Origin: a virus
Virus record (IMG/VR): IMGVR_UViG_3300048672_000527
Location: 1 to 64,000 of that record
Reading direction: 5' to 3' (one strand)
Length of the DNA: 64,000 nucleotides
The number at the start of each line of letters is the position of its first letter. Positions within the stretch are counted from its first letter, which is position 1. The translations under genes were made by a program, and so were the position numbers. Shown here one piece after another: positions 1 through 64,000 of this stretch. The notes under the pieces are model-generated. The model was not told the DNA's origin and ran no database searches. It was given only the letters and a program-made list of their open reading frames with translations.

Positions 1-204
1 ATGCATGACCGTGAGGATACAATCCTTCGATATAATGAGTCCCCCGTAAAAGTCCGTAAACAGTTGATTAGGCAAATCATCCGCTGGGTCCGTAATTACG
101 ATCAACTAAATAGTAGATATGGAGGGGAACCATGTCTGACGAAAATAAAAAGTGGGATGCTAAATCCACAATTGCTACATTCATCGCAATCTGCACAATC
201 GTAG
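1..204 (+). CDS. Possible 3' end of an upstream gene (ambiguous)
   Basis: The frame is open from the first base of the window, and its first half is basic and helix-like, so it may be the end of a gene that starts upstream. Its last 24 residues overlap the start of the well-supported membrane-protein gene at 132 and look like a shadow of that gene. A second frame stops near base 49 and could equally be the end of the upstream gene. No family is recognised. Confidence 0.2.
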   Translation: MHDREDTILRYNESPVKVRKQLIRQIIRWVRNYDQLNSRYGGEPCLTKIKSGMLNPQLLHSSQSAQS

Positions 205-497
205 GAACACTGTTCACGGTTGATGCCCGTTACGTCCATGCGGAAGACGCCAAAAAAGAAGTGGCGGCGACTTCCCAACGGATTGACGAAACAAAGAAAA
301 CAATCAAAGATACTCAGATTTTGGTTCAACAGACCACGACGAATTTACGTCGTTCTCTAATTGAGGACAAACTGTTTGAATTAGATGCAAAAAATGCCCA
401 GCGTAAGCTTGATCCAGTAGAATTTGCAATGAAAGAACGCTGGAAACGTCAGTTGGCAGAAATGGATGCACAACAAAAGAATGACACTAATAAATAA
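132..497 (+). CDS. Membrane-anchored coiled-coil protein, unknown function
   Basis: This 121-residue protein has one hydrophobic segment at about residues 12-30, followed by a long charged alpha-helical region rich in Lys, Glu and Gln. That suggests an N-terminal membrane anchor with a coiled coil facing the periplasm or cytoplasm. A strong ribosome binding site (GGAGGGG) lies just upstream of the ATG. Similar membrane-anchored helical proteins are common near lysis genes of T4-like phages, but a complete spanin pair is already encoded at 23.4-24.1 kb, so a lysis role is only a guess. Confidence 0.7.
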   Translation: MSDENKKWDAKSTIATFIAICTIVGTLFTVDARYVHAEDAKKEVAATSQRIDETKKTIKDTQILVQQTTTNLRRSLIEDKLFELDAKNAQRKLDPVEFAMKERWKRQLAEMDAQQKNDTNK

Positions 498-526
498 TGT
501 TGTAATACTTTATTGATTGGTAACCC

Positions 527-1060
527 ATGAGTTTTAAACAATATATCAACGAATTTGTGCGCAAGGGTGTTTGGGAGCACCTGCTAACCAAAGATAAATC
601 AGAGTACAGTAAGGATTTGATTAATCTAGTAGATAACGCATATAAACACACAAGTCTTGGGTCGTTTGTTAAATCTGTAAACGACGTTAAGAACTCCGAG
701 TGGTTGGTACTTGACTATACGGATAATCCACACTTAGATATCGCTATTTTTTATCGAGGGCCGCGTGCTGATGAGCACTGGAAAGGTAAGAAAATCCAAG
801 GTGTCGGACACGATGGTACACCGGTCAGTAAAGTTAAGCTGATGGCCGAGTTAAATAAAGTTCTGCAACAAAAAGGTTTTTGGATTGAAGCATCCGAACG
901 TATGGAAGGCGCTCTGCGTAAAAGTGGTGCTCATGTTCAAAAAGATGGTCTCAATAAAATATTCTCTGGTATAATCAAAATAAACGATGATGGCAGTTAT
1001 GTTCGTGATATCAACGGTGAACATTCCAAAGAAACTATTTTCGGACACCCTATAGTATGA
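527..1060 (+). CDS. Putative internal head protein with capsid-targeting N-terminus
   Basis: The 177-residue product begins MSFKQYINE, which matches the pattern of the T4 capsid-targeting peptide (MKTYQEFIAE in internal proteins), including the I-x-E site cleaved by the gp21 prohead protease. The rest is a compact alpha/beta protein with a conserved-looking core containing YRGPRADEHW and KIQGVGHDG at about residues 75-100. I recognise no enzyme family with confidence. It overlaps the next gene by four bases (ATGA), and that gene starts with almost the same peptide. By inference the protein is packaged in the head and may be injected with the DNA. Confidence 0.7.
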   Translation: MSFKQYINEFVRKGVWEHLLTKDKSEYSKDLINLVDNAYKHTSLGSFVKSVNDVKNSEWLVLDYTDNPHLDIAIFYRGPRADEHWKGKKIQGVGHDGTPVSKVKLMAELNKVLQQKGFWIEASERMEGALRKSGAHVQKDGLNKIFSGIIKINDDGSYVRDINGEHSKETIFGHPIV

Positions 1061-2280
1061 GTTTTAAACAATATCTACAAGAAGCACAGGTTAATGCGCA
1101 CATGACGCACATTAGTGATCTGGTGTTCATTGCTGGTGTTGATGGCACACGAAAGGCTGTTAACTATTTGCGCGATTTGCGTAATATGTTCGGCCACACT
1201 CAGCGCAATGTTTACACCGTCAAGTTTGACGGAGCACCCGCCATCATCTGTGGTATTGATCCAACTGACGGGAAGTTCTTTGTCGCTAAGAAGGGTATAT
1301 TCAATAAAAATCCAAAGGTCTACAAGACACAAGCTGATATTGATGCAGATTTAAGTGGTGAGTTGGCAGAGAAATTCACTATACTTTTAAGAGAATTGCC
1401 TTCACTTGGAATCAAATCGGGAATTTATCAAGGCGATTTGATGTTTACACACGATGATCTGAAAACAGAAACGATTGATGGACAAGAAATGGTTGTGTTT
1501 CACCCAAATACAATAGCGTATGCTGTGCCAAAGGACAGTGAGCTTGGTGCTAAGATTATGCGCGCCAAAATAGGTATGGTGTTTCACACAACATACACGG
1601 GTAATAACTTTGCTAATCTAAAAGCGAACTTCGGAAAAGACATAGTTCATAAATTTGCCAAAACCGATAATGTCTGGGCTATTGATGCCACACTGAATAA
1701 TCAGACCGCAAATTTTACTTTATCAGCTGCCGATTATGCAATGACCGAATTCCTTTTGAAGGATATTGGTCTTCAGTTCCAAAAGATTCCAAGTGCATTG
1801 CTGAATCAGTTCTCTCGCAATGAAGAGATGCGCGATGTGGTTTTGATCTATATTAACTCACTAGTGCGTCAGAATATCAAGGATATTAATCCGGTTGATA
1901 TGTCTCGCGGATTTCATAAGTTCATTAATGATCGTTATGAAAAGGAAATCGCAAAGCGTAAGACTCATGCTGCACAAAGTGCGTTAAATGATAAGCGTCT
2001 TCAAGCATTAGGAATTCTGCACGTATTCTCGGATGAGCAATGGGCTTCTGTATTTGAATTGGCCAAGAGTATTGACCTGCTTAAGGATATTCTTTTAACT
2101 AAAATGCGTAAGGTCGGTGGACTAAGTCACTTTATCCGTACAAGTGACGGATTCAGAGTTACAAATCCAGAGGGGTTTGTGGCTATTAACACATCTGGTG
2201 AAGCTATTAAACTGGTAGATCGTTTTGAATTTTCTACAAGTAACTTCGATCCAAGAGTAATTAAAGGGTGGCAACGATGA
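1057..2280 (+). CDS. DUF6267-like protein with ligase-type nucleotidyltransferase motifs, capsid-targeted
   Basis: The 407-residue protein starts MSFKQYLQE, a capsid-targeting peptide with an L-x-E cleavage site. The body resembles a phage family annotated as DUF6267. I see motifs ordered like those of covalent nucleotidyltransferases (DNA/RNA ligases): K56-F-D-G-A-P as motif I, Q-G-D-L-M-F at about 125-130 resembling motif III, M-V-F-H near 175 resembling IIIa, E372-G-F-V resembling motif IV and K385-L-V resembling motif V. A helical insertion separates III from IV. Ligase activity is an inference from these motifs only. The stop overlaps the ATG of the nuclease-like gene, implying translational coupling. 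Confidence 0.75.
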   Translation: MSFKQYLQEAQVNAHMTHISDLVFIAGVDGTRKAVNYLRDLRNMFGHTQRNVYTVKFDGAPAIICGIDPTDGKFFVAKKGIFNKNPKVYKTQADIDADLSGELAEKFTILLRELPSLGIKSGIYQGDLMFTHDDLKTETIDGQEMVVFHPNTIAYAVPKDSELGAKIMRAKIGMVFHTTYTGNNFANLKANFGKDIVHKFAKTDNVWAIDATLNNQTANFTLSAADYAMTEFLLKDIGLQFQKIPSALLNQFSRNEEMRDVVLIYINSLVRQNIKDINPVDMSRGFHKFINDRYEKEIAKRKTHAAQSALNDKRLQALGILHVFSDEQWASVFELAKSIDLLKDILLTKMRKVGGLSHFIRTSDGFRVTNPEGFVAINTSGEAIKLVDRFEFSTSNFDPRVIKGWQR

Positions 2281-3188
2281 CTGCTAATACAGTATTATCA
2301 GACATCAATGAAATACAAACAGGCTACTTTGTAAATGGTGGCAAATGGTATTCATCTGATGCAAAACAAGCATTTGAGGCACGGGTTAAACAAGCAAAGC
2401 CAGAAGAAGTTGCCGATGCTATTGGTAAAGCACAGGTAATGGCAGAAGAGTTTATCATCTGGGCAAAGCGGAATGGATATTCTGGAACAGTTAAAGAAGT
2501 TTGGTGGACGGCGCGACCTGGCGAGTTGGCACGTGCTTCTAAATCAGATGCCGATTCTAGAAAGAACCCTACCGACATTCTTGTTCTGTTCACATCTGGA
2601 CCAGCTAATGGTTTTCTAGGATTATCAGCGAAAGCAACTAAAACCAATGGTGAAATTGGATTTAAAAACCCAGGGCTTGGTACTATTGACAAAGCACTGA
2701 ACATTGATATTCAACGAGAGTATAAGAATCAAGAAGCGCAGTTAATCAAAAAATACAAACTACCAGAATCATCACAAACTCGAAAAGAGCATATTCGTGC
2801 CAACTCGGGTATTAAAGTTCAAACAGAGGCTATAGGTGTACAAATTTTGGCGGCCATGCGTGATGTGTTGATGCACAAACTACTATCACTAAAGCAAGGT
2901 GAGTTGCTAAAACATCTATTAGAAAACTGGATGGATGCTGATTTACTTTATCCACCATATATTAAGGTCACTGGTCAAGGGAATAAAGCTCCATATAAGG
3001 CTGTGACCATGGACCCAACGAATAATCCAAAATTAGATGCACTACGTAAAGGCCCCATCAAACTTGAAAAGGTTGGTAATGAGTCTATTGGTGTATCAGC
3101 TGGCGGTAAGAAAATAATGAAAATGCGATTCAAATTTGAATCTGAAAAGATGGCATCCTCAGTTAAAATGTCGGGAGACCCGTGGTGA
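2277..3188 (+). CDS. Putative PD-(D/E)XK-like nuclease, phage conserved
   Basis: The ATG at 2277 overlaps the upstream TGA and has an AAAGGG ribosome site; it is preferred over a GTG nine bases earlier. The 303-residue product contains NPTDILVLF followed after a short loop by FLGLSAKATK. The D...S-x-K spacing resembles the metal-binding core of restriction-like nucleases, in which the second acidic residue is sometimes replaced. The C-terminus is basic and probably binds nucleic acid. It lies between a ligase-like and an adenylyltransferase gene with overlapping ends. It has no capsid-targeting peptide. The nuclease call is tentative. Confidence 0.6.
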   Translation: MTANTVLSDINEIQTGYFVNGGKWYSSDAKQAFEARVKQAKPEEVADAIGKAQVMAEEFIIWAKRNGYSGTVKEVWWTARPGELARASKSDADSRKNPTDILVLFTSGPANGFLGLSAKATKTNGEIGFKNPGLGTIDKALNIDIQREYKNQEAQLIKKYKLPESSQTRKEHIRANSGIKVQTEAIGVQILAAMRDVLMHKLLSLKQGELLKHLLENWMDADLLYPPYIKVTGQGNKAPYKAVTMDPTNNPKLDALRKGPIKLEKVGNESIGVSAGGKKIMKMRFKFESEKMASSVKMSGDPW

Positions 3189-3766
3189 GCCTAAAAGACT
3201 ATATCAAAGAATCAAAAAGCAACGGTATTGTTGCGGCATTTGGTCGTATGAATCCACCAACCAACGGCCACGGACTTTTAGTTCAGTCTGTTCTGCGTTA
3301 TGCCCGCCAGTATAAGTGCGATCACGTGATTTACTTGTCTCGCAGTCAAGATAAAAAGAAGAATCCACTATCTATTGTCAAGAAACTATTTTGGGTCAAG
3401 AAGATGTTTCCAGGTGTTAGATTTGTGGGAGCGGATGAACACACGCGGACATTCATCGAAATGGTGATTGAATTAAACCACACATATGACACTCTTTATC
3501 TTGTGGCAGGCTCCGACCGCATACCAGAATATAAAAAGTTACTTGATAAATATAACGGGAAAGATTTTAATTACAAGAAAATTGAAGTACTCTCGGCAGG
3601 TGAGCGCGATCCGGATTCAGATGATGCTTCCGGTATGAGTGCTACTAAAATGCGTGAATATGCCAAGAACAATGATATATCTAATTTTAGAAAAGGATTA
3701 CCCGAAACAGTGCAATCTCAAGCGGCGCATATTATCGCCGATGTTCGCTCTGGTATGGGATTATAA
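3185..3766 (+). CDS. HIGH-type nucleotidyltransferase (NMN adenylyltransferase-like), capsid-targeted
   Basis: The GTG at 3185 overlaps the upstream TGA, sits seven bases from a GGGAG site and gives MSLKDYIKE, a capsid-targeting-like peptide. The enzyme body starts GIVAAFGRMNPPTNGHGLL, the (T/H)xGH signature of nucleotidyltransferases, and ends with SATKMREYA, the matching ISxTxxR motif. Between them lies LVAGSDRIPEY, typical of NadM/NadD-like adenylyltransferases. The expected reaction transfers a nucleotide from a triphosphate to a phosphate acceptor such as NMN. At about 193 residues it has normal family length apart from the tag. Substrate is not determined by sequence alone. Confidence 0.85.
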   Translation: MSLKDYIKESKSNGIVAAFGRMNPPTNGHGLLVQSVLRYARQYKCDHVIYLSRSQDKKKNPLSIVKKLFWVKKMFPGVRFVGADEHTRTFIEMVIELNHTYDTLYLVAGSDRIPEYKKLLDKYNGKDFNYKKIEVLSAGERDPDSDDASGMSATKMREYAKNNDISNFRKGLPETVQSQAAHIIADVRSGMGL

Positions 3767-3768
3767 TT

Positions 3769-5478
3769 ATGCAGTTTAAAGAATTCATTAACCGCAACAA
3801 AAATGTAGCACAAGCATCCGTCGCCCGTCGTATTTCTTCTGCCATTCAGGTGACAGAAGAACGTAATGCATTCTATAACGGTGAATTGTTCAAAAAGTAT
3901 GATTTGGTAGAATCAGATGGTAAACAGTATCGAATTATTGAACAATGCAGTAATTACTACCAAGTCGTTAATGAATCAGGTGAAGTTAGTCGTAAGTTTG
4001 CCAAGCAGTTAAACAAACTACCGTTTACTGATATACAGATAGAAAATAATCAATTCCATGGTTACAAGATAGTAACCGAGGAAGCACAAAAGTATTTTGC
4101 TAAGACATTCTTTGTCGAAGCTATTGATAATGACGATGTTGGAATCCTTAAAACAATAAAAGAACTAGATGAATCTATGTCAAATCAATACCAAAACAAA
4201 GACAAACTAACAGTAGCTAAAATCATCGCGGATACACTTGGTGTAAAACACGATGCTATTTCAAGCCCGGATAATCTAGTTAATCAGGCAATTGCAAAGG
4301 CAAAGAAGGATTCCGTTCTGATGAAGAACAAAGAACTCATTGCCAATATGATTGAAATTGCACGTGAAGTTGGCATTAAAGTGTCGGATAAGACATTTAC
4401 CGTTACAGAGGAAACGAAGTTCAAGGCTGGCGATAAGATTAAATCAATTTACGGAACACATCACACAGTAGCGGTCCATGATCACACTGGTCAGGTTACA
4501 ATGACGGATGGTAAAGTATTTCACCCAACAAAGGTTAAGTTGGCTGAATCTCTGGACGAGGGTCTTGATAGTCAACAAATCGAGATTAAAGCAAAAGAAC
4601 TCGCCAAAGGTGGTCCAATTACACGTGGCCATCGCGCTGCTGCACGTCGACACTTACGTCATTTGGTTGGTGATCGTAATATTAAAGAATCTGAAGATTT
4701 AGATGAGTCGGATGTGGTCCGTCCTGGGCCAAATGGTAAGACAATGATCAGTGCCGAGAAACTATTATCCAAGGCTCGTGAATTTGCAATTGCAGATGGC
4801 GGGAAACAAAAGAATGGCAAGGTTCTAGTCACACCAGAGCACAAGGCCAAGGCACGAGCTCATATCCTGAGTCAGAATGAGTCAACTCATAACGAACACA
4901 CATCTAAACACAAGCCGCACAAATCCGTCGACTGTAGTGAAATCTTAAAGTATCTGACTTCTGCTTATCGTGAAATCACTCAGGATGTTGATAATGGTAT
5001 CTCTGCGGATGGTAAGCACACAATCCAGATGATGTATAATAGCTGGCGCTATGATCTAATGAATGATGATTTTGCAGAATTTGAGAAATCATATGACCGT
5101 TGGGCTGCTAAGCATGTTGATGCATTTGATTATTTTGTGGACATTGTATTTGAAAAGGCTAAACTAGGACACCATGGGACATACGAGCAATTCTTAAAGG
5201 TATGTGAATCCGTCGAAAATAATGCCGAACCTTTAGAAGAACTTTCTATCCCAACGCTGAAGACATACTCACAGTTGGCAAAGAAAGATGCTAGTAAACT
5301 AGTTGCTTCCGCCGGGAAGACAAAGAATATTGATAATGCGCACGCTAAACTGGATAAAGCCGGGAAGCGTCTTGACGGCGCCAAATTGGCAGATAAAAAG
5401 GCTTTCGCAAAAGACTGGAAGCACCGCACAGGGCAGAATGAGGATGTCTCGTTCTCGACATTCTTAAATGCTGAATAA
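3769..5478 (+). CDS. Multi-module internal-head-like polyprotein
   Basis: The 569-residue protein begins MQFKEFINR, a capsid-targeting-like start with Arg where the cleavage Glu would be. Residues about 145-212 form a helical domain shared with the protein encoded at 18608. Residues about 218-263 look like a small SH3/KOW-type beta domain (FKAGDKIKSIYGTHH onward). Acidic linkers with L-x-E or I-x-E sites occur near 133, 258-265, 305-314 and 489, resembling prohead protease sites. Lys/Ala/His-rich helices follow, and the C-terminus ends SFSTFLNAE. I infer a polyprotein processed in the prohead. No catalytic motif is seen. It overlaps the next gene by 11 bases. Confidence 0.65.
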   Translation: MQFKEFINRNKNVAQASVARRISSAIQVTEERNAFYNGELFKKYDLVESDGKQYRIIEQCSNYYQVVNESGEVSRKFAKQLNKLPFTDIQIENNQFHGYKIVTEEAQKYFAKTFFVEAIDNDDVGILKTIKELDESMSNQYQNKDKLTVAKIIADTLGVKHDAISSPDNLVNQAIAKAKKDSVLMKNKELIANMIEIAREVGIKVSDKTFTVTEETKFKAGDKIKSIYGTHHTVAVHDHTGQVTMTDGKVFHPTKVKLAESLDEGLDSQQIEIKAKELAKGGPITRGHRAAARRHLRHLVGDRNIKESEDLDESDVVRPGPNGKTMISAEKLLSKAREFAIADGGKQKNGKVLVTPEHKAKARAHILSQNESTHNEHTSKHKPHKSVDCSEILKYLTSAYREITQDVDNGISADGKHTIQMMYNSWRYDLMNDDFAEFEKSYDRWAAKHVDAFDYFVDIVFEKAKLGHHGTYEQFLKVCESVENNAEPLEELSIPTLKTYSQLAKKDASKLVASAGKTKNIDNAHAKLDKAGKRLDGAKLADKKAFAKDWKHRTGQNEDVSFSTFLNAE

Positions 5479-5941
5479 TTTAGATGCAGAAACCATAATT
5501 CTAGCAATAGCAAGCCTACTAATGGTGGGCATGCTCGTATATTGGCACTTTGATTCAAAGACATCGATTGATATTCGTAGTGCCTTCACCAAAAATGGTG
5601 AGTTTTCTCTAATGAAATTTGGCCAGCTAATAGCACTGGCAGTTTCTACTTGGATTATCATTTACCAGACAAGAAATAATCGGTTAACAGACTGGCTCTT
5701 CACCGGTTATATGATTGCTTGGAGTGGCGCAAATCTAATTCAAAATTACATGAATCGCGGTTCTACACCACCTTATGGCGGAAGTTCCTATAGTGGATCA
5801 AATTATAATCCTTCGGCTTATAATTCTGGCCCAACATACACCCCGCCGACAATGAATCAGCAGGATGAGCCGCCACTAACCCCGGGTGAAACAGAAGTCA
5901 AGAAACCTTTGGACTTTAGATCACTCCGCAAAAACCGCTAA
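5468..5941 (+). CDS. Holin-like small membrane protein
   Basis: The 157-residue protein has hydrophobic segments at about residues 8-25, 49-65 and 72-92, with a short amphipathic stretch between the first two. A disordered Gly/Ser/Pro/Tyr-rich tail follows and ends in a basic stretch. The arrangement resembles putative holins of T4-like and other phages. The start lies inside the end of the preceding gene. There is no adjacent endolysin, so a role in lysis timing is inferred from topology only. Confidence 0.6.
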   Translation: MLNNLDAETIILAIASLLMVGMLVYWHFDSKTSIDIRSAFTKNGEFSLMKFGQLIALAVSTWIIIYQTRNNRLTDWLFTGYMIAWSGANLIQNYMNRGSTPPYGGSSYSGSNYNPSAYNSGPTYTPPTMNQQDEPPLTPGETEVKKPLDFRSLRKNR

Positions 5942-5964
5942 ATACTTCTTTACGGAGCATAATC

Positions 5965-6156
5965 ATGGCACTTATTTTTACAACAAAAGGTGAAATTGAG
6001 GAATCTCTTTTGGTTAAAACCGAAGGTGGATACGAAAATGAAACAGAAATCCAAAAGTGGCAAGAATGGCACTTGGATGGGGAATTGGTTAAACGAGATG
6101 TACAGTTGCACTTGAAGCAAGGTATTTTTGGTTTACCAGAAGCAGCAACACTTTAA
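5965..6156 (+). CDS. Conserved small phage protein, unknown function
   Basis: This 63-residue acidic protein starts MALIFTTKGEIEESLL and has a WQEWHLDGELV stretch, a pattern I recall from small proteins of many myoviruses. It is preceded by a GGAG ribosome site ten bases before the ATG. Its position between a membrane protein and virion-type genes suggests a structural or assembly role, but no function is known to me. Confidence 0.75.
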   Translation: MALIFTTKGEIEESLLVKTEGGYENETEIQKWQEWHLDGELVKRDVQLHLKQGIFGLPEAATL

Positions 6157-6171
6157 TAAAGAGGATATCAC

Positions 6172-6630
6172 ATGGCCAATACGCAAAGCATGGCAACATC
6201 ATTCAAGCAAGACCTACTAAATGGTCTGCACGCATTCGGTACATCTGTAGTTCGTGGTTCTACAACCGCCGATACATTTAAGGCAGCACTTTACTTACAG
6301 TCTGCTACTGTTAATGCGTCTACTACAGCTTACTCAGCGACGGGTGAAGTATCCGGTACCGGCTATACTGCTGGTGGTGTTGCAGTTACATTTGGTGTAG
6401 CTCCAACCACATCTGGTACAACAGCATTTGTTACACCAAGTGCTTCTATTGTTTACTCTGGTGTCACACTTTCTACTCTGTTTGACGCTGTTCTGATTTA
6501 TAACAACACAGCTACTGGTAAGAATGCAGTATCTGTTCACACATTCACAGCACAAACGATTACAGCTGGAACATTGACATTGACCATGCCGACTAACGAC
6601 AGCACAAATGCGCTGATTCGTTTGTCCTGA
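6172..6630 (+). CDS. Conserved virion/tail-fibre associated protein
   Basis: The 152-residue product is rich in Ser, Thr, Gly and Ala with beta-strand periodicity, starts MANTQSMATSFKQDLL and then has an FKAALYL stretch. Proteins with this pattern recur across large myoviruses beside tail fibre and baseplate genes. The gene has a clear AAGAGG ribosome site. A GTCC-TGA-GGAC inverted repeat spans the stop codon. Its virion role is inferred from composition and neighbours. Confidence 0.7.
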   Translation: MANTQSMATSFKQDLLNGLHAFGTSVVRGSTTADTFKAALYLQSATVNASTTAYSATGEVSGTGYTAGGVAVTFGVAPTTSGTTAFVTPSASIVYSGVTLSTLFDAVLIYNNTATGKNAVSVHTFTAQTITAGTLTLTMPTNDSTNALIRLS

Positions 6631-6696
6631 GGACAAAAAAACATACTTAAACCTTTAGAATACTAAATACTCTATACTAATAATATGGGGTATTTT

Positions 6697-7662
6697 ATGT
6701 CTAAACGTCGTGTAATTGATTCAGGTTTCGTTTACATTTGGTTCGATAGAAAACATAAGCGATTTTATATTGGTTCTCATTGGGGATATCCTAGTGATAG
6801 CTATATCTGTTCATCAACGTGGATGAGAGATGCATATAAAAGACGTCCTTCTGATTTTAAACGTAGAATTATTGAGACAATCAATACATCACGCAAAGAT
6901 TTATATGAAGCAGAGTATAAATGGCTTTCTTTGATCAAAGACGGGGAGCTCGGTACTAGATATTATAATCTCCGTAAGTGGCGATATAGTTCTATAGAGT
7001 ACACAAAAGAAATCATTGAGAAACTGGCCATGGTCAACCGGAATAAAACACCTAGTGCAGAAACCATTGCTAAACGTTCTAAATCTCTTAAAGAAACATA
7101 TAGTAAACCAGAGAAAAAACTTCAGCAATCTATTCAGATGAAAGATTACTGGTCTCAGTGCGGTGTAAAGGAGAAACACTCAGATACGATGAAATCCCAA
7201 TGGGCCAATACTGAAAAGCGTGATGCTAGAATTGCTGGATTAATAGAAGCGGCAAATAGACCAGAAGTCAAAGAAAAAATCTCTATAACAACGAAAAAAC
7301 GATGGAAAAATCCGGAGTATCGCCAGAATTATGTTGATAAGAAAACTGGTATGAAGATGCCAGAAAGATCGACTGAATATCTCGAGAAACAAAGCATCAC
7401 TCAAAAAGAACTCTGGTCTTCTGAAGTTTATAAAAAGAAAATGTCTGATGTACATTTAAATTCTGGGGTTGCTATGGAATCTTCTCGCAAGAATATCAAG
7501 AACTGCCACACACCTGAGGCGATTCAACGTAGTAAAGATGTGAAATCTGCAAATAGAGAAGCACGTAAATCTGATCCAGTTTATCAATTACAAATGAAAG
7601 AACAAGCTAGACAGAGAGCACTGAAGCGTTGGCACCCAGAATTGTTTATAAATAATGTATGA
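6697..7662 (+). CDS. GIY-YIG homing endonuclease (free-standing)
   Basis: The N-terminal domain carries the GIY-YIG signature as GFVYIWFDRKHKRFYIGSH, followed by a conserved Arg/Glu helix region (RRIIETI, YEAEYKWL). The C-terminal two thirds is a tandem series of basic helix-turn-helix-like NUMOD3 units (for example SAETIAKRSKSL and HSDTMKSQW), which bind DNA. I chose the ATG at 6697 because a GGGG ribosome site lies six bases upstream; an ATG at 6685 is possible. The enzyme would make a site-specific break that drives its own spread between related phages. It sits among fibre genes and overlaps the next gene by four bases. Confidence 0.9.
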   Translation: MSKRRVIDSGFVYIWFDRKHKRFYIGSHWGYPSDSYICSSTWMRDAYKRRPSDFKRRIIETINTSRKDLYEAEYKWLSLIKDGELGTRYYNLRKWRYSSIEYTKEIIEKLAMVNRNKTPSAETIAKRSKSLKETYSKPEKKLQQSIQMKDYWSQCGVKEKHSDTMKSQWANTEKRDARIAGLIEAANRPEVKEKISITTKKRWKNPEYRQNYVDKKTGMKMPERSTEYLEKQSITQKELWSSEVYKKKMSDVHLNSGVAMESSRKNIKNCHTPEAIQRSKDVKSANREARKSDPVYQLQMKEQARQRALKRWHPELFINNV

Positions 7663-8012
7663 CAAAAATAACAGCAGATCGTGTACTAGAAACGTCGGCC
7701 ACAACAGGTACTGGTGCGCTTACTTTGGCAGGTGTAGTCAGTGGGTTTCGAGCATTTTCATCAGTCTGCGCAAACGGTGATACATTTGAGTATTACATTG
7801 AAGCGGTCGATGCTAGTGGTATACCTACAGGTTCGTGGGAAACGGGTCTTGGTTCTTGGAGTACCGGTGGTACTCTAAATCGCGTCACCGTGTATGCTAG
7901 CTCTAATTCAAATGCTCTAGTGTCTTTTGCTGCTGGTACAAAACGTGTCGGATTGACTCTCTTGTCAAAATCAGTAGACATCATCAATCCTTTTCTCTTA
8001 ATGGGTGCTTAA
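7659..8012 (+). CDS. Conserved tail/baseplate-associated small protein
   Basis: The 117-residue beta-rich protein starts MTKITADRVLETS and includes the sequence SWETGLGSWS and a NSNALVSFAAGTK stretch. This pattern is shared by small fibre- or baseplate-associated proteins in many myoviruses. It overlaps the homing endonuclease stop by four bases and abuts the next gene, so it belongs to the fibre operon. The exact position in the virion is not known from sequence. Confidence 0.75.
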   Translation: MTKITADRVLETSATTGTGALTLAGVVSGFRAFSSVCANGDTFEYYIEAVDASGIPTGSWETGLGSWSTGGTLNRVTVYASSNSNALVSFAAGTKRVGLTLLSKSVDIINPFLLMGA

Positions 8013-8342
8013 ATGGCTTTAACGTATAAGGTACTGGGCCAAGTAAATCCAGCAGCAACAACAGATACAACTTTATATACTGTTCCGGCGGCCACTCAAG
8101 CCGTATTGAGTACAATCAATGTCTGTAATCAGGCTAATGCCACGGCAACATTCAGAATTGCCGTAAGACCAGCAGGTGCATCTTTAGTAGCTGCACATTA
8201 TATTGCATACGATGTTACTCTAAATGCATATGATAGTATTGCACTGACTATTGGAATAACACTTTCTACAACCGATGTAATCACTGTCCGCTCAAGCACA
8301 TCTACAGTTTCATTTAATGCCTTTGGTAATGAGGTGTCTTAA
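8013..8342 (+). CDS. Conserved small virion protein
   Basis: This 109-residue beta-sandwich-like protein (start MALTYKVLGQVNP, with TFRIAVRPAGASL in the middle) belongs to a family I recall from fibre and baseplate regions of T4-like and other tailed phages. Its ATG immediately follows the preceding stop, and its stop overlaps the ATG of the LamG gene. Length is typical. Its function is unassigned; a structural role is inferred. Confidence 0.75.
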   Translation: MALTYKVLGQVNPAATTDTTLYTVPAATQAVLSTINVCNQANATATFRIAVRPAGASLVAAHYIAYDVTLNAYDSIALTIGITLSTTDVITVRSSTSTVSFNAFGNEVS

Positions 8343-11080
8343 TGACCGTTGGTTCAATAGCGAACAAAAAGGCTGGTAATAAGAATTACGGTTTTCTGCC
8401 AGTTACACAGGTTGTATCTGGCACAGGTGATCCATATTGGAATAATACATCATTACTTTTATTGGGTAATGGTGCAAATGGTGGCACTAATAGTTCATAT
8501 ATTGATAGCAGTACAAATAATTATACAATAACACAAGTTGGTACTGCTATTCAAGGTTCAGTTGGGCCTGTATATGGTACAACCGGGTCTATATATGTCA
8601 ATTCTGGTGGTGTTGATATACCTATGAATGCAGTAGGGCTTCAGGTCGGGGCAGGTGATTTTACGGCAGAAGCGTGGGTCAATCCTGCTAGTACATCTAA
8701 TATGGTTGTCATTGGCGGCCAGGGGGATTATGCCACTAACGCTGGTATGTCATGGTCTTTATATATTGGTACATCAGGTACTTGCCAGATAAATGTTGGC
8801 GCGACACTGTATACAGTTACGGCCCCGGTAGCGCCAGCAAATACCTGGAGTCATGTTGCATTTGTCCGCAGTGGTTCAAATATATTAACATTTTTAAATG
8901 GTGTTCAAGTAGGAACTACTGCAGTTTCTGGTACTGTTAATAATGGTACTGCAACATATAATGCAGAAATAGGTACATATAAAAATGGGACAAATGCTGT
9001 ATCACAATTCATTGGATACATATCAAACGTCCGTGTGATTAAGGGTGTAGCTTTATATACAACAACATTTACTCCACCTGTAGGGCCACTTACGGCTGTT
9101 GCTAATACTTCATTGTTACTAAATTTTAATAATGCACAAGTTATTGATTCAAGAGCACTTCAAAATATTGGCATTGTCGGTAACGCCAAACTTTCAACAT
9201 CATCACCGAAATACGGCGTAGCAAGTTTGTATTTTGATGGGACAGTTGGATATGCGGTGATGTCAACTTCGAGTCAACTACAATTTGGTACAGGTGATTT
9301 TACCATTGAGTTTTGGTATAATCACTCTTCACGTGTTAGTACATACCCATCGTTATTTTGTAATTATAATGTCGCCGGTGCTGGTGGCATCGGTATCTTT
9401 GCTGGACATAGTACAAATCCCACAAAATATTCTGTTTATTTCAATAATTCAACACTGTTATTAAGTACATCCACATTATCTAGTGGATGGATACATATTG
9501 CAGTTGTTAAATTTGGTGGCAATGCATATCTCTATATTAATGGTATTCAGGAAGCATCTAGTTCTGTCTCTGGTACACTTAATGGGGTAGGTTCTAATAC
9601 ATATATAGGAATAGCTGGTGACGCACTTAATAGTACAACTGTAATTAATGGCTATATTGACGATTTCCGTGTAACTAAAGGTATTGCTCGTTACACAAGT
9701 AATTTTCAAGTACCACAGACAGAATTACCAGCTTATTACTCGTCGCTTAATTATGACCCCAACTGGAGTAATACAAATCTTCTATTGCACGGCGATGGTT
9801 CTAATGCAGCAACTAATAGTACATTTTTAGATAGCAGCACAAATAACGCTACTATTACTGCAACTGGTACACCAACTCAGGGTTCTTACAGCCCATTCCC
9901 ACTATCTACCGGTAATGCATATTCTAAAATTATTAACGGCGGAAGTATGTATTTTGATGGTGGTTCAATGGTTAGTTTACCAGGAACTTACTCTCCAACT
10001 TCTATAGGTGCTGGTGATTTTACATTTGAGTGTTGGGTAAAACCAGATGCAGTTCCAGGGACTCTTTACTGGGTATATGGTGCTCGTGGCGGCGCTTCTG
10101 ATAACACAAGTCCATATTTGGTTATTACTAGCACTGGCTATTCATTTGGTACTGATGGAACTAATATTCTCGTATCATCTGGTGCGCCTTCTACTTCGTC
10201 GTGGACACATATTGCTGTAGTAAGAATAGGATCGGGTACGAATAACTGCAAAATGTACATCAACGGTACGATGGCAGTACAAGCAACAAATACATTCAAT
10301 TTTACGAGTACAATTGGTCCAAGTATAGGTAAGGCTAATGGTGCCACACCATATTACTTTAGTGGATATATCTCAAATGTACGCTTGGTTGTTGGTACTG
10401 GAATTTATACTACGAATTTTACAACACCAACCGCACCATTAAATGCAGTAACAAATACCCAATTATTACTATTGGGTACAAATGCAGCTATTTATGATAA
10501 TGCAGCAAAATCAAATTTAGTTGTTCTTGGTAATTCTGCCACAATGGTATCGGTCAATAAATTTGGTGGAAGTTCTCTATTCTTTGATGGAACTGGGGAT
10601 TATCTAATACCATATAATAACTCAGCTTTCACATTAGGTGCGGGTGATTGGACAATTGAATGTTGGATTTATTTGAACTCTGTTGGCTCACAGATGACAA
10701 TCTATGATGGAAGACCTGGTTCAAATGGTGTATATCCTTATCTTTATGTTGCAGCATCTGGCGCAGTGTCTTATCTGACAAGTAGCACAGTTCGACTTGG
10801 CTCAACTACAGCATTAAGTGCTAGCACCTGGTATCATATTGCTCTTTGTAAAGTCTCTGGCATAACAACTATGTACATAAATGGAACTAATGCTACAGGT
10901 AGTTCTTATACAGATGTGAATACATATTTGGCACCATCTGCAGGTTATCCTCGTATTGGTGCAGATATGACAGCAGCAACAGGTTTTAACGGATATATTG
11001 ACGATTTTAGAATTACTGTTGGACTAGCTCGTTACACTGCAGCTTTTGTCCCACCGTTAACTGCTTTCCCAGATAGGTAA
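8342..11080 (+). CDS. LamG/concanavalin-like tail fibre or adhesin, four lectin domains
   Basis: The 912-residue protein contains four laminin-G/concanavalin-type beta-sandwich domains. Their diagnostic strands GDFTAEAWV, GDFTIEFWY, GDFTFECWV and GDWTIECWI start near residues 105, 318, 559 and 768, and each domain closes with a GYI(S/D)(N/D)(V/F)R strand. The domains form two tandem copies of a two-domain unit, so the gene looks internally duplicated. Such domains bind glycans, so a receptor-binding role on the tail fibre is likely. The gene lies inside a run of beta-rich fibre genes and starts on the stop of its neighbour. Confidence 0.85.
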   Translation: MTVGSIANKKAGNKNYGFLPVTQVVSGTGDPYWNNTSLLLLGNGANGGTNSSYIDSSTNNYTITQVGTAIQGSVGPVYGTTGSIYVNSGGVDIPMNAVGLQVGAGDFTAEAWVNPASTSNMVVIGGQGDYATNAGMSWSLYIGTSGTCQINVGATLYTVTAPVAPANTWSHVAFVRSGSNILTFLNGVQVGTTAVSGTVNNGTATYNAEIGTYKNGTNAVSQFIGYISNVRVIKGVALYTTTFTPPVGPLTAVANTSLLLNFNNAQVIDSRALQNIGIVGNAKLSTSSPKYGVASLYFDGTVGYAVMSTSSQLQFGTGDFTIEFWYNHSSRVSTYPSLFCNYNVAGAGGIGIFAGHSTNPTKYSVYFNNSTLLLSTSTLSSGWIHIAVVKFGGNAYLYINGIQEASSSVSGTLNGVGSNTYIGIAGDALNSTTVINGYIDDFRVTKGIARYTSNFQVPQTELPAYYSSLNYDPNWSNTNLLLHGDGSNAATNSTFLDSSTNNATITATGTPTQGSYSPFPLSTGNAYSKIINGGSMYFDGGSMVSLPGTYSPTSIGAGDFTFECWVKPDAVPGTLYWVYGARGGASDNTSPYLVITSTGYSFGTDGTNILVSSGAPSTSSWTHIAVVRIGSGTNNCKMYINGTMAVQATNTFNFTSTIGPSIGKANGATPYYFSGYISNVRLVVGTGIYTTNFTTPTAPLNAVTNTQLLLLGTNAAIYDNAAKSNLVVLGNSATMVSVNKFGGSSLFFDGTGDYLIPYNNSAFTLGAGDWTIECWIYLNSVGSQMTIYDGRPGSNGVYPYLYVAASGAVSYLTSSTVRLGSTTALSASTWYHIALCKVSGITTMYINGTNATGSSYTDVNTYLAPSAGYPRIGADMTAATGFNGYIDDFRITVGLARYTAAFVPPLTAFPDR

Positions 11081-11083
11081 GAT

Positions 11084-12274
11084 ATGCTAGGTAGTCGCGC
11101 ATTTGGTTCGACTCCGCTTGGTACTGAGGTATTAAGTTCGGGTGGCTCATCTCCCGATATAACACTCGGTGTATCTAACGTCGCTTCTAGCACAGTCGTA
11201 GGTAATTTAACTTCTACTGTGGCCGTTAACATTAATCTTACCGGTACTCAATCTGTTATTTCCGCCGGAAATATTGGAACCACATCATCCGCAAGTTTGG
11301 TGATCACAGGTAATGCAGCTGCACTATCAACCGGCAATGTAACTAATTCTAGCTCAATTTCAATTGGGATTTCTGGTAATGGAATCACTGGTGGTGTTAA
11401 TCAAGTAACAACATCTGCTACATCAACAATTGCAATAACCGGTAACTCTACTACTTCTGCTACTGGAACAGTGACAACTGCTTCTGGTAAAAGTGTCGAA
11501 ATTTCTGGTATTGCTTCAACCACTGGAACTGGTAGTTTAACAACATCTGCTATTTCTACAAATAGTCTATCTGGTGTATCATCCACTACTGCTACTGGAA
11601 CAGCTCTAACTACAGAGGATGATGTTTCTAGTCTGACCGGAGTATCTTTAACGGGTTCTACTGGATCAGTTGGCTTTACTGTCGGTGTTAATATCACACT
11701 AGGTGGTAATTCAAGCCCAGTTTCTATAGGAACTCTGGTTAATTCTGCTACTGCAAATAGAGCTATCACCGGTGTTGCATTAAATACTTCTACTGGAATA
11801 GTAACCTCAGCAAATTCTCTGGTTATAGGTCTGAGTGGTAATACAGCTGTAGCAACATCTGGATTTATCTCGTCTAGTTCTACTGTTTCTTGTTCTCTAT
11901 CTGGTAATACAGCTAGTGGAACAGTTGGTAATCCATACTCAGAAAAACCTGTATCTCTATCTGGTAATACAGCTACTGGTACAGTTGGTAATATACAAAA
12001 GACACTAGAAGTAAGAATTGGTCTCGGTGGTGTTACTGCTTCTGGCTTTACTGCTCTAATGCACGGTTTGATTAATTTTAAACCACATAGCGTGCTGGCC
12101 GATAGTTATACAAATACATATGTTATACCGACTGTAACAAATGCGGGTAAATTTGGTGTAGAAACGGCCACGGCCAGAGTGAATTTATCCAATCCTAACG
12201 GCACTAAATATACAAAACGCGCACAGATAAGTGAAGACCCAGTAACGTCTTTCAAAGTTGAGGAAACAGTGTGA
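11084..12274 (+). CDS. Repetitive fibre protein with Gly-Asn repeats
   Basis: Most of the 396 residues are degenerate repeats of about 20-24 residues built around S/T-G-N-x-(4-6)-G-x-V, such as ITGNSTTSATGTV and LSGNTASGTVGN. This predicts a fibrous beta structure. The last 80 residues (from about HGLINFKPHS) are non-repetitive and may form a cap or attachment domain. The same repeat occurs once at the end of the next gene and in the protein encoded at 17964. A fibre shaft role is inferred from the repeats and position. Confidence 0.7.
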   Translation: MLGSRAFGSTPLGTEVLSSGGSSPDITLGVSNVASSTVVGNLTSTVAVNINLTGTQSVISAGNIGTTSSASLVITGNAAALSTGNVTNSSSISIGISGNGITGGVNQVTTSATSTIAITGNSTTSATGTVTTASGKSVEISGIASTTGTGSLTTSAISTNSLSGVSSTTATGTALTTEDDVSSLTGVSLTGSTGSVGFTVGVNITLGGNSSPVSIGTLVNSATANRAITGVALNTSTGIVTSANSLVIGLSGNTAVATSGFISSSSTVSCSLSGNTASGTVGNPYSEKPVSLSGNTATGTVGNIQKTLEVRIGLGGVTASGFTALMHGLINFKPHSVLADSYTNTYVIPTVTNAGKFGVETATARVNLSNPNGTKYTKRAQISEDPVTSFKVEETV

Positions 12275-12669
12275 TTCAAGAACTCCAATCAGCCAGAATT
12301 GATTTATACATAGATCAAGGTGATACTTACTACAAACCCTTTACAATTAAGGACGACTCTGGTGCTGTCCTAGATCTATCTGGTTACACCGTAGAAGCTG
12401 TCATGAAAAGATATTTTAATACCAAAACTGATTATAATTTGGTCGCATCTGTAGTTGACGCACCAACCGGGAAGATTGCATTGAGTATGTCTGAAATGGC
12501 TAGTCGTGCATTGTTAAATGATCGCTATGTTTATTCTGTGAAATTAAGAAATAGTACAGTAGCTGTCAAGATTATTGAAGGTCAAGTTCTTGTGACAAAT
12601 ACAACTATTGCACCTGTTACTCTTAACTTAGGTATTACTGGTAATCAATCAGTAGGAACCGGAGCATAA
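12271..12669 (+). CDS. Baseplate/fibre adaptor-like protein
   Basis: Translation starts at a GTG that overlaps the upstream TGA, with GAGG ten bases before it. The first 110 of 132 residues form an Ig-like or BppU-like beta domain starting IDLYIDQGDTYYKPFTI, a pattern used by proteins that join fibres to the baseplate. The C-terminus (LGITGNQSVGTG) is one unit of the repeat that builds the previous protein, suggesting the two assemble together. The BppU comparison is by pattern only. Confidence 0.6.
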   Translation: MIQELQSARIDLYIDQGDTYYKPFTIKDDSGAVLDLSGYTVEAVMKRYFNTKTDYNLVASVVDAPTGKIALSMSEMASRALLNDRYVYSVKLRNSTVAVKIIEGQVLVTNTTIAPVTLNLGITGNQSVGTGA

Positions 12670-12720
12670 CGGATGTCAGATAATATTCCAAATTTTAGTT
12701 ACTGATACAAAGGTTAAATA

Positions 12721-15516
12721 ATGGTCGCTTATGTAATGACTGGTAGTGGTACATTCCGAGATATCGGTAATGCTGCTATCTGGGGTGTCGCTACTGCTCG
12801 GGCAGGAGGAGACACTATTAACACGAACGGGTTTAACTTAACCATTGACCAGGATACTCGTTATGGATTATCCGGTACAACATCTACCACATTAGGTAAT
12901 ATTACCATTAATGCTACTAAGGGTGGTAATTTAAATATCGATGCAACCAAAGTTTGGTTAGTACCATTTAACACTGGTAGTGGTACGATTACAGCCGGTA
13001 CATCAGTAACTCTATCTCCAGCCACTGGAAATGTGATTGGTCTTTACTCCGCAGTTACTGCTGCACCAGTTCTCACTGGTGTTGCGACTGGTTGGCTCAA
13101 ACTAACAAACGTTGTCGGAACTATTCCTAGTTCCGGAACCTTTACTCAAGCTGGATATACATTTACTATATCTGGGGCTCCAATTCGTGGTTTTATTGAA
13201 ATTAACGGCGATGAAGCAAGTGGTATTATTGCTAACCGTCTCGGAACAGTAACTATAGCAGGAGCTTGGTACGAAGTTGGTTCTACATCGGGTTCAAGTG
13301 CTACAACATATCAATTACCAACTAACGGCAGTATTCAATATTTTCCCGGTGTATATGTAGATACTGATTCTGTTACTATAACAGGGGCTTCATGGTCTGC
13401 TGGTGTTGCTACATATACCTTTGCGGGTCACCCATTTTTAGTTGGTGACGAGTTAACTGTTACGGGTGCTACTCCGTCGGGATATAATGTAACTGATACG
13501 CCAATAACCGCCGTAACAGCTAATACATTCAGCGTTGCTATGGCAGTTGATCCTACAGCTTGGTCAACAGGTGGAGCAGCAAAAGTTCTCGAAGCGTATC
13601 CTTGTGCAGGTTCTCTAGTCGCCGCAGCATCTACAGCAACGGATGCACTTCGTGGAAAAGTATGCTGGATTTCTACAGCTGGTATTCTGAGATTTGGTTC
13701 TGACGGTACTAACACAGTTGGTAACGTTCCAGTAGCTGGTAAACGTATCCGTATTCCGAATATTCTTACAGCAAATAATACAACAGCAGCAAGAACTGCA
13801 AACGTATTGCCAAATGCGACACTAGCAACTCGGTATGACTTTACATCAACTGGTGGCGGAGCTGTAGTTATTAATAAGGCCAACTTTGCTTGGTACCCGT
13901 CTTTTGTTCAACCATATTCATTGTCGATGACATATGCGATGGTCTTAGATCAGTTACAGATTGATGAAATCGCACAATACGCAACTTTTAATCGGGTGGG
14001 TGTTGGTCAAACTGCAGCACAGGCCCAATTCGCGTTATTGGGGACACTATGCTTCGCCGGGGGCGTCTTTAACGGTTGTGTGTTTACTAGAGCTACATTG
14101 GCAGCAGCAAGTACATATATTAACTCGTTAACCGACATGACGGGTTTTACGTTTAACTCATGTCGTGAGTATAGTTTTGTCTTCCGTGCTAATGCAACCA
14201 CTGGCGCGGCAACTTTATTGCGTGTAAACAACTGTACATGGAATAACCATACTATGGGTCTAGGGCAGCACCTAATCACCACATGCTCCGGGTTAACTTA
14301 CAAAAACACTATCTATTTTGACAATATGACCACCACTGGTACCACAATGCCAATGAGTGTGTGGGCAGTTGCTTCAAATACAAACAATTGTGTATTTGAC
14401 GGTCTGACATTTGGTGGTGGAACTAACGTGCAACCTTATACTGCCATATTGTCAGTTAATGCTGCGGGTTGTTCTAATATTAAACTGAGAAATATTGGTA
14501 CATATGCTGCACCATTAAGTCTTGGTTCAACTAATGCTACTGGTTTAATTACAGTTTTTGCAGCTTCTGCTGCTGCTTCAAACGTTAAAGTACAACGTGT
14601 TTATGTAGCAAATACAAGAACCGGACAACTAACTGCTGATAACTCCACCACAGGTGTTTTGTTTGAATCCGTGTTTGGTGATTATGCGGACGCTGCTGAT
14701 GTGGCGGCAATTTTGAATTTCCAACGTAAAAGTATAGGTGGAACACCAGCTTTAACAGCTCAAGTTGCTATCTACGGAACACATTGGTTTGATTGCTATA
14801 CAAGTGCAACAGCGGGCCGTATTGGTCTATTAATGAATGAAGCATCTGCTTCAACTACAGCGCAAGTAACGTTGACTAATGGAGCGGCGTTTACAGCGGC
14901 GGGTGGTTTATATATGCCAACCATTGGTATGACTGCTACATTTGAAATCCCATACTATCTAATAGGACATACTGCATTCCAAAACAGTGCTGCTATTATG
15001 GCTGGTGGTACTGCTACGAACTACACATACGGTTTCCAAATTGACAAGAATGATGGTGCTGGTTGGTCAACACTTACCTCAGGTTCTACTGCAACAACTC
15101 TTGCAACAGCATTAAATGCTCTAACTGGTATTGATGCTAGTAAGGGTTTCAAACTTCGTATTAAGATTACAACTGGTACTGCTAATACCACAGCTATTAC
15201 AAGTTTTTATGTATTGACGAGTAGCACAACAACAAGTCAAGCATATCAATACCCACTAGATACTATTAACTTAACTCTTACCGGTCTTCAGACCGGTAGT
15301 GATGTGGTTATTCTAGCCGCCGGAACATCAACTGAAAGAAGTAGTGTTGATGCAAATGCAACATCCACTTGGACGTATATATACGCAACACAGGAAACTA
15401 TTGATATCGGTGTTTTCAAGGCTGGCTATGTTCCATTTTATATTAGAAACTATTCACTGGCTGCATCGGATGCATCACTTCCGATTGCACAAGTTATTGA
15501 TCGGGCATACGCATGA
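12721..15516 (+). CDS. Large tail fibre / beta-helix protein
   Basis: The 931-residue protein is rich in Thr, Gly, Ala and Asn. Residues about 470-640 show short regularly spaced strands with Asn/Cys ladders (VNNCTWNNH, NNCVFDGLTF, CSNIKLRN) typical of a right-handed parallel beta helix. The N-terminal part (residues 1-60) is probably the virion attachment domain. The C-terminal 130 residues form separate beta domains. No catalytic motif for polysaccharide cleavage is obvious. It is probably a receptor-binding fibre or tailspike component. Its stop overlaps the ATG of the small gene that follows. Confidence 0.75.
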   Translation: MVAYVMTGSGTFRDIGNAAIWGVATARAGGDTINTNGFNLTIDQDTRYGLSGTTSTTLGNITINATKGGNLNIDATKVWLVPFNTGSGTITAGTSVTLSPATGNVIGLYSAVTAAPVLTGVATGWLKLTNVVGTIPSSGTFTQAGYTFTISGAPIRGFIEINGDEASGIIANRLGTVTIAGAWYEVGSTSGSSATTYQLPTNGSIQYFPGVYVDTDSVTITGASWSAGVATYTFAGHPFLVGDELTVTGATPSGYNVTDTPITAVTANTFSVAMAVDPTAWSTGGAAKVLEAYPCAGSLVAAASTATDALRGKVCWISTAGILRFGSDGTNTVGNVPVAGKRIRIPNILTANNTTAARTANVLPNATLATRYDFTSTGGGAVVINKANFAWYPSFVQPYSLSMTYAMVLDQLQIDEIAQYATFNRVGVGQTAAQAQFALLGTLCFAGGVFNGCVFTRATLAAASTYINSLTDMTGFTFNSCREYSFVFRANATTGAATLLRVNNCTWNNHTMGLGQHLITTCSGLTYKNTIYFDNMTTTGTTMPMSVWAVASNTNNCVFDGLTFGGGTNVQPYTAILSVNAAGCSNIKLRNIGTYAAPLSLGSTNATGLITVFAASAAASNVKVQRVYVANTRTGQLTADNSTTGVLFESVFGDYADAADVAAILNFQRKSIGGTPALTAQVAIYGTHWFDCYTSATAGRIGLLMNEASASTTAQVTLTNGAAFTAAGGLYMPTIGMTATFEIPYYLIGHTAFQNSAAIMAGGTATNYTYGFQIDKNDGAGWSTLTSGSTATTLATALNALTGIDASKGFKLRIKITTGTANTTAITSFYVLTSSTTTSQAYQYPLDTINLTLTGLQTGSDVVILAAGTSTERSSVDANATSTWTYIYATQETIDIGVFKAGYVPFYIRNYSLAASDASLPIAQVIDRAYA

Positions 15517-15704
15517 AAATACAAATTATATCTTCTACGGATAACAAATTCCTTGGGAAAATTATTGAAGACTCTTTTCCCCTACAATTAGATGAGGAGC
15601 ACATCTTTACACCTGATGGAAAGATGCAAATCGGGGGAAAGATAACTCGTTATTATTCCTCAAACTATTCGATCGATGTTCAAGAGTACGTCGAACAAAT
15701 ATAA
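15513..15704 (+). CDS. Small conserved protein, unknown function
   Basis: This 63-residue protein (start MKIQIISSTDNKFLGKII) is translationally coupled to the large fibre gene by an ATGA overlap. It has no membrane segment or metal motif. The end of the gene contains a T4-type late promoter for the next gene. Fibre assembly chaperones are often encoded right after fibre genes, so this is a candidate, but only by position. Confidence 0.65.
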   Translation: MKIQIISSTDNKFLGKIIEDSFPLQLDEEHIFTPDGKMQIGGKITRYYSSNYSIDVQEYVEQI

Positions 15705-15707
15705 ATA
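15700..15707 (+). promoter_or_regulatory. T4-type late promoter
   Basis: The octamer TATAAATA followed by CAG matches the T4 late promoter consensus read by RNA polymerase with gp55 and the gp33 co-activator. It lies 22 bases before the ATG of a major virion gene and overlaps the end of the preceding gene. A gp33-like gene is present in this window. Confidence 0.75.
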
Positions 15708-15728
15708 CAGTAAACATTAGGAAGAAAT

Positions 15729-17363
15729 ATGGCAAAAATTGCTCTTAAATCAGGATTAAACGTTGGTACTGAACTAACAGTTAATACATCTACTAAGAAA
15801 ATTACACTTAACGTGGCTGGCAACTTAGTTGCCAAAGACGGTGTGTCTTGGCAGGCACTTTACTCTAAGTGTGTTGACTTGTGGACAACAGCAACATACA
15901 ATGATTTCCCGTTTCCATTCTACGCATTGGACGTATTGTCGGGTCAATTCCTTATGGGTACTGACGGTGCAACATACTCCGGATGGACTTTCGCGGATGA
16001 TGCATCACGTGGTTACATGCGGGATGGTGGTTGGTCAGAATATAATGCGGCAGGCGTTTTAGCTCGCCAATATGTAGGCATTATCTCTCTGGGTACTGTT
16101 TCTGCAGGTTCTCAGTTATACTATCAAACAACATCAACTGGCGCGCCAGTTAACTTCATCTATACTGATGCTGCCAACCAAGGTGTTCAAGTATATGGTG
16201 ATATTGCAGCTGATGCAACGACTACAACATTTGACACACGAACATTCTTTAAAGGTTATGTTCGTGAATACGCGAAGAAATACAAAGACTCTGTTTTGGC
16301 GGATACTGGTAAGACCGGTACTGGCGCGAACATTGTTAATATGCTGTTGTCCAATGAAAATGACTTGGATATTCAGATTGCTGACGCTTCAATTGGTACT
16401 TCCCCATATTCAGAAATCAATGTTAAGTATTTCCCAACAGCATTCAATAAGGATATTGATACCTCAGGTACTAATCGTTCTTTTGGTATTGTAGTTGATG
16501 TTGGTACCCACTCGGGTGTTGATGGTTCGTGCACTTCCGCTGGTAATACATTTACAACTGCTGGCGCTGGTATCACTGGTGCCAATTATGTTGGTGGTAC
16601 ACTAACAATTCACTCAGGTACAAATAAGGGAACTTATAATATTTCCGGTACTCCAAGTGCTACAGTTGTTACTATTTCAACAACATTCCCAAATACACAA
16701 TCTGCTCAGAGTTTTACTTTGCAACGTGCTGCGCCAGTAGCGGCTTCATTGCAACAGATTTACACAAAGATCCAATACCAACTGCGTCAAAACAGTAACA
16801 TCAACGGTCTTGCATCTGCTGGTTCAGTTACTGGTAAGACAGCAGTTCAACAATTGAACTTTGTTGGTTCCGCACTAAAAGCTGGTTTCTATGCACCAAC
16901 AAATCCAAATGGTGGTGGTACCGGTGTTACCATTATGGGTTATGCCGCCGCTGATGTGAATAGCTTTACATCGTACGATAATGCAGCAACAGCCCGTGAC
17001 TATCCTTTCTCATCTGCTGGTAACATTATCTGTAATGCAAACCTGACAAGTGGTTCTACTGGTTATTACCGTTTGTATTTCACTACAAACCCCGCAGGTA
17101 ACTATGGAACTGCAACCGCGGTGACTGTTAATAATGCTCTCGGTGTGCCGATTGCTGGAACAATTACCTCCGGTACTATTAGCTTTACATTTGATTACAC
17201 TGGCAACGTACAGGGCGGCCGCACGGGTGGTACTGATGCTGCAGTTACTTTAGTTGCAGGTAATGCCGGCAAAGCTAAACCCGTAGTAGTAACTGGTTTG
17301 CTAACCGCATCAAAATCGATCAGTATTTCCGCAACAGCAGAAACCGAACGTTCATATCTGTAA
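15729..17363 (+). CDS. Conserved virion structural protein
   Basis: The 544-residue product starts MAKIALKSGLNVGTELTVN and contains TFFKGYVREYAKKYKDSVL near residue 175. I recall this combination from a structural protein family widespread in T4-like phages. It has its own late promoter and an AGGAAG ribosome site, consistent with high expression. The C-terminal third is Gly/Thr-rich beta structure. A fibre, collar or other tail-surface location is possible; the sequence does not decide. Confidence 0.75.
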   Translation: MAKIALKSGLNVGTELTVNTSTKKITLNVAGNLVAKDGVSWQALYSKCVDLWTTATYNDFPFPFYALDVLSGQFLMGTDGATYSGWTFADDASRGYMRDGGWSEYNAAGVLARQYVGIISLGTVSAGSQLYYQTTSTGAPVNFIYTDAANQGVQVYGDIAADATTTTFDTRTFFKGYVREYAKKYKDSVLADTGKTGTGANIVNMLLSNENDLDIQIADASIGTSPYSEINVKYFPTAFNKDIDTSGTNRSFGIVVDVGTHSGVDGSCTSAGNTFTTAGAGITGANYVGGTLTIHSGTNKGTYNISGTPSATVVTISTTFPNTQSAQSFTLQRAAPVAASLQQIYTKIQYQLRQNSNINGLASAGSVTGKTAVQQLNFVGSALKAGFYAPTNPNGGGTGVTIMGYAAADVNSFTSYDNAATARDYPFSSAGNIICNANLTSGSTGYYRLYFTTNPAGNYGTATAVTVNNALGVPIAGTITSGTISFTFDYTGNVQGGRTGGTDAAVTLVAGNAGKAKPVVVTGLLTASKSISISATAETERSYL

Positions 17364-17369
17364 TCCAGA

Positions 17370-17377
17370 TATAAATA
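17370..17377 (+). promoter_or_regulatory. T4-type late promoter
   Basis: An exact TATAAATA octamer lies in the short gap after the previous stop and 40 bases before the next start. Its placement matches the late promoter upstream of the preceding virion gene. Confidence 0.7.
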
Positions 17378-17416
17378 AATGACAAATTGTCATGAAGTTT
17401 AACCTGGAAACACAAC

Positions 17417-17959
17417 GTGAGTATATCGTTTGATGGCACCACAAAAATTGCCACATTATCACTAGGAACCACAACCCTATCTGTTTTAGATCTCTATAGC
17501 AGATGGGTTGATTGGTTACTCACGTCGGATAATTCAAAATTCCCCGTAATGTTTTCCACAGTGGGTGGAGACGTTATTGACTCAGCTGCTGGTACTTCTA
17601 TTCCAACATACGCATTCTTACAGAATGGTTGGAGAATCAAACCACAAGAAGCAAATCACACACTAAACGTAACTGGTGGTGTATTATTGGTTGCTGGTGG
17701 TGGTGATCCTTTTATTAATACCACCGGTAGCTATATTGTACGAATAAATTATAGTCAGCCGGTGCAAGCTATTACTGTTGCTACTGGTGGATCGTCTGGG
17801 CTGACTACGCAACAGGAAACAATGCTACTTGAAATGTATAACCTACTTGGTCTTGATCCTACTAAACCTCTAGTAGTTACTAATACTACAAGAACTGCTG
17901 GTACAATTAGTCAGACTATTGACACCAATGCATCTCAAACAACAGTCACACGGGTATGA
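17417..17959 (+). CDS. Conserved virion protein, fibre/baseplate associated
   Basis: A GTG start with GGAA ten bases upstream gives MSISFDGTTKIATLSLG. The 180-residue protein has a first domain with LDLYSRWVDWLL and FFLQ-like strands ending around LNVTGGVLLVAGGGDPF, then a helical segment TTQQETMLLEMYNLLGL typical of a trimerising region, and a Thr-rich tail. This pattern recurs in myovirus fibre regions. It is read from its own late promoter. The trimeric helix is inferred from heptad spacing. Confidence 0.7.
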   Translation: MSISFDGTTKIATLSLGTTTLSVLDLYSRWVDWLLTSDNSKFPVMFSTVGGDVIDSAAGTSIPTYAFLQNGWRIKPQEANHTLNVTGGVLLVAGGGDPFINTTGSYIVRINYSQPVQAITVATGGSSGLTTQQETMLLEMYNLLGLDPTKPLVVTNTTRTAGTISQTIDTNASQTTVTRV

Positions 17960-17963
17960 TTGA

Positions 17964-18593
17964 ATGTTTGATCACAAGAATTTAGCAACCGGAGGACTAT
18001 ATCCAGGTAGAGTAACTCACCGTTCCGTTGCTAATCTTGGTACATTTGAGTTTGATGTCTCCATTACTGAAATTCCAATTACTGGAACAGAAAGTAATTT
18101 TGTAACAGGAAGCGTAGCAAGTAGTTCTCTTTTAAATCGTTTAATTACTGGTATTTTTGGTACTGGTTCTAGTGGTGATATTACTGGTTCTAGTGCGACT
18201 TCTATCAATGTTAGTGGTAACACTACAGCTGGTGAAGTTGGCAGCGTTGGGTACAGCGGTACTGGAGATGTAACACTTCCATTATCGAGCAACTTAGCAC
18301 GTGGTTTTGTTGGAACCACAGTAGCATATGGTGGGGATTTAATAGAAGTCCCAGGTTTTGGAGGTGGCGGATACGGATTTAACTTCGGTTCTGATAGCTA
18401 TAAATATAAGGTAAAAATACGAATTACCCGCAATGGTAAAACGTGGGAGTATGAATCAGAGGTGGGTTCGACTATGGCAAAGGTTATTGCCAAAGTTATG
18501 AAAACAAAAATAGCAGAACCTTCCGTTTCATACACAGGTATATCGATGGCAGAGAGTAGAGAACCACAAATTAAGGTTACTACTAAACATTAA
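17964..18593 (+). CDS. Repeat-containing fibre protein with small C-terminal domain
   Basis: The first 115 of 209 residues contain Ser/Thr/Gly repeats with S-G-N-x-T-x-G-E-V units like those of the gene at 11084. A glycine-rich hinge (GFGGGGYGFNFG) follows, then a charged domain beginning KIRITRNGKTWEYESEVG. The modular plan suggests a fibre shaft with an attachment or tip domain. It lies four bases after its neighbour and shares its late promoter. No enzyme motif is seen. Confidence 0.65.
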   Translation: MFDHKNLATGGLYPGRVTHRSVANLGTFEFDVSITEIPITGTESNFVTGSVASSSLLNRLITGIFGTGSSGDITGSSATSINVSGNTTAGEVGSVGYSGTGDVTLPLSSNLARGFVGTTVAYGGDLIEVPGFGGGGYGFNFGSDSYKYKVKIRITRNGKTWEYESEVGSTMAKVIAKVMKTKIAEPSVSYTGISMAESREPQIKVTTKH

Positions 18594-18607
18594 GGTTGCT
18601 ACTAAAC

Positions 18608-19609
18608 ATGTCAGTTGCAAAAATTAAATTAGATGAAAAGACAACGCTGGAATTCGGTGTTTCTATTACTGGTGCAGACGGAAAGCCAGAAGCTCGCTTT
18701 GTTATTGACGGAAACGACTTCTCTGTTAGTTTTCCTTGCAAGCCAACAAATGAGGGTGTTGAAGTAGAAATCCAAGGATTAAAGGATATTTTCAAGGCGG
18801 GTCAATATGATGCACGTCTCGAGATTGTTTTGGAAAACAAAATCTATACTCCACTGATCGACAAGATTGAGTTTGAGCCTACTATCGAAATTCAAACTCA
18901 GACTAAACCAGTTGTTCCTGTAAAGGAGTCCATTAAAGTAGCGAAGATAACGGTTAAAAAACCCGAACTCAATGAAAATGAGTTGCGTAAAACGCAAGCA
19001 GCTACAATTATTGCTAATGCTTTAAACTATAAGCCAGCGCTGGCGGAAACCCCAACAGAAACTATTAATAGAGCATTACAACGAAGCGGCCCAATGACAA
19101 GTGAGCAAGCCGATACTATCGGTGAAATGCTTAAGTTGGCCGAGGAAGTTGGTATTGTTTACAGTAAAGATATTAATCTTGTTATCATTTCAGAAGAAGT
19201 TGAAGAACCAGTCGTAACTATTGATGATGATGGTTATTCTGATGAGCAGTTGGATGAAATCGTTGAAAGTTATAATAGTTTTGTTGATCTATCCCCGGCT
19301 TATGAACCACATGAGTTTGGACTAACACTTCAGGAATCTGAGCTATCATATGCTGATCAATTAACAATGCATTTGATTAACGGTGGTAAATTGTTAGAAT
19401 CTTCCAGTAAAGCCAAACTAAATGCACGAGCACATGCTCTGGCAACACGTGAAATTAAACGTGATATTGCAAAGAAACCATTAAACACACTATCTACTGC
19501 AGAACGCAAGCATTTGGATGATATTATGTCTCGTAAAGGGAATGTTGTGAATAGATTAGCCATGAAAATGGTGGGACATATTAAGCAAATCGAAAAGGCA
19601 AGTAAATGA
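18608..19609 (+). CDS. Head-core-like modular protein
   Basis: I chose the ATG giving MSVAKIKLDEKTTLEFGV; a TTG 12 bases earlier is possible. Of 333 residues, the first 100 form an Ig-like beta domain. Residues about 126-195 are a helical domain (ATIIANAL...LAEEVGIVYSKD) clearly similar to a domain in the protein encoded at 3769. An acidic linker follows, then a Lys/Arg/Ala-rich helical tail like that of scaffold or core proteins. It overlaps the next gene by four bases. I infer a head-core or internal-head role; no enzymatic function is visible. Confidence 0.6.
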   Translation: MSVAKIKLDEKTTLEFGVSITGADGKPEARFVIDGNDFSVSFPCKPTNEGVEVEIQGLKDIFKAGQYDARLEIVLENKIYTPLIDKIEFEPTIEIQTQTKPVVPVKESIKVAKITVKKPELNENELRKTQAATIIANALNYKPALAETPTETINRALQRSGPMTSEQADTIGEMLKLAEEVGIVYSKDINLVIISEEVEEPVVTIDDDGYSDEQLDEIVESYNSFVDLSPAYEPHEFGLTLQESELSYADQLTMHLINGGKLLESSSKAKLNARAHALATREIKRDIAKKPLNTLSTAERKHLDDIMSRKGNVVNRLAMKMVGHIKQIEKASK

Positions 19610-21468
19610 TTAAATTCTCAGAACTGACAAATGTAAAGCCAACTAGCATCTCTCTAGATGAAAGTAAGCGTGTAGAGATTGATAAAAAAGAATACGACAC
19701 TATTCACGCACAACACCACTCGGCCAAAGCTAATAATCGTACTGGTAAGTATGCCGCAGCTAATTATGTTTATACCGATAAAGAACACGGTAGAACAGGT
19801 AGTGAAGATCGCGGTGGTGTTGTAAGTCAGACATATTCACATGATGTCCATAAACTACCTACAATAGAAAAGGCGGGTGCTAAACATTACAAATATGTTA
19901 ATGAAGCATTTTATGTTGATGGCGATGAGAATGAAACCACAAAAGACCAACGTAAGGTATACGACACACAAACCAAGGCATTCAAAAAAGATGCCAAAGA
20001 GAATGCAGCACAGAAGGCCGTGAGTGAAGCAACTAAACCAATGTCAGATGAAGAAAAGAAGAAACCCTTTAACTATGCAGAGTGGAAAGCAAGCTCCGTT
20101 AAGCCTCGTGCTCTTCCTGGTTGGGGTAAGAAAGGCCCTATCACTAAAATGGTAGCATCAATGAAAAATGTAAAAGAATCTGAAGAACTCGATGAAGGAA
20201 AAGATGTGCAATTAAATCATAAAGTTGGTGATACTGTTTGGGCAAAGACCCAACATGCTTGGTCCACTAAGACTGGTAAAGTGACTAAGATTGGTCGTAC
20301 ACACACAACGATTACCCACAAGGATGGATCATCGGGAACATATCCACACAAGGATGTTTCATTGGATTACCCACATAAAAATCCGTATCACGAAAGCGAA
20401 GAAATGACAAAAGTATCATTCAAAGAATTCATCAATGAAGGTTTGGCATCTAAAATTGCTAACAAAATTATGGGAGTAGCTCCGACTAAACCAAAATATA
20501 AAGTTGGACAGAAGGTTTCCTACGAGATGCATCCACCACAAGAAGGTGGTAGTGGAACCGGTCATATCGAATCTTACAAAAATGGTCATTATCTAGTTAA
20601 TGGAAAACCAATAAATCACCACGAAATAAAAAAGGTTCATGAATCAGAAGATCTAGGTGAATCTGCTCGTATGGCACCAGGCAAAAAAGTTTGGACTTCA
20701 CACACAGATAGTCCAAAACAAGGTAGTATTGTTGGTAAAGATACAGACAATAAAAATCACTATATAGTGAAACATAGTGATGGTGAACACTCAGTACATC
20801 AAGATCACATTCATTTCTCTAAGGAACATGCAGGTTATATGTATGAATCTGAAGTAAATGAAGCTATTAAAATGTCTGATTATCACGCACACTCCGAGAA
20901 ATCACAATTCAAAAACGGTCACCGCCCACATATTACATATAAGTCTGATCCAAAGCGTACTATGTATCTTGGTCAAGACGTATACAAAACTAAAGAACAC
21001 GCCAAGGGTCATGCTGAAGCGTATCTGAAGGGTTATGCCGATATAGGCCCAAATCATGCCGATCGTATGGCTTCAGCTTATCGTAAGGAACACGCACAAC
21101 ATATTGTAGAGGGAACAGAAATGCAAGAATCATCTCCATTTGACTGGAAGGGTAAAGCATCCATCTTCACTAAGAAGGATGATACAGTATCAACAGAAAC
21201 AGGTACTAAACACAAAGGAACATATGGTTCTGATGACCATAAGGTCAAAGGTGATGGCTCGGCGCCGGTGAAACGTGGCCGTGGTCGTCCAGCTGGTTCT
21301 TATAATGGTGAGTATAAGAAGCGTGATCCAGCAGGAAAAGCTGCTTCGGCTGCTAAGGCGATGGCATCTAAGGCAGAGGGTCTGAAAATTCGTGGTGAGT
21401 ATAAGCAAGCAATGAATGATGCAATCAAAAAGCGCCAGGCAGAGCTGCACGCAAAAACCGCTAAATAA
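19606..21468 (+). CDS. Internal-head-like polyprotein with SH3/KOW modules and AT-hook
   Basis: The 620-residue basic, His-rich protein shows three small SH3/KOW-like beta modules near residues 206-255, 298-343 and 357-405. They are separated by acidic linkers with repeated ESEELDE-type motifs near 190, 262, 345, 413 and 505. At residue 267 an internal Met begins MTKVSFKEFINEG, a copy of the capsid-targeting peptide, so the chain may be two fused packaged proteins or may have an internal start. Residues 556-565 (KRGRGRPAGS) are a canonical AT-hook for minor-groove DNA binding. Together these features suggest a protein packaged with and bound to phage DNA, processed at the linkers. Confidence 0.7.
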   Translation: MIKFSELTNVKPTSISLDESKRVEIDKKEYDTIHAQHHSAKANNRTGKYAAANYVYTDKEHGRTGSEDRGGVVSQTYSHDVHKLPTIEKAGAKHYKYVNEAFYVDGDENETTKDQRKVYDTQTKAFKKDAKENAAQKAVSEATKPMSDEEKKKPFNYAEWKASSVKPRALPGWGKKGPITKMVASMKNVKESEELDEGKDVQLNHKVGDTVWAKTQHAWSTKTGKVTKIGRTHTTITHKDGSSGTYPHKDVSLDYPHKNPYHESEEMTKVSFKEFINEGLASKIANKIMGVAPTKPKYKVGQKVSYEMHPPQEGGSGTGHIESYKNGHYLVNGKPINHHEIKKVHESEDLGESARMAPGKKVWTSHTDSPKQGSIVGKDTDNKNHYIVKHSDGEHSVHQDHIHFSKEHAGYMYESEVNEAIKMSDYHAHSEKSQFKNGHRPHITYKSDPKRTMYLGQDVYKTKEHAKGHAEAYLKGYADIGPNHADRMASAYRKEHAQHIVEGTEMQESSPFDWKGKASIFTKKDDTVSTETGTKHKGTYGSDDHKVKGDGSAPVKRGRGRPAGSYNGEYKKRDPAGKAASAAKAMASKAEGLKIRGEYKQAMNDAIKKRQAELHAKTAK

Positions 21469-21492
21469 TATATCTTCTTAAAGGAAAAACAA

Positions 21493-22329
21493 ATGGCACT
21501 ATGGAACAATCTAGATACAGTAGCAGGTAAGCCAAAGTCACTGGGTCATGGACAAATTCAATCTATCACATTCACTGGTACAGGTACCGGTTATACTAAC
21601 GGCGCATCGTTCACTATCTCTGCTCCTCCAGCAGGTGGTGTTCAAGCCGTTGCAACGGCTGTTGTAGTTGGTGGAGCTGTTACAGGCTTTACAATTACAA
21701 ACCCTGGTATGGGTTATACTTCCGCACCTACAGTCACTCTAGGTGGTGGTTCGGGACAGACTTTTGGCTCTGTTATCTACGGTAAGGCAAAGGTCGCTGG
21801 TATTACACAAACTGGTATCACAGATACAGTTGTATTCCTGGACCGTACAGAAGCTCAAGTCGCACAAAACCGCGCAAAGGGTTTGAAGCTACCAGGTTGG
21901 AACCGTTATATGGAGTATGTTGACAATACAGGTGCTACTCGTTATAAGGTAGAAAACTTGGTTGCAATGAGTGTTCTACCAGCAACGTCTGGTGACTTGG
22001 AAGACGCTGTTGCTGTTGATGCTACATTTACAGTGACAACACAACCTACTAACCAGTCTACAGTTACTGGTGCTGCTACCTTCACAGTGGCAGCAACAGG
22101 TGCAACTTCTTACCAATGGCAAGTTCGTGCAGCTACGGGTGGTCAGTATGTTAACATTGTCAACGGCGCGCAAACAATCGGTTCTGCAGCAGGCGCAACC
22201 ACAGCTTCTCTGGCTCTGACCGGTCAAACCGCCGGTGCAACAGGTCAGAAATACCGTTGCCAAATTTTCAACACAACTTCTGGTTCTGCTGTAACTTCTA
22301 CTGCCGCTACACTGACATTCGGTACCTAA
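21493..22329 (+). CDS. Conserved virion protein with GxGY repeats and Ig-like domain
   Basis: The 278-residue protein starts MALWNNLDTVAGKPKSL. Two GxGYT units (GTGYTNGASFTIS, GMGYTSAPTVTLG) follow, then a conserved core DRTEAQVAQNRAKGL with PGWNRYMEY, which I associate with abundant virion proteins of cyanophage-like myoviruses. Residues about 190-278 form an Ig-like domain (SYQWQVR and YRCQIFNT strands), the kind displayed on phage capsids or tails. The GxGY units match those inserted in the gp8-like protein. An AAAGG ribosome site precedes the ATG. Confidence 0.75.
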   Translation: MALWNNLDTVAGKPKSLGHGQIQSITFTGTGTGYTNGASFTISAPPAGGVQAVATAVVVGGAVTGFTITNPGMGYTSAPTVTLGGGSGQTFGSVIYGKAKVAGITQTGITDTVVFLDRTEAQVAQNRAKGLKLPGWNRYMEYVDNTGATRYKVENLVAMSVLPATSGDLEDAVAVDATFTVTTQPTNQSTVTGAATFTVAATGATSYQWQVRAATGGQYVNIVNGAQTIGSAAGATTASLALTGQTAGATGQKYRCQIFNTTSGSAVTSTAATLTFGT

Positions 22330-22351
22330 TCTTTAATTTGTTCCTTTCGTT

Positions 22352-22699
22352 ATGATACATAATGACAATGAGTATATGACTAGAGCTATGCACGCGTATG
22401 ATAATATACAGTGCATAGCATTAGATGAATTCAAGGAAGACTTGTTTCGTATAGTCACAATCAAAAAGTGCATAACGAAGTATCAGCAAGGTGAGGAGTT
22501 GAATGTCAGATTATTACTGAACAATTTTATTGTTCTGTTTAATGTATTTGGCCCAACTACATTTGAGCTACTGAAGTATAAATTAGATAAGAGTCAATAT
22601 CCTGTAGCGTTTGCTTTTCTAGTAAAGATAAATCAATTACCCGACGAAGAAGCGGTCTTACTAGATCAGACAGTGGTACAACAACTAAGAGAAATATGA
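22352..22699 (+). CDS. Conserved T4-like protein (DUF7207-like), unknown function
   Basis: The 115-residue helical protein contains the stretches YDNIQCIALDEFKEDL and LLLNNFIVLFNVFG, which I recall from a small protein conserved in T4-superfamily phages next to head and tail genes. No ribosome site is obvious before the first ATG; a second ATG lies eight codons downstream. It overlaps the next gene by four bases. The function is unknown. Confidence 0.7.
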   Translation: MIHNDNEYMTRAMHAYDNIQCIALDEFKEDLFRIVTIKKCITKYQQGEELNVRLLLNNFIVLFNVFGPTTFELLKYKLDKSQYPVAFAFLVKINQLPDEEAVLLDQTVVQQLREI

Positions 22700-23430
22700 A
22701 GATTTTAGACAATCTAATCGCGCTTCGTATCATGTGGATATTGATAACTCCATTTGAAAAGACCGATGCATTTAAATTAGGTCTAATTGATGGTGAAGGA
22801 AACTTTATTCGGAAAGCAAAGACTTCTGAAGAAAAGAATGCTACGTCGATGCTGCACCGATTGGTGTGGCGGATCAAAAAGTTTATCAATATGGTACCAG
22901 GTGGAAGTACGCGCATTGGTTCTATGGTTGCCGCGTATGCTCTGGTCCGTGAGTGTGTTTTGGCAGATAACTATGAAGCAGATACGTTCATAATTCGTGA
23001 ATCTGAAATAGAGTTATCTGAAGAAGAAAAGGAAATTGGTCTCTTCATCGAACAACTACTTGAAGATGGAATAGCCAATGTTACAGGTGCCGCGGTCAGT
23101 ACTGATAAACCAGTAATAAAGAAACGTGCTAAAGGTACTTTCACAGTTAAGCGTGAAACCTTTGACAAGTTTAAAAGCGGTAAGACTAAATTCCGCCGTT
23201 GGGGTCATTATCTGAATCTGGACGATGATGTTGATCGCGCAGTATATCACTATGCCCGCAAAAATCCAAGAGGTATTCTTGTTCTTCAGGATGAAGAAGG
23301 TCGTAGCAAAGGTGTTCGCTATAGTAAACACGGTGGTGGCAACTGGCACAATATCAAACGTAAACCTCGTGATGTAGTTGAGTCATATATAGAGAATCAA
23401 CTAACAGATTTAGAAGTAATTGATTTATAG
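22696..23430 (+). CDS. Conserved T4-like protein, unknown function
   Basis: This 244-residue protein starts MKILDNLIALRIMWILITPF and contains VPGGSTRIGSMVAAYALVREC, a pattern conserved beside the preceding family in T4-like phages. The C-terminal 90 residues are basic with aromatic residues (FRRWGHYLNL, RYSKHGGGNW) and could bind nucleic acid. The ATGA overlap with the previous gene suggests the two products are made together. No catalytic motif is recognised. Confidence 0.7.
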   Translation: MKILDNLIALRIMWILITPFEKTDAFKLGLIDGEGNFIRKAKTSEEKNATSMLHRLVWRIKKFINMVPGGSTRIGSMVAAYALVRECVLADNYEADTFIIRESEIELSEEEKEIGLFIEQLLEDGIANVTGAAVSTDKPVIKKRAKGTFTVKRETFDKFKSGKTKFRRWGHYLNLDDDVDRAVYHYARKNPRGILVLQDEEGRSKGVRYSKHGGGNWHNIKRKPRDVVESYIENQLTDLEVIDL

Positions 23431-23437
23431 GATTAAT

Positions 23438-23935
23438 ATGTTTGACTGGATTAACGGATCGATTGATCACATTATATTTGCGCTTATCACACCAGGTATA
23501 GTTATCGGCGCACTGATGATGTTTCTGCAAACTTTATTGCCTACTCCACTAATTCAATGGAAAATGCCACTACTTATTGGCGGTCTTTGTCTAGTTCTTT
23601 TCTTTACTTATGAGGCAGGCAGAAGTGAAGAGGTTGAGGATGTAGAACAAAAGAACAATGCAGTTCTAATTGAGTATTACCGAAACCAAGAAAAGAAGTA
23701 TGTCTTAGTTGACAAAGTCATCACTAAGTATGTAGACAAGGTTAAAGTAGTTGAAAGAATTAAAGAGGTACCAGTAAATGTTTATGTCACTAAAGAAGCC
23801 GATGCTAAGTGTATTATTGACCCTACTACTAGTGACAATATCAGGTTGCTTTGGAACAATGCCATGCAAGGAAAACTTCCCGGAAGTACCAGCTCTACTG
23901 ATGAAACAACCTCAGGAACTACAGAAACTCCCTGA
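23438..23935 (+). CDS. Putative inner-membrane spanin (Rz-like)
   Basis: The ATG giving MFDWINGSIDH is preferred over an upstream in-frame TTG. The 165-residue protein has two hydrophobic segments near residues 10-32 and 40-58. A long charged helical region follows (about 60-125), then a Ser/Thr-rich tail. This fits a membrane-anchored periplasmic coiled coil of the i-spanin type. A lipoprotein gene in another frame begins inside it and runs past its end, the usual Rz/Rz1 layout. Two membrane segments instead of one are unusual. It would fuse inner and outer membranes at lysis. Confidence 0.7.
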   Translation: MFDWINGSIDHIIFALITPGIVIGALMMFLQTLLPTPLIQWKMPLLIGGLCLVLFFTYEAGRSEEVEDVEQKNNAVLIEYYRNQEKKYVLVDKVITKYVDKVKVVERIKEVPVNVYVTKEADAKCIIDPTTSDNIRLLWNNAMQGKLPGSTSSTDETTSGTTETP

Positions 23936-24056
23936 TAGTCAACTTACTCTATCGGTTATTACTGATACTGGTAAGGATAATAATGCAATTGCATTTGATA
24001 TAAGAGAGCAGCTTAAAGCCCTACAAGACTGGATCAAGATACAACAGTCTAAGTGA
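23778..24056 (+). CDS. Putative outer-membrane spanin lipoprotein (Rz1-like)
   Basis: The 92-residue product has a short basic start and a hydrophobic signal ending in TISGC, a good lipobox, so the mature protein would start at the Cys of CFGTMP. Mature length is about 68 residues and contains prolines and Leu/Gln-rich helices. It overlaps the i-spanin gene out of frame by 158 bases and extends 121 bases beyond it. A GAGG ribosome site lies about ten bases upstream of the ATG. The architecture is the main evidence. Confidence 0.7.
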   Translation: MFMSLKKPMLSVLLTLLLVTISGCFGTMPCKENFPEVPALLMKQPQELQKLPDSQLTLSVITDTGKDNNAIAFDIREQLKALQDWIKIQQSK

Positions 24057-24110
24057 GTTCCATTCATCAGGAACCACAGGAGTATTATAACAATCAAAAT
24101 TTGAACACTG

Positions 24111-24155
24111 AAATAATATCCTATTATTTCCCAAAAATTATTTTGTTGTTATAAT
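24111..24155 (+). promoter_or_regulatory. Sigma70-like promoter with overlapping AT-rich dyad
   Basis: A perfect 8-bp inverted repeat with a 3-base loop (AAATAATA-TCC-TATTATTT, 24111-24129) overlaps a weak -35 (TTTCCC, 24127-24132). After 17 bases comes a perfect TATAAT (24150-24155), only seven bases before the primase ATG. The dyad is placed like an operator. With transcription starting about seven bases after the -10, the primase message would be nearly leaderless. Confidence 0.5.
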
Positions 24156-24162
24156 TGAGTCT

Positions 24163-25182
24163 ATGATTGATATGTATAAACAACGCACCTATGCCTCAAG
24201 GGTTGGTGTGTATTTGAAAAACTTTAAGCAAAAAAAGGCTGAATTGTGGGAATTCTCACATTCTTGTGAGACCCAACACGGTCTTAAGGCACTAAAACGA
24301 CGTGCATACATCTATAAGACACCCGATGGAAAGCAATTAAACGTCAAGTGTCAGCACTGTGGATATAGTAAGTCCCTTGCGGGATTTATTCGAGAGACCA
24401 GTGTTTCTCTATATGATGAATATCGCCTAGATGCGTATCGTGATCAACCCGAGCGTATCGAAACAAAACCCATAGAAGAACCAAAACCCGAGATTGATGT
24501 AAATCTCGTAGGTCTTACATGTGTTAAAGACCTACCTATGTCTAGTTCGGTCCGTGGTTTCCTCGAACGTAGAAAAATCCCCACTTCTGTATACAAGTAT
24601 CTTTATGTGACCAAAGACTTCTTTGGGTGGGCGAAAAGATATAATGATAGTTTCAAAAATATTGCAGTAAAAGAACCACGCCTAATACTTCCTTATTTTA
24701 CCCCTAGTGGTGAGGTACTTGGCTTTACGTGTAGAGCTTTTTCTCCTAAGGCCGAGCGACGATATATACACTTACGGGTGAACAAAAAGGATGAATTTAT
24801 TTATGGACTCCAAACGCTTAAAACAGATCGAACGATCTATGTACTTGAGGGTAATATTGACAGCCTTTTCGTCGCTAATTCTGTTGCTGTTGGCGGTGCT
24901 AATTATAATTGTAAGTTCGTCTCCGATCATTGGAATGAGTGTGTTATTATTCCAGATAATGATTGGAAACGCAATCCTCAAGTCGGCAAGCAACTCTATG
25001 CAGCTATTACGAGAGGAATTAGAGTCTGCTTTATGCCAGATACACTCAAAGGAAAAGACATAAACGATTATGTCAAGAATGGTCTTTCTATTGCGGAGTT
25101 GCAAACCGTTATAGAAGAACACACATATGCAGGGTTAAATGCCGTGCTTCAATTTGCAATTCATAAAAAATATAAAGGGTAA
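24163..25182 (+). CDS. 61: DNA primase (T4 gp61-like)
   Basis: The 339-residue enzyme makes RNA primers for lagging-strand synthesis together with the replicative helicase. An N-terminal zinc-finger-like region (HSC...CQHCG, residues about 27-67) precedes the TOPRIM-type catalytic core. I see YVLEGNIDSLFVANSVAVGG (acidic motif E-G-x-I-D), then VIIPDNDW and KGKDINDYV as later acidic motifs. Length matches T4 gp61 (342). No ribosome site is present; the ATG lies seven bases after a TATAAT box. The ribonucleotide reductase genes follow immediately. Confidence 0.85.
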   Translation: MIDMYKQRTYASRVGVYLKNFKQKKAELWEFSHSCETQHGLKALKRRAYIYKTPDGKQLNVKCQHCGYSKSLAGFIRETSVSLYDEYRLDAYRDQPERIETKPIEEPKPEIDVNLVGLTCVKDLPMSSSVRGFLERRKIPTSVYKYLYVTKDFFGWAKRYNDSFKNIAVKEPRLILPYFTPSGEVLGFTCRAFSPKAERRYIHLRVNKKDEFIYGLQTLKTDRTIYVLEGNIDSLFVANSVAVGGANYNCKFVSDHWNECVIIPDNDWKRNPQVGKQLYAAITRGIRVCFMPDTLKGKDINDYVKNGLSIAELQTVIEEHTYAGLNAVLQFAIHKKYKG

Positions 25183-25183
25183 T

Positions 25184-26152
25184 ATGATTGAAAAACGACT
25201 TATTCCGGTAGCGGAATACAAAGAACCGATTGAGTTCGCCACACAACAATTAAAGGTATTCTGGCAACCTGATGAAGTGAATGTAGAAAAAGACGTGCAG
25301 GATGTCTTGGTTAATTTTACTAAAGCAGAACGACATGGTGTAATCACTACACTAAAGTTGTTCTCACTATACGAGACTCACGCGGGTACTGAATACTGGG
25401 GTGGTCGATTCAGGGAAATGTTCAACGGCCCAGAATTTGAACGTATGGCATCTGTATTCTCTATGTTTGAGTTAGCCGTCCATGGTCCGTTTTACAATAA
25501 GATTAATGAGTTGCTACACCTTAATGATCAGAAGTTTTATACGTCGTATTTGGATAATCCTGTATTAAAGGAACGAATTGATTTTATTGGTGATGTCATC
25601 GATGACAAATCTGATCTGGTTTCTCTTGCTGGTTTCTCAATGGTAGAAGGTGTGATTCTTTATTCTAATTTTGCTTTCCTTAAGCACTTCCAATCACAGG
25701 GAAAGAATAAGGCACTAAATATAGTCCGTGGCGTTAATTTCTCATTACGTGATGAAAATCTACACTCTGTAGCAGGTGCATGGTGTTTCAAGTTAAAGAA
25801 ATCCTTACAAAATCTGAGTGGTGAACAAGAAGCACAACTGGAAGAAACTATCCGTAAAACCGCCAGAAAAATCTATGAACATGAATGTGAAATCATTAAG
25901 ATGATTTTCGAGGAAGGTAGCATCGATGGTATCACAGAGACACAATTGCGTCACTTCATAGAGAGCCGGATCAACGAGTGTCTGAAGGCACTCGGATATA
26001 AAAAGGAATTTGAAGTCACGTATAATCCAATTGCAGAGTGGTTTTACAAAGCTATTGGTGATTATACATTCAATGATTTCTTTAGTGGAATTGGTAATCA
26101 GTATCACCGCGATTGGGACGAACAAGCATTTATTTGGAAGAAAGCAGCATGA
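25184..26152 (+). CDS. nrdB: Ribonucleoside-diphosphate reductase, beta subunit
   Basis: The ATG giving MIEKRLIPV has an AAAGGG site and follows the primase stop by one base. The 322-residue radical-generating subunit shows the family's ligand and core motifs: SLYETHAG, FELAVHGPFY with a Tyr four residues after His as for the E. coli radical tyrosine, MVEGVILYS, and RDENLHS. It pairs with the alpha subunit encoded next, with an ATGA overlap, to reduce ribonucleotides for phage DNA synthesis. The Glu-to-His spacing in FELAVH is one residue longer than E. coli ExxH, so it is a divergent subclass. Confidence 0.9.
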   Translation: MIEKRLIPVAEYKEPIEFATQQLKVFWQPDEVNVEKDVQDVLVNFTKAERHGVITTLKLFSLYETHAGTEYWGGRFREMFNGPEFERMASVFSMFELAVHGPFYNKINELLHLNDQKFYTSYLDNPVLKERIDFIGDVIDDKSDLVSLAGFSMVEGVILYSNFAFLKHFQSQGKNKALNIVRGVNFSLRDENLHSVAGAWCFKLKKSLQNLSGEQEAQLEETIRKTARKIYEHECEIIKMIFEEGSIDGITETQLRHFIESRINECLKALGYKKEFEVTYNPIAEWFYKAIGDYTFNDFFSGIGNQYHRDWDEQAFIWKKAA

Positions 26153-27864
26153 GTAAAAACATATACGAACAGTTAGGTGAGAGACGTAAAAAGGAACAAG
26201 AAGATGGTTTAATGCCCACTTGGTACACTACTGGTGGCGCCCAGATGTTTTACGACAAATATGAATATCAGACTAATGGCCGTTCCGTCCGTGGTCAGTT
26301 TGAACGTATTGCCTCTACAGCAGCCAAGCATCTTAAAGGAACAAAGTATGAAGTCGAAGCATATGATTGGTTCTTTAAACTACTTTGGAACAGCTGGCTA
26401 AGTCCATCGACTCCTGTTCTAGCTAACATGGGTACTGAACGTGGTATGCCAGTTAGTTGTTCGGGTAGTTATGTAGATGATAGCATTTTTGGATTTTATT
26501 CAAATAGACTTGAAACAGCAATGTTAACAAAGAATGGTTTTGGTACATCATCATATCTTGGTAACATTCGCCCACGTGGTTCTAAGATTAGTGTTGGTGG
26601 TAAGGCATCTGGTGTACTACCTGTGTTCAAAGGTCATGTAGAAGATATGCGTGATGTTGCTCAAGGTACAGCGCGCCGCGGGGCATGGGCAGGTTATCTA
26701 GAAATTGATCATGGTGATTTTGACGAATTAGCAGATCACGTATTAGCAGAACCAGATGATGCTAATATAGGTTGGATTATCAAGGATCAATTCATCGAGA
26801 AACTAGAAGCTGGTGATGAGGATAGTATCCGTAGATTCCAGAAGGCGATGAAGTTGAAGATGGTATCTGGTAAGGGGTATTTTGTTTTCATTGATAAGAT
26901 TAACCGTAAGCGTCCTCAGGCATATGTCAATAAAAAGCTAAATGTATGGGCATCTAATCTGTGTACCGAGATTACTCTCTTTGCTGATCAAGAACACACA
27001 TTTACATGTGTTTTATCCTCTATGAATGATGCACGTTATGATGAGTGGAAAGATACCAAGGCTGTATTCTGGGCAACTATTTTCTTGGATTGTGTTGCAG
27101 CAGAGTTCATCGAGCGTGGTAAAAAGGTTCAAGGGCTAGAGAAGGCAGTTCGCTTTACAGAGAAGGGCCGCGCACTTGGGTTGGGGCAATGTGGATTGCA
27201 TACTCTATTCCAAATGAAGGGTTTCCCGTTTGAGAGTTTTGATGCGCATATGCTGTCACAAGAAATTGCTTCTCATATCTGGCAGCAATCAGAACTTGCT
27301 AGTAAGGATATGGCTATTGAACTTGGTGTACCAGAATGGTGCGAGGGTACTGGCTTGCGTAATACACATCGGATCGCGCCAGCGCCAACTAAATCAACTG
27401 CATTACTAATGGGTGGTGTTTCTGAAGGTATCAACCCTGACCCCGGAATGTCTTATACACAAACTACAGCTGCAGGTGAAGTGAATCGTATCAATCCGAT
27501 TCTTCTAGAGATTATGAAAAAGGCCGGGGCTTATAACAAGAAAAATATTCAAGATATTACCGATAAACAAGGTTCAGTACAACATGTTGATTGGTTAACT
27601 CCCGAACAAAAAGAAGTCTTTAAAACTGCATTTGAAATCAACCAAAAGGTGATTCTGCGCATGGCTGCTGCCCGAGGTAAATATATTGATCAGTGGCAAT
27701 CACTGAATCTATTCTTTGGTGCAGATGAAGACCCAGCATGGATCGCTGAGGTACATGCAGAGGCATTCAGAAACCCAGACATCCTAGGTTTGTACTACAT
27801 ATATACAGTAGCAAGTAATACTGCATTAACTGCTAAGAATACAGAGTGTGAAGCGTGCTCGTAA
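26149..27864 (+). CDS. nrdA: Ribonucleoside-diphosphate reductase, alpha subunit
   Basis: The 571-residue catalytic subunit starts MSKNIYEQLG on the stop of nrdB. Active-site elements are present in order: PVSCSGSYV (redox Cys), NLCTEITL (thiyl-radical Cys flanked by Asn and Glu), CVLSSMN (second redox Cys) and PAPTKSTALLMG. The C-terminus ECEACS carries the mobile Cys pair that is re-reduced by thioredoxin or glutaredoxin. An N-terminal ATP-cone is absent, so dATP feedback inhibition at that site is probably lost, as in many phage enzymes. A thioredoxin-like gene follows at once. Confidence 0.92.
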   Translation: MSKNIYEQLGERRKKEQEDGLMPTWYTTGGAQMFYDKYEYQTNGRSVRGQFERIASTAAKHLKGTKYEVEAYDWFFKLLWNSWLSPSTPVLANMGTERGMPVSCSGSYVDDSIFGFYSNRLETAMLTKNGFGTSSYLGNIRPRGSKISVGGKASGVLPVFKGHVEDMRDVAQGTARRGAWAGYLEIDHGDFDELADHVLAEPDDANIGWIIKDQFIEKLEAGDEDSIRRFQKAMKLKMVSGKGYFVFIDKINRKRPQAYVNKKLNVWASNLCTEITLFADQEHTFTCVLSSMNDARYDEWKDTKAVFWATIFLDCVAAEFIERGKKVQGLEKAVRFTEKGRALGLGQCGLHTLFQMKGFPFESFDAHMLSQEIASHIWQQSELASKDMAIELGVPEWCEGTGLRNTHRIAPAPTKSTALLMGGVSEGINPDPGMSYTQTTAAGEVNRINPILLEIMKKAGAYNKKNIQDITDKQGSVQHVDWLTPEQKEVFKTAFEINQKVILRMAAARGKYIDQWQSLNLFFGADEDPAWIAEVHAEAFRNPDILGLYYIYTVASNTALTAKNTECEACS

Positions 27865-27874
27865 AGGAAATAAA

Positions 27875-28138
27875 ATGAAAATTCTGAAATTTCAGGCTGT
27901 TTGGTGTAATAGCTGTCATTTTTTGTCGGAAACTCTTTCCAAAATGGAATTAGGTATGATTGTAGAACCGGTTGATATTGACCGCGACGTAGCAATCTGC
28001 TCTGAATACGGGGTTCGTTCTATTCCAACTATGATCCTTATTGATGATAAAGGTATTGAACAAGCACGTATGAATGGGAATCAAACTCCCGCCAAAATTA
28101 CAGAATTTATTAAAAAGGGAGCTGCTAGTGTCAAATAA
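27875..28138 (+). CDS. Thioredoxin-like redox protein
   Basis: The 87-residue product has the thioredoxin fold order: strand, then WCNSC (C11 and C14), and the cis-Pro motif SIPTMIL near residue 56. It is shorter than E. coli thioredoxin (108), as usual for phage forms. The ATG giving MKILKFQAVW has an AAGGAA ribosome site. Directly after nrdA, it is likely the electron donor for the reductase. Confidence 0.88.
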   Translation: MKILKFQAVWCNSCHFLSETLSKMELGMIVEPVDIDRDVAICSEYGVRSIPTMILIDDKGIEQARMNGNQTPAKITEFIKKGAASVK

Positions 28139-28286
28139 ATTAATTCTAAAGTGCAACGCATGTGGCGCAGAAGGTACCATTAAACTTGACGATGATCATC
28201 AGATCGAGTGTTGTCCCTCATGTGGTTCAGCACTCGATCTTGAAACCGATGAAGATATTGATGATATATACGGCTACGAAAATTGA
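28128..28286 (+). CDS. Small zinc-ribbon protein
   Basis: A GTG with AGGGAG seven bases upstream gives a 52-residue protein with two Cys pairs, KCNACG and CCPSCG, about 17 residues apart, forming a rubredoxin-like zinc ribbon, and an acidic tail. It overlaps the end of the thioredoxin-like gene, so it is co-translated with the nucleotide-reduction genes. It may be a redox or nucleic-acid-binding accessory; the sequence does not decide. Confidence 0.75.
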   Translation: MSNKLILKCNACGAEGTIKLDDDHQIECCPSCGSALDLETDEDIDDIYGYEN

Positions 28287-28990
28287 GTTCTTCTTTTATA
28301 TGTAGCTCTCATTTTTTCTATAGTCTCTTTTGAGTGTTTACGGCCAGTATTGTCCGGGAATCCATTATGTGTTCCCGGTTTATAACCCATTAAACAACCT
28401 TGTGCTATTGCTTCATTGATGTCTACTAACTTAACTCTAATATTTTTCCCAACTATATTATGCATCCAACATAACTTTTTAGCCTTTACTGTCTCTGAAC
28501 ACTTTTTTGATGCATTTGGGTTTTTAGGTTGAGGTCTTCCTTTTAATGCTTCGGAAACTTTTCTTTTGTGTTCTTCCGTTTGAACATATGTTCTAACTGC
28601 GGCCCGCGCTGATTTGGACATTTTCTGTCTCTGTTGTTCGGTGAATTGATAACCTTCACCACCAGAAAGACCAGTTTCTTCCATTAAATTTGCCCAGTGT
28701 TTTGATTTCACTATATCATTTATTTTTGAAAAATACGTTGCAAATTTAACTAATTCTTCTAAGTCTGTAAACAAACAATACCATAAAGTATCAATTTGTT
28801 TAACTCCGTGTTTTTCTATGTGGCGTTTCCAAACTTTGCCCGATCCAGTATATGAGACCGGATTTTTCTGTACGGTTTTTCCAAAATACATTAAACCTGT
28901 AACTCGGTGTTGTTTTATATAAAGAAAAGTAGGTTTGAAATTATCAATTTGCTTCTGTGTAGCATAATTATAAATAGATGTGCTGGTCAT
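28274..28990 (-). CDS. GIY-YIG-type homing endonuclease, minus strand
   Basis: The 238-residue protein carries a variant GIY-YIG signature TFLYIKQHRVTGLMYFGKT, a YTGSGKVWKRHIEKHG segment and a WANLMEETGLSGGEG stretch. NUMOD3-type DNA-binding units follow (KRKVSEALKGR, HSKETIEKMRATY). It is antisense to all neighbours, overlaps the end of the zinc-ribbon gene by 13 bases, and has a T4-type late promoter 60 bases upstream. Close relatives lie at 39.2 kb and 48.1 kb. It is a free-standing mobile endonuclease inserted between the reductase and modification genes. Confidence 0.85.
   Translation of the reverse strand: MTSTSIYNYATQKQIDNFKPTFLYIKQHRVTGLMYFGKTVQKNPVSYTGSGKVWKRHIEKHGVKQIDTLWYCLFTDLEELVKFATYFSKINDIVKSKHWANLMEETGLSGGEGYQFTEQQRQKMSKSARAAVRTYVQTEEHKRKVSEALKGRPQPKNPNASKKCSETVKAKKLCWMHNIVGKNIRVKLVDINEAIAQGCLMGYKPGTHNGFPDNTGRKHSKETIEKMRATYKRRTQFS
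28969..28976 (+). promoter_or_regulatory. T4-type late promoter (plus strand)
   Basis: TATAAATA faces the small plus-strand genes that start about 100 bases downstream. It lies inside the first codons of the minus-strand endonuclease, so transcription from it would be antisense to that start. It forms a pair of oppositely directed late promoters with the one at 29052. Confidence 0.5.
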
Positions 28991-29051
28991 ATGACTCCTA
29001 AGAACGGTTGACTAGAGATAGTGGAAGGGCTCAATCTTCGCGACTATCAAG

Positions 29052-29059
29052 TATTTATA
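29052..29059 (-). promoter_or_regulatory. T4-type late promoter for the minus-strand GIY-YIG gene
   Basis: The plus strand reads TATTTATA, the reverse of the T4 late consensus TATAAATA. It is about 60 bases upstream of the minus-strand endonuclease start, so that gene can be expressed late independently of its antisense neighbours. Confidence 0.65.
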
Positions 29060-29075
29060 AGATTCGGAGTTTAAA

Positions 29076-29201
29076 ATGAACTATTTTTGGTGCCCATATT
29101 GTAAGGAACTAATACCAGTTCCTATGTATTCAAAGCATAAAGATGAGATTCATATGTTAGAACCATTCCCGTCTCTTGATAAACTACGAGGTGAGGAGTG
29201 A
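29076..29201 (+). CDS. Very small zinc-finger-like protein
   Basis: This 41-residue gene starts MNYFWCPYCKELIPV after a GGAG ribosome site and ends in a GTGA overlap with the next start. The CPYC pair and a downstream His pair (at H21 and H26) could form a single zinc site. Good ribosome site, exact coupling and coding-like composition support it as real. Function is unknown. Confidence 0.6.
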   Translation: MNYFWCPYCKELIPVPMYSKHKDEIHMLEPFPSLDKLRGEE

Positions 29202-29650
29202 CCGAGGGGTGGTTTTATAATGACGAATTGATTGATGACGAATCTCAGTTTCCTGAAAAGACTCTCGGGTTCGTCTACAAAATAACTCGGTTGAGTGACG
29301 GAAAATTTTATTATGGTAAGAAACTCGCGTACTTTAAAAAGACTAGCGTCAGAACGGTTGTTCTTAAAAATGGTACAAAGAAGAAAAAGAAAATTTCCAC
29401 TCTCGTACCTAGCGATTGGAAAACATACTGGAGTAGCTCGCCTGAACTTCTTGCTGATGTTGAAAAATACGGATCACCCGCTTTCATCCGTGAAATTTTA
29501 TGTTTCTGTGAAAACAAAGGGTCACTTGGTTATTACGAGATGAAATTTCAGATGGACGCTCGTGTTCTTGAAAATAGAGAAACAACATACAACGGTATTG
29601 TAAATGCAAGGGTTCATTGGTCCCATATAAAACCAATACTTGAGAAGTAA
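29198..29650 (+). CDS. GIY-YIG-like phage protein
   Basis: The GTG start overlaps the preceding stop. The 150-residue protein has LGFVYKITRLSDGKFYYGKK, a GIY-YIG-type first and second strand pair. A Lys-rich loop follows, then DWKTYWSSSPELLADV and FIREILCFC...EMKFQ, matching the catalytic Arg/Glu layout of the fold. It lacks any NUMOD DNA-binding tail. The family is conserved in T4-like phages as a stand-alone nuclease-like domain. It may act as a structure-specific nuclease rather than a homing enzyme. Confidence 0.75.
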   Translation: MTEGWFYNDELIDDESQFPEKTLGFVYKITRLSDGKFYYGKKLAYFKKTSVRTVVLKNGTKKKKKISTLVPSDWKTYWSSSPELLADVEKYGSPAFIREILCFCENKGSLGYYEMKFQMDARVLENRETTYNGIVNARVHWSHIKPILEK

Positions 29651-29676
29651 CTGGGTTACAGTGAAAATTTAAAATT

Positions 29677-29726
29677 GTGTATCTTAAAACGATCATTAAC
29701 AGCTTAATGTCCTGTATTAGATACAC
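29677..29726 (+). other. Nested inverted repeat (RNA hairpin candidate)
   Basis: In a 130-base gap an 8-bp outer stem (GTGTATCT with AGATACAC) encloses a 6-bp inner stem (CATTAA, loop CAGC, TTAATG). The two are separated by 9-base loops on each side. No U-run follows, so it is not a standard terminator. The rest of the gap holds no open frame I can support, only the promoter at its right end. Confidence 0.45.
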
Positions 29727-29746
29727 TTTGTGACTTGGTTACATTA

Positions 29747-29775
29747 TTTCGTAATTTCATTTTTGGATGTAAAAT
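29747..29775 (+). promoter_or_regulatory. Sigma70-like promoter, leaderless type
   Basis: A TAAAAT -10 preceded by TG lies 17 bases from TTTCGT. The ATG of the next gene is five bases after the -10, so the message would begin at or next to the start codon. Confidence 0.4.
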
Positions 29776-29780
29776 TAATC

Positions 29781-29987
29781 ATGAAAATCAAAACTCGTTA
29801 TGAACGGATTCAAAAGAACCTTACTAAATCCTATGATCAACTTAAGCTGCTACAAGCTGAATGTACTCATGAAAATAAGACTATGAAGTACCGTGGTGAC
29901 ACCGGCAACTGGGATAGGTCTGATGATTGTTATTGGATCGAGCACAATTGCCCTGACTGCGGGAAACACTGGACAACACCTCAATGA
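29781..29987 (+). CDS. Small Cys/His protein, possible zinc-binding
   Basis: The ATG giving MKIKTRYERIQ is chosen because it directly follows a -10 element; an in-frame ATG 51 bases earlier has no ribosome site. The 68-residue protein has a basic helical start, then CTHEN, and ends NCPDCGKHWTTPQ, so one C..H and one CPDC-GKH set could bind zinc. It precedes the sugar-modification operon. Function is unknown. Confidence 0.6.
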   Translation: MKIKTRYERIQKNLTKSYDQLKLLQAECTHENKTMKYRGDTGNWDRSDDCYWIEHNCPDCGKHWTTPQ

Positions 29988-29990
29988 TTA

Positions 29991-30019
29991 TTTCTAAGTA
30001 AGAAATAACTCGTTATAAT
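29991..30019 (+). promoter_or_regulatory. Sigma70-like promoter of the sugar-modification operon
   Basis: TTTCTA, 17 bases, then a perfect TATAAT. The glycosyltransferase ATG is five bases after the -10 and no ribosome site is present, which predicts a leaderless message. Confidence 0.55.
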
Positions 30020-30024
30020 TCATT

Positions 30025-30957
30025 ATGCAACCAAAATACCCAATTTACATTATTTCCAAAGGGCGCTGGGAATCACGCCAAACTTCGCGAGCACTAGAAC
30101 GTATGAATGTTCCTTACTCTATAGTTGTAGAGGAAAGTGAATACGATAACTATGCTGCTGTTATTGATCCCAAGAAAATCATTAAACTACCTAAGGACTT
30201 TCGACAAGACCCTCGGTATGCAATTCCAGATGAACTTGGTCAAATGGGCGGCGGCATTCCTGCACGTAATTTTGTATGGGAACACAGTAAGGCTCTAGGA
30301 CACAAACGGCACTGGATTATGGATGATAATATCCAATACTTTGCTCGATTGAATCGTAATAAGAAAATCCGTCTTGCTGATGGGACCGGGCTTCGTTGTG
30401 TAGAGGACTTTACGGATCGCTATGAGAATGTTCCTATGTCGGGACTTCAGTATCAGTTCTTCTGCCCCGCTGCCAAGAAGCGTCCACCGTACTATATTAA
30501 TGTCCGTGTGTATAGCTGTATTCTTCTTTCAAATGATTTAGATTTGCGCTGGCGCGGAAAGTACAATGAGGATACTGATTTGAGTTTGCGCATTCTCAAA
30601 GATGGACACTGCACACTATTATTCAATCAATTCCTATGTGCAAAGACTGCCACTATGACTATGAAAGGTGGTAATACAGAGGAAATTTATCAAAAGGACC
30701 AAGCTGCTTTTGATAATCGTGCTACATTTGCAAAGACACTTAAGTATCACCACCCCGATGTGACCGAAGTTGATTATCGATGGGGTCGTGTACACCACGT
30801 TGTTGATTATAGTGGCTTCATTAAGAACAATAAATTGGTACTTAAGAGTGGTCTAAATATTCCGCGTGGGCCAAATGAGCACGGTATGAAATTAATTGAA
30901 ATGAAAGCACCTATTGCGGGTGATGCAGCAGACGATATGGAGGAAGCAGATGAGTAA
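30025..30957 (+). CDS. TET-associated-type glycosyltransferase (TAGT), predicted DNA base glycosylation
   Basis: The 310-residue protein matches the pattern of the TET/JBP-associated glycosyltransferase family described in phages: IYIISKGRW at the start, GGGIPARNFVWEHSK, RHWIMDDNIQYF with an acidic metal site, VRVYSCILL, RWRGKYNEDTDLSLRILKDG and KGGN. These enzymes have a GT-A-like fold and are proposed to add sugars to hydroxymethylated pyrimidines in DNA. The gene heads an operon with overlapping starts that includes nucleotide-sugar enzymes. No thymidylate-synthase-like or TET dioxygenase partner is seen in the window, so the modified base cannot be named. Confidence 0.85.
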   Translation: MQPKYPIYIISKGRWESRQTSRALERMNVPYSIVVEESEYDNYAAVIDPKKIIKLPKDFRQDPRYAIPDELGQMGGGIPARNFVWEHSKALGHKRHWIMDDNIQYFARLNRNKKIRLADGTGLRCVEDFTDRYENVPMSGLQYQFFCPAAKKRPPYYINVRVYSCILLSNDLDLRWRGKYNEDTDLSLRILKDGHCTLLFNQFLCAKTATMTMKGGNTEEIYQKDQAAFDNRATFAKTLKYHHPDVTEVDYRWGRVHHVVDYSGFIKNNKLVLKSGLNIPRGPNEHGMKLIEMKAPIAGDAADDMEEADE

Positions 30958-31237
30958 TTTGTTTATATTAACTGGTCAAGAAGATGAATCTGATCAGGTT
31001 GATAAATTTGGTTATGATGGTATGCCAGAGTTTGTTCAAGAGGATAAATCTGAGTTTCATATGATTAAGGTTCGTTTTAATTGTGAACAAGATGTTCTTG
31101 ACTTTGCTAAAGCACTAGGACAACCTCATATCACAACGCGAACAAAATTTACATGGTATCCACGTCAAAGAGCTGGTGCTTCTCTAGAACGTTGGATTGG
31201 TGATACTTCTTCTGAGGCATTTGATGAGTACAAATAA
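30950..31237 (+). CDS. Conserved small protein of the modification operon
   Basis: The 95-residue product starts MSNLFILTGQEDE inside the end of the glycosyltransferase gene. Its core, MIKVRFNCEQDVLDFAKAL followed by TKFTWYPRQ, resembles a short alpha/beta domain I have seen next to phage modification and ParB-like genes. It probably works with the glycosyltransferase or binds DNA, but this rests on neighbourhood only. It overlaps the next gene by 14 bases. Confidence 0.65.
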   Translation: MSNLFILTGQEDESDQVDKFGYDGMPEFVQEDKSEFHMIKVRFNCEQDVLDFAKALGQPHITTRTKFTWYPRQRAGASLERWIGDTSSEAFDEYK

Positions 31238-32069
31238 TATTAACATTGGTATTGTTGGACACGGTTTTGTTGGTAAAGCTGTAGAATTCGGCTTTCAAGA
31301 TCAAGTTCTATCTATTGTAGATAAACGATATGACTCTACTGTGCGAGATATTCTGGGCGATGATCTGAACTTATCTGCTGTATTTGTTTGCCTTCCAACT
31401 CCAACTGGACTAGATGGTGATATTGATACCAGTATTGTTGAAGATGCTCTAAGAGAACTTAGTGTTCTAAAATGTCCGATCATTCTTAAGTCAACTGTGA
31501 TTCCTAGTGTTGTCAAGAAATTTGCAGAACTGTATGAAAATTTCGTATATAATCCAGAGTTTCTAACAGAAGCAAATGCCCGTATTGATTTTGTGAATCC
31601 ACCGATGCATGTGTTTGGCGGTACCGAAGAATATTGTCAAATTGTTTCAAATTTGTACAAGAATTATAGTCTCTGTAAAAAGAATGTCCCTGAATATTGG
31701 ATGTTGGCAGAGGAAGCATCGCTTGTCAAATACTCAATGAATTCATTTCTGGCACTGAAGGTTAGTTTCTGGAATCAAATTAAGGAACTGGCAGATGAGC
31801 ACGGGATTGATTATAATTTTGTTGCAGATGTAGTTGGTACTGATCCGCGGATTGGCCACTCACATATGTCTGTACCCGGACCTGATGGTCGCCGAGGTTA
31901 TGGGAGTGCTTGCTTTGCAAAGGACATCCCCGCGTTGATTCACTTCGCAGATGGTGGTCTAAGTATTCTTAAAGAGTCTTGGAATTATAATTGTGATGTT
32001 CGTAACCAGTATAAAGACTTACTACCGCGTGAACAAGAACAACACGTACAGTTTAGGAAAATTCAATGA
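31224..32069 (+). CDS. UDP-glucose/GDP-mannose 6-dehydrogenase-like, lacking C-terminal domain
   Basis: The 281-residue protein has the Rossmann motif GIVGHGFVGKAV, then FVCLPTPTG, KSTVIPS and NPEFLTEANA. Next come the Lys/Asn helix LVKYSMNSFLALKVSFWNQ and the catalytic-Cys loop GYGSACFAKD. All catalytic elements of UDP-sugar dehydrogenases are present, but the C-terminal nucleotide-sugar domain of the 380-450-residue enzymes is missing. It would oxidise the C6 hydroxyl of a nucleotide sugar to the uronic acid. It lies between the glycosyltransferase and a cytidylyltransferase in one operon. Confidence 0.85.
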   Translation: MSTNNINIGIVGHGFVGKAVEFGFQDQVLSIVDKRYDSTVRDILGDDLNLSAVFVCLPTPTGLDGDIDTSIVEDALRELSVLKCPIILKSTVIPSVVKKFAELYENFVYNPEFLTEANARIDFVNPPMHVFGGTEEYCQIVSNLYKNYSLCKKNVPEYWMLAEEASLVKYSMNSFLALKVSFWNQIKELADEHGIDYNFVADVVGTDPRIGHSHMSVPGPDGRRGYGSACFAKDIPALIHFADGGLSILKESWNYNCDVRNQYKDLLPREQEQHVQFRKIQ

Positions 32070-32470
32070 AAATAGGATTTGTCTGTTCTAGTTTTGATCT
32101 GTTTCATGCTGGTCACGTCCTTATGCTTAAGGAAGCAAAGACCCAATGCGATTATTTAATTGCTGCATTGCAGACTGATCCGACTATTGATCGTGATTGG
32201 AAAAATAAACCTGTCCAGACTGTATTTGAACGATACGTGCAGCTTGAGGGCTGTAAGTATGTTGATCAAATTATCCCATATACAACCGAATCTGAACTAA
32301 AGGATATACTCCTGTCTTATCATATTGATGTTCGTATCATGGGTGAGGAGTATCAAGGTAAAGAATTCACCGGTAGTGATTTGGATATACCTATATATTT
32401 TAATAAACGAAAGCACAGTTTTTCGTCATCAGATTTACGGAAACGTGTAGCAACTCTGGAAAAGAAATAA
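32066..32470 (+). CDS. Cytidylyltransferase (TagD/RfaE-like)
   Basis: The 134-residue enzyme has the HIGH-type motif FDLFHAGHVLML, the KPVQTVFERY loop and SFSSSDLRKRV, which is the SST(x)IK-type C-terminal motif. Length fits glycerol-3-phosphate cytidylyltransferase relatives. It would activate a phosphorylated sugar or polyol with CTP. Both ends overlap neighbouring genes (ATGA upstream, shared base downstream). In this operon it probably helps make a sugar donor; the substrate is not determined. Confidence 0.85.
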   Translation: MKIGFVCSSFDLFHAGHVLMLKEAKTQCDYLIAALQTDPTIDRDWKNKPVQTVFERYVQLEGCKYVDQIIPYTTESELKDILLSYHIDVRIMGEEYQGKEFTGSDLDIPIYFNKRKHSFSSSDLRKRVATLEKK

Positions 32471-33318
32471 TGGCAAGAATTTTAGTTACGGGTGGTGCTG
32501 GGTTTATTGGCTCCAATCTATGTGAAGCGTTAATCAAAGAAGGTCATATCGTTCATTCTTTGGATAATTACTCCACGGGTTCTATTGAGAATCACGTGGA
32601 TGGTGTTGTGTACTTTCAAGGTGATACAGCACATATTTCTAAATTATCCGATCAAGCATACGATATGATTTATCACTTGGGTGAGTACTCACGTGTTGAG
32701 CAATCGTTCAATGAATTTGATAAGGTTTGGAATTTTAATATAGCTGGAACAAAAAATGTTCTAGAATTTGCCAAGATGAAGCAAGCTAAGTTGATTTATG
32801 CTGGCTCGTCCACGAAATTTGGTGATAACGGAAGTAATTCATCTCCTTACGCTTGGTCAAAGGCTAGCAATACTCAACTGGTGATGAACTACTCTGAGTG
32901 GTATGGTCTTGATTATGCTATCACCTATTTCTATAATGCTTATGGGAAAAGAGAAATCTCTGACGGGCAGTATGCTACATTAATAGCTAAGTTCAAGAAC
33001 CGTGTTAAGTCTGGACTTCCACTTGAAGTTGTTTTACCAGGAACACAACAGCGGAACTTTACCCACATCGACGATATTGTCAGTGGTCTAATCGCTGTTG
33101 GTTTCAGAGGTAGGGGTGATGGATATGGGATCGGCTCACCAGAGACATTCTCGGTTGCAGAAGTGGCGGAGATGTTTAAAGCAGATGTCAAATTTCTAGA
33201 ACCACGTAGGGGTAATAGAATGACAGCACCAGTGATTAGTGATAAAACGCGGGAATTAGGCTGGGAAGCAAAGAATCATTTACGTGATCATATTGCGGAA
33301 TTTTTGGCTACATTATGA
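32470..33318 (+). CDS. NAD-dependent epimerase/dehydratase (extended SDR)
   Basis: The 282-residue protein begins ILVTGGAGFIGSNL (GxxGxxG NAD site) and has YAGSSTKFG and the catalytic SPYAWSK (YxxxK). Substrate-side motifs YFYNAYGKR and QQRNFTHIDDIV follow. It belongs with UDP-glucose 4-epimerases, UDP-glucuronate decarboxylases and related enzymes. Following a UDP-sugar dehydrogenase-like gene, a decarboxylase or epimerase acting on a uronic acid (toward a pentose donor) is one reasonable path. The reaction cannot be fixed from sequence. Confidence 0.88.
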   Translation: MARILVTGGAGFIGSNLCEALIKEGHIVHSLDNYSTGSIENHVDGVVYFQGDTAHISKLSDQAYDMIYHLGEYSRVEQSFNEFDKVWNFNIAGTKNVLEFAKMKQAKLIYAGSSTKFGDNGSNSSPYAWSKASNTQLVMNYSEWYGLDYAITYFYNAYGKREISDGQYATLIAKFKNRVKSGLPLEVVLPGTQQRNFTHIDDIVSGLIAVGFRGRGDGYGIGSPETFSVAEVAEMFKADVKFLEPRRGNRMTAPVISDKTRELGWEAKNHLRDHIAEFLATL

Positions 33319-33494
33319 ATGACCGAGTCAACGATGCTATAATCAAACGGGTATTAATACCTTGTTACGAGATTATAGATTCTTTATTAACAGCACAAAC
33401 TACCGGGAAACCTGTCTCGAAAGAAGTTGTTTTAGCTGCTAAGAAAATACTTCCCGGAAAATATACCAATAGTTTCCAGGCACCAAAGAAATAA
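33315..33494 (+). CDS. Small hypothetical protein at the end of the sugar operon
   Basis: The 59-residue protein starts MNDRVNDAIIKRVL on the TGA of the epimerase (ATGA overlap). It has a helical start with one Cys (IPCYE) and a basic C-terminal half (AAKKILPGKY). Coupled start and uninterrupted frame support it. A TATAAT lies inside its start. I recognise no family. Confidence 0.55.
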   Translation: MNDRVNDAIIKRVLIPCYEIIDSLLTAQTTGKPVSKEVVLAAKKILPGKYTNSFQAPKK

Positions 33495-33496
33495 TT

Positions 33497-33886
33497 ATGA
33501 AAACAGTTATCTATACAAATAGTCTTGAACCTATTACTGTAATTGATCTTCCAGATTATGTTTTTAAGTATCTAGAAGAACGAGGTACTGTTCGTATACC
33601 AGTATGGGAACCACCGAGATATATTCCAGCTGATTTGACTTTGAACGAAACAGTGATTAATTATCGCCAAGTGACACTAACAGCACATCAAGTTAGAGGT
33701 TTAACATTTAGTACAGGTAAAAATTACTTTGCTAATCACTATATCCTAACCACATATGATGAAGAATCTGCACTACTATTGAAATCAACTTTTCTTGCAG
33801 GTCAAACTTCCGCATTAAATGAAGAAAAGAGAAGAGCATTTGCAAACGGTTTTATGGATGCTCTCTGTAGACTTGGGTCAGTATGA
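33497..33886 (+). CDS. Hypothetical conserved phage protein
   Basis: The 129-residue protein starts MKTVIYTNSLEPITVIDLPDY, follows the previous stop by two bases and overlaps the SLOG-type gene by four. It has an alpha/beta pattern with a helical C-terminus (NEEKRRAFANGFMDAL). No metal, membrane or catalytic motif is evident. I have no function to offer. Confidence 0.65.
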   Translation: MKTVIYTNSLEPITVIDLPDYVFKYLEERGTVRIPVWEPPRYIPADLTLNETVINYRQVTLTAHQVRGLTFSTGKNYFANHYILTTYDEESALLLKSTFLAGQTSALNEEKRRAFANGFMDALCRLGSV

Positions 33887-34221
33887 AACTTGCTATTGTT
33901 GGTAGTCGAACATTTGAAGACTACGACCAACTCAAAGCAGAAATTAATCCAACCAATATTACCGAGATTGTTTCCGGGGGAGCCCCCGGTGCAGATACTC
34001 TAGCAGAACGCTATGCTAGGGAGTTTGGTATCCCGACAAAAATTTTCCATGCTGATTGGAAGAAATTTGGTCCTTCCGCCGGACCAAAGCGGAACACACA
34101 AATTGTAGAATACTGTGATGCTGTTATAGCTTTTTGGGATGGTAGTTCACCTGGTACTAAAGATACTATATCCAAAACTAGACGTGCCAAGAAACCGATA
34201 AAGGTATTGATTTACTTTTAA
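33883..34221 (+). CDS. SLOG/DUF2493 (YspA-like) Rossmann protein
   Basis: The 112-residue protein has the SLOG signature: MKLAIVGSRTFEDY at the N-terminus, SGGAPGADTLAERYA in the nucleotide-binding loop, PKRNTQIVEYCDAVIAFWDG and GTKDTI. This superfamily binds nucleotide or ADP-ribose-type ligands, and members act in DNA uptake or NAD-linked signalling. Phage versions are common and of uncertain role. The promoter of the next gene lies inside its last codons. Confidence 0.82.
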   Translation: MKLAIVGSRTFEDYDQLKAEINPTNITEIVSGGAPGADTLAERYAREFGIPTKIFHADWKKFGPSAGPKRNTQIVEYCDAVIAFWDGSSPGTKDTISKTRRAKKPIKVLIYF

Positions 34222-34239
34222 TGCTTCATGTGGTATGAT
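34211..34239 (+). promoter_or_regulatory. Sigma70-like promoter, leaderless type
   Basis: TTTACT, a 17-base spacer and TATGAT, with the ATG of the next gene seven bases after the -10. The -35 is identical to those at 34727, 35156, 37307 and 40525. Confidence 0.6.
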
Positions 34240-34246
34240 ACCACTC

Positions 34247-34726
34247 ATGTGCAAAAATTCAGTACTAATGCGTGATGTGGTGTGTAAATACCACCCCGAG
34301 TTTATTAAAAGTAAATCAATTAAGAAGTTGGCAATGACTATGCCAACACGGTTTAATATCGAATTCTTAATTGAGGAAACTTTGGCATTTGTCGGTAAAA
34401 TCAAATTATTGAGTGGCTATGGATTTGATTTCTCTGATGGTAGTGATAGTAAAACCACATCTGTCATGCAGAATCATCGTTGCGCATCTATTGAAAATAT
34501 AGATACTAAAATAGGTGCTTTACGTGTCACCTGTTATAATCCACACACAGATTCGGTTGATTTCTTTTATATACCGCATCGTTATATACAGTCTCTGGTA
34601 ACTGCTAGGCGATCAAAGACAGGTTGTGGTAGAATAATGTTTTATTTTAATAAAAATGGTACCTACGGGAAGTTTGAGCAATTTCGGGTGTCTGATTTTG
34701 AATCATTGGCACAAGCAAATTACTGA
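34247..34726 (+). CDS. Hypothetical protein with leaderless start
   Basis: The ATG giving MCKNSVLMRDVV sits seven bases after a TATGAT box; an in-frame ATG twelve bases earlier lies inside the promoter and is rejected. The 159-residue alpha/beta protein has a basic first third and a C-terminal FYFNKNGTYGKFEQFRV stretch. It lies in a run of small early-type genes. No family is recognised. Confidence 0.6.
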   Translation: MCKNSVLMRDVVCKYHPEFIKSKSIKKLAMTMPTRFNIEFLIEETLAFVGKIKLLSGYGFDFSDGSDSKTTSVMQNHRCASIENIDTKIGALRVTCYNPHTDSVDFFYIPHRYIQSLVTARRSKTGCGRIMFYFNKNGTYGKFEQFRVSDFESLAQANY

Positions 34727-34755
34727 TTTACTTTTATTCTTTTCCGTGTTATAAT
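34727..34755 (+). promoter_or_regulatory. Sigma70-like promoter with short leader
   Basis: TTTACT, 17 bases, perfect TATAAT, followed by AATCCCATAGCAACAAGGAA, which includes a ribosome site for the next gene. The whole cassette is nearly duplicated at 35156. Confidence 0.75.
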
Positions 34756-34783
34756 AATCCCATAGCAACAAGGAAGCATCGAA

Positions 34784-35155
34784 ATGACTATCGAATTCAA
34801 GAGCTGGGATGAAATGACCGAACTGGAGCAAGCCGCTTCCGATTTCTCGGATTTCTACAAGGATGTTCATGGTTTTCGGCCGCGTCATTATGATTTTTCC
34901 AGTTGGACTATAGTCGATTTCGACCGAGAGTTCGCTCTCCTGTCTAAGGCGTCTGAACGCGAGGCTGCATTCGAGGCAGAACAACAAGCGCAATGTGCCG
35001 CGGCAGTCGAGGCTCGGATTAGCGCCAATATCGCTATCGGTGCAAAAGATCGTGAAACAGCTATTCGTTGGTTGCACGAGGCTCATGAGACCAACGGTGA
35101 TTCTGAGTACCTGTGCTATCTTCTGGGTGTGAAGTACGGCTACTTCAACAAGTGA
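34784..35155 (+). CDS. Conserved T4-like small acidic protein
   Basis: The 123-residue protein contains EFKSWDEMTELEQAA and FYKDVHGFRPRH at the start. A long Glu/Ala helix follows, and then DRETAIRWLHEAHETNGD and YLCYLLGVKYGYF, a recurrent pattern in T4-superfamily phages. It has a promoter and AAGGAA ribosome site of its own, like a self-contained early cassette. Its base composition is visibly richer in GC than its neighbours. Function is unknown. Confidence 0.72.
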   Translation: MTIEFKSWDEMTELEQAASDFSDFYKDVHGFRPRHYDFSSWTIVDFDREFALLSKASEREAAFEAEQQAQCAAAVEARISANIAIGAKDRETAIRWLHEAHETNGDSEYLCYLLGVKYGYFNK

Positions 35156-35184
35156 TTTACTTTTATTCCAAACTACGCTATAAT
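35156..35184 (+). promoter_or_regulatory. Sigma70-like promoter with short leader, duplicate cassette
   Basis: TTTACT, 17 bases, TATAAT and then AATCCCATAGCAAC, repeating the promoter and leader of the preceding gene almost exactly. It starts directly at the stop of that gene. Confidence 0.75.
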
Positions 35185-35210
35185 AATCCCATAGCAACGA
35201 AGGAACACTA

Positions 35211-35564
35211 ATGAGCTTGTTTGTAATCCGCGATAAGAGTACACAAACTTACTGCACCGGACAACGTTTCCGCCAGTTTCATCACTATCTTGACACTGCT
35301 GCCACATTTGTTTCCAAGCAAAATGCCGAGGCTGCTATTCGTAAGATGATGAAAGTTCCTGCACACATGAATGGACGCGGCTGGTCCGCCGCTGTTACGG
35401 ATAGTACTGTCCTGTGTTTTCATAGTAATTTGAACGGTTATATTCAGTGGATAGATAATCAATGTGACCCGCGCTTGAAGCAAATGCGTGTTCACGCAAC
35501 ATCTGAAATGATCCAGCGTGAAATGGATTTGGAAGTTGTCGAAGTTAAACTGCAATTGGTGTAA
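35211..35564 (+). CDS. Hypothetical early-type protein
   Basis: The 117-residue protein starts MSLFVIRDKSTQTYCTG, followed by a Phe/His-rich segment (RQFHHYLDTA). It includes a AEAAIRKMMKVPAHM helix and a C-terminal strand VEVKLQLV. An AAGGAA ribosome site precedes the ATG, seven bases away. It is expressed from its own duplicate-type promoter. Not recognised. Confidence 0.65.
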   Translation: MSLFVIRDKSTQTYCTGQRFRQFHHYLDTAATFVSKQNAEAAIRKMMKVPAHMNGRGWSAAVTDSTVLCFHSNLNGYIQWIDNQCDPRLKQMRVHATSEMIQREMDLEVVEVKLQLV

Positions 35565-35565
35565 T

Positions 35566-35799
35566 ATGAATATTATTTCTAAACTGATCGAACCTTTATT
35601 GATGGTAAAGGTAACATTCAACTTCAAGTCTGGCGCAAAATACGTCATTTACTGTAAGAATTTCAAGCATAATACAAATAGTAATAACGATCTGATCTCT
35701 TATTCATGCGCGGGTTTGCGCGATAATACTCATACATATATTCGTTTGGATGATGTGTCGTTTATCAGTGCTAAGGTTGTTTTTCGTTGGTTCAAGTAA
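35566..35799 (+). CDS. Small hypothetical beta-rich protein
   Basis: The ATG giving MNIISKLIEPLL follows the previous stop by one base. The 77-residue product has strands VKVTFNFKSGAKYVIYC and YIRLDDVSFISAKVVFRWF resembling a small beta-barrel. It ends in a TAATG overlap with the membrane-protein gene. No function is recognised. Confidence 0.6.
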   Translation: MNIISKLIEPLLMVKVTFNFKSGAKYVIYCKNFKHNTNSNNDLISYSCAGLRDNTHTYIRLDDVSFISAKVVFRWFK

Positions 35800-35972
35800 T
35801 GTACACTGTTCTCGAATTTATAGTTAAGACACTGAAGTTCATCTTCTTTGCCACTGCTGGTATTATACTGCTTGGTCTTGGACTTATTCTTGCAATTGCT
35901 ACTACTGTGTTTGTACTCTATGTGGCACCTATTCTTATTTCAATCATTTATCTGTTGATCGCAGCATCATGA
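35799..35972 (+). CDS. Small two-helix membrane protein
   Basis: The ATG shares a base with the upstream stop. The 57-residue protein is almost entirely hydrophobic, with two membrane helices near residues 10-32 and 34-56 and only two or three charged residues at the start. It probably inserts in the host inner membrane. It overlaps the ClpX-zinc-domain-like gene by four bases. Confidence 0.65.
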   Translation: MYTVLEFIVKTLKFIFFATAGIILLGLGLILAIATTVFVLYVAPILISIIYLLIAAS

Positions 35973-36151
35973 CCGCACAAATTATCCAACTATTTGAACC
36001 GAAACCACAAAAGATTCAGAATCGAAAGTGCTCGTTCTGTGGTACTACTGAAAAGGAAGCAAAGAAGTTTGTTGCTTCACAAGAATCAAACCACTGTATT
36101 TGTGGTGAGTGCATCAAAAAGGCTAAGGAGAAAATCAGTGAAACTGTTTGA
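35969..36151 (+). CDS. Stand-alone ClpX-type zinc-binding domain
   Basis: The 60-residue protein contains KCSFCGTTEKEAKKFVAS and then CICGECIKKAKEKI. This closely follows the N-terminal zinc domain of the ClpX unfoldase (CSFCGKSQHEVRKLIAG, YICDECV). Ligand Cys are 21, 24, 45 and 48, with an extra Cys at 43. In ClpX this domain dimerises and docks adaptors and substrates. A free copy without the ATPase could compete for adaptors or dimerise with host ClpX; that role is inference. It is coupled to membrane proteins on both sides. Confidence 0.75.
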   Translation: MTAQIIQLFEPKPQKIQNRKCSFCGTTEKEAKKFVASQESNHCICGECIKKAKEKISETV

Positions 36152-36371
36152 ATTTTTCAAGTTCTGGTTAATGGGGTTAATCATCAACGAATTTGTTGGT
36201 GCTATTTTTGGTTTAGCGGCATTTATTGGTGTTAGTGTTGGTTTGGCATATCTGCTAATCCATTATACCACTATTCTGCTGACGGTTGTAGCATTTATTG
36301 GATTATGTGCTTACACATATGTTCGATGGGAAAAATTTGAGTATATTAAGAAATATGAGGATAAACAATGA
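36138..36371 (+). CDS. Small membrane protein
   Basis: A GTG with AAGGAG seven bases upstream is the start; longer in-frame extensions overlap the previous gene. The 77-residue product has two membrane helices (about residues 10-36 and 40-60) and a charged tail WEKFEYIKKYEDKQ. It is coupled to the following gene by ATGA. A host-membrane role is likely; the sequence gives no more. Confidence 0.65.
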   Translation: MKLFEFFKFWLMGLIINEFVGAIFGLAAFIGVSVGLAYLLIHYTTILLTVVAFIGLCAYTYVRWEKFEYIKKYEDKQ

Positions 36372-36568
36372 GCTGGATTTTGGTTATGTATATCTACGCT
36401 GGTGTTCTAGCAAAGGGTGATAGTGTTACTCTGCAAACAGTACCGGGGTTTAAAACACAACAAGAGTGTCAACAAGCTGGTAATGCTGCTAGTAGTCTTG
36501 TTAATGGTTCAGCCAAAGAATACAGATTTGTTTGTGTCGCTCAGAGTACAGAAGTAAAAGCAAAGTGA
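36368..36568 (+). CDS. Small conserved protein with hydrophobic N-terminus
   Basis: The 66-residue product starts MSWILVMYIYAGVLAKGDS. Two Cys flank a helix (TQQECQQAGNAASSL ... RFVCVA), suggesting a disulfide in the periplasm. Similar small proteins occur widely in phages. It overlaps neighbours at both ends (ATGA and GTGA). Export is inferred from the hydrophobic start, although no clear cleavage site is present. Confidence 0.65.
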   Translation: MSWILVMYIYAGVLAKGDSVTLQTVPGFKTQQECQQAGNAASSLVNGSAKEYRFVCVAQSTEVKAK

Positions 36569-36942
36569 CACGGATTAATCTAATAGACCCTGCTTTACTT
36601 CATACCAAACACTTGGTTGCAGAGTATCGCGAACTTCCTCGAGTTTTTAAACTCGTAGAAGCAGCACAAGCCAGGGGTCTTACACCTGATACAGCACGTA
36701 TTCCAAAAGAGTATGTAATGGGTGCTGGTCACGTTACATTTTTCTATAACAAATTATCATTTCTCAAAAAGCGTTTCAAACTCATTGTTAAAGAAGGAAT
36801 GAAGCGTGGTTATAATTTCCAACACACAGATACACCAGTGTGTGATGTTGCTTCACACTGGTGGGGTGAATGGATACCAAGTGAAGCTGAAATTACCCGC
36901 AATGTAAACCGTATTAAAGAAAGAATGCCACTAAATGTTTGA
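36565..36942 (+). CDS. denV: Endonuclease V / pyrimidine dimer DNA glycosylase
   Basis: The GTG overlapping the upstream TGA gives MTRINLID, which places Thr2, the catalytic N-terminal nucleophile, as in T4. R22, E23 and R26 of EYRELPR sit at the same numbers as in T4 DenV, and GAGHVTFFYNKLSFLKKR is near-identical in pattern. The 125-residue enzyme cleaves the glycosyl bond at UV-induced dimers and nicks the abasic site. It is an early repair gene in an operon of small proteins. Confidence 0.93.
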   Translation: MTRINLIDPALLHTKHLVAEYRELPRVFKLVEAAQARGLTPDTARIPKEYVMGAGHVTFFYNKLSFLKKRFKLIVKEGMKRGYNFQHTDTPVCDVASHWWGEWIPSEAEITRNVNRIKERMPLNV

Positions 36943-37306
36943 TAGAGTCACAGTAAATCAATCCCCTGCATATCCACAGTATGTTAACGTCACGGAGAAA
37001 CGGGCACCCACGGATGACTCGGTCCGACTCTTGAAAGAGTTCCGCCAAGCAGCAGAAAAGGATTTGGTAAGTTCTCTGAAACTAGAGAACAATCTAATTA
37101 GTGCTACACTTCATGTTTATAAAGACCCGTTACAGTGGAAAGAACAGTATGTTGTTCTTACAAAAATCAATGGGAAGAACTTCAGAATCGAAGTCGAGCG
37201 AGACCCGTATCAGAAAGAAACATGGGAAGAAGTGGTCTTCAACCGCGTTGCAGAATACATCGCCGCAGAACTTCTAGGTAAAGCCGGTAAACTAAAAGAG
37301 TATTAA
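36935..37306 (+). CDS. Hypothetical conserved phage protein
   Basis: The 123-residue protein (start MFDRVTVNQSPAYPQY) overlaps denV by eight bases. It has a charged helix RLLKEFRQAAEKDLVSSL, beta strands around QYVVLTKINGKNFRIEV and a helical end. No known motif is visible. Its last codons run into the promoter of the next gene. Confidence 0.62.
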   Translation: MFDRVTVNQSPAYPQYVNVTEKRAPTDDSVRLLKEFRQAAEKDLVSSLKLENNLISATLHVYKDPLQWKEQYVVLTKINGKNFRIEVERDPYQKETWEEVVFNRVAEYIAAELLGKAGKLKEY

Positions 37307-37334
37307 TTTACTTTTATCCAAGATGTGATATAAT
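37307..37334 (+). promoter_or_regulatory. Sigma70-like promoter, leaderless type
   Basis: TTTACT, 16 bases, perfect TATAAT. The lipoprotein ATG is six bases after the -10 with no ribosome site, so the predicted first transcribed base is at or beside the A of ATG. Confidence 0.65.
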
Positions 37335-37340
37335 GTTAAT

Positions 37341-37562
37341 ATGAAAAATATTGCTATATTGTTTTTGATTATTACTCTATCGGGTTGTGGTAAGCGAATC
37401 GATGAGGGTATTGTGATCATGACAAATGACCAAATCATCGAGACAACACGAAAATGTGAAGCTGCCGGACTCGATGGTGATGCCGAACGAAATCCGTTCG
37501 CTAATGGTGTTGTGAAAATTAATTGTGTCCCGAGAAAGCATGTGGAATATGATCGACGTTAA
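37341..37562 (+). CDS. Small predicted lipoprotein
   Basis: The 73-residue protein has a lipoprotein signal: Lys at position 2, a hydrophobic core and LSGC at residues 13-16 as lipobox. The mature part is acidic with two further Cys (RKCEAAG, INCVP) that could pair. It is expressed from a leaderless-type promoter as the first gene of a short operon. A possible role at the host envelope, such as superinfection exclusion, is speculation. Confidence 0.7.
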   Translation: MKNIAILFLIITLSGCGKRIDEGIVIMTNDQIIETTRKCEAAGLDGDAERNPFANGVVKINCVPRKHVEYDRR

Positions 37563-37806
37563 ACAAATTACAGATGGTCGAATCCGTAGTATCGTTACGC
37601 GTACTCTCGATGACCACTTTCGTTCCACATATACACATCTAAATCTCGAAAAATACTCGGAGTATCTTGTTCGCGAGACTGTTCTTGAATGTATTAAACA
37701 GATGGCATTCCCAGTAGATATGGAGAATCCATTTCATAAAACATTCGTAGAGAAACAATGGGATCACTTGGCTAAACGATTTAATTTACAAGAACATGGC
37801 AACTAA
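37540..37806 (+). CDS. Hypothetical protein
   Basis: The start is uncertain: ATG at 37540 (MWNMIDV) or 37549 (MIDVKQ), both inside the lipoprotein gene. The product of about 88 residues is helical, with TRTLDDHFRSTY and ECIKQMAFPV segments. It overlaps the next gene by 11 bases. No family recognised. Confidence 0.55.
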   Translation: MWNMIDVKQITDGRIRSIVTRTLDDHFRSTYTHLNLEKYSEYLVRETVLECIKQMAFPVDMENPFHKTFVEKQWDHLAKRFNLQEHGN

Positions 37807-37996
37807 AAAAGTTTCACTTAGCATTGATGATATTTCAACTGCGTGTTGTAAATATGCTCAATCACAGGGTCTTGTTGATTTCACAGAGGGTGACTGGGCA
37901 CTACAATTTAAAATTGGAATTACAAAGGATGATGATGGTAATGCTGTAGCAGAAATTGATGCAGCAGAATTTGTACTGGAAATTAAAAATGACTGA
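37796..37996 (+). CDS. Small hypothetical acidic protein
   Basis: The 66-residue protein starts MATKKVSLSIDDI and ends in an acidic beta hairpin (KDDDGNAVAEIDAAEFVLEI). Its ends overlap both neighbours, and it is coupled to the RNA ligase gene. No motif beyond an adjacent Cys pair (ACCKYA) is seen. Confidence 0.6.
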   Translation: MATKKVSLSIDDISTACCKYAQSQGLVDFTEGDWALQFKIGITKDDDGNAVAEIDAAEFVLEIKND

Positions 37997-39071
37997 TATT
38001 ACACGTAAACTAGCAACTATTCGCCGCATCGACAAAATCGAGCCCATCGAAGGTGCCGACAAAATCGTCAAGGCCACGGTTGGTGGTTGGCAACTTGTCA
38101 CAGCTATCACTAATGGCTTTAAAGAAGGTGATCTTGTCATTTACCTAGAAATTGACTCTTGGGTACCGACTGCAGTTGCTCCATTCTTGACTAAGCCCGG
38201 TCATACACCAAAGGTTTATAACGGTGTTGAGGGTGAAAAACTTCGCACAATTCGTTTACGCGGCCAAGTTTCTCAGGGTCTGCTGCTACCTATTCCAGCA
38301 GACTGGTCTTGTGATATGATTGATGGTGCAGCTCAGGAACTCGGTTATACTATCATTGGTGGCACGGTCATTTACATGGAAGATGCCGATGTTACTGAAC
38401 TACTTGGTATCCAGAAGTACGAAAAGCCCCTGTCCGCTGAATTAGCTGGTACAGCCCGCGGTAATTTTCCTTCTCGAATTCCAAAGACAGATCAAGAACG
38501 TATTCAGAATCTTGCCAAGGAAATGAACACTAAATTCCGTAATGTTGAGTGGGAAGTAACCGAAAAACTAGAAGGTTCTTCTATGACCGTCTATGTTTTA
38601 GATGGTGTATTCGGAGTCTGTTCTCGGAATCTTGACTTGGTTCGCAACGAAGAAAACACTTTCTGGAAAACTGCTATCGATGAAAAGTTGGAAGAAAAAC
38701 TTCTAGGTCTTGGTATTGATATTGCTATTCAAGGTGAGTTGATTGGTCCAGGAATTCAGGACAATATCTATATGCTCTCCGAATACCAGTTCCGTGTATT
38801 TGATGTGATTGACATTCCAACACGTTCTTACTACGCACCAGCTCAACGTCGAAATTTGATTAAAGAACTATGTCTCCAACATGCCCCGGTAATTCACACC
38901 AATTGGCTGCTGGATGCAGAAACCATGCAGGACATTATTAAAATGGCCGATGGTGAGTCTGTTGTTTGTGATAAACATGTGGCACGTGAGGGTATTGTTT
39001 TTAAGTCTATTGCCGGCACGATGTCGTTCAAGTCAATTTCACAGAAATATCTATTAAATTCTGTTGATTAA
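37989..39071 (+). CDS. RNA ligase (DRB0094/Rnl5-like)
   Basis: The ATG giving MTDITRKLATI lies in the end of the previous gene. The 360-residue enzyme has an N-terminal OB-like domain (about 1-110) and a nucleotidyltransferase domain. Motif I is EKLEGSS with K193, QGELIGPG is motif III, FRVFDVIDI is IIIa, EGIVFKS is motif IV and SFKSISQKYLL is motif V. The N-terminal OB domain is a mark of the Deinococcus DRB0094-type ligases, which seal nicked RNA. It may repair host-cleaved tRNA or other RNA. A damaged homing endonuclease gene converges on its 3' end. Confidence 0.88.
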   Translation: MTDITRKLATIRRIDKIEPIEGADKIVKATVGGWQLVTAITNGFKEGDLVIYLEIDSWVPTAVAPFLTKPGHTPKVYNGVEGEKLRTIRLRGQVSQGLLLPIPADWSCDMIDGAAQELGYTIIGGTVIYMEDADVTELLGIQKYEKPLSAELAGTARGNFPSRIPKTDQERIQNLAKEMNTKFRNVEWEVTEKLEGSSMTVYVLDGVFGVCSRNLDLVRNEENTFWKTAIDEKLEEKLLGLGIDIAIQGELIGPGIQDNIYMLSEYQFRVFDVIDIPTRSYYAPAQRRNLIKELCLQHAPVIHTNWLLDAETMQDIIKMADGESVVCDKHVAREGIVFKSIAGTMSFKSISQKYLLNSVD

Positions 39072-39652
39072 TCCACTTAGTAAAAACATTTACAGACATT
39101 TCCTTTTTATCACATAACCTACATATTCTATTTTTTGGTTTACCGCTTAGTGCTTTACTTATATTTTTTTTATGATTTTCTGTTTTTGATGAATTAAACC
39201 ATGGGTCTCTTAATACCCAATTTAGATTTTGAATATTTTGATTTTCGCTCTAATGTCCATGACTCTTTTTGCGCGTTTATAATTGATTCACGTTTTTCTA
39301 GCCACATCTTTTTTAAAGATTCAGATATTTTTGCTTTTTGAACATCAGAAAATATATGTCCCCTGTGACCAATTGGAGCGCCATCTAATCCGTTCTCGTT
39401 GATTAAATTTGCCCATTCTTCTGATTCAATTATATTATTTTGGTCTGAGAAATTTGTTGCAAAATTTATTAAAGTTTTTTTGTCTGTGAATAAACAATAC
39501 CAAACAGTTTCGATATTATTTCCGTGTATTTTAATATGATTTTGCCAATATTTCCCGGAACCTTGATATTTTTCCGGGTATTTAGTTGTTTTTCCGAAAT
39601 ATTGTATTCCGGTAGTTCTGTGTTTCTTTATGTAAAGGTAGGTTGGTTGCAT
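39028..39652 (-). pseudogene. GIY-YIG homing endonuclease, frameshifted
   Basis: The intact N-terminal frame (39194-39652, 152 residues) has TYLYIKKHRTTGIQYFGKT, a GSGKYWQNHIKIHG segment and WANLINENGLDG, like the copies at 28.3 and 48.1 kb. It stops at RPMV. One base out of frame, translation resumes as WFNSSKTENHKKNISKALSG, a NUMOD3 unit, then ICRLCDKKEMSVNVF, a zinc-knuckle tail usual for these enzymes, ending inside the ligase 3' end. Removing one base at CCCATGG restores the protein, so it is a recent frameshift or a sequence error. Late promoter upstream on the minus strand. Confidence 0.8.
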
Positions 39653-39670
39653 GTCTTTTTCTCCTATAAG

Positions 39671-39678
39671 TATTTATA
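39671..39678 (-). promoter_or_regulatory. T4-type late promoter for the minus-strand GIY-YIG gene
   Basis: TATTTATA on the plus strand is the late consensus TATAAATA on the minus strand, about 20 bases before the endonuclease ATG. The same arrangement is found at the other minus-strand copy. Confidence 0.65.
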
Positions 39679-39733
39679 GTTTTATAAAATCAACAATTTC
39701 TAATGTTTATCTTGAAAAGCAGAAGGATTAATC

Positions 39734-39970
39734 ATGACATTTGAAACATTTTCGATTATTCTGTATACAGTTTCGGCTATATTTTGTCTACTGGCATACG
39801 GAATTGATATGTATATTGATTGGAGAAGTGGTACTGATATTAAGTTGGGTGAATTCTACTATTGTCTACTTTCATTTATACCACTGGTCAGTACTGTTAT
39901 ATTGATATCAGTAGTTTTTATGGCACTAAACAAAATTGGAAATAAAGTAGTAATCAAAGGCAAAAATTGA
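39734..39970 (+). CDS. Small membrane protein, tandem family member 1
   Basis: The 78-residue protein has two membrane helices (about 6-26 and 43-66) joined by a loop DWRSGTDIKLGEF, and a KVVIKGKN tail. The second helix contains LSFIPLVSTVIL. Two downstream genes have the same plan, so this is a tandem family. An AAGGA ribosome site precedes the ATG. Confidence 0.65.
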   Translation: MTFETFSIILYTVSAIFCLLAYGIDMYIDWRSGTDIKLGEFYYCLLSFIPLVSTVILISVVFMALNKIGNKVVIKGKN

Positions 39971-40080
39971 AATACTGGTCCAAATTTGAATACTTTTTGG
40001 TCATAGTCAATTTGTTGGCTTGGCCAACCAATGGTGTTCTTTTTTATCTAATTGTTCAACAAATTCAACACTTGAAATAA
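39967..40080 (+). CDS. Very small membrane peptide
   Basis: A TTG overlapping the preceding TGA, with AAAGG upstream, opens a 37-residue frame ending one base before the next gene. It encodes one membrane helix (YFLVIVNLLAWPTNGVLFYL) with a basic start. It fills the gap exactly between two related membrane genes, which supports expression, but the TTG start keeps confidence moderate. Confidence 0.45.
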   Translation: MKYWSKFEYFLVIVNLLAWPTNGVLFYLIVQQIQHLK

Positions 40081-40081
40081 T

Positions 40082-40312
40082 ATGTGGTTGCTTATTTTTT
40101 TCTATCTTTTACCACTCTGTATTACATGCTTTGTAACACTTAAGTTTCTTCGTGATGAACTTCGAGAAGGCTATGATATTAGATTACAAGATATCAGCGT
40201 TTTAATTTTGGCATTTGTCCCAATTCTAAATGTACTAACTCTAGTTGTAATAATTTCAATGTTGTTTGATGATAATCCCGTTATCATCAGAAGTAAAGGT
40301 AAAACAGAATGA
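40082..40312 (+). CDS. Small membrane protein, tandem family member 2
   Basis: The 76-residue protein has two membrane helices (about 2-22 and 40-60), a charged loop RDELREGYDIRLQDI between them and a PVIIRSKGKTE tail. The second helix, LAFVPILNVLTLVVII, corresponds to LSFIPLVSTVIL and SSFIPVVNIFIL in its neighbours. It overlaps the next member by four bases. Function is unknown. Confidence 0.65.
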   Translation: MWLLIFFYLLPLCITCFVTLKFLRDELREGYDIRLQDISVLILAFVPILNVLTLVVIISMLFDDNPVIIRSKGKTE

Positions 40313-40524
40313 TTTATTTCTATTTTCTGCCGATGCTAGCTCTTCTGTTATTATTTGGTTTTGTTCTGTTTTTCGAGTGGTGGAACGGTAATCCAGTCCG
40401 AACAACTGATATTGGAGTTATTGTTTCTTCATTTATCCCTGTCGTTAATATCTTTATTCTTATGTTTATGCTTATCGAGATTGCGAAATCCGATAAAGTT
40501 ATTTTCAAAGGCCGCGGAAAATAA
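40309..40524 (+). CDS. Small membrane protein, tandem family member 3
   Basis: The 71-residue protein repeats the family plan: helix, loop WWNGNPVRTTDIGV, helix SSFIPVVNIFILMFML, tail KVIFKGRGK. The conserved points across the three are a polar residue pair in the loop, F-(I/V)-P in the second helix and a basic tail. It ends just before a strong promoter. Confidence 0.65.
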   Translation: MIYFYFLPMLALLLLFGFVLFFEWWNGNPVRTTDIGVIVSSFIPVVNIFILMFMLIEIAKSDKVIFKGRGK

Positions 40525-40553
40525 TTTACTCATCTAGTAAAGTGTGTTATAAT
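40525..40553 (+). promoter_or_regulatory. Sigma70-like promoter, leaderless type
   Basis: TTTACT, 17 bases, perfect TATAAT, then six bases (CAAACT) and the ATG. It appears to drive the gp33-gp59-gp32 gene run. Confidence 0.7.
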
Positions 40554-40559
40554 CAAACT

Positions 40560-40829
40560 ATGAATATTAAAGAAACTGATAACCTAATCCTCGCAAATCG
40601 TGGGAACAATAAAGTTCTCGACGGTGTTATTGAAACCGCAAACAAAATCAAAACACGTATTGATTGGGAAATGGATAAGTTCCTCCGAGATCACGTAAAG
40701 GGTATTGAAGGTATTAAGAAATTAGAGGTAAACACTGCCAGCCCTCTATACCGTTACTATAATCACAAAATCCGTCAATACGGCGACTGTGAACGTATTA
40801 TCCGCGTAGCTACAGCATTCAAAGTATGA
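40560..40829 (+). CDS. Hypothetical basic helical protein
   Basis: The ATG six bases after TATAAT is used; a GTG inside the promoter is rejected. The 89-residue product (MNIKETDNLILANRG) is helical and basic with KIKTRIDWEMDKFLRDH and YRYYNHKIRQYGDCERI. It is first in the operon carrying gp33-like, gp59-like and gp32 genes and overlaps the next gene by four bases. No family recognised. Confidence 0.62.
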   Translation: MNIKETDNLILANRGNNKVLDGVIETANKIKTRIDWEMDKFLRDHVKGIEGIKKLEVNTASPLYRYYNHKIRQYGDCERIIRVATAFKV

Positions 40830-41026
40830 TTGAAACACAAAGATACACAACAGAAGAAGCATTGCGATTAGCATTCAAAACAGACCGATATACAATTGGT
40901 AATATCGCTAATGCGGATATTAATGATGTTATTAGTGTATCCGTATCATTCGATGTTAAGGTTCCAGCCAAATACGCCAAAGCAATTCTAAAAGATTATA
41001 TTAATGAACAAATTCACAACCCTTGA
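40826..41026 (+). CDS. Small hypothetical protein
   Basis: The 66-residue protein starts MIETQRYTTEEALRLAF on the upstream stop and overlaps the gp33-like gene by 23 bases. It contains a strand VISVSVSFDVKVPAKY followed by a helix. Both gene overlaps support it as coding. Function is unknown. Confidence 0.6.
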   Translation: MIETQRYTTEEALRLAFKTDRYTIGNIANADINDVISVSVSFDVKVPAKYAKAILKDYINEQIHNP

Positions 41027-41285
41027 TGATGATGAAGTACTGTCTGCCACTACATCTGATAAAATTTTATTCCGTAGTGCAAATGAATTTAGCATGTTCA
41101 TTATCAACACAGCGAACAAGAACTTTGAAACCCTAACGGCCACTATTCTCTCGTACTGTGATGAACGAGACATCGATCCAGAAAATATTGCCAAATTAAT
41201 CAGCAAGAATCTAAAAGAGCGAATTGCTCTCGAAATGGAAGAAGCCGGTTTGATGCGCCGAGAATCATCGGGATCATTTGAATGA
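41004..41285 (+). CDS. 33: gp33-like late promoter transcription accessory protein
   Basis: The 93-residue protein aligns in pattern with T4 gp33: NEFSMFIINTANKNFETL, LSYCDERDIDPENIAKLI and LKERIALEMEEAGLM follow the T4 order of a Phe/Met helix, an acidic turn and a C-terminal helix. In T4, gp33 bridges RNA polymerase and the sliding clamp to activate late transcription together with gp55. TATAAATA late promoters are present in the window. It lies directly before the gp59-like gene, which fits the T4 order 33-59-32. Confidence 0.75.
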   Translation: MNKFTTLDDDEVLSATTSDKILFRSANEFSMFIINTANKNFETLTATILSYCDERDIDPENIAKLISKNLKERIALEMEEAGLMRRESSGSFE

Positions 41286-41286
41286 A

Positions 41287-41844
41287 ATGCTTGATCCAAT
41301 TAAATGTCTAAAACTTTATATGGCGTGCAAGCTGCACTTTACAACAAAGTACGACTTATTTAAAAACGAGGGTAGAGTACCAGGTATTAATTCTGATGCT
41401 CTTAATAAAAATGGTGCTCGTAAACACCTGATAATGAGACTCGCAGAGTCTATTGGTTCGTATAGAGAATTAGTGAATTATTTTGTGGCATCTTATGCTT
41501 ATGCTGATAACGGTGCTCTTTATAATGTGATGGAAGCCGACGAGAATTATCGGCTTTGGAATAAAAATAAGATGTCAACCACTCAGATTATTGTAGATGA
41601 TTTGTACGGTTTAAACATCAAAGAGATTATTATGGGTGATGAACCAACTATATTCCGTAAGGTTGTGGGTGGTGAAATTCACATTGAGAGTGCGGTTGCA
41701 CTGAATCAAATACTTCACTTTGTCGGAGAAGATTATTTCGTATTTAGTAAAATCGCGAATAAAATAGTCAAGTTGGACAGATTTGTTAAGTTTGACAAGG
41801 AAAAGGTATGTACAGAATTGGAGTTGAATCTTGAAACCGCGTAA
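41287..41844 (+). CDS. 59: gp59-like helicase loader
   Basis: The ATG giving MLDPIKCLKLYMACK is preferred over a TTG nine bases upstream. The 185-residue all-helical protein shows LYMACKLHFTTKYDLFK and LVNYFVASYAYADNGALY, matching the T4 gp59 layout (LYLMIKQHMNGKYDV, LALIFISNLVANQDAW). gp59 places the gp41 helicase on gp32-coated forks. It lies between gp33-like and gp32 genes as in T4. Confidence 0.8.
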   Translation: MLDPIKCLKLYMACKLHFTTKYDLFKNEGRVPGINSDALNKNGARKHLIMRLAESIGSYRELVNYFVASYAYADNGALYNVMEADENYRLWNKNKMSTTQIIVDDLYGLNIKEIIMGDEPTIFRKVVGGEIHIESAVALNQILHFVGEDYFVFSKIANKIVKLDRFVKFDKEKVCTELELNLETA

Positions 41845-42013
41845 GAATGAGTATGATCGAGCCGACCGAAAGGCAAGGGTTGCTCAGAAAAATATTTTAC
41901 GAGAAAAGAGATTTGCAGTTTCAAATATGCTAAATACTTTGTCAGATGATGAGTTTGACACAAAAGACTATTACACTAAACCAGGCCTTGTGCCACTTAA
42001 AAGGAAAAACTAA
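41831..42013 (+). CDS. Small conserved basic protein next to gp32
   Basis: A TTG with GGAG seven bases upstream opens a 60-residue frame overlapping the gp59-like gene. It is very basic at the start (KPRKNEYDRADRKARVAQ) and ends DYYTKPGLVPLKRKN. I recall this small gene beside gp32 in several T4-superfamily phages. Nucleic-acid binding is likely from charge. Its role is unknown. Confidence 0.65.
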   Translation: MKPRKNEYDRADRKARVAQKNILREKRFAVSNMLNTLSDDEFDTKDYYTKPGLVPLKRKN

Positions 42014-42014
42014 A

Positions 42015-42932
42015 ATGACAATTACTTTAGACTCTCTGAAGAAATCTCGCAACCTAGACTTTGGTAATATTACCAAGGCTCTGTCTAAATCAAACGAAGC
42101 ATCATTCAAGAAAGATGATGACAACTACTTCAAACTGACCCGTGACAAGGCAGGCAATGGAAGTGCAGTAATTCGTTTTCTCCCAGCTGCTCCAGGTGAT
42201 GAACTTCCATGGGTTCAGGTATATACTCGCGCTTTCAAAGGACCTACAGGTCGTTGGTACATAGAGAACTGCCGTTCTACCATTGGTGAGGATGATCCAG
42301 TAAACGATTCTAACCGTATTCTATACAACTCCGGAAACGAGAAGGATAAGGAAATTGCGAAGGAGCGCAAGCGTAAGCTGGAATACCATGCGAACATTTT
42401 GGTTATTTCTGACCCAGGCAATCGTGCAAACGAAGGTAAGGTCATGCAATTTAAGTTCGGTAAGAAAATCTGGGAAAAGATCAAGGATAAGCTGGAACCA
42501 TCCTTTGAAGATGAACAACCAGTAAACGTCTTCGACCTTTGGGAAGGTGCCAACTTCAAGCTGCGTATTCGCCAGTACGAGGGTTATGGTAACTACGACC
42601 AGAGTACATTTGAGTCCCCAAGTGCCGTTGCTGAAACCGACGAAGAAATTCTCGAAATCGTTAATAAGCAAAAGCCTTTGAGTCCGCTACTTGATCCTAA
42701 GAACTTCAAGTCGTACGCTGATCTTAAGAAGAAGTTTGAGAGTGTTATCTCCGCTTCTACTGAAGCTGCCCGTAAGGCAGAACAGGAGATGGAAGATGCC
42801 CCAGTTCGTGAGTCAGCTGCTAAACCTGTAAAGGAAGCAAAGGCTCCTGCTAAGGCAAAGGTTGAAAAGACAGCATCTCCAGATATGGAAGACGAAGATG
42901 ATTCCGCATTCTTTGCGGCTATCGCTGACTAA
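42015..42932 (+). CDS. 32: Single-stranded DNA-binding protein gp32
   Basis: The 305-residue protein keeps the T4 plan: an N-terminal cooperativity segment with SLKKSRN (residues about 5-11), a core with FLPAAPGDELPWVQVYTRAF and ANILVISDPGNRANEGKV, the GKKIWEKI and WEGANFKLRIRQYEGYGNYD motifs, and an acidic tail ending DDSAFFAAIAD for protein contacts. The T4 zinc ligands (H64, C77, C87, C90) are not preserved: the region reads CRSTIGEDDPVNDSN. It coats single-stranded DNA in replication, recombination and repair. It converges on the tape-measure gene, one base away. Confidence 0.92.
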   Translation: MTITLDSLKKSRNLDFGNITKALSKSNEASFKKDDDNYFKLTRDKAGNGSAVIRFLPAAPGDELPWVQVYTRAFKGPTGRWYIENCRSTIGEDDPVNDSNRILYNSGNEKDKEIAKERKRKLEYHANILVISDPGNRANEGKVMQFKFGKKIWEKIKDKLEPSFEDEQPVNVFDLWEGANFKLRIRQYEGYGNYDQSTFESPSAVAETDEEILEIVNKQKPLSPLLDPKNFKSYADLKKKFESVISASTEAARKAEQEMEDAPVRESAAKPVKEAKAPAKAKVEKTASPDMEDEDDSAFFAAIAD

Positions 42933-44519
42933 TCAGAATGAAAATAAGGAACTAAGTCTAGCATTTAGACTTGGTTCTATATTTCTGACGGGTGGTTTAA
43001 CATTCACCTGAGTAACATTTTTACTGTTACTGATATTGTTATTAACGACGGTTGGAGACGATTGAGTTTTAGAAGACTCATTTGTTTTAGCCGTCGTTTC
43101 TGCTACTGCAATACTCTTCGCCAGTTCTGCACTTTGAGCTTCACGTGGTGTAGTAGTGGGCTTGCTTGCTCTTAGTGCTGCAGCTTGTTTATCTCGTTCT
43201 TCCATGATTTTCATAGGATCATCTTGAAATAAGTCTGCTGCCTTACCACCAAGCCAGCTACCAAGTTTATCTGCTCCTAGAGCTTTTGCACCATAATACC
43301 CAGCAGCACCAGCACCACCAACTGCAAGAGCTGGTAAAGCAACACTACCAAGTCCACGTACTGCTGTTCCTGCGAGTCCACCTAAGGCCCCTGCACCGGC
43401 GCCAGCAATACTACTAAGTCCACTTGCTGCAGATGATGCGAGTCCACCCATAGAACTCATTAGACTCATAATGGCATTGCCGTTACTTGCACTTGGCTTG
43501 TCACCAGATGCTTTTGAGAATGGTGCTTTTAATTTACTTGTCAATGCAGACAGTAAATTACGTTTTGGGTCTTTCTTTTCCTTCTTTGTTTCCTCAGAAG
43601 ATTTTGTTAGTTTCTTAAGTTCTGCTAGTTGTTCTTCGTTAAGTTTCAATAACTCCTCTTGCATACCTTCTTTAACACCACGGATGACACCATCTTTTTG
43701 TTGAGGAGATAGTGGGCCAAGTTTTCCCTCTACACCTTTGATTGCTTCATCACCAGCGTTGGTACTATTATACAGATGCTCAAGAAGCTCGGTGATAGAT
43801 GCAGCCTTATCCCCGCTTGTGGTTTTCATTGTAAAAGGAAGACCATTATCCTTCTTTTTTGTCTTTGGTGCGGCGGTCTGTTTTGGTTTATCTGCGTTCT
43901 TGAAGAAATCAAGTTCAGATACAGTTAGGCCGCCTTCCTTGTTAACGGCGTTATCATAGAACTTAAGTTCATCAAGCTTTTCGTCGTTCAAGTCAAGAGT
44001 ACCACCTGAACGAGACTTGACAGCTGATTGTTCTTTCTTTAGACCGTCAATTTTCTCGCGGAGTTTAAGAATCTGGTCCGCCATTTCTAGAGAAAGTGCA
44101 GCAGCTTCCTTCTCCATCTTTGCACGTTTCTTTTTATCCGTCTCAGCATTAATCAGATTAGTACGATCCTGCCCCTCGGCACTATACTTCATCCAGTCAG
44201 CTGCTGTCTCTAGTTTCTTGGTTTCTTTTGCCTTTGCTTCTTCTTTCTTTGCTACCTTGGCATCAGTAATTGATGCAGCCAGACCCCCGATAAATGTGTC
44301 CCCACCCTTACCAAGAAGTTGAGCTACACCCTTAGCAGTAAACATTGATTTAACATTTCCCGCCATCTCTCCTGCCTTGGCTTTCAGAAAACCCCCAGCA
44401 CCAAGTGGTTTGTCAGACTTCTTTCCTTCTTTCTCGATCCGTTTGGTTAGATCAAGAACAGCTTTAATTAGTTTGTCTGATTGCTTATATTTCTTATCTT
44501 CTGTAATGATGGTAGTCAT
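42933..44519 (-). CDS. Tail tape-measure protein (T4 gp29-like position)
   Basis: The ATG giving MTTIITEDKK overlaps the end of the frameshift extension and has GAGG five bases upstream. The 528-residue product is Lys/Ala-rich and helical, with a coiled coil near residues 135-175 (ADQILKLREKIDGLKKE) and an Ala/Gly hydrophobic region near 350-430 (LSSIAGAGAGALGGLAG). Those features and the position right after the gp26-like chaperone are typical of tape measures. Length is near T4 gp29 (590). It would set tail length and be ejected during infection. The last codons form a hairpin. Confidence 0.72.
   Translation of the reverse strand: MTTIITEDKKYKQSDKLIKAVLDLTKRIEKEGKKSDKPLGAGGFLKAKAGEMAGNVKSMFTAKGVAQLLGKGGDTFIGGLAASITDAKVAKKEEAKAKETKKLETAADWMKYSAEGQDRTNLINAETDKKKRAKMEKEAAALSLEMADQILKLREKIDGLKKEQSAVKSRSGGTLDLNDEKLDELKFYDNAVNKEGGLTVSELDFFKNADKPKQTAAPKTKKKDNGLPFTMKTTSGDKAASITELLEHLYNSTNAGDEAIKGVEGKLGPLSPQQKDGVIRGVKEGMQEELLKLNEEQLAELKKLTKSSEETKKEKKDPKRNLLSALTSKLKAPFSKASGDKPSASNGNAIMSLMSSMGGLASSAASGLSSIAGAGAGALGGLAGTAVRGLGSVALPALAVGGAGAAGYYGAKALGADKLGSWLGGKAADLFQDDPMKIMEERDKQAAALRASKPTTTPREAQSAELAKSIAVAETTAKTNESSKTQSSPTVVNNNISNSKNVTQVNVKPPVRNIEPSLNARLSSLFSF
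42949..42977. terminator. Bidirectional hairpin terminator between gp32 and the tape measure
   Basis: A 12-bp stem (GAACTAAGTCTA with TTAGACTT-G-GTTC, one wobble pair) closes a 5-base loop. On the minus strand it is followed by CTTATTTT; on the plus strand by TATATTTCT. It sits in the last codons of the minus-strand gene, just after the gp32 stop, and can end both convergent transcripts. Confidence 0.65.
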
Positions 44520-44520
44520 T

Positions 44521-44699
44521 TTAGCCTCGCGCAGCCTTTTCGTTCTGTTCATTGATATGCTTATTCAGCATCTCCACGTATATTTCCCGTTCAAAAGGCA
44601 ACATATAATCCAAATCTGACATAGTGAAGTTATGGTGCTTCATTAATTTAAAATTCGTGTCGTAGTGATTGAATAAGTTCTCGTGCGCGAGGCAAATTA
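44521..44699 (-). CDS. Frameshift extension of gp26-like tail assembly chaperone
   Basis: This frame is open from the gp26-like stop region to the tape-measure ATG and has no good start of its own; the first ATG (40 residues from the end) lacks a ribosome site. It encodes a helical segment, ENLFNHYDTNFKLMKHHNF then TMSDLDYMLPFEREIYVEML. That is the pattern of the extension made by -1 frameshifting in tail assembly chaperones (lambda gpG-T type), and related sequences precede tape measures in other phages. A run of eight T at the end of gp26 provides the slip site. The fused product would be about 291 residues. Confidence 0.65.
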
Positions 44700-45395
44700 A
44701 AAAAAACCTGCGATGCTATTGATAGCGTTCTTATTCTCAAAACCACAATGTGGGCAAGTCCACTCTGTCTTTAGTTCAATAGTGGGTATAGTCTCTATGA
44801 ATTCGATAATTTTTGCAAATTCATCATCTGTTCGATTGTCCAAGAATGCAATAACCTCTTGTGTGTCTCCGTCTTTGGTGTGATATACTGTATCACCAAA
44901 GTATACGGATTCAATAGAAGATGCACAGACCTTCAATCTCTGTGCCGTTGCATCCTTTATTTCTGTAATATCAGATAAATCCTGCATTGAAGGATAACGC
45001 ATTGTTAGTGCAAGTGAATCTGATAATTTGATATTCTTACTATGGGTATCCTTACGGATAACCTCTACCTTAGAAATATCAATCTTAATGGCGGTTTGTT
45101 TTTCACATGACTTACATGTTGCATCAACCTCTACTGATTCACCAACACTTTTACTACGGATTTGAACGAATAGATATTCAATATCAAATGTAGTCAGGTC
45201 ACCCGAGTAGTTATTCATACAGCTACGGACAACGGAATCGAGTGTGCTTAGAAGTGTTGATGTTTCTTCAGATTCTTGAGCTAATAGCAACGCCCGTTCT
45301 TCCTTGACAACAAATGGTCTAAATTTCACCTTCTTACCAGATGACGGAATAGTTACTTCATAGTAAGTAGCAGTGTCAATTTGCGATAGTTTCAT
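44697..45395 (-). CDS. 26: Baseplate hub/tail assembly protein gp26-like
   Basis: The ATG giving MKLSQIDTATYYE has GGAG six bases upstream and is preferred over a TTG 12 bases earlier. The 232-residue protein matches the T4_baseplate (gp26) pattern: VKFRPFVVKEERALLLAQES near residue 25, a zinc ribbon with CKSC near 97 and WTCPHCGFEN near the end. In T4, gp26 belongs to the hub assembly pathway. It ends with a TTTTTTTT slip site and is followed by a chaperone-type extension in the -1 frame. Confidence 0.82.
   Translation of the reverse strand: MKLSQIDTATYYEVTIPSSGKKVKFRPFVVKEERALLLAQESEETSTLLSTLDSVVRSCMNNYSGDLTTFDIEYLFVQIRSKSVGESVEVDATCKSCEKQTAIKIDISKVEVIRKDTHSKNIKLSDSLALTMRYPSMQDLSDITEIKDATAQRLKVCASSIESVYFGDTVYHTKDGDTQEVIAFLDNRTDDEFAKIIEFIETIPTIELKTEWTCPHCGFENKNAINSIAGFF
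44699..44706 (-). promoter_or_regulatory. Slippery T8 sequence for probable -1 frameshift
   Basis: The gp26-like gene ends GGT TTT TTT TAA on the minus strand. The eight T let the ribosome slip back one base with full re-pairing and continue TTA ATT TGC into the extension frame, avoiding the stop. No strong downstream pseudoknot was identified by eye. Confidence 0.6.
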
Positions 45396-45786
45396 TATTA
45401 GCTCCAAGTTTCTTCTTAATCAAATCACTCAATTCGGCTGTTGTACCCGTAAACACAATAGAGTTATTTGTCACTGTTGCCGGTGTTTCTGGTGTAGGTG
45501 GTGTTATCTTTTGCTCTTTTTGGTGTGTGTCCACTACACGAGTATTCAAATCAGCTGCGGTTGTTAACAAAGTCGCCAGCACTTCATATGCCCGCGGGCT
45601 ATCACTATTGCGCGCCATATCGAGAGCAAGCTCTAAAGCTTGATCTGCAGTCTTGGCAAGCCGACGCAGATTATTACGTGCTTGTTCTGCATCTTCATGT
45701 ACAGTGTTACTTTCAGCAATCACTGGCGGCAACGGGGATGGCGGGATAGGAGTTATATCAAAAACTTCAGAAATTTTATCAGTCAT
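45376..45786 (-). CDS. 16: Terminase small subunit gp16-like
   Basis: The 136-residue protein follows T4 gp16 in layout: a Pro-rich acidic start, the helical pair DAEQARNNLRRLAKTADQAL and ARNSDSPRAYEVLATLLTTA (T4 has [20 protein letters not shown]), and NNSIVFTGTTAELSDLI (T4 NATVFMGSPTELMDEI). It would recognise and help load DNA for packaging. The large terminase is not in this window. The start shares a base with the gp54-like stop, and it overlaps the gp26-like gene by 20 bases. Confidence 0.8.
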   Translation of the reverse strand: MTDKISEVFDITPIPPSPLPPVIAESNTVHEDAEQARNNLRRLAKTADQALELALDMARNSDSPRAYEVLATLLTTAADLNTRVVDTHQKEQKITPPTPETPATVTNNSIVFTGTTAELSDLIKKKLGANNETIAN

Positions 45787-47027
45787 TATGTAGATTCCTC
45801 TTCATCAACATGTTGTTGTAGTGCAGCAGAAGCATTATTCAAATCACTTCCATTACCAGTGATCATATTACCCAAAGAGGCGATAGAGTTCTTTAATTTA
45901 GCCGTAGCGCCAGGTACTGTATCCAGACTGCGCGATACCTGGTTAAACTGATTTCCCATAGACGAGAAATTCACACCCAAAGAGGCAATATTACCTGGCA
46001 TACCTTTAAGTCCAGCAACGACCCCAATTTTGCTTGCTGTGCCATTTAGATCAGTACGGACTTTAGCGAAAGGTTTTCCAAGACCAACCGAACTAAGGAC
46101 TGTGTCGATTCCACCAAGCGTACCAGAAATAGAATTAACGGCTCCTGCAATCTGTCCCGCTGGCGCAGTAATAGCAGTTAGACTACGTCCTAGATTGGTA
46201 ATACCAGAACCAAATGACACGAAGTTATTTGAAAGATCGCTGAAACTAGATAGCAAAGAACTTGCGCCACTTATAGGTGACGTACCAAACAGACCCGCGA
46301 TTGAACCAGACTGCGTACCCATTTCCGCACCAGCTTGAGAGCCGTAATTCGCCAGACTGTTCTCAATGTCTCTTGCTTCAAAGTTAAATGGCAGGCGGCC
46401 TGTATCTGTTGGTAAAGAAAGTGGGACAGTGCCGCCACCCGATGGACTTGTTGTTCCGATTGGTGTATTAACACCTCGTGTATTAGCAGAGTTTGCATCA
46501 GCAGCATACACACTTCCTGTATCGTAATCTTTAATCCAGTTCTTATACTGGAGTTGTACAGTCAAAGCAATGACATCTTTACTATCATATGAGAGTGCAA
46601 CGTCCTGAATTTGTTTTGGGTATGCATCAATCAATGTGACATTTAGAATGTCCTTATTATTCTTATCCTGTAGAACTATGTTCACATTACGCTTATATTC
46701 TTTGGCATATCCGACGAAGCGTGTTTTACGGTCATAGACTTTGTTCATCCAAGAATCAAAGAATACCTTGGCGGACATTTCATTATCTAAAATGAATGTC
46801 AACGTCACCGGTTCATACGAGATGCCATATGGCATAGTTAGATTTTCACCCCAGATTTTTGTATCTGCTGTGTCAATACTAACGCCGGGAATACTTACTG
46901 AGTTAGCAAACATGAATATGTCGGGTACATTCATACCCATGACGTTAACACGGTAGCGTGAACCGGTTGGTAAACCAACCGTGCGTACTCGGGTTTTAAA
47001 ATTATCGTATGCGTCTTTTGTTGCCAT
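45786..47027 (-). CDS. 54: Baseplate tail-tube initiator gp54-like
   Basis: The first 180 of 413 residues have the tail-tube fold pattern (GSRYRVNVMGMNVPDIFMF, YGISYEPVTLTFILDNEM, DYDTGSVY). That is shared by gp19 and the tube initiators gp48 and gp54. A long Gly/Ser/Ala-rich C-terminal region with repeated LGxxFSSMGN-type helices follows and makes it longer than T4 gp54 (320). The gene stands between gp4-side genes and gp16. I call it gp54 because a gp48 candidate is encoded separately at 48.9 kb. Confidence 0.75.
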   Translation of the reverse strand: MATKDAYDNFKTRVRTVGLPTGSRYRVNVMGMNVPDIFMFANSVSIPGVSIDTADTKIWGENLTMPYGISYEPVTLTFILDNEMSAKVFFDSWMNKVYDRKTRFVGYAKEYKRNVNIVLQDKNNKDILNVTLIDAYPKQIQDVALSYDSKDVIALTVQLQYKNWIKDYDTGSVYAADANSANTRGVNTPIGTTSPSGGGTVPLSLPTDTGRLPFNFEARDIENSLANYGSQAGAEMGTQSGSIAGLFGTSPISGASSLLSSFSDLSNNFVSFGSGITNLGRSLTAITAPAGQIAGAVNSISGTLGGIDTVLSSVGLGKPFAKVRTDLNGTASKIGVVAGLKGMPGNIASLGVNFSSMGNQFNQVSRSLDTVPGATAKLKNSIASLGNMITGNGSDLNNASAALQQHVDEEEST

Positions 47028-47609
47028 TTATTTTCTCAGCGAGTCAGCCCAGACTCTTTGTTTTGATGCTCCAACGAATCGTTCCACAGGTAGCATCATG
47101 GCCGTTGCCCAGTCTTCTGGTTTCACTTTCATATAACGAGATTTGACGTGATCAACCAGATAGTGTTTAATACATGCTTGTGCGCCAGGTACATTACTCA
47201 TCGCCATTACAGTCCCCCACTGGTACTTGAGTTTGGTATTGTTATCCAGCTTCTTGATACCCTGTATGTCCATTAGAGCTTTGAATAGTGCAAACCGCTC
47301 TTGATAGCCAAGATAGTGTAGGTTGAGACCTAGAAAACCACCAGGGACTTGCTTATAAGGAAACACCATCGGAAACTGGTCATAATACGGTAGTTTCTCT
47401 TTTAGCTTTGGGTCATAGTAAAAGAAGTGTAATTGACCTGGTACTATATTTGAACGAAGATCATCTATACCATCTCGCAATAACAACGCGTTCGGGGTTA
47501 CTTTACCTTTAGCCATTAATTTCACCTGGTCATCAAACCATCGACGTGAGTCCTGGACCTGTTTAAGATCCACGTGAAATTTGTCTAGAATAGGTCTTTT
47601 TATTGTCAT
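47028..47609 (-). CDS. Conserved T4-superfamily protein, probable virion assembly
   Basis: The 193-residue protein contains IVPGQLHFFYYDPKLKEKL, YYDQFPMVFPYK and GFLGLNLHYLGYQERFAL, a pattern I recall from a conserved gene near gp4 and tail genes of cyanophage-like myoviruses. It overlaps gp4 by four bases and abuts the gp54-like gene. No function is known to me; a head-neck or tail assembly role follows from position only. Confidence 0.68.
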   Translation of the reverse strand: MTIKRPILDKFHVDLKQVQDSRRWFDDQVKLMAKGKVTPNALLLRDGIDDLRSNIVPGQLHFFYYDPKLKEKLPYYDQFPMVFPYKQVPGGFLGLNLHYLGYQERFALFKALMDIQGIKKLDNNTKLKYQWGTVMAMSNVPGAQACIKHYLVDHVKSRYMKVKPEDWATAMMLPVERFVGASKQRVWADSLRK

Positions 47610-48043
47610 CCGAAAAGGTGTTTTTCTGTGAGTACTATGAATTCCATGTTATTCTTTTTACAGAAAGAATCCGCAGCTGCCCACTTTGCTTGATTTACAG
47701 TGTATGTTGCAATCTCTTCTATGTATTTATTCGTTTTCTTTGATCTTTTTACCGGCGGTTTTGTCTGTGCATCCGGCTTGATTTCTATCAAATACTTCTT
47801 AAATGCATCACCCTTTTGAATAATAACCGCCATATCAACGAAATATCTGTGCATCTTATTATCAACAGGGGAATAATATGGAATAATAACTTCCTCTGAA
47901 GACATATAAACTATATCTGGGTGGTTGTCCGCCCATTTAAGCATTTTTAATTCCCATGATGATCTATAAATTATATTATTAACATCCCCCACATATTTGT
48001 GTGGATTTTTCATTATATAACGGCCCTGCAAATATTTGCGCAT
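47606..48043 (-). CDS. 4: Head completion protein gp4-like
   Basis: The 145-residue protein matches T4 gp4: GRYIMKNPHKYVGDVNNIIYRSSWELKM (in two parts), a VIIPYYSPVDNKMHRYFVD strand pair and YLIEIKP. The D...E-x-K arrangement in HRYFVDMAV and LIEIKP is that of restriction-like nucleases. gp4 is needed to finish DNA-filled heads before tail joining. It is the first gene of the minus-strand late operon, with a TATAAATA promoter about 30 bases upstream. Confidence 0.85.
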   Translation of the reverse strand: MRKYLQGRYIMKNPHKYVGDVNNIIYRSSWELKMLKWADNHPDIVYMSSEEVIIPYYSPVDNKMHRYFVDMAVIIQKGDAFKKYLIEIKPDAQTKPPVKRSKKTNKYIEEIATYTVNQAKWAAADSFCKKNNMEFIVLTEKHLFG

Positions 48044-48070
48044 ATGAATTCATTATCCCATAAATATTAG

Positions 48071-48841
48071 ATGATATATTTATACATTAAAACACATAAT
48101 AAGACTGGTCTAAAATATTTTGGTAAAACTATAAGAAAAGACCCTTATTCTTATCTCGGGTCCGGTACTTACTGGAAAAAACATTTAGCGAAACACGGTA
48201 ATGATATTCACACCGAAATTATAGGTGAATATGAAAATGAAATTTCATGTAGGAAAGATGCTATCCAATTTAGTATTGATAATAATATTATTGAGTCAAA
48301 AGAATGGGCAAATTTAAAAATAGAAACACTAGATGGTGGGTGGGACCACATTAATACACTATCAAAAGAAATAAGATTGAAAAAATGGCATGAGTGGTGG
48401 GGATCGTTATCAGCCGAGGAAAAATTTCTTATTAATAAGAAAAAATCATCACCATCTGATCAAAATCATTGGTTCAGAAAAGAACGATCGGGCAAAAATA
48501 ACCCAAGATATGGGGCTACACTCAGTGAAGATCACAAATTACTTCTTAGTACAATTAACAGAAATAAAATTGTAGTTAAAGACATCAATACAGGTAAAAC
48601 CGTGGGTTTTATTGAAAAAACCCACCCCAATGTTATAGCAGGACTGTGGGTGAGTATTAATAATGGGCACAAACATACCGAAGAATTTAAGACAAAAAGA
48701 TCAGAACTAGCCAGAGAAAGATGTTATAAACCACCCTCACAAGTCGGAAAACTATGGTGGAATGATGGTAGTGTTAATATAAGAGCAGAAAATTCGCCTG
48801 GCACTAATTTCACACGTGGTAGAATAAAATGGAAACATTAA
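48071..48841 (+). CDS. GIY-YIG-type homing endonuclease
   Basis: The 256-residue protein starts MIYLYIKTHNKTGLKYFGKT, a variant GIY-YIG signature shared with the copies at 28.3 and 39.2 kb. GSGTYWKKHLAKHG and WANLKIETLDGGW follow. The C-terminal region has DNA-binding units with NNPRYGATLSEDHKLLLS and HTEEFKTKRSELARER. It lies between divergent late operons. A CATAAATA element lies just four bases before the ATG; if used, the message would be leaderless. It is a stand-alone mobile nuclease. Confidence 0.85.
   Translation: MIYLYIKTHNKTGLKYFGKTIRKDPYSYLGSGTYWKKHLAKHGNDIHTEIIGEYENEISCRKDAIQFSIDNNIIESKEWANLKIETLDGGWDHINTLSKEIRLKKWHEWWGSLSAEEKFLINKKKSSPSDQNHWFRKERSGKNNPRYGATLSEDHKLLLSTINRNKIVVKDINTGKTVGFIEKTHPNVIAGLWVSINNGHKHTEEFKTKRSELARERCYKPPSQVGKLWWNDGSVNIRAENSPGTNFTRGRIKWKH
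48077..48084 (-). promoter_or_regulatory. T4-type late promoter of the minus-strand structural operon
   Basis: The plus strand reads TATTTATA, giving TATAAATA on the minus strand, 34 bases from the gp4 ATG. It lies inside the first codons of the plus-strand homing endonuclease, so the mobile gene inserted at the divergent promoter region. Confidence 0.7.
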
Positions 48842-48849
48842 TATAAATA
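48842..48849 (+). promoter_or_regulatory. T4-type late promoter of the baseplate operon
   Basis: An exact TATAAATA 25 bases before the gp48-like ATG, with AGAGG as ribosome site between them. It is the only clear promoter before the long baseplate gene run. Confidence 0.75.
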
Positions 48850-48874
48850 TTACATTAACACAAAGAGGTATTTA

Positions 48875-49933
48875 ATGAGCGATATTCAAATAGCAGCTCA
48901 ACTGGCAAAGGCATCTGGACAATCTGTAGACGAGGTTTATAACGGTAAAAATCTTGACTATACTCTGTCTAGCGAGAGCCTGTCAAAATACAAAACAAAG
49001 AATCTCTGCTACCCAATTGATCTTGGTTCTACAGACTCAGAGTATGGCCAGCACCGAATTGTGTTCTTTATCAATGCTCAAGGCGCATCGAAACTACAAT
49101 CATCGAAAACTGCACCAACAGTTGAAATGCCACCTTCTCGTTTCTCTACAGCATCCGGCGAGGAAATAGCCAAAGCGCGACAACATGGCGGTGAATCTGT
49201 TAAGAATCTAGGTGATTCCATTGGTACTAATATAGGTTCTGATTCTGTACAACGAATTACGGCACCAAAGAAGCGTCTCGAGGCTGCTATTAGCCTCTAT
49301 ATGCCCGAGAATCTACAAAAGTCATATAGTGTTGGTTGGGGTGAGGTAGATGGGCAAGAATTTTCTGATCAAGCTTTGCAACTTGAAATAGCCAACAATA
49401 TTATTGATGGTATTAAGAACAATAAAATTTTAGATAAGGGGTGGGATAGTGCCAAAGCTCTTGCTGGTAATGTAGCACGTAAAATCATAGGTAAGCAAGA
49501 ATATCTACAAAAGGCTACAAGTATTACCCCTGGAAATACTAAAAGCGAGCAGCTATTCCGCAATGTCGATTATGCCACGGTTCAGTTTGATTATAACTTT
49601 GCACCAAAGAGTGAGCAAGAATCTGCAAATGTTTTGAATATCATCCGTATGTTCCGTCACCACATGTTGCCAGAGTATTTGGATACAAAGTCATATCTGT
49701 TTATCTATCCGTCTGAGTTTGAGATTCGTTATTACTTTGGCGATACAGAGAATCGGAACTTAGAAACCCATATGACCGCTGTGTTAACTAATATGAATAT
49801 CAACTATAATCCGAACGGGCAGTTTACTACATTCAAGAATGGTATGCCAACGCATATTAACATTAGCTTGACGTTTAAAGAGTTGGCATACCCAACCAAG
49901 GAAACTAGTGGCGTTGATCGCCCGGGGGCTTAA
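48875..49933 (+). CDS. 48: Baseplate tail-tube cap gp48-like
   Basis: The 352-residue protein (T4 gp48 is 364) has a C-terminal tube-fold domain with DYATVQFDYNFAPKSEQE, YPSEFEIRYYF and LETHMTAVLTNMNINYNPNG, then THINISLTFKELAYPTKE. This is the diagnostic gp48 order. The N-terminal half contains a Leu/Ser-rich linker and helices. gp48 caps the baseplate and starts tail-tube growth with gp54. It is first in the operon behind a late promoter. Confidence 0.85.
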   Translation: MSDIQIAAQLAKASGQSVDEVYNGKNLDYTLSSESLSKYKTKNLCYPIDLGSTDSEYGQHRIVFFINAQGASKLQSSKTAPTVEMPPSRFSTASGEEIAKARQHGGESVKNLGDSIGTNIGSDSVQRITAPKKRLEAAISLYMPENLQKSYSVGWGEVDGQEFSDQALQLEIANNIIDGIKNNKILDKGWDSAKALAGNVARKIIGKQEYLQKATSITPGNTKSEQLFRNVDYATVQFDYNFAPKSEQESANVLNIIRMFRHHMLPEYLDTKSYLFIYPSEFEIRYYFGDTENRNLETHMTAVLTNMNINYNPNGQFTTFKNGMPTHINISLTFKELAYPTKETSGVDRPGA

Positions 49934-49936
49934 TAT

Positions 49937-50455
49937 ATGTATTTTGGTGAATTTCCAAGTATTCTGTATCAGTTCAATATTAAGGGTAAGAATGTCCTTA
50001 AGGTAGTTCGTGATATCACATTAAATGTTCGGCCATTAGAAGATATTCTTAATAACATCGAGTTATATAACGACTATGATATTGAAGATGGAGATACACC
50101 AGAGGTTATCTCCGAGAAAATTTATGGTACACCTTTTTATCACTGGATTATAATGCTGGTCAACGAAAAATATGATTATACAGAGGATTATCCTCTAAGC
50201 AATGACAAGCTATCTACGTTTGTAACTCAGAAGTATGGTAGTGGTAATGAGTACGCTATTCACTCGTTGTATGGACGCCCACACTATGAATATCTGGGTA
50301 AAGTAGTTGACTCTAATATACCAGGTGCAGCTGCAATTAGTAATTTTGATTATGAATTTAGACTGAACGAGGCTAAGCGTCGTATCCGTGTCGTAGCTCC
50401 GGTGTACATTAATAAATTCAGTAATGATTTAACAGAAGCATTCAATAATGGCTGA
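49937..50455 (+). CDS. 53: Baseplate wedge subunit gp53-like
   Basis: The 172-residue protein starts MYFGEFPSILYQFNI and has DIEDGDTPEVISEKIYGTPF followed by YHWIIMLVNEKYD, the LysM-like core conserved in gp53. T4 gp53 is 196 residues. In T4 it completes the wedge and lets wedges join around the hub. It overlaps the hub gene by eight bases, indicating coupled expression. Confidence 0.88.
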   Translation: MYFGEFPSILYQFNIKGKNVLKVVRDITLNVRPLEDILNNIELYNDYDIEDGDTPEVISEKIYGTPFYHWIIMLVNEKYDYTEDYPLSNDKLSTFVTQKYGSGNEYAIHSLYGRPHYEYLGKVVDSNIPGAAAISNFDYEFRLNEAKRRIRVVAPVYINKFSNDLTEAFNNG

Positions 50456-51728
50456 TTTATTTTACGCGGGGCAACACCAACTTGATGCTGTAGAGATTCT
50501 CCAATCTGGTGGTATTTCTCTAGATATTAAACCGCACGTTTCTCAGCTAACCATATACGAGGATATGTTCTCCCCGTTTATGACTGGAAATATCATCACA
50601 AACGACACCGTGGACATAATGAATATGCTTGGTCAGCAAGGTGATGATATGCTTCACATCAAAGTGTATACGCCAGATATTGATAAGAAGAACTATATCG
50701 ACAAGTATTTTCATATCTATAAGGTGTCGGATAGAACCGACCTAGGAGATAGAAGAATATCCCATGTTATACACTTCGGTAGTGTAGATATGCTTACCGA
50801 ATCTAGTATGCGTATCAGTAAAACATATAAGGATTTACCACATAAGATTATCGAGAATATCCTGAATAGTGAAATAGAAACAGATGTTGATTTCAATTCA
50901 GATAAAACAATAAACACAGTACAATATACATCGAACTATTGGACACCGGTTAAAAATATCACATATCTAACTGACCATGCCGTAGGTACAGATGGACTAC
51001 CTAGTTTTTCTTTTTACGAGAATCGCTATGGTTATCAGTTTCGTCAGTTGACGGGTTTTGCATCTGATGGTGTAAAACCTATTAATTCTTTCAGCACCAG
51101 TAATTTCAATGCCGAAGTTAAATCTACAGGAACAGAAACCGGTGCTATTGTAAAGGATTTGAATATCGACTATAAGACTGTGCTTGATATGCGTCAACCG
51201 TTGCACTTTGATTATTACAAAGACTTACAGTCAGGTATGCTTAATTCACGTTTGCAGTATTATGATTTGGTGACAAAGAAGCGTTATGTTATAACATTCG
51301 ATATGAACGACGAGACACACCCGCTTTTGAATCCACAAAGATTCTATAAAGATCGAATTGCCGATAATAGCTATTCTGACGATGAGGGTTCTATTTTCAT
51401 TAGTGGTGAGTCCGTATATGGACTATATAATGGTGCGACTGATACAACCAATTTAAAGTTCGTGCAGAAACGTAATTCAATTTTGAGACAAATTCAATCG
51501 TATAGAGTCGAAATTGATGTATTTGGTCGTACAGATTATACTGTCGGTTCTAAGGTAACACTTGGGGCAAATAAGATTCGTAGATTTGATAAAGGCAGCT
51601 CTGAAAAAGAGATTCAGGACCCAATGGTTACAGGTAACTATATTATCTCTGCTATTTGCCACAGATTTACTACAGATAAGCACGTGGCCACACTTGAGCT
51701 GATTAAAGATTCGATTTTAAAGGTTTAA
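50448..51728 (+). CDS. 27: Baseplate central hub protein gp27-like
   Basis: The 426-residue protein has a beta-rich hub-type start, with SLDIKPHVSQLTIYEDMFSP and GNIITNDTVDIM near residues 25-55, and a C-terminal OB-like segment RVEIDVFGRTDYTVGSKVTL. Comparable in size to T4 gp27 (391) and directly before the gp5-type lysozyme gene, it most likely forms the trimeric ring that carries the spike. The gp27 call rests on pattern and gene order. Confidence 0.78.
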   Translation: MADLFYAGQHQLDAVEILQSGGISLDIKPHVSQLTIYEDMFSPFMTGNIITNDTVDIMNMLGQQGDDMLHIKVYTPDIDKKNYIDKYFHIYKVSDRTDLGDRRISHVIHFGSVDMLTESSMRISKTYKDLPHKIIENILNSEIETDVDFNSDKTINTVQYTSNYWTPVKNITYLTDHAVGTDGLPSFSFYENRYGYQFRQLTGFASDGVKPINSFSTSNFNAEVKSTGTETGAIVKDLNIDYKTVLDMRQPLHFDYYKDLQSGMLNSRLQYYDLVTKKRYVITFDMNDETHPLLNPQRFYKDRIADNSYSDDEGSIFISGESVYGLYNGATDTTNLKFVQKRNSILRQIQSYRVEIDVFGRTDYTVGSKVTLGANKIRRFDKGSSEKEIQDPMVTGNYIISAICHRFTTDKHVATLELIKDSILKV

Positions 51729-51729
51729 C

Positions 51730-54183
51730 ATGTTTTATATTGGTATAGTTGAAAACAGAACCGATGATCCGCTGAAGTTGGGCCGATGCAGAGTTCGCGT
51801 CGTAGGCCTACACACAGATGATAAGAACAAACTACCAACCGAGGATTTACCTTGGGCTGTGGTTATGCAACCAACAAGTTCGGCTGCAATTAGTGGTATT
51901 GGAACATCACCTACCGGACCTGTAGAAGGTAGCACGGTTATTGTTATCTTCCGTGATGATTATCAACAGCACCCTATTATCATTGGTACGATTGCCGGTA
52001 TTCCAGAAACACCAAAAGGGATGGCAGCAAAGACTGCGACATCTACTTCCGAACAGACCGTAACGAATACACTTAAATCTAGCTCAGGTTCAAATGTAGT
52101 TGATAGTAGAGGTAATCCTGTGCAAACAGGGTCATCTACCACAACCACAGTAGAAAAGAAACCAGAGATCAAGAAACCAACAAAGAGTTTAGTACCTTCT
52201 GATGCTTGTTATGCAGAGATTCGAAGAGAAGAAGGTTTGTGCTCTACTGTTAAAGGTAAGTATAAACCGACTACCGATTCATACACTGGTACAGTTTATG
52301 CATATCAAGACACGAATGGGATTTGGACGATTGGATGGGGTAATACATATCTCGCCGACAATACGCGTGTTGATGCAAATACTGAACTACAAAAGTCTGA
52401 ATGCGATGCTTTGCTAAAACTTAAAGTTGATAAAGACTTTGGGCCTTCAGTACAACGTAATCTTAAAGTGCCTGTGACACAGAGTATGTTCGATGCTCTT
52501 GTTTCTATTGCATATAATAAAGGCGCTGGTGGATTATATAAAACTGCTGCATGGGCTGCATTGCAGACTGGTAATTACGAACAGGCAGCTGCACTTATTC
52601 CGAGTGTGGTTAGTGATCCAAAACTTGCCGGGCGATATAAGCGTGCTCAAGCACTCTTCATGAGTGATGGCTTTCCTACCAAGGATATGTCCGAGATTAT
52701 TCCGCCGCCTTCAACAAAGGAACAAGCTGAACAACAGAAGGATGCTACACAAAATCCAGTTGTGAAGCTGAAATCTGATACAGACACAAATAACGTTGCC
52801 GGTAGCGGAACTGTTAGTGATTCTACCTCTGGTAAAGACGTTGGTTTTAAAGACCCAAATAATGTATATCCAAAATATTTTGGAGAGCCAGATACACACA
52901 GATTAGCACGTCATGAGAAGATTGATCAAACGATCGTTTTCTCTAAGGAATCTGCGCGCGTCAAAAATGTCGTTTCTGGCGGCGGAAATAAGTGGTCTCA
53001 GCCACCTATCCCATATAATGCAAAATATCCATTTAACCAAATTCGCGTGTCAGAAAGCGGTCACGTAGAAGAAATAGATGATACCAAGGATAATGAGCGA
53101 CTACACCGTTATCACCGTTCTGGCACATTTGAGGAAATTGATGTCAACGGTACACTTGTTCGCCGAATAGTTGGTGACGACTACGAGATTCTAGAACGTA
53201 ACGGTAATGTATTGATCAAAGGTACGTGTAATGTCACCGTCATAGGTAATCAGAATATTCTAGTACAAAATGATGCAAACATCGATGTTTATGGCAACCT
53301 AAATACCACTGTAGGTGGTGATATTAATCTTGGTGCCACTGGAGATGTTAACGTCACAGCAGGTGGGCAGATTAGTCTAAAGGCAGGCGGGGACGTTGCA
53401 TTGGATGGTTCTAATATACAACTGAACAGCGGTAAGTCAAAATCTGCGCCAAAGGGTAAAGGAAGTGCCAGCGGTGTACCGGATATGCCTGTATTAACTA
53501 CACCAAATCGTTTCCAGGAATTGGACGCAAACTACGAAGCACCAGATGAAGGTGATTCCGCGGAATTCAATAAAGCTAAGGAAAATTTGGGAGCTTCTGA
53601 TTCAGAAGACACAACAGATAACACTGTGGTAAAAGAAGAAGTTCCACCTGAAAAGAAGCCAGAACCCATCAAGAAAACTGAAAAACCGAAGCCGACGGAA
53701 TATACTAGATCGTATCTATTAACACAAAATTTCACTCTTGGACGTGTATTATGTAGGGAAGATATACCTACTGGTACTAATATGGGTCTCAATCCAGATC
53801 AAATTATTGATAATTTACGAACTCTTTGTGAAAATTGCTTAGAACCAATTTTGGCTTCATATCCAAATTTAGTTTTATCTAATTCCTGGAGAAGTGAAGC
53901 AAAAAATAAGAGTGTTGGTGGCTCAACAACTAGCGATCACTTACCCGGTTGCGCTGCAGATTTTCAATTGCCTGGGTTTACACGAGAACAGTATTATAAT
54001 GCTGTGGTAAACTTGTCAAGTAGCTTACCAGCATATACACAATTGATTTTGGAATACGAGGGTAGTAAAACTTGGATTCACGTTTCATATAATGAAAAGA
54101 AGGGTGCAAAAATGGAACGATTAACTGGGTTTAAAACTGGTAGTAAATCGTCATTTAAGACAAATTATATTTTAATAGCATAA
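51730..54183 (+). CDS. 5: Tail-associated lysozyme/spike gp5-like with added M15 peptidase domain
   Basis: The 817-residue protein starts with an OB domain (residues 1-95). A T4-lysozyme-type muramidase follows at about 157-320: the Glu in REEGL, the Asp in YQDTNG and the Thr in WTIGWGN match E11, D20 and T26. Residues about 490-575 are the triple-beta-helix spike with short G-x-x-N-x-x-V repeats. The C-terminal 160 residues form a peptidase M15-type domain with SDH (H737), AAD (D744) and WIH (H784), and QLILEYEG. T4 gp5 has no such peptidase. The needle could thus cut both glycan and peptide bonds of host peptidoglycan. Confidence 0.88.
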   Translation: MFYIGIVENRTDDPLKLGRCRVRVVGLHTDDKNKLPTEDLPWAVVMQPTSSAAISGIGTSPTGPVEGSTVIVIFRDDYQQHPIIIGTIAGIPETPKGMAAKTATSTSEQTVTNTLKSSSGSNVVDSRGNPVQTGSSTTTTVEKKPEIKKPTKSLVPSDACYAEIRREEGLCSTVKGKYKPTTDSYTGTVYAYQDTNGIWTIGWGNTYLADNTRVDANTELQKSECDALLKLKVDKDFGPSVQRNLKVPVTQSMFDALVSIAYNKGAGGLYKTAAWAALQTGNYEQAAALIPSVVSDPKLAGRYKRAQALFMSDGFPTKDMSEIIPPPSTKEQAEQQKDATQNPVVKLKSDTDTNNVAGSGTVSDSTSGKDVGFKDPNNVYPKYFGEPDTHRLARHEKIDQTIVFSKESARVKNVVSGGGNKWSQPPIPYNAKYPFNQIRVSESGHVEEIDDTKDNERLHRYHRSGTFEEIDVNGTLVRRIVGDDYEILERNGNVLIKGTCNVTVIGNQNILVQNDANIDVYGNLNTTVGGDINLGATGDVNVTAGGQISLKAGGDVALDGSNIQLNSGKSKSAPKGKGSASGVPDMPVLTTPNRFQELDANYEAPDEGDSAEFNKAKENLGASDSEDTTDNTVVKEEVPPEKKPEPIKKTEKPKPTEYTRSYLLTQNFTLGRVLCREDIPTGTNMGLNPDQIIDNLRTLCENCLEPILASYPNLVLSNSWRSEAKNKSVGGSTTSDHLPGCAADFQLPGFTREQYYNAVVNLSSSLPAYTQLILEYEGSKTWIHVSYNEKKGAKMERLTGFKTGSKSSFKTNYILIA

Positions 54184-54184
54184 T

Positions 54185-54574
54185 ATGGCAACAACAAGAA
54201 AATACTCAGACCTAGATGCAGCATTTGCGCCAAACCCAAGTTCTGGAGACTTAAGTCTTCGAACAGATGAGGCGGCGGTCAAATTTGCTATTAGAAATTT
54301 GGTCATGACCGTTAATTTTGAGCGCCCCTTCGATAGTACAATAGGTAGCCAAGTTAACACACTACTGTTTGAACCTATTGATACTACCACGTCGATTCTT
54401 CTGAAGAAGATGATTACACAGACTATTACGAACCACGAACCACGTGCTGTTTTACTAGATGTCAATGTCATAGAAGAAGCCGATGTTAATACGATCACAA
54501 TTAACATTATCTTTAAGATAATAAATACTGAGCGACCACTTAACGTAACCATTGCCTTAGATAGAACAAGATGA
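54185..54574 (+). CDS. 25: Baseplate wedge / sheath initiator gp25
   Basis: The 129-residue protein has the gp25 pattern: YSDLDAAFAPNPSSGD, AAVKFAIRNLVMTVNFERPFD and the conserved E-P-R core in TNHEPRAVLLD. T4 gp25 is 132 residues. It is the most conserved wedge protein and seeds the contractile sheath. ATGA overlap with gp6. Confidence 0.92.
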   Translation: MATTRKYSDLDAAFAPNPSSGDLSLRTDEAAVKFAIRNLVMTVNFERPFDSTIGSQVNTLLFEPIDTTTSILLKKMITQTITNHEPRAVLLDVNVIEEADVNTITINIIFKIINTERPLNVTIALDRTR

Positions 54575-56385
54575 GTACACTACAACAAATAAACACTGGT
54601 GAATTAGATTTCAGTGAAATTAAACAAAATCTCAAGACGTTTCTTCAGGGGCAATCAGTTCTTGCGGACTACGATTTTGATGGCAGCGTTCTTTCGACTG
54701 TATTGGATGTATTGGCTTTCAATACCCACTACAACGCACTTTATAACAATATGACTATCAATGAGGCGTTTATTGATAGTGCTTCTAAGCGAGCTTCTCT
54801 GATTTCTATCGCTAAGCTTATGGGCTATGTCCCAAGCTCGGTGACATCTGCTTCAGCGATTATTGGACTGGAAATTTCTACTCCAAATACGGATAACTCG
54901 AACATTTATACACTACCAGCAGGAACTACATTTGCAGCTGCAAAAGATGGAACGACTTATACATTCAATCTAATGCAAGATGTCACTATGGGCCGCGTGA
55001 GTTCTACCGACAAATACATTATGGGTGGTTATGCTGTTCTAGAAGGTAGCCCAAATAAAATCACATACACATCAGGTGCAGGAGTTCATTTTGTGATTCC
55101 TGATCGTGCTTGTGACACAAAAACAATCAGCGTATCTGTATATAATCCTACCACACTTCAGACAACGGTTTTCACCCAAGCAAATAGCTTAGTTGGGGTT
55201 CGTTCTACAGATAATGTTTATTTCGTTAAACAGCGTGAAGATCTATTTTATGAAATTTACTTTGGTAACGGTTCGTTTGGACAGTCTATTCCTTCCGGTG
55301 CAACTGTCACTATCAAATATCTGGCCAGCTCGGGTGAAGCTGCTAATGATTCTGGTTTCTTAGTTTACACTGGCGGTGGCAACCCAGACTATACGTACAC
55401 AGTAACCACCGAAGTTGTTGCTGGCGGCGGAGCATCAGAAGAAACAAAGGATAGTATTCGTTTCAATGCACCGCTTGCTCACCAAGCACAAGACCGAATT
55501 GTCAGTGCAAATGACTATACAGCTCTTTTGATGAATTACTACCCAAGCATTGAATCGGTCAGTGTCTGGGGTGGCCAAGATAATAATCCACCTCAATATG
55601 GTAAGGTTTTTATCGCTGCAAAGCCATTTAATCGTGATGCATTTAGTACCGTTGAAAAGAATAATATGACTTCCGGTATTATTGCTAAGAAGAATATTAT
55701 TACCGTTACCCCAGTTTTTGTTGACCCAATCTACCTTGATGTTGAACTTGTAACTAATGTCTATTATGATCCAGCAAAAACCACACTAACACCGGGTCAA
55801 TTGGCGACAAATGTTCGTGATACTATTTCTCAATATAGTAGCACTCTTTCGAAGTTTGAATCCGCTTTTAGATACTCTTATGTGAGCACAAAGATTGACG
55901 AGACCGATGAGGCCATTGTGTCTAATATCACTAATATTAGAATCCGTCACCCAATTGATGTCGTTTATGGTATTACCAATAATTACATTGCTAACATGGG
56001 TAATCCAGTTGCAAAGAGTGATGAACCTACATTCTATAGCACCCGCTTTTACCAGACTGGTATTACAAATCGTTGCTATCTAGAAAATAATGGTACTGAT
56101 ATTCGTTTAATCCAAGAACTTCCCACTGGTACTCCAGTTGACATGGGTAGTGTTGGTACGCTAGATTTTGAGAATGGTATCATTACAGCAAACGGTTTAA
56201 ATATCATTTCTCTATATGATGCTAAATTTGAATTTGTATTCTACCCAAGTTCGTTTGATGTAGTACCTCTGAACCGTTATATTGTTCGTTTGCCAGCAGA
56301 TAAAGTGACTGTAAATATGATTGTAGATACACTTTCACAAACTCGTGCTGCTAAAACAAGCCACATATTCACTGCGTCTAGATGA
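54571..56385 (+). CDS. 6: Baseplate wedge protein gp6
   Basis: The 604-residue protein (T4 gp6 is 660) starts with DFSEIKQNLKTFLQGQSVLADYDFDGS in two parts. The helix FNTHYNALYNNMTINEAFIDSA follows in the usual wedge position, then a Baseplate_J-like region FGQSIPSGATVTIKYLASSG. gp6 dimers form the inner ring of the baseplate around the hub. It is coupled to gp25 and to the next gene by four-base overlaps. Confidence 0.9.
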   Translation: MSTLQQINTGELDFSEIKQNLKTFLQGQSVLADYDFDGSVLSTVLDVLAFNTHYNALYNNMTINEAFIDSASKRASLISIAKLMGYVPSSVTSASAIIGLEISTPNTDNSNIYTLPAGTTFAAAKDGTTYTFNLMQDVTMGRVSSTDKYIMGGYAVLEGSPNKITYTSGAGVHFVIPDRACDTKTISVSVYNPTTLQTTVFTQANSLVGVRSTDNVYFVKQREDLFYEIYFGNGSFGQSIPSGATVTIKYLASSGEAANDSGFLVYTGGGNPDYTYTVTTEVVAGGGASEETKDSIRFNAPLAHQAQDRIVSANDYTALLMNYYPSIESVSVWGGQDNNPPQYGKVFIAAKPFNRDAFSTVEKNNMTSGIIAKKNIITVTPVFVDPIYLDVELVTNVYYDPAKTTLTPGQLATNVRDTISQYSSTLSKFESAFRYSYVSTKIDETDEAIVSNITNIRIRHPIDVVYGITNNYIANMGNPVAKSDEPTFYSTRFYQTGITNRCYLENNGTDIRLIQELPTGTPVDMGSVGTLDFENGIITANGLNIISLYDAKFEFVFYPSSFDVVPLNRYIVRLPADKVTVNMIVDTLSQTRAAKTSHIFTASR

Positions 56386-57932
56386 GCACAAAACTTCCAT
56401 TTCTAGCTGTTGATAAACTACCAGAGCACATTCGCGAGAGTTACCCTCAGCTAGTCACATTTGTCCAAAAATACTACGAGTTTCTCGACACACTTGAGAC
56501 TATTCGTGGTAATTTGGATTTGGATTCTGCTGCACTTAAATTTGTTAAACTACAGAATTTAAGCTATGCACGGGGATTTAATACTCCACAGAGTTTGGAT
56601 GTAGTTGAGTTTGTCCGTAATAATAAGGCATTCTTTGCTGCCAAGGGTAATGAGCAAGCGTTTATATTCTTTTTCAAGGCATTCTTTGGCGAAGACATCA
56701 CCGTTGTAAAACCTAGATATATTATTGCGTCTGGTGGTAAGTTCTCTCAGAAGAGTTTCATTACATTTACTACAATCTTTGGTTCATTTATCGGTCAATA
56801 TGTAGATTTTGTCATTGAAAATACGAACGGGAAATTCCTATTTCAAAGCGAAAGTATTCAGAATCTAGGTGGTAATCAGTTTAGAGTGACGTTTACTGCG
56901 CCGCGCAATTTTAAAATTAGTGTTGGTGATAAAATCGCCCATCGGAATGCCGATACCGATATTATCGAATATCTTGGTAGTATTGATTTATCACCAAAGG
57001 CGCTTAAAATCACTGTTCCAGGTAAATTCTGGCAAATCGGACAAATTGTCACTGTTCCCGGCTCTTCTGTTAATACTATCGCAAAGGTAACTCGCGTTGA
57101 TAATAACAAGGGTATTGCATATCTAGATATTATCCAGTTTGGTTACGGTCACTCTGTAAATCAGACTTTGGTAACGTCTCCATTTAACGGAAGACCAGCA
57201 GAACCGGTCTATACAATTACAAAGACAATCACTAGCGCAACTCCACGTGCGTATCTATATTCTTTAAACATTAACGATAGCACTAACGGTATTGACGAGT
57301 CTATCCGCGGGGTTATAAATTCACAAACAGTTGTGGCGGTAGATAATATCTATGAAGCGACACCGATTATTGCTGATACAGACTTTAGTCTGCAGGATTG
57401 GCTAGATTCCCGTGCTACGATTCAATATACATTTGATACTGTATCCAAGACACATGCTGAGTATATTGATGAAGAAAGTCTGATTAGTAATCAGTCAAAT
57501 AGAATTCATGATAATTACTACTATCAAGCATTTTCATATTTAATCCAAACAAAACAGAATATTGATACGTACCGTGGTGCTCTGGATATTATTCACCCTG
57601 CTGGTCTTAAATTCTTTGCCGAATTGACCAAAATATTTGACGGTGATGTGAATCTAGCTTATGAAGCTACACGTACTATGTCGATTGATAAACTGTTCTT
57701 TAACGATTTTATTCCAGCTCCTACAGATATAATTGCTCTTGATGTATCAAAACCTCTATCTGATACACTAAATATGAGTGAAGCATTGAGTAAAGATATT
57801 GCTAAAACAGGTCTCGCTGATACGGCAACATTATCTGATGGTACACTTTCCGTGGTTTCTGGTGGATATGCTGTATCTGGATATGACACGGGAAGTTACT
57901 CAACATTTGTAGTCTCAATAACAATTTCTTGA
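56382..57932 (+). CDS. Baseplate wedge protein at the gp7 position
   Basis: The 516-residue protein begins LPFLAVDKLPEHIRESYPQL and VTFVQKYYEFLDTL, a helix pair used by exo-T4 baseplate proteins, and contains NYYYQAFSYLIQTKQNIDTY with DIIHPAGLKFFAEL near residues 383-410. T4 gp7 is twice as long, so I call it only a functional-position equivalent. It lies between gp6 and gp8, where gp7 is in T4. It is probably a wedge component. Confidence 0.65.
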   Translation: MSTKLPFLAVDKLPEHIRESYPQLVTFVQKYYEFLDTLETIRGNLDLDSAALKFVKLQNLSYARGFNTPQSLDVVEFVRNNKAFFAAKGNEQAFIFFFKAFFGEDITVVKPRYIIASGGKFSQKSFITFTTIFGSFIGQYVDFVIENTNGKFLFQSESIQNLGGNQFRVTFTAPRNFKISVGDKIAHRNADTDIIEYLGSIDLSPKALKITVPGKFWQIGQIVTVPGSSVNTIAKVTRVDNNKGIAYLDIIQFGYGHSVNQTLVTSPFNGRPAEPVYTITKTITSATPRAYLYSLNINDSTNGIDESIRGVINSQTVVAVDNIYEATPIIADTDFSLQDWLDSRATIQYTFDTVSKTHAEYIDEESLISNQSNRIHDNYYYQAFSYLIQTKQNIDTYRGALDIIHPAGLKFFAELTKIFDGDVNLAYEATRTMSIDKLFFNDFIPAPTDIIALDVSKPLSDTLNMSEALSKDIAKTGLADTATLSDGTLSVVSGGYAVSGYDTGSYSTFVVSITIS

Positions 57933-57939
57933 GGATAAT

Positions 57940-58383
57940 ATGGTAAACGATAACATTAAACTAACTGGTGAACTACAAATTGTAGTTCGTGATCAAAACG
58001 GACAAATCAAAGAACAACGCGTTGTTCCGAATCTAGTTGTTACAGCTGGTAAGGTACAACTTGCATCTCGTATGCTTGGTACATCCGTTGCTTCTCCAAG
58101 CCATATGGCTGTAGGTACGGGTAATACTGCTCCGGTGGCGGGTGATACTGCATTGCAGACTCAGTTGGGATCACGTGTAGCATTGACAAGTGCCACACAG
58201 TCTACAAACGTGCTGACATTTGTAGCTACATTTGGAGCAGGTGTTGCTACAGGTGCTTTGACCGAGGCGGGTATCTTTAATGCTTCTACAGCAGGCACTA
58301 TGACTTGCCGTACTACATTCTCTACGGTCAATAAGGATACACTTGACTCACTGACAATTACGTGGAACTTGACTCTAAACTGA
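57940..58383 (+). CDS. Conserved tail/baseplate-associated protein
   Basis: The 147-residue beta-rich protein (start MVNDNIKLTGELQIVVRDQN) has HMAVGTGNTAPVAGDTALQ and a TEAGIFNAS strand, a pattern of a structural protein found in many phages near tail or fibre genes. It is inserted between the gp7-position and gp8 genes, where T4 has none. A GAGGA ribosome site precedes the ATG. Function is unknown. Confidence 0.7.
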   Translation: MVNDNIKLTGELQIVVRDQNGQIKEQRVVPNLVVTAGKVQLASRMLGTSVASPSHMAVGTGNTAPVAGDTALQTQLGSRVALTSATQSTNVLTFVATFGAGVATGALTEAGIFNASTAGTMTCRTTFSTVNKDTLDSLTITWNLTLN

Positions 58384-58394
58384 TCGGTTAATCA

Positions 58395-60458
58395 ATGGCA
58401 CAATCGCTACGAAACGAATTTCACACTACAGTCGCTGGACTGGTTCTGTCTGACATTCAACTTTTAAAAGCCAATTATTACTACTACCTAGGTCGACTAG
58501 AAACCTGGGGTGGTAGTGATTTGCCACCTAATTCATCTTCTCTTTCCCAAGAGCAAGATGACTCTATTCGTAGTGATGTTATCTATCTGAAGAAAATTAA
58601 TCCAAGTGATGTTTCTCTTGTGACAAAACGTCTTGACTGGTCTGCCGGGGCGATTTATGACCGCTGGGATTCTACGATAGATATGTCAGCAAAAAACTTC
58701 TATATCATCAATAGCAATAATCAAGTCTATAAGTGTTTGGATAATAACAACGGTGGTACTACGACTACCGAACCCAATCTTATCAGCTATGATGTTTTTA
58801 AGACTGCCGACAATTATCTGTGGAAATACATGTTCACAGTGCCAGCTTTCAAGCGTTATAAGTTTTTGAACACAGCACACATTCCAGTTCAAAACGCACT
58901 ATCTGATAGTTTCTTTAACAAGGGTGCAGTAGAACAGGCCGTTGTGACTAACCAAGGAAGCGGTTATACTGATACGGCTTTAACTGTTATTAATGTCACC
59001 GGCGGTACTACGACTGGTTCTGGTGCCACAGGTTTTAAAGTGTCTTCAGTTAGCGGTATCGGTGCTATTACAGGTGTTTCATTTACAAGTGGTGGTACTG
59101 GCTACACAAAGGGTCTGAACTACTCTATTACAAGTGCAGCGGGTTCTGGTGCAATCCTAACACCGATTATTGCTGCTGGTGTAATTACAGGTTTCACTAT
59201 CACCAATGCGGGTGTTGGCTATTCTGTCAATGATCCAATTACTATTACAGTTGGTGGCGCTATTATTTTCCCAAGTGTATCGCGTGCGACTGGTCAAATT
59301 ACTGGTGTAAACATTATTAAACCCGGTGCTGGTTATACGGTCGCGCCAACTCTGACAGTGGTAGGTGCCGGTGGTACGGGTCTTTATGGTAATTCTACTG
59401 CACTTATGACCGCGGTTGTATATAATGGTTCAGTTCAACGTGTGTTGATCAGTGATCCAGGACAAAACTATCCAGCCGATAGTGCTACAACTATCACTGT
59501 AACTGGAGATGGTACAAATGCAGCATTTAGCCCAGTTATCTATAACGGTTCTGTCATTGATATTATAGTAGAGAATCCAGGTAGTGGTTACACATTTATT
59601 GACCTGGCGGTTGTCGGTGCAGGTACTGGTGCAACTGTGAATGGTGTTGTAACAACATCAGACTTTACATCCGATCAAGCTATCGTAGAACAAACTACAA
59701 ATCCAGGTGCAATTTATGCAATTAAGATGCTTACACATGGCGCCGGATATAACGTAGCCACTACGACAGTTACAATCAACGGGGACGGAACTGGCGCTAC
59801 GGCTACTCCGACTATTGTTAATGGTGTGATCACTAAAATCGAGATGGACTTGAATGCATATGGAAATGACTATACATATGCGACTGTTACTATTACAGAC
59901 ACAGCTCGTATTGATAATCCTTTAGTTGAGAATGCCTCAGCAGTACCTATCTATGTTCCAAATGGTGGCCATGGAAGTGATGCGGTCAATGAACTTGCTG
60001 GTACAACACTTGCAGTTTCTACCCTATTAAAGAGTGAGAGTGATCTTATCTCGTTGACTCAAGATTACCGTCAGTTCGGCATTTTGCGAAATCCAACCAA
60101 CTCTGCTACTGGCAAGTTCTTTAAACTGGATAACGAAATCCAAGCATTTGAGTGTATGTTCAATAACATTACCAATTTGGTTAAAGACGAAGTGGTTCTT
60201 TTCGGTAGCAATCAATATCGTGTTGCAGCCATCAATTCTGTGAATAGTGTTTTCCTACAACCAATTAGTAAGAAGTCGCCAGACCCACTGGGAGGTATTA
60301 CCAGCGTTATTGGTGGAAGAACCTATACGGTAACCAAAGTATTAAGTCGTCCAACACTTGATAAATATAGTGGAAGTCTGATGTTTGTATCCGACGAACA
60401 ACCATTCCAGTTCACAAGCGAGCAAGGTCTTGCAGTTAAAACTTACATAAAGTTCTAA
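58395..60458 (+). CDS. 8: Baseplate wedge protein gp8-like with large GxGY repeat insertion
   Basis: The first 180 of 687 residues match gp8: LVLSDIQLLKANYYYYLGRL, DVIYLKKINPSDVSLVTKRLDW and NYLWKYMFTVPAFKRYKFL. T4 gp8 is only 334 residues. The extra length is a run of beta repeats at about 185-520, each with GSGYT, GTGYT or GVGYS and a following T-V-T strand. The gp8 fold resumes after NGGHGSDAVNELAG. The repeats may decorate the baseplate surface. Confidence 0.8.
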   Translation: MAQSLRNEFHTTVAGLVLSDIQLLKANYYYYLGRLETWGGSDLPPNSSSLSQEQDDSIRSDVIYLKKINPSDVSLVTKRLDWSAGAIYDRWDSTIDMSAKNFYIINSNNQVYKCLDNNNGGTTTTEPNLISYDVFKTADNYLWKYMFTVPAFKRYKFLNTAHIPVQNALSDSFFNKGAVEQAVVTNQGSGYTDTALTVINVTGGTTTGSGATGFKVSSVSGIGAITGVSFTSGGTGYTKGLNYSITSAAGSGAILTPIIAAGVITGFTITNAGVGYSVNDPITITVGGAIIFPSVSRATGQITGVNIIKPGAGYTVAPTLTVVGAGGTGLYGNSTALMTAVVYNGSVQRVLISDPGQNYPADSATTITVTGDGTNAAFSPVIYNGSVIDIIVENPGSGYTFIDLAVVGAGTGATVNGVVTTSDFTSDQAIVEQTTNPGAIYAIKMLTHGAGYNVATTTVTINGDGTGATATPTIVNGVITKIEMDLNAYGNDYTYATVTITDTARIDNPLVENASAVPIYVPNGGHGSDAVNELAGTTLAVSTLLKSESDLISLTQDYRQFGILRNPTNSATGKFFKLDNEIQAFECMFNNITNLVKDEVVLFGSNQYRVAAINSVNSVFLQPISKKSPDPLGGITSVIGGRTYTVTKVLSRPTLDKYSGSLMFVSDEQPFQFTSEQGLAVKTYIKF

Positions 60459-60459
60459 G

Positions 60460-63400
60460 ATGACTATTAATTTAAATGTCCCACCATACTATGATGATTT
60501 TGATGAATCAAAGGATTTTCATCAGATTCTTTTTAAGCCTGGTTATGCTATTCAGGCTCGTGAACTGACACAGATTCAGTCGATTATCAAGAATCAGATT
60601 GCTAAATTTGGTAATCACATCTTCAAGCATGGTTCAGTAGTTATTCCTGGTAATAGCTATGCTGACCTACAAACACCGTTTGTTAAACTACAAACCACAT
60701 ATAGCACAACACCAATCGTTGTGGCTAACTGGCTAGGTAAGACTGTTATTGGTGTTAATGGTCTTAAGGCTGTGGTCAAACAAGTAGATAATACTGGTGG
60801 ACAACCAACACTATATTTGGCATATCTAAATGGTGGCGGAAGTAGTTTGACGGCTGGGAATGAGTTCGCTGCCTCCGAAGAAATTTATATTGAAGACGCA
60901 CCAACAGTCCGTGCATATGCTTTGGCTTCAAGCCCAACCGGTGTTGGTTCTGTTGCTTATATCAACAAGGGTGTTTACTACATCAACGGCACATTTGTGT
61001 CTGTAGCCGCACAATCTATTGTTATTTCCCCATATGACTCGCTGCCAAGCTGCCATGTTTTACTTCGCATTGATGAAACTATCGTAGATAGCACCACAGA
61101 TGATACATTGCTTGATCCAGCTCAAGGTTCTTATAACTATGCCGCACCTGGTGCGGATCGCGTCAAGATTTCTCTGGTTTTGACCAGCTTACCACTGGTT
61201 GGTGCTGTCACAGACAACTACGTTGAAATTATGCGTTACGATAACGGTACTCTACAAGAGCATAGCCGTTACCCAAAATATTCTGAACTTGAAAAGTCTC
61301 TAGCCCGCCGTACATTCGATGAGAGCGGCGACTACGTTGTTTCTGGTCTAGATATTAAGCTAAAAGAGCACCTGCGTACACAATGGAATTCTGGTGTATA
61401 TGCAAATGGTAATTTGGATAAATTTGTTACCCAGGTTGATGCTGGTAAGGCATATGTTCAAGGTTTTGAAGTAGAACACCTAGATAAAGTTCTTATTGAC
61501 CTAGATAAGGCCCGTACATCTGCGCACGTTAAGAATGTAGCTTCTACAATTCAATCTATGTATGGTCGTTACATGTATGTGACTTCTTTACAAGGTTTAC
61601 CAGATTTTAAAGCACGCACACAATTTACTATCTGGAATGACAACGACTATGCAAATGGTAGTGCGACACAGATCGGTACTGCGCGCGTTCTAGGTATTGA
61701 CTATCTGGCCGGTGATCCAGCCACTGCTACTGCAATCTACAAACTTTACTACTCTGATCTAGTTCTGACTGGTGGTTATACACTAGCAGATGCTGGTGGT
61801 ATTCGCCCTTTGACTGGTTTTGTTACAGCTACTGTTCTAAACAAATACACAGTCCCAAATGCTAGTAAGGACTTCACAGTAGGTGAGTTAGTTAATAACG
61901 CGGATTCTAGCCGTTCTGCAACAGTACATCGTTACACACGAGCAGATGGTGAAGTTTATGTCTATAAACATGATCACACAAAACAGATTCCAAACGTAGG
62001 TGAAATTATCACCGGTGCCACAAGCACAGCAGTTGCAACTGTTAAACAACGTGATAATTCTATTGTTAATGGTATTGCTCCAATCTTTACTGTTCCAGTT
62101 CCATCTATTAAGTCTACAAAGACTGCATCCAACACATACGATATGAAGTATGTTGTTTGGAAGACTGTAACCGTAACTACGAACGGTTCTGGTAATGGTA
62201 CTGCTACGATTACTGATGGTACATTCCGTACACCTGAGGCTGGTATCACAGTTGCTGCATATGTAGGTGCGTCTTATGGTTCTGGTGGTATTGTTACTCT
62301 TGATAAGATCAGCTTGTCAAATTCTACCACTATCCAAGTGACCGGTGGCCCTGCTTCTGCTACAGTTACTATTCTTACACAAGTAGATAAGACTAACGTT
62401 CAAGCACGTACTAAGACATTAGTGACCAATAATATTCTTTCTGGTGTTACACCAGCTACGACTATTTCTCTAGGTAAGGCTGATATTTACCGTATTGTTT
62501 CTATTTTTGCTGGTGCGACTGATGTTACCTCTAGCTATATTCTAGATAACGGGCAGACCGACTACGCCTACGGGGTTGGTACACTGACTCTAAATGGTAC
62601 ACTACCAACAAGTAATCTGACTATCACTTTTGACTACTTTTCACATAGCGGTACCGGTGATTACTTCAGTGTTGATTCGTATACAACATTGGGTTCCAAT
62701 TATATCGCTCTGGTTCCAACGTACCGTTCTAAGACGACAGCAGATATTTACGACTTAAGTAATGTTCTTGACTTCCGACCACGTATTGGTGATGATGCAT
62801 CTTATACATCTGGTACCGCGTTGATGAATGATACACCTGTTGTTGAAACAATTATCACATCTAGTGTGCAGTATTACGTGCCACGTATTGATTTGGTTTA
62901 CATGGATCAAGCTGGTGCTGTGAGTGTTAAAACAGGTACACCAGCAGTTGTACCTCTAAAGCCATCTCTACCAAGCGGCGTTATCGAGTTGTGCACACTG
63001 TCTATTCCTGCATACACTAATAATCTATCTGACATTGTTATTTCTAAGTCACGTATTGATCGTATGACAATGAAAGATATTAATGGTCTACAAAAACGAA
63101 TCGAGACACTTGAGTACTTCTCCACACTGAGTGCAATCGAGACAAACGTACTGAACTACAATGTGACCGATGCAGTAACTGGTCTTAACCGTTACAAGAC
63201 GGGTTATTTGGTAGATACATTTGATAACCCATTTGCTGTCTGTGATTACTACGATCAAATGAATCGTGTGTCATTTGCCACCGGGAATCTATCTGCACCT
63301 ATGGAACAAAGCGATAGCTCGTTAAATCTGGCTACAGGTACTTCTAGTTACTATCAGTTTACTGGTACTCAACTAACGTTGCCATATACAGAAGTTGCGC

Positions 63401-64000
63401 TGATTAATCAGCCATACTCTACTCGTTTGACTAATGTTAATCCATTCTTGGTATTCTCTTGGCAAGGTCAAATGACTCTGACACCATCTAAGGATTCTTG
63501 GATCGTTACAGAACACCTACCAACTGTATACGACACAAAAACTGAAACTGTTAAGGTTCAGGTCCCACAAGTTGTTATTGTTGATACTGATCCACCAACA
63601 CCTATTGTTCCTGCACCATTGGTACCAACCGCAAATATTACTTACTCTATTATTTCCGTAGGTGATATCACAGTTAATGAGCAAGATGCAAGCGCAACGT
63701 TTAACGTAACTCGTACTGGTAATACAACCAAGGCAACACAGGTATCTTACTTTACTTCTGCTGGTACAGCTACTGCAGGTGCAGACTACACTACGACAAA
63801 TGGTGTACTGAACTTTGCTGCTAATGAAACTAACAAGCAAATTACAGTTCCGATTCTCCAAGATACAGCTGTAGAAGGTTCGGAGACTTTCACTGTTACT
63901 TTGGCTCAAATCCAAGGTGGTGATGTTCTAGAAAAGGCCGTTGCAACAGCTACTATTCTCGATGATGATAGTACATTGGCAACCGTTCTGAATACACCGT
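60460..64000 (+). CDS. DUF4815-type baseplate/fibre protein with Calx-beta domain (partial)
   Basis: The frame is open to the end of the window, giving 1180 residues of a longer protein. It starts MTINLNVPPYYDDFDESKDF and continues QILFKPGYAIQARELTQIQS, the signature of DUF4815 proteins that follow gp8 in exo-T4 phages and probably link fibres to the wedge. Middle regions are beta-rich. Near residues 1065-1165 lies a Calx-beta domain (VNEQDASATFNVTRTGN, GTATAGADYTT, EGSETFTVTL, ATILDDD), a calcium-binding adhesion fold. The 3' end is not seen. Confidence 0.82.
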   Translation, partial: MTINLNVPPYYDDFDESKDFHQILFKPGYAIQARELTQIQSIIKNQIAKFGNHIFKHGSVVIPGNSYADLQTPFVKLQTTYSTTPIVVANWLGKTVIGVNGLKAVVKQVDNTGGQPTLYLAYLNGGGSSLTAGNEFAASEEIYIEDAPTVRAYALASSPTGVGSVAYINKGVYYINGTFVSVAAQSIVISPYDSLPSCHVLLRIDETIVDSTTDDTLLDPAQGSYNYAAPGADRVKISLVLTSLPLVGAVTDNYVEIMRYDNGTLQEHSRYPKYSELEKSLARRTFDESGDYVVSGLDIKLKEHLRTQWNSGVYANGNLDKFVTQVDAGKAYVQGFEVEHLDKVLIDLDKARTSAHVKNVASTIQSMYGRYMYVTSLQGLPDFKARTQFTIWNDNDYANGSATQIGTARVLGIDYLAGDPATATAIYKLYYSDLVLTGGYTLADAGGIRPLTGFVTATVLNKYTVPNASKDFTVGELVNNADSSRSATVHRYTRADGEVYVYKHDHTKQIPNVGEIITGATSTAVATVKQRDNSIVNGIAPIFTVPVPSIKSTKTASNTYDMKYVVWKTVTVTTNGSGNGTATITDGTFRTPEAGITVAAYVGASYGSGGIVTLDKISLSNSTTIQVTGGPASATVTILTQVDKTNVQARTKTLVTNNILSGVTPATTISLGKADIYRIVSIFAGATDVTSSYILDNGQTDYAYGVGTLTLNGTLPTSNLTITFDYFSHSGTGDYFSVDSYTTLGSNYIALVPTYRSKTTADIYDLSNVLDFRPRIGDDASYTSGTALMNDTPVVETIITSSVQYYVPRIDLVYMDQAGAVSVKTGTPAVVPLKPSLPSGVIELCTLSIPAYTNNLSDIVISKSRIDRMTMKDINGLQKRIETLEYFSTLSAIETNVLNYNVTDAVTGLNRYKTGYLVDTFDNPFAVCDYYDQMNRVSFATGNLSAPMEQSDSSLNLATGTSSYYQFTGTQLTLPYTEVALINQPYSTRLTNVNPFLVFSWQGQMTLTPSKDSWIVTEHLPTVYDTKTETVKVQVPQVVIVDTDPPTPIVPAPLVPTANITYSIISVGDITVNEQDASATFNVTRTGNTTKATQVSYFTSAGTATAGADYTTTNGVLNFAANETNKQITVPILQDTAVEGSETFTVTLAQIQGGDVLEKAVATATILDDDSTLATVLNTP

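Follow-up and report, generated by a model that had tools for sequence, protein, structure and literature searches.

The window analysed here, the whole stretch of 64,000 nucleotides at positions 1 to 64,000 of IMG/VR virus record IMGVR_UViG_3300048672_000527, opens with a run of plus-strand genes several of which begin with almost the same peptide; its first 12 kb gave no nucleotide match to phage records. ORF 527 (527..1060, ATG start) encodes a 177-aa protein with the tag MSFKQYINE at 527-553, and its end is overlapped by the start of ORF 1057 (1057..2280, ATG start), which encodes a DUF6267 protein, predicted to be ATP-dependent ligase-like, with the tag MSFKQYLQE at 1057-1083. They are followed by an untagged 306-aa protein (2268..3188), a predicted cytidylyltransferase/NMNAT-like nucleotidyltransferase (3182..3766, GTG GTG start) with the tag MSLKDYIKE at 3185-3211, and a 569-aa protein (3769..5478, ATG start) with the tag-like MQFKEFINR at 3769-3795. 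The near-identical peptides reported in the first-pass annotation are all present, and in ORFs 527 and 1057 the tag is the earliest possible start of the frame, in agreement with its placement at the very N-terminus. The description of the tagged ORFs as three neighbouring genes is right about the tags and not about strict adjacency, because the untagged ORF 2268-3188 lies between them. A homologue of that untagged protein in L049 is tagged MQSFKRFITE; the two are 47% identical over 307 alignment columns, and their alignment begins at residue 4 of ORF 2268 and residue 11 of L049.

The tags of ORFs 527, 1057 and 3182/3185 have the form aromatic-x-x-aromatic-[IL]-x-E in the register of the T4 capsid-targeting sequence (CTS), with L as the first residue of the motif in ORF 3182/3185. 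Residues 59-65 of T4 gp23, FGSFLTE, show the same motif, and we take this to be the site where gp21 cuts gp23. The N-terminus of T4 IPII and IPIII is MKTYQEFIAE. According to the available part of a T4 mutagenesis study, CTS residues 4 and 7 serve mainly in targeting and residues 8 and 10 in processing (PMC9026906). All four of these positions are matched by the tag: two aromatics spaced as T4 residues 4 and 7 are found in ORFs 527 and 1057 and in a protein at G000:93670, with L replacing the first aromatic in ORF 3185, and I/L and Glu spaced as residues 8 and 10 are found in all four. The fourth peptide put forward in the first-pass annotation, MQFKEFINR of ORF 3769, keeps the aromatics and has Arg in place of the cleavage Glu, so that the I/L-x-Glu needed for processing is lost.

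The tags are carried by otherwise unrelated proteins, as had been claimed. The DUF6267 protein matches its Pfam family (PF19782) at 3.2e-96 and 323 bits, against a curated cut-off of 27. In an alignment of 54 DUF6267 sequences the tag Glu (E9) is conserved in at least 90%, K56, D58 and G59 (KxDG) are invariant, as are E372, G373 and K385, and V375 is conserved in at least 90%. The family thereby shows the motif I KxDG and the later EGxV and K motifs of ATP-dependent RNA/DNA ligases, under motif definitions and an assignment to DUF6267 residues that we assume. In a VIA-align comparison 44 of 50 rows were ligases or ligation complexes, the best being 5cou (Z 7.8, rmsd 3.8, 184 aligned), below the Z of 8 asked for in the tool's note; no Foldseek hit had an E of 0.001 or lower, and the DUF6267 profile found no ligase and nothing relevant among PDB sequences. 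ORF 3182 matches PHROG 3041 at 6.1e-63 and Pfam PF01467 at 17.4 bits, under the cut-off of 21, and in related contigs the main nucleotidyltransferase cluster has 40 members, 35 of them strictly tagged. A phmmer search of the nucleotidyltransferase against the PDB returned 60 rows at E 0.19 or worse, nearly all of Hsp70 type, which we took as chance. Residues 26-239 of ORF 3769 align to residues 205-521 of longer nucleotidyltransferases in L015, L016, L020, L021 and L080 (E 3e-8 to 8e-4); judged by these alignments, ORF 3769 is in part the counterpart of their C-terminal half. For ORF 527 neither Pfam nor PHROG gave a match below 0.01, and an AlphaFold model was discarded (mean pLDDT 54). All five sequences in its alignment, one of them 99% identical, have E9, and the first aromatic is absent from L108 and L109, that is, from two of the five sequences or two of the four homologues.

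Tags also occur away from this cluster. Within the 620-aa ORF 19606-21468 (plus strand), MTKVSFKEFINE lies in the same frame at 20404-20439, and may be a start or an internal cleavage site. The N-terminus of this ORF, MIKFSELTNVKPTSISLDE, resembles by eye a longer IPI-type propeptide, the N-terminus of T4 IPI being MKTFKEFTSTTTPVSTITE. Outside the window, at G000:93670-94200 downstream of gp23, MKTFKDYLIE begins a predicted Acb1 anti-CBASS nuclease. This protein scores 48.3 bits against Pfam Acb1 (PF23474; curated cut-off 27), and its HCT 48-50 and HVT 133-135 align with H44/T46 and H113/T115 of the HxT/HxT tetrad of T4. T4 Acb1 (gp57B) belongs to the same family and has the same HxT/HxT residues; unlike the tagged protein, it begins MMEFKDFSTG, with two aromatics and without I/L-x-E. 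The T4 Acb1 paper (PMC9117128) nowhere uses the word "virion". The genome encodes the portal, gp21, gp22 and gp23, with the gp21-type protease at G000:87932-88618 and the gp22 scaffold at 89214-90251; co-occurrence of the tag with gp21 was examined in single genomes.

A T4-type octamer, AATAAATA (489..496, plus strand), lies 38 nt upstream of ORF 527, and we call it late-promoter-like on the basis of what we take to be the T4 late-promoter consensus. The pattern [CTA]ATAAATA was counted 33 times over 165 kb, and 16 of the 200 ORFs of at least 80 aa have a copy in the 80 nt before their start, including the gp22 gene, ORF 527 and the tagged Acb1. Before Acb1 it stands just 12 nt upstream of the ATG, where it is kept in the near-identical L101 and not in L102 or L103. 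As a sign of late expression the octamer before ORF 527 and Acb1 is suggestive only.

To count the tag, ORF N-termini were searched for the strict motif [FYW]xx[FYW][ILVM]xE, and internal methionines served as control. In this genome alone the motif stands in 3 of 268 called ORFs and at 1 of 786 internal methionines (p = 0.053), numbers too small to decide. Together with the relative C48C1 the figures become 9 of 478 ORFs and 1 of 1,610 internal methionines (p = 1.3e-5); one of the nine matches, C48C1 108128 (MFKMPETIWRAYMVE), is probably due to chance. Across 80 related contigs the motif stands at the start of 132 of 999 ORFs versus 6 of 4,448 internal methionines, with the first aromatic at residue 4 in 83 of the 132 and the consensus M-K-S-F-K-Q/E-Y/F-L/I-T-E. 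Thirty of 472 protein clusters have a tagged member, against 1.34 expected. These include kin, judged by N-termini (several nucleotidyltransferase clusters, two DUF6267, two DUF6321-like), and because some of the 30 are related to each other they were recounted under lenient merging with the first 14 residues removed, which left 14 of 371 clusters tagged versus 1.29 expected (p = 1.2e-10). A family-blind scan for the DNA pattern gave 81 matches; 74 of them start an ORF of at least 60 aa, compared with 515 of 1,858 for random ATGAAR, and their products, once trimmed of the first 14 residues, group into 34 clusters; the match in L147 is probably a chance internal one, its frame extending 120 codons upstream.

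Pfam searches with 20 representatives of the 30 tagged clusters gave matches above cut-off only to DUF5824, DUF6321 and DUF2608, the last on a HAD-like phosphatase; tagged predicted enzymes in the relatives include a SAM lyase, an HD hydrolase, DnaJ and others. Scanned blindly, T4 yielded three of 270 genes, IPII, IPIII and gp61.1, and T7 (0/48) and lambda (0/77) yielded none; IPI and Alt of T4, which are packaged, are missed by the strict motif. The strict tag is missing from the DUF6267 proteins of P-TIM40, HTVC008M and S-SZBM1, and from all 77 ORFs in the stretch of HTVC008M that was read. We also looked for the same peptide on clearly non-packaged proteins, and none of the 34 gp41-like helicases and none of the 23 UvsX-like proteins was tagged.

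Published virion protein lists are available for three cyanophages, S-CREM2, S-SZBM1 and S-SCSM1, all relatives of this phage. In S-CREM2 all three strictly tagged proteins, a SAM hydrolase, a kinase and a cytidylyltransferase, were detected in virions versus 49 of 216 untagged proteins (p = 0.013), and untagged NrdA (gp163), primase (gp162) and DNA ligase (gp190) are not in the list. Detection was 4 of 6 when L/I/M was allowed (p = 0.029), 4 of 5 when the tag could start up to residue 25 (p = 0.012), and 6 of 13 with both (p = 0.059). In S-SZBM1 alone the difference was not significant (1 of 4 tagged versus 29 of 214 untagged); there the nucleotidyltransferase, which has the tag, is listed among the virion proteins, and the DUF6267 protein, which lacks it, is absent. 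In S-SCSM1, 1 of 2 tagged versus 47 of 280 untagged proteins were detected (p = 0.31), the tagged gp30 (106 aa) not being found. Pooling the three gives detection of 5 of 9 tagged versus 125 of 710 untagged proteins (p = 0.012; stratified 0.011), a value that uses our own count of 48 virion proteins flagged in the S-SCSM1 record; with the 45 given in the paper the pooled p is 0.011. The four of nine strictly tagged proteins that went undetected are 43 to 165 residues long, and the tag is therefore an imperfect predictor of packaging. The virion proteomes thus agree in part with packaging by the tag. Mass spectrometry has placed tagged homologues of the nucleotidyltransferase in the virions of all three phages. 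The tagged virion proteins are S-CREM2 gp6, gp14 and gp154, S-SZBM1 gp140 and S-SCSM1 gp91.

An unlikely alternative is that the tag docks its bearers to a different complex, perhaps the replisome or a site on the membrane, and resembles the T4 CTS by coincidence, the virion detections being abundant contaminants. Tagged genes do lie near gp41-like helicase and UvsX-like genes in relatives, the possibility of contaminants in the virion lists is conceded in the S-CREM2 and S-SCSM1 papers, and the four undetected proteins fit such a role; the replication proteins themselves, however, are untagged, the motif fits the four CTS positions tested in T4, and the blind T4 scan recovers known internal proteins. 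Contamination as the sole cause of detection was rejected, and the S-CREM2 list, which has the three tagged enzymes and lacks NrdA, primase and DNA ligase, speaks against docking.

Still less probable is common descent, in which duplication or fusion to one small domain spread an N-terminus with no targeting function. The tags of this genome are very alike (MSFKQYINE and MSFKQYLQE), the genes occur both fused and separate, and 100 of the 132 tagged ORFs belong to one lenient cluster joined by fusions. Against this, the proteins behind the tag differ widely, falling into 14 lenient clusters or 34 family-blind ones, the same family is found both tagged and untagged, and spread of the tag by recombination would also suit a CTS; conservation of the DUF6267 tag Glu at 90% or more, moreover, calls for selection. 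Chance similarity of short N-termini, to which the p of 0.053 for this genome alone would leave room, is contradicted because the tag is enriched in the related contigs, and also by the family-blind scan; we give it almost no weight.

We therefore read the shared peptide, with a probability of roughly 80%, as a T4-type CTS on diverse enzymes that is removed by gp21 and whose bearers are injected. The sequences show the tag's presence, position, register, family independence and enrichment and its co-occurrence with gp21, gp22 and gp23, and published data show tagged homologues in the virions of other phages. Capsid targeting by the tag is well supported, and we infer scaffold binding, cleavage, injection and early function of the tagged proteins. 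The earlier proposal that enzymes are packaged and injected with the DNA is accordingly supported for targeting, given the register, the presence of gp21, gp22 and gp23 and the tagged homologues in relatives' virions, with cleavage and injection as its conjectural part. Because several unrelated enzymes start with a T4 head-loading peptide and relatives of one of them are found in virus particles, this phage is likely to bring finished enzymes into its host along with the DNA. Late in infection the two aromatics of the tag would bind the gp22 scaffold core, and the tagged proteins would become enclosed in the prohead; gp21 would then cut behind the tag Glu, leaving mature enzymes free inside the head to reach the next host cell with the DNA. 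Use of the tag does not depend on protein family, taking in the ligase-like protein, the nucleotidyltransferase, the ORF 527 protein and the Acb1 anti-CBASS nuclease. The cargo would most likely have nucleic acids, NAD or host defences as its targets and act during the first minutes after entry.

A wider proposal, to which we give slightly better than even odds, is that T4-like phages of a large group, most of it so far unrecognised, share one interchangeable tag with which they load enzymes against first-line immunity into the head in advance, here with Acb1 as cargo. If so, head-borne Acb1 would let the immune signal be destroyed ahead of any phage gene expression, and the injected effectors of T4-like phages could be read from genomes by the tag alone. 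The tag would provide a simple sequence rule for predicting proteins carried into the cell by T4-like phages, would mark anti-CBASS Acb1, SAM lyase and HD hydrolase as counter-defence enzymes packed in the head, and offers a mechanism for the repeated, unexplained presence of NMNAT-like enzymes in cyanophage particles.

The T4 internal proteins IPI, IPII and IPIII likewise have an N-terminal signal of about 10 residues with aromatics at 4 and 7, I/L at 8 and Glu at 10, borne by unrelated proteins in the presence of gp21 and gp22, and T4 Alt also has propeptides. Unlike those internal proteins, the tag bearers described here, known from sequence, are predicted enzymes (ligase-like, nucleotidyltransferase, Acb1). 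S-CREM2, S-SZBM1 and S-SCSM1 have virion-associated NMNAT/cytidylyltransferase, kinase, SAM hydrolase and Cas9-like nuclease, and their nucleotidyltransferases in particles are homologous and tagged; no targeting signal is named in the accessible parts of the three papers. From the available part of PMC9024508, the Dar proteins of phage P1 (DarB) likewise have an N-terminal packaging signal and are counter-restriction cargo delivered from the head; unlike the tag here, they gave their authors no N-terminal consensus by BLAST, and P1, unlike this T4-type system, has no separate scaffold. Literature searches with the T4 peptide letters or DUF6267 found nothing, within a coverage mostly outside subscription papers and preprints, and no title on this subject turned up among papers on capsid targeting in cyanophages or of internal head proteins. 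By title, the literature on "capsid targeting sequence" deals mostly with T4, SPN3US, P1 and P22.

Inspection of the ORFs confirmed that three of them share almost the same N-terminal peptide: MSFKQYINE on ORF 527-1060, MSFKQYLQE on ORF 1057-2280, which encodes a DUF6267 protein, and MSLKDYIKE on ORF 3182-3766 when read from the GTG at 3185. The first-pass annotation had described a cluster of four tagged neighbors; the three tags stand, but the untagged ORF 2268-3188 intervenes, and ORF 3769-5478 has a tag-like N-terminus, MQFKEFINR, that lacks the Glu. The homolog of ORF 2268 in a related contig (L049, 47% identical) carries the tag as additional N-terminal residues. A single further clear tag, MKTFKDYLIE at 93670-94200, is found in the remainder of the full phage record (164,769 bases in IMG/VR, the window covering bases 1-64000). 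A 620-aa ORF at 19606-21468 in the window has an IPI-like N-terminus and a second in-frame tag at 20404, and may represent a polyprotein or two genes.

In the parts of the T4 literature available, the first ten residues of IPIII are enough for packaging, and residues 4 and 7 of the capsid-targeting sequence (CTS) act mainly in targeting, 8 and 10 in processing (PMC9026906). Because IPII and IPIII start MKTYQEFIAE in the T4 record, the T4 signal is aromatic-x-x-aromatic-I-x-E, and the residue spacing is identical in the tags of this phage. A strict motif, R1, was defined as [FYW]xx[FYW][ILVM]xE starting at residue 2-9, to which the gene caller was blind. R1 was present in 3 of 270 T4 genes (IPII, IPIII, and gp61.1) and in none of 48 T7 or 77 lambda genes; the T4 scan missed IPI, which has a longer propeptide, and Alt. 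An R1-type motif also occurs in T4 gp23 (FGSFLTE, residues 59-65). The gp61.1 protein (54 aa; NC_000866 18966-19130, L099), which starts MKTFKEFIKED and is the only called T4 gene with R1 beyond IPII and IPIII, is a candidate further internal protein judging by its N-terminus.

Enrichment of the tag was assessed in DUF6267-bearing contigs from IMG/VR, namely the 80 best among at least 598 confirmed candidates; the ORF and cluster counts that follow refer to these. R1 was found at the start of 132 of 999 ORFs versus 6 of 4,448 internal methionines. With strict clustering, singletons counted, 30 of 472 clusters had a tagged member (1.34 expected); as these clusters are partly interrelated, they were recounted with lenient merging after removal of the first 14 residues, giving 14 tagged clusters of 371 versus 1.29 expected (p = 1.2e-10), the biggest of which comprises 264 ORFs, 100 of them tagged. 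Tagged members included 41/79 DUF6267 proteins, 35/40 nucleotidyltransferases, 4/8 HAD-like phosphatases, and 4/4 of a 267-aa family, versus 0/34 gp41-like helicases and 0/23 UvsX-like proteins. Near variants such as MKTLKNYIVEQKN in many DUF6267 proteins were scored untagged. The tag Glu is at least 90% conserved in an alignment of the window DUF6267 protein with 53 others, drawn from 68 full-length ATG-start proteins.

A family-blind DNA pattern for the tag matched at least 120 stretches; in the 80 listed loci, an ORF of at least 60 aa begins at 74 of the 81 matches, versus 515 of 1,858 random ATGAAR sites. Once the first 14 residues are removed, the 74 proteins form 34 clusters. Pfam matches among them at E 0.001 included DUF6267 (3), S-adenosylmethionine lyase (2), HD_4 (2), and DnaJ, DPBB, and cytidylyltransferase-like (one each), with one methyltransferase at E 0.001 but under the family cut-off; 14 of the 74 have a PHROG match under the name 'virion structural protein'. 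The tagged HD_4 hydrolases (L159:279-842, L199:1226-1783) resemble (p)ppGpp hydrolases. An unnamed family forming a cluster of 18 (L131, L132, L153, L161, and others) is very often tagged; its members are mostly ~170-210 aa with the pattern KTYxFxVKIAGELPE...TPIQ..PLDFP. A tagged 118-aa protein (L127:3268-3621) has, directly past its tag Glu, a stretch (ETPTNSVG) that fits a major-head-protein profile at 1.6e-5 and resembles AAPTNSAG just behind the presumed gp21 cut in gp23 of this phage, which would fit cleavage after the tag Glu.

Among named phages, in the stretches read, the strict tag was found on 0/77 ORFs of HTVC008M, 1/64 of DLP_6 (DUF6267), 1/35 of P-TIM40 (nucleotidyltransferase), and 2/34 of Melnitz (DUF6267 and its upstream neighbor); the P-TIM40 DUF6267 protein starts straight at the enzyme domain. 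Homologs of ORF 527 in 735-kb and 635-kb uncultured phages (L011, L012) begin MKHLKAFEEYE and YISSYKIFEADEF, resembling looser tags.

The conserved residues of the ORF 1057 DUF6267 protein follow the order of ligase motifs, including KxDG at 56-59. Its AlphaFold model has a pLDDT of 85, with residues 1-11 below 50, and ligases or ligation complexes make up 44 of the 50 nearest structures (best Z 7.8, not decisive alone). By sequence, the product of ORF 3182 is probably an enzyme of NMNAT/cytidylyltransferase-like type. ORF 3769 has its match in the C-terminal portion of relatives' nucleotidyltransferases, and the gene appears to be split here into ORFs 3182 and 3769, both halves having tag-like N-termini, that of ORF 3769 without the Glu.

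Published virion proteomes, used as far as the sources were available, bear on packaging. Of 52 proteins listed for S-CREM2 particles (PMC10665884), three are all the R1 proteins among 219 CDS, SAM hydrolase gp6, kinase gp14, and cytidylyltransferase gp154 (3/3 versus 49/216 others, p = 0.013). Looser tags occur on listed gp13 (MKDLHSFLTE) and gp12 (FASFMAE from residue 19), and on gp37 and gp175, absent from that list. The listed gp12 is a Cas9-like nuclease (OR473000 7704-10313) whose annotated start may be too early. The S-SZBM1 list (PMC9146016, Table 1) includes tagged nucleotidyltransferase gp140 and lacks tagged gp191 and gp192 (105 and 165 aa), a tagged 43-aa ORF, and the untagged DUF6267 protein (tagged 1/4 versus 29/214, not significant). 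For S-SCSM1 (PMC9602691 and record notes), tagged NMNAT gp91 is listed and tagged gp30 (106 aa) is not (1/2 versus 47/280, p = 0.31). Pooled, 5/9 tagged versus 125/710 untagged proteins were detected in the three cyanophages (p = 0.012, stratified 0.011); all five tagged proteins over 200 aa were detected, and the four undetected ones measure 43-165 aa. The authors of the S-CREM2 and S-SCSM1 studies propose that such enzymes travel in the particle or are contaminants left behind, and the available parts of their papers name no targeting signal (PMC10665884, PMC9602691).

The tags are well supported as T4-type CTSs, and packaging of tagged homologs in other phages' virions is supported in part by published mass spectrometry; as for the earlier suggestion that the enzymes are packaged and injected, tag cleavage, injection, and cargo roles are inferred. 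Portal, gp21, gp22, and gp23 are all encoded in this genome. T4 IPI is an inhibitor of GmrSD restriction, and IPIII, which T4 requires on E. coli ECOR17, is thought to be anti-defense (PMC9391042, as available), so a counter-defense role for part of this phage's cargo is plausible.

The tagged protein at 93670-94200 (L003:10670-11197) is an Acb1, a predicted anti-CBASS nuclease (48.3 bits, cut-off 27), with both HxT motifs described for T4 Acb1 in the available text (PMC9117128). Its gene lies outside the window, with the major capsid gene gp23 ~2 kb upstream, and its tag is a textbook CTS. Relatives in three contigs (L101, L102, L103; 98, 63, and 51% identical) retain FK[DQ][YW]LIE, the called start in L102 lying 12 residues upstream of the tag, and there the gene follows gp21, gp22, and gp23, recognized by their N-termini. 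A T4-late-promoter-like octamer precedes ORF 527, the Acb1 gene, and gp22 (16 of 200 ORFs overall); that of Acb1 is retained in near-identical L101 and absent in L102 and L103. If made late, Acb1 would presumably be packed for the next infection, since late expression of an anti-CBASS enzyme would otherwise make little sense. T4 Acb1, gp57B (L097:3953-4411), starts MMEFKDFSTG, with aromatics 4 and 7 in CTS register but without the cleavage Glu; its gene adjoins ipI.
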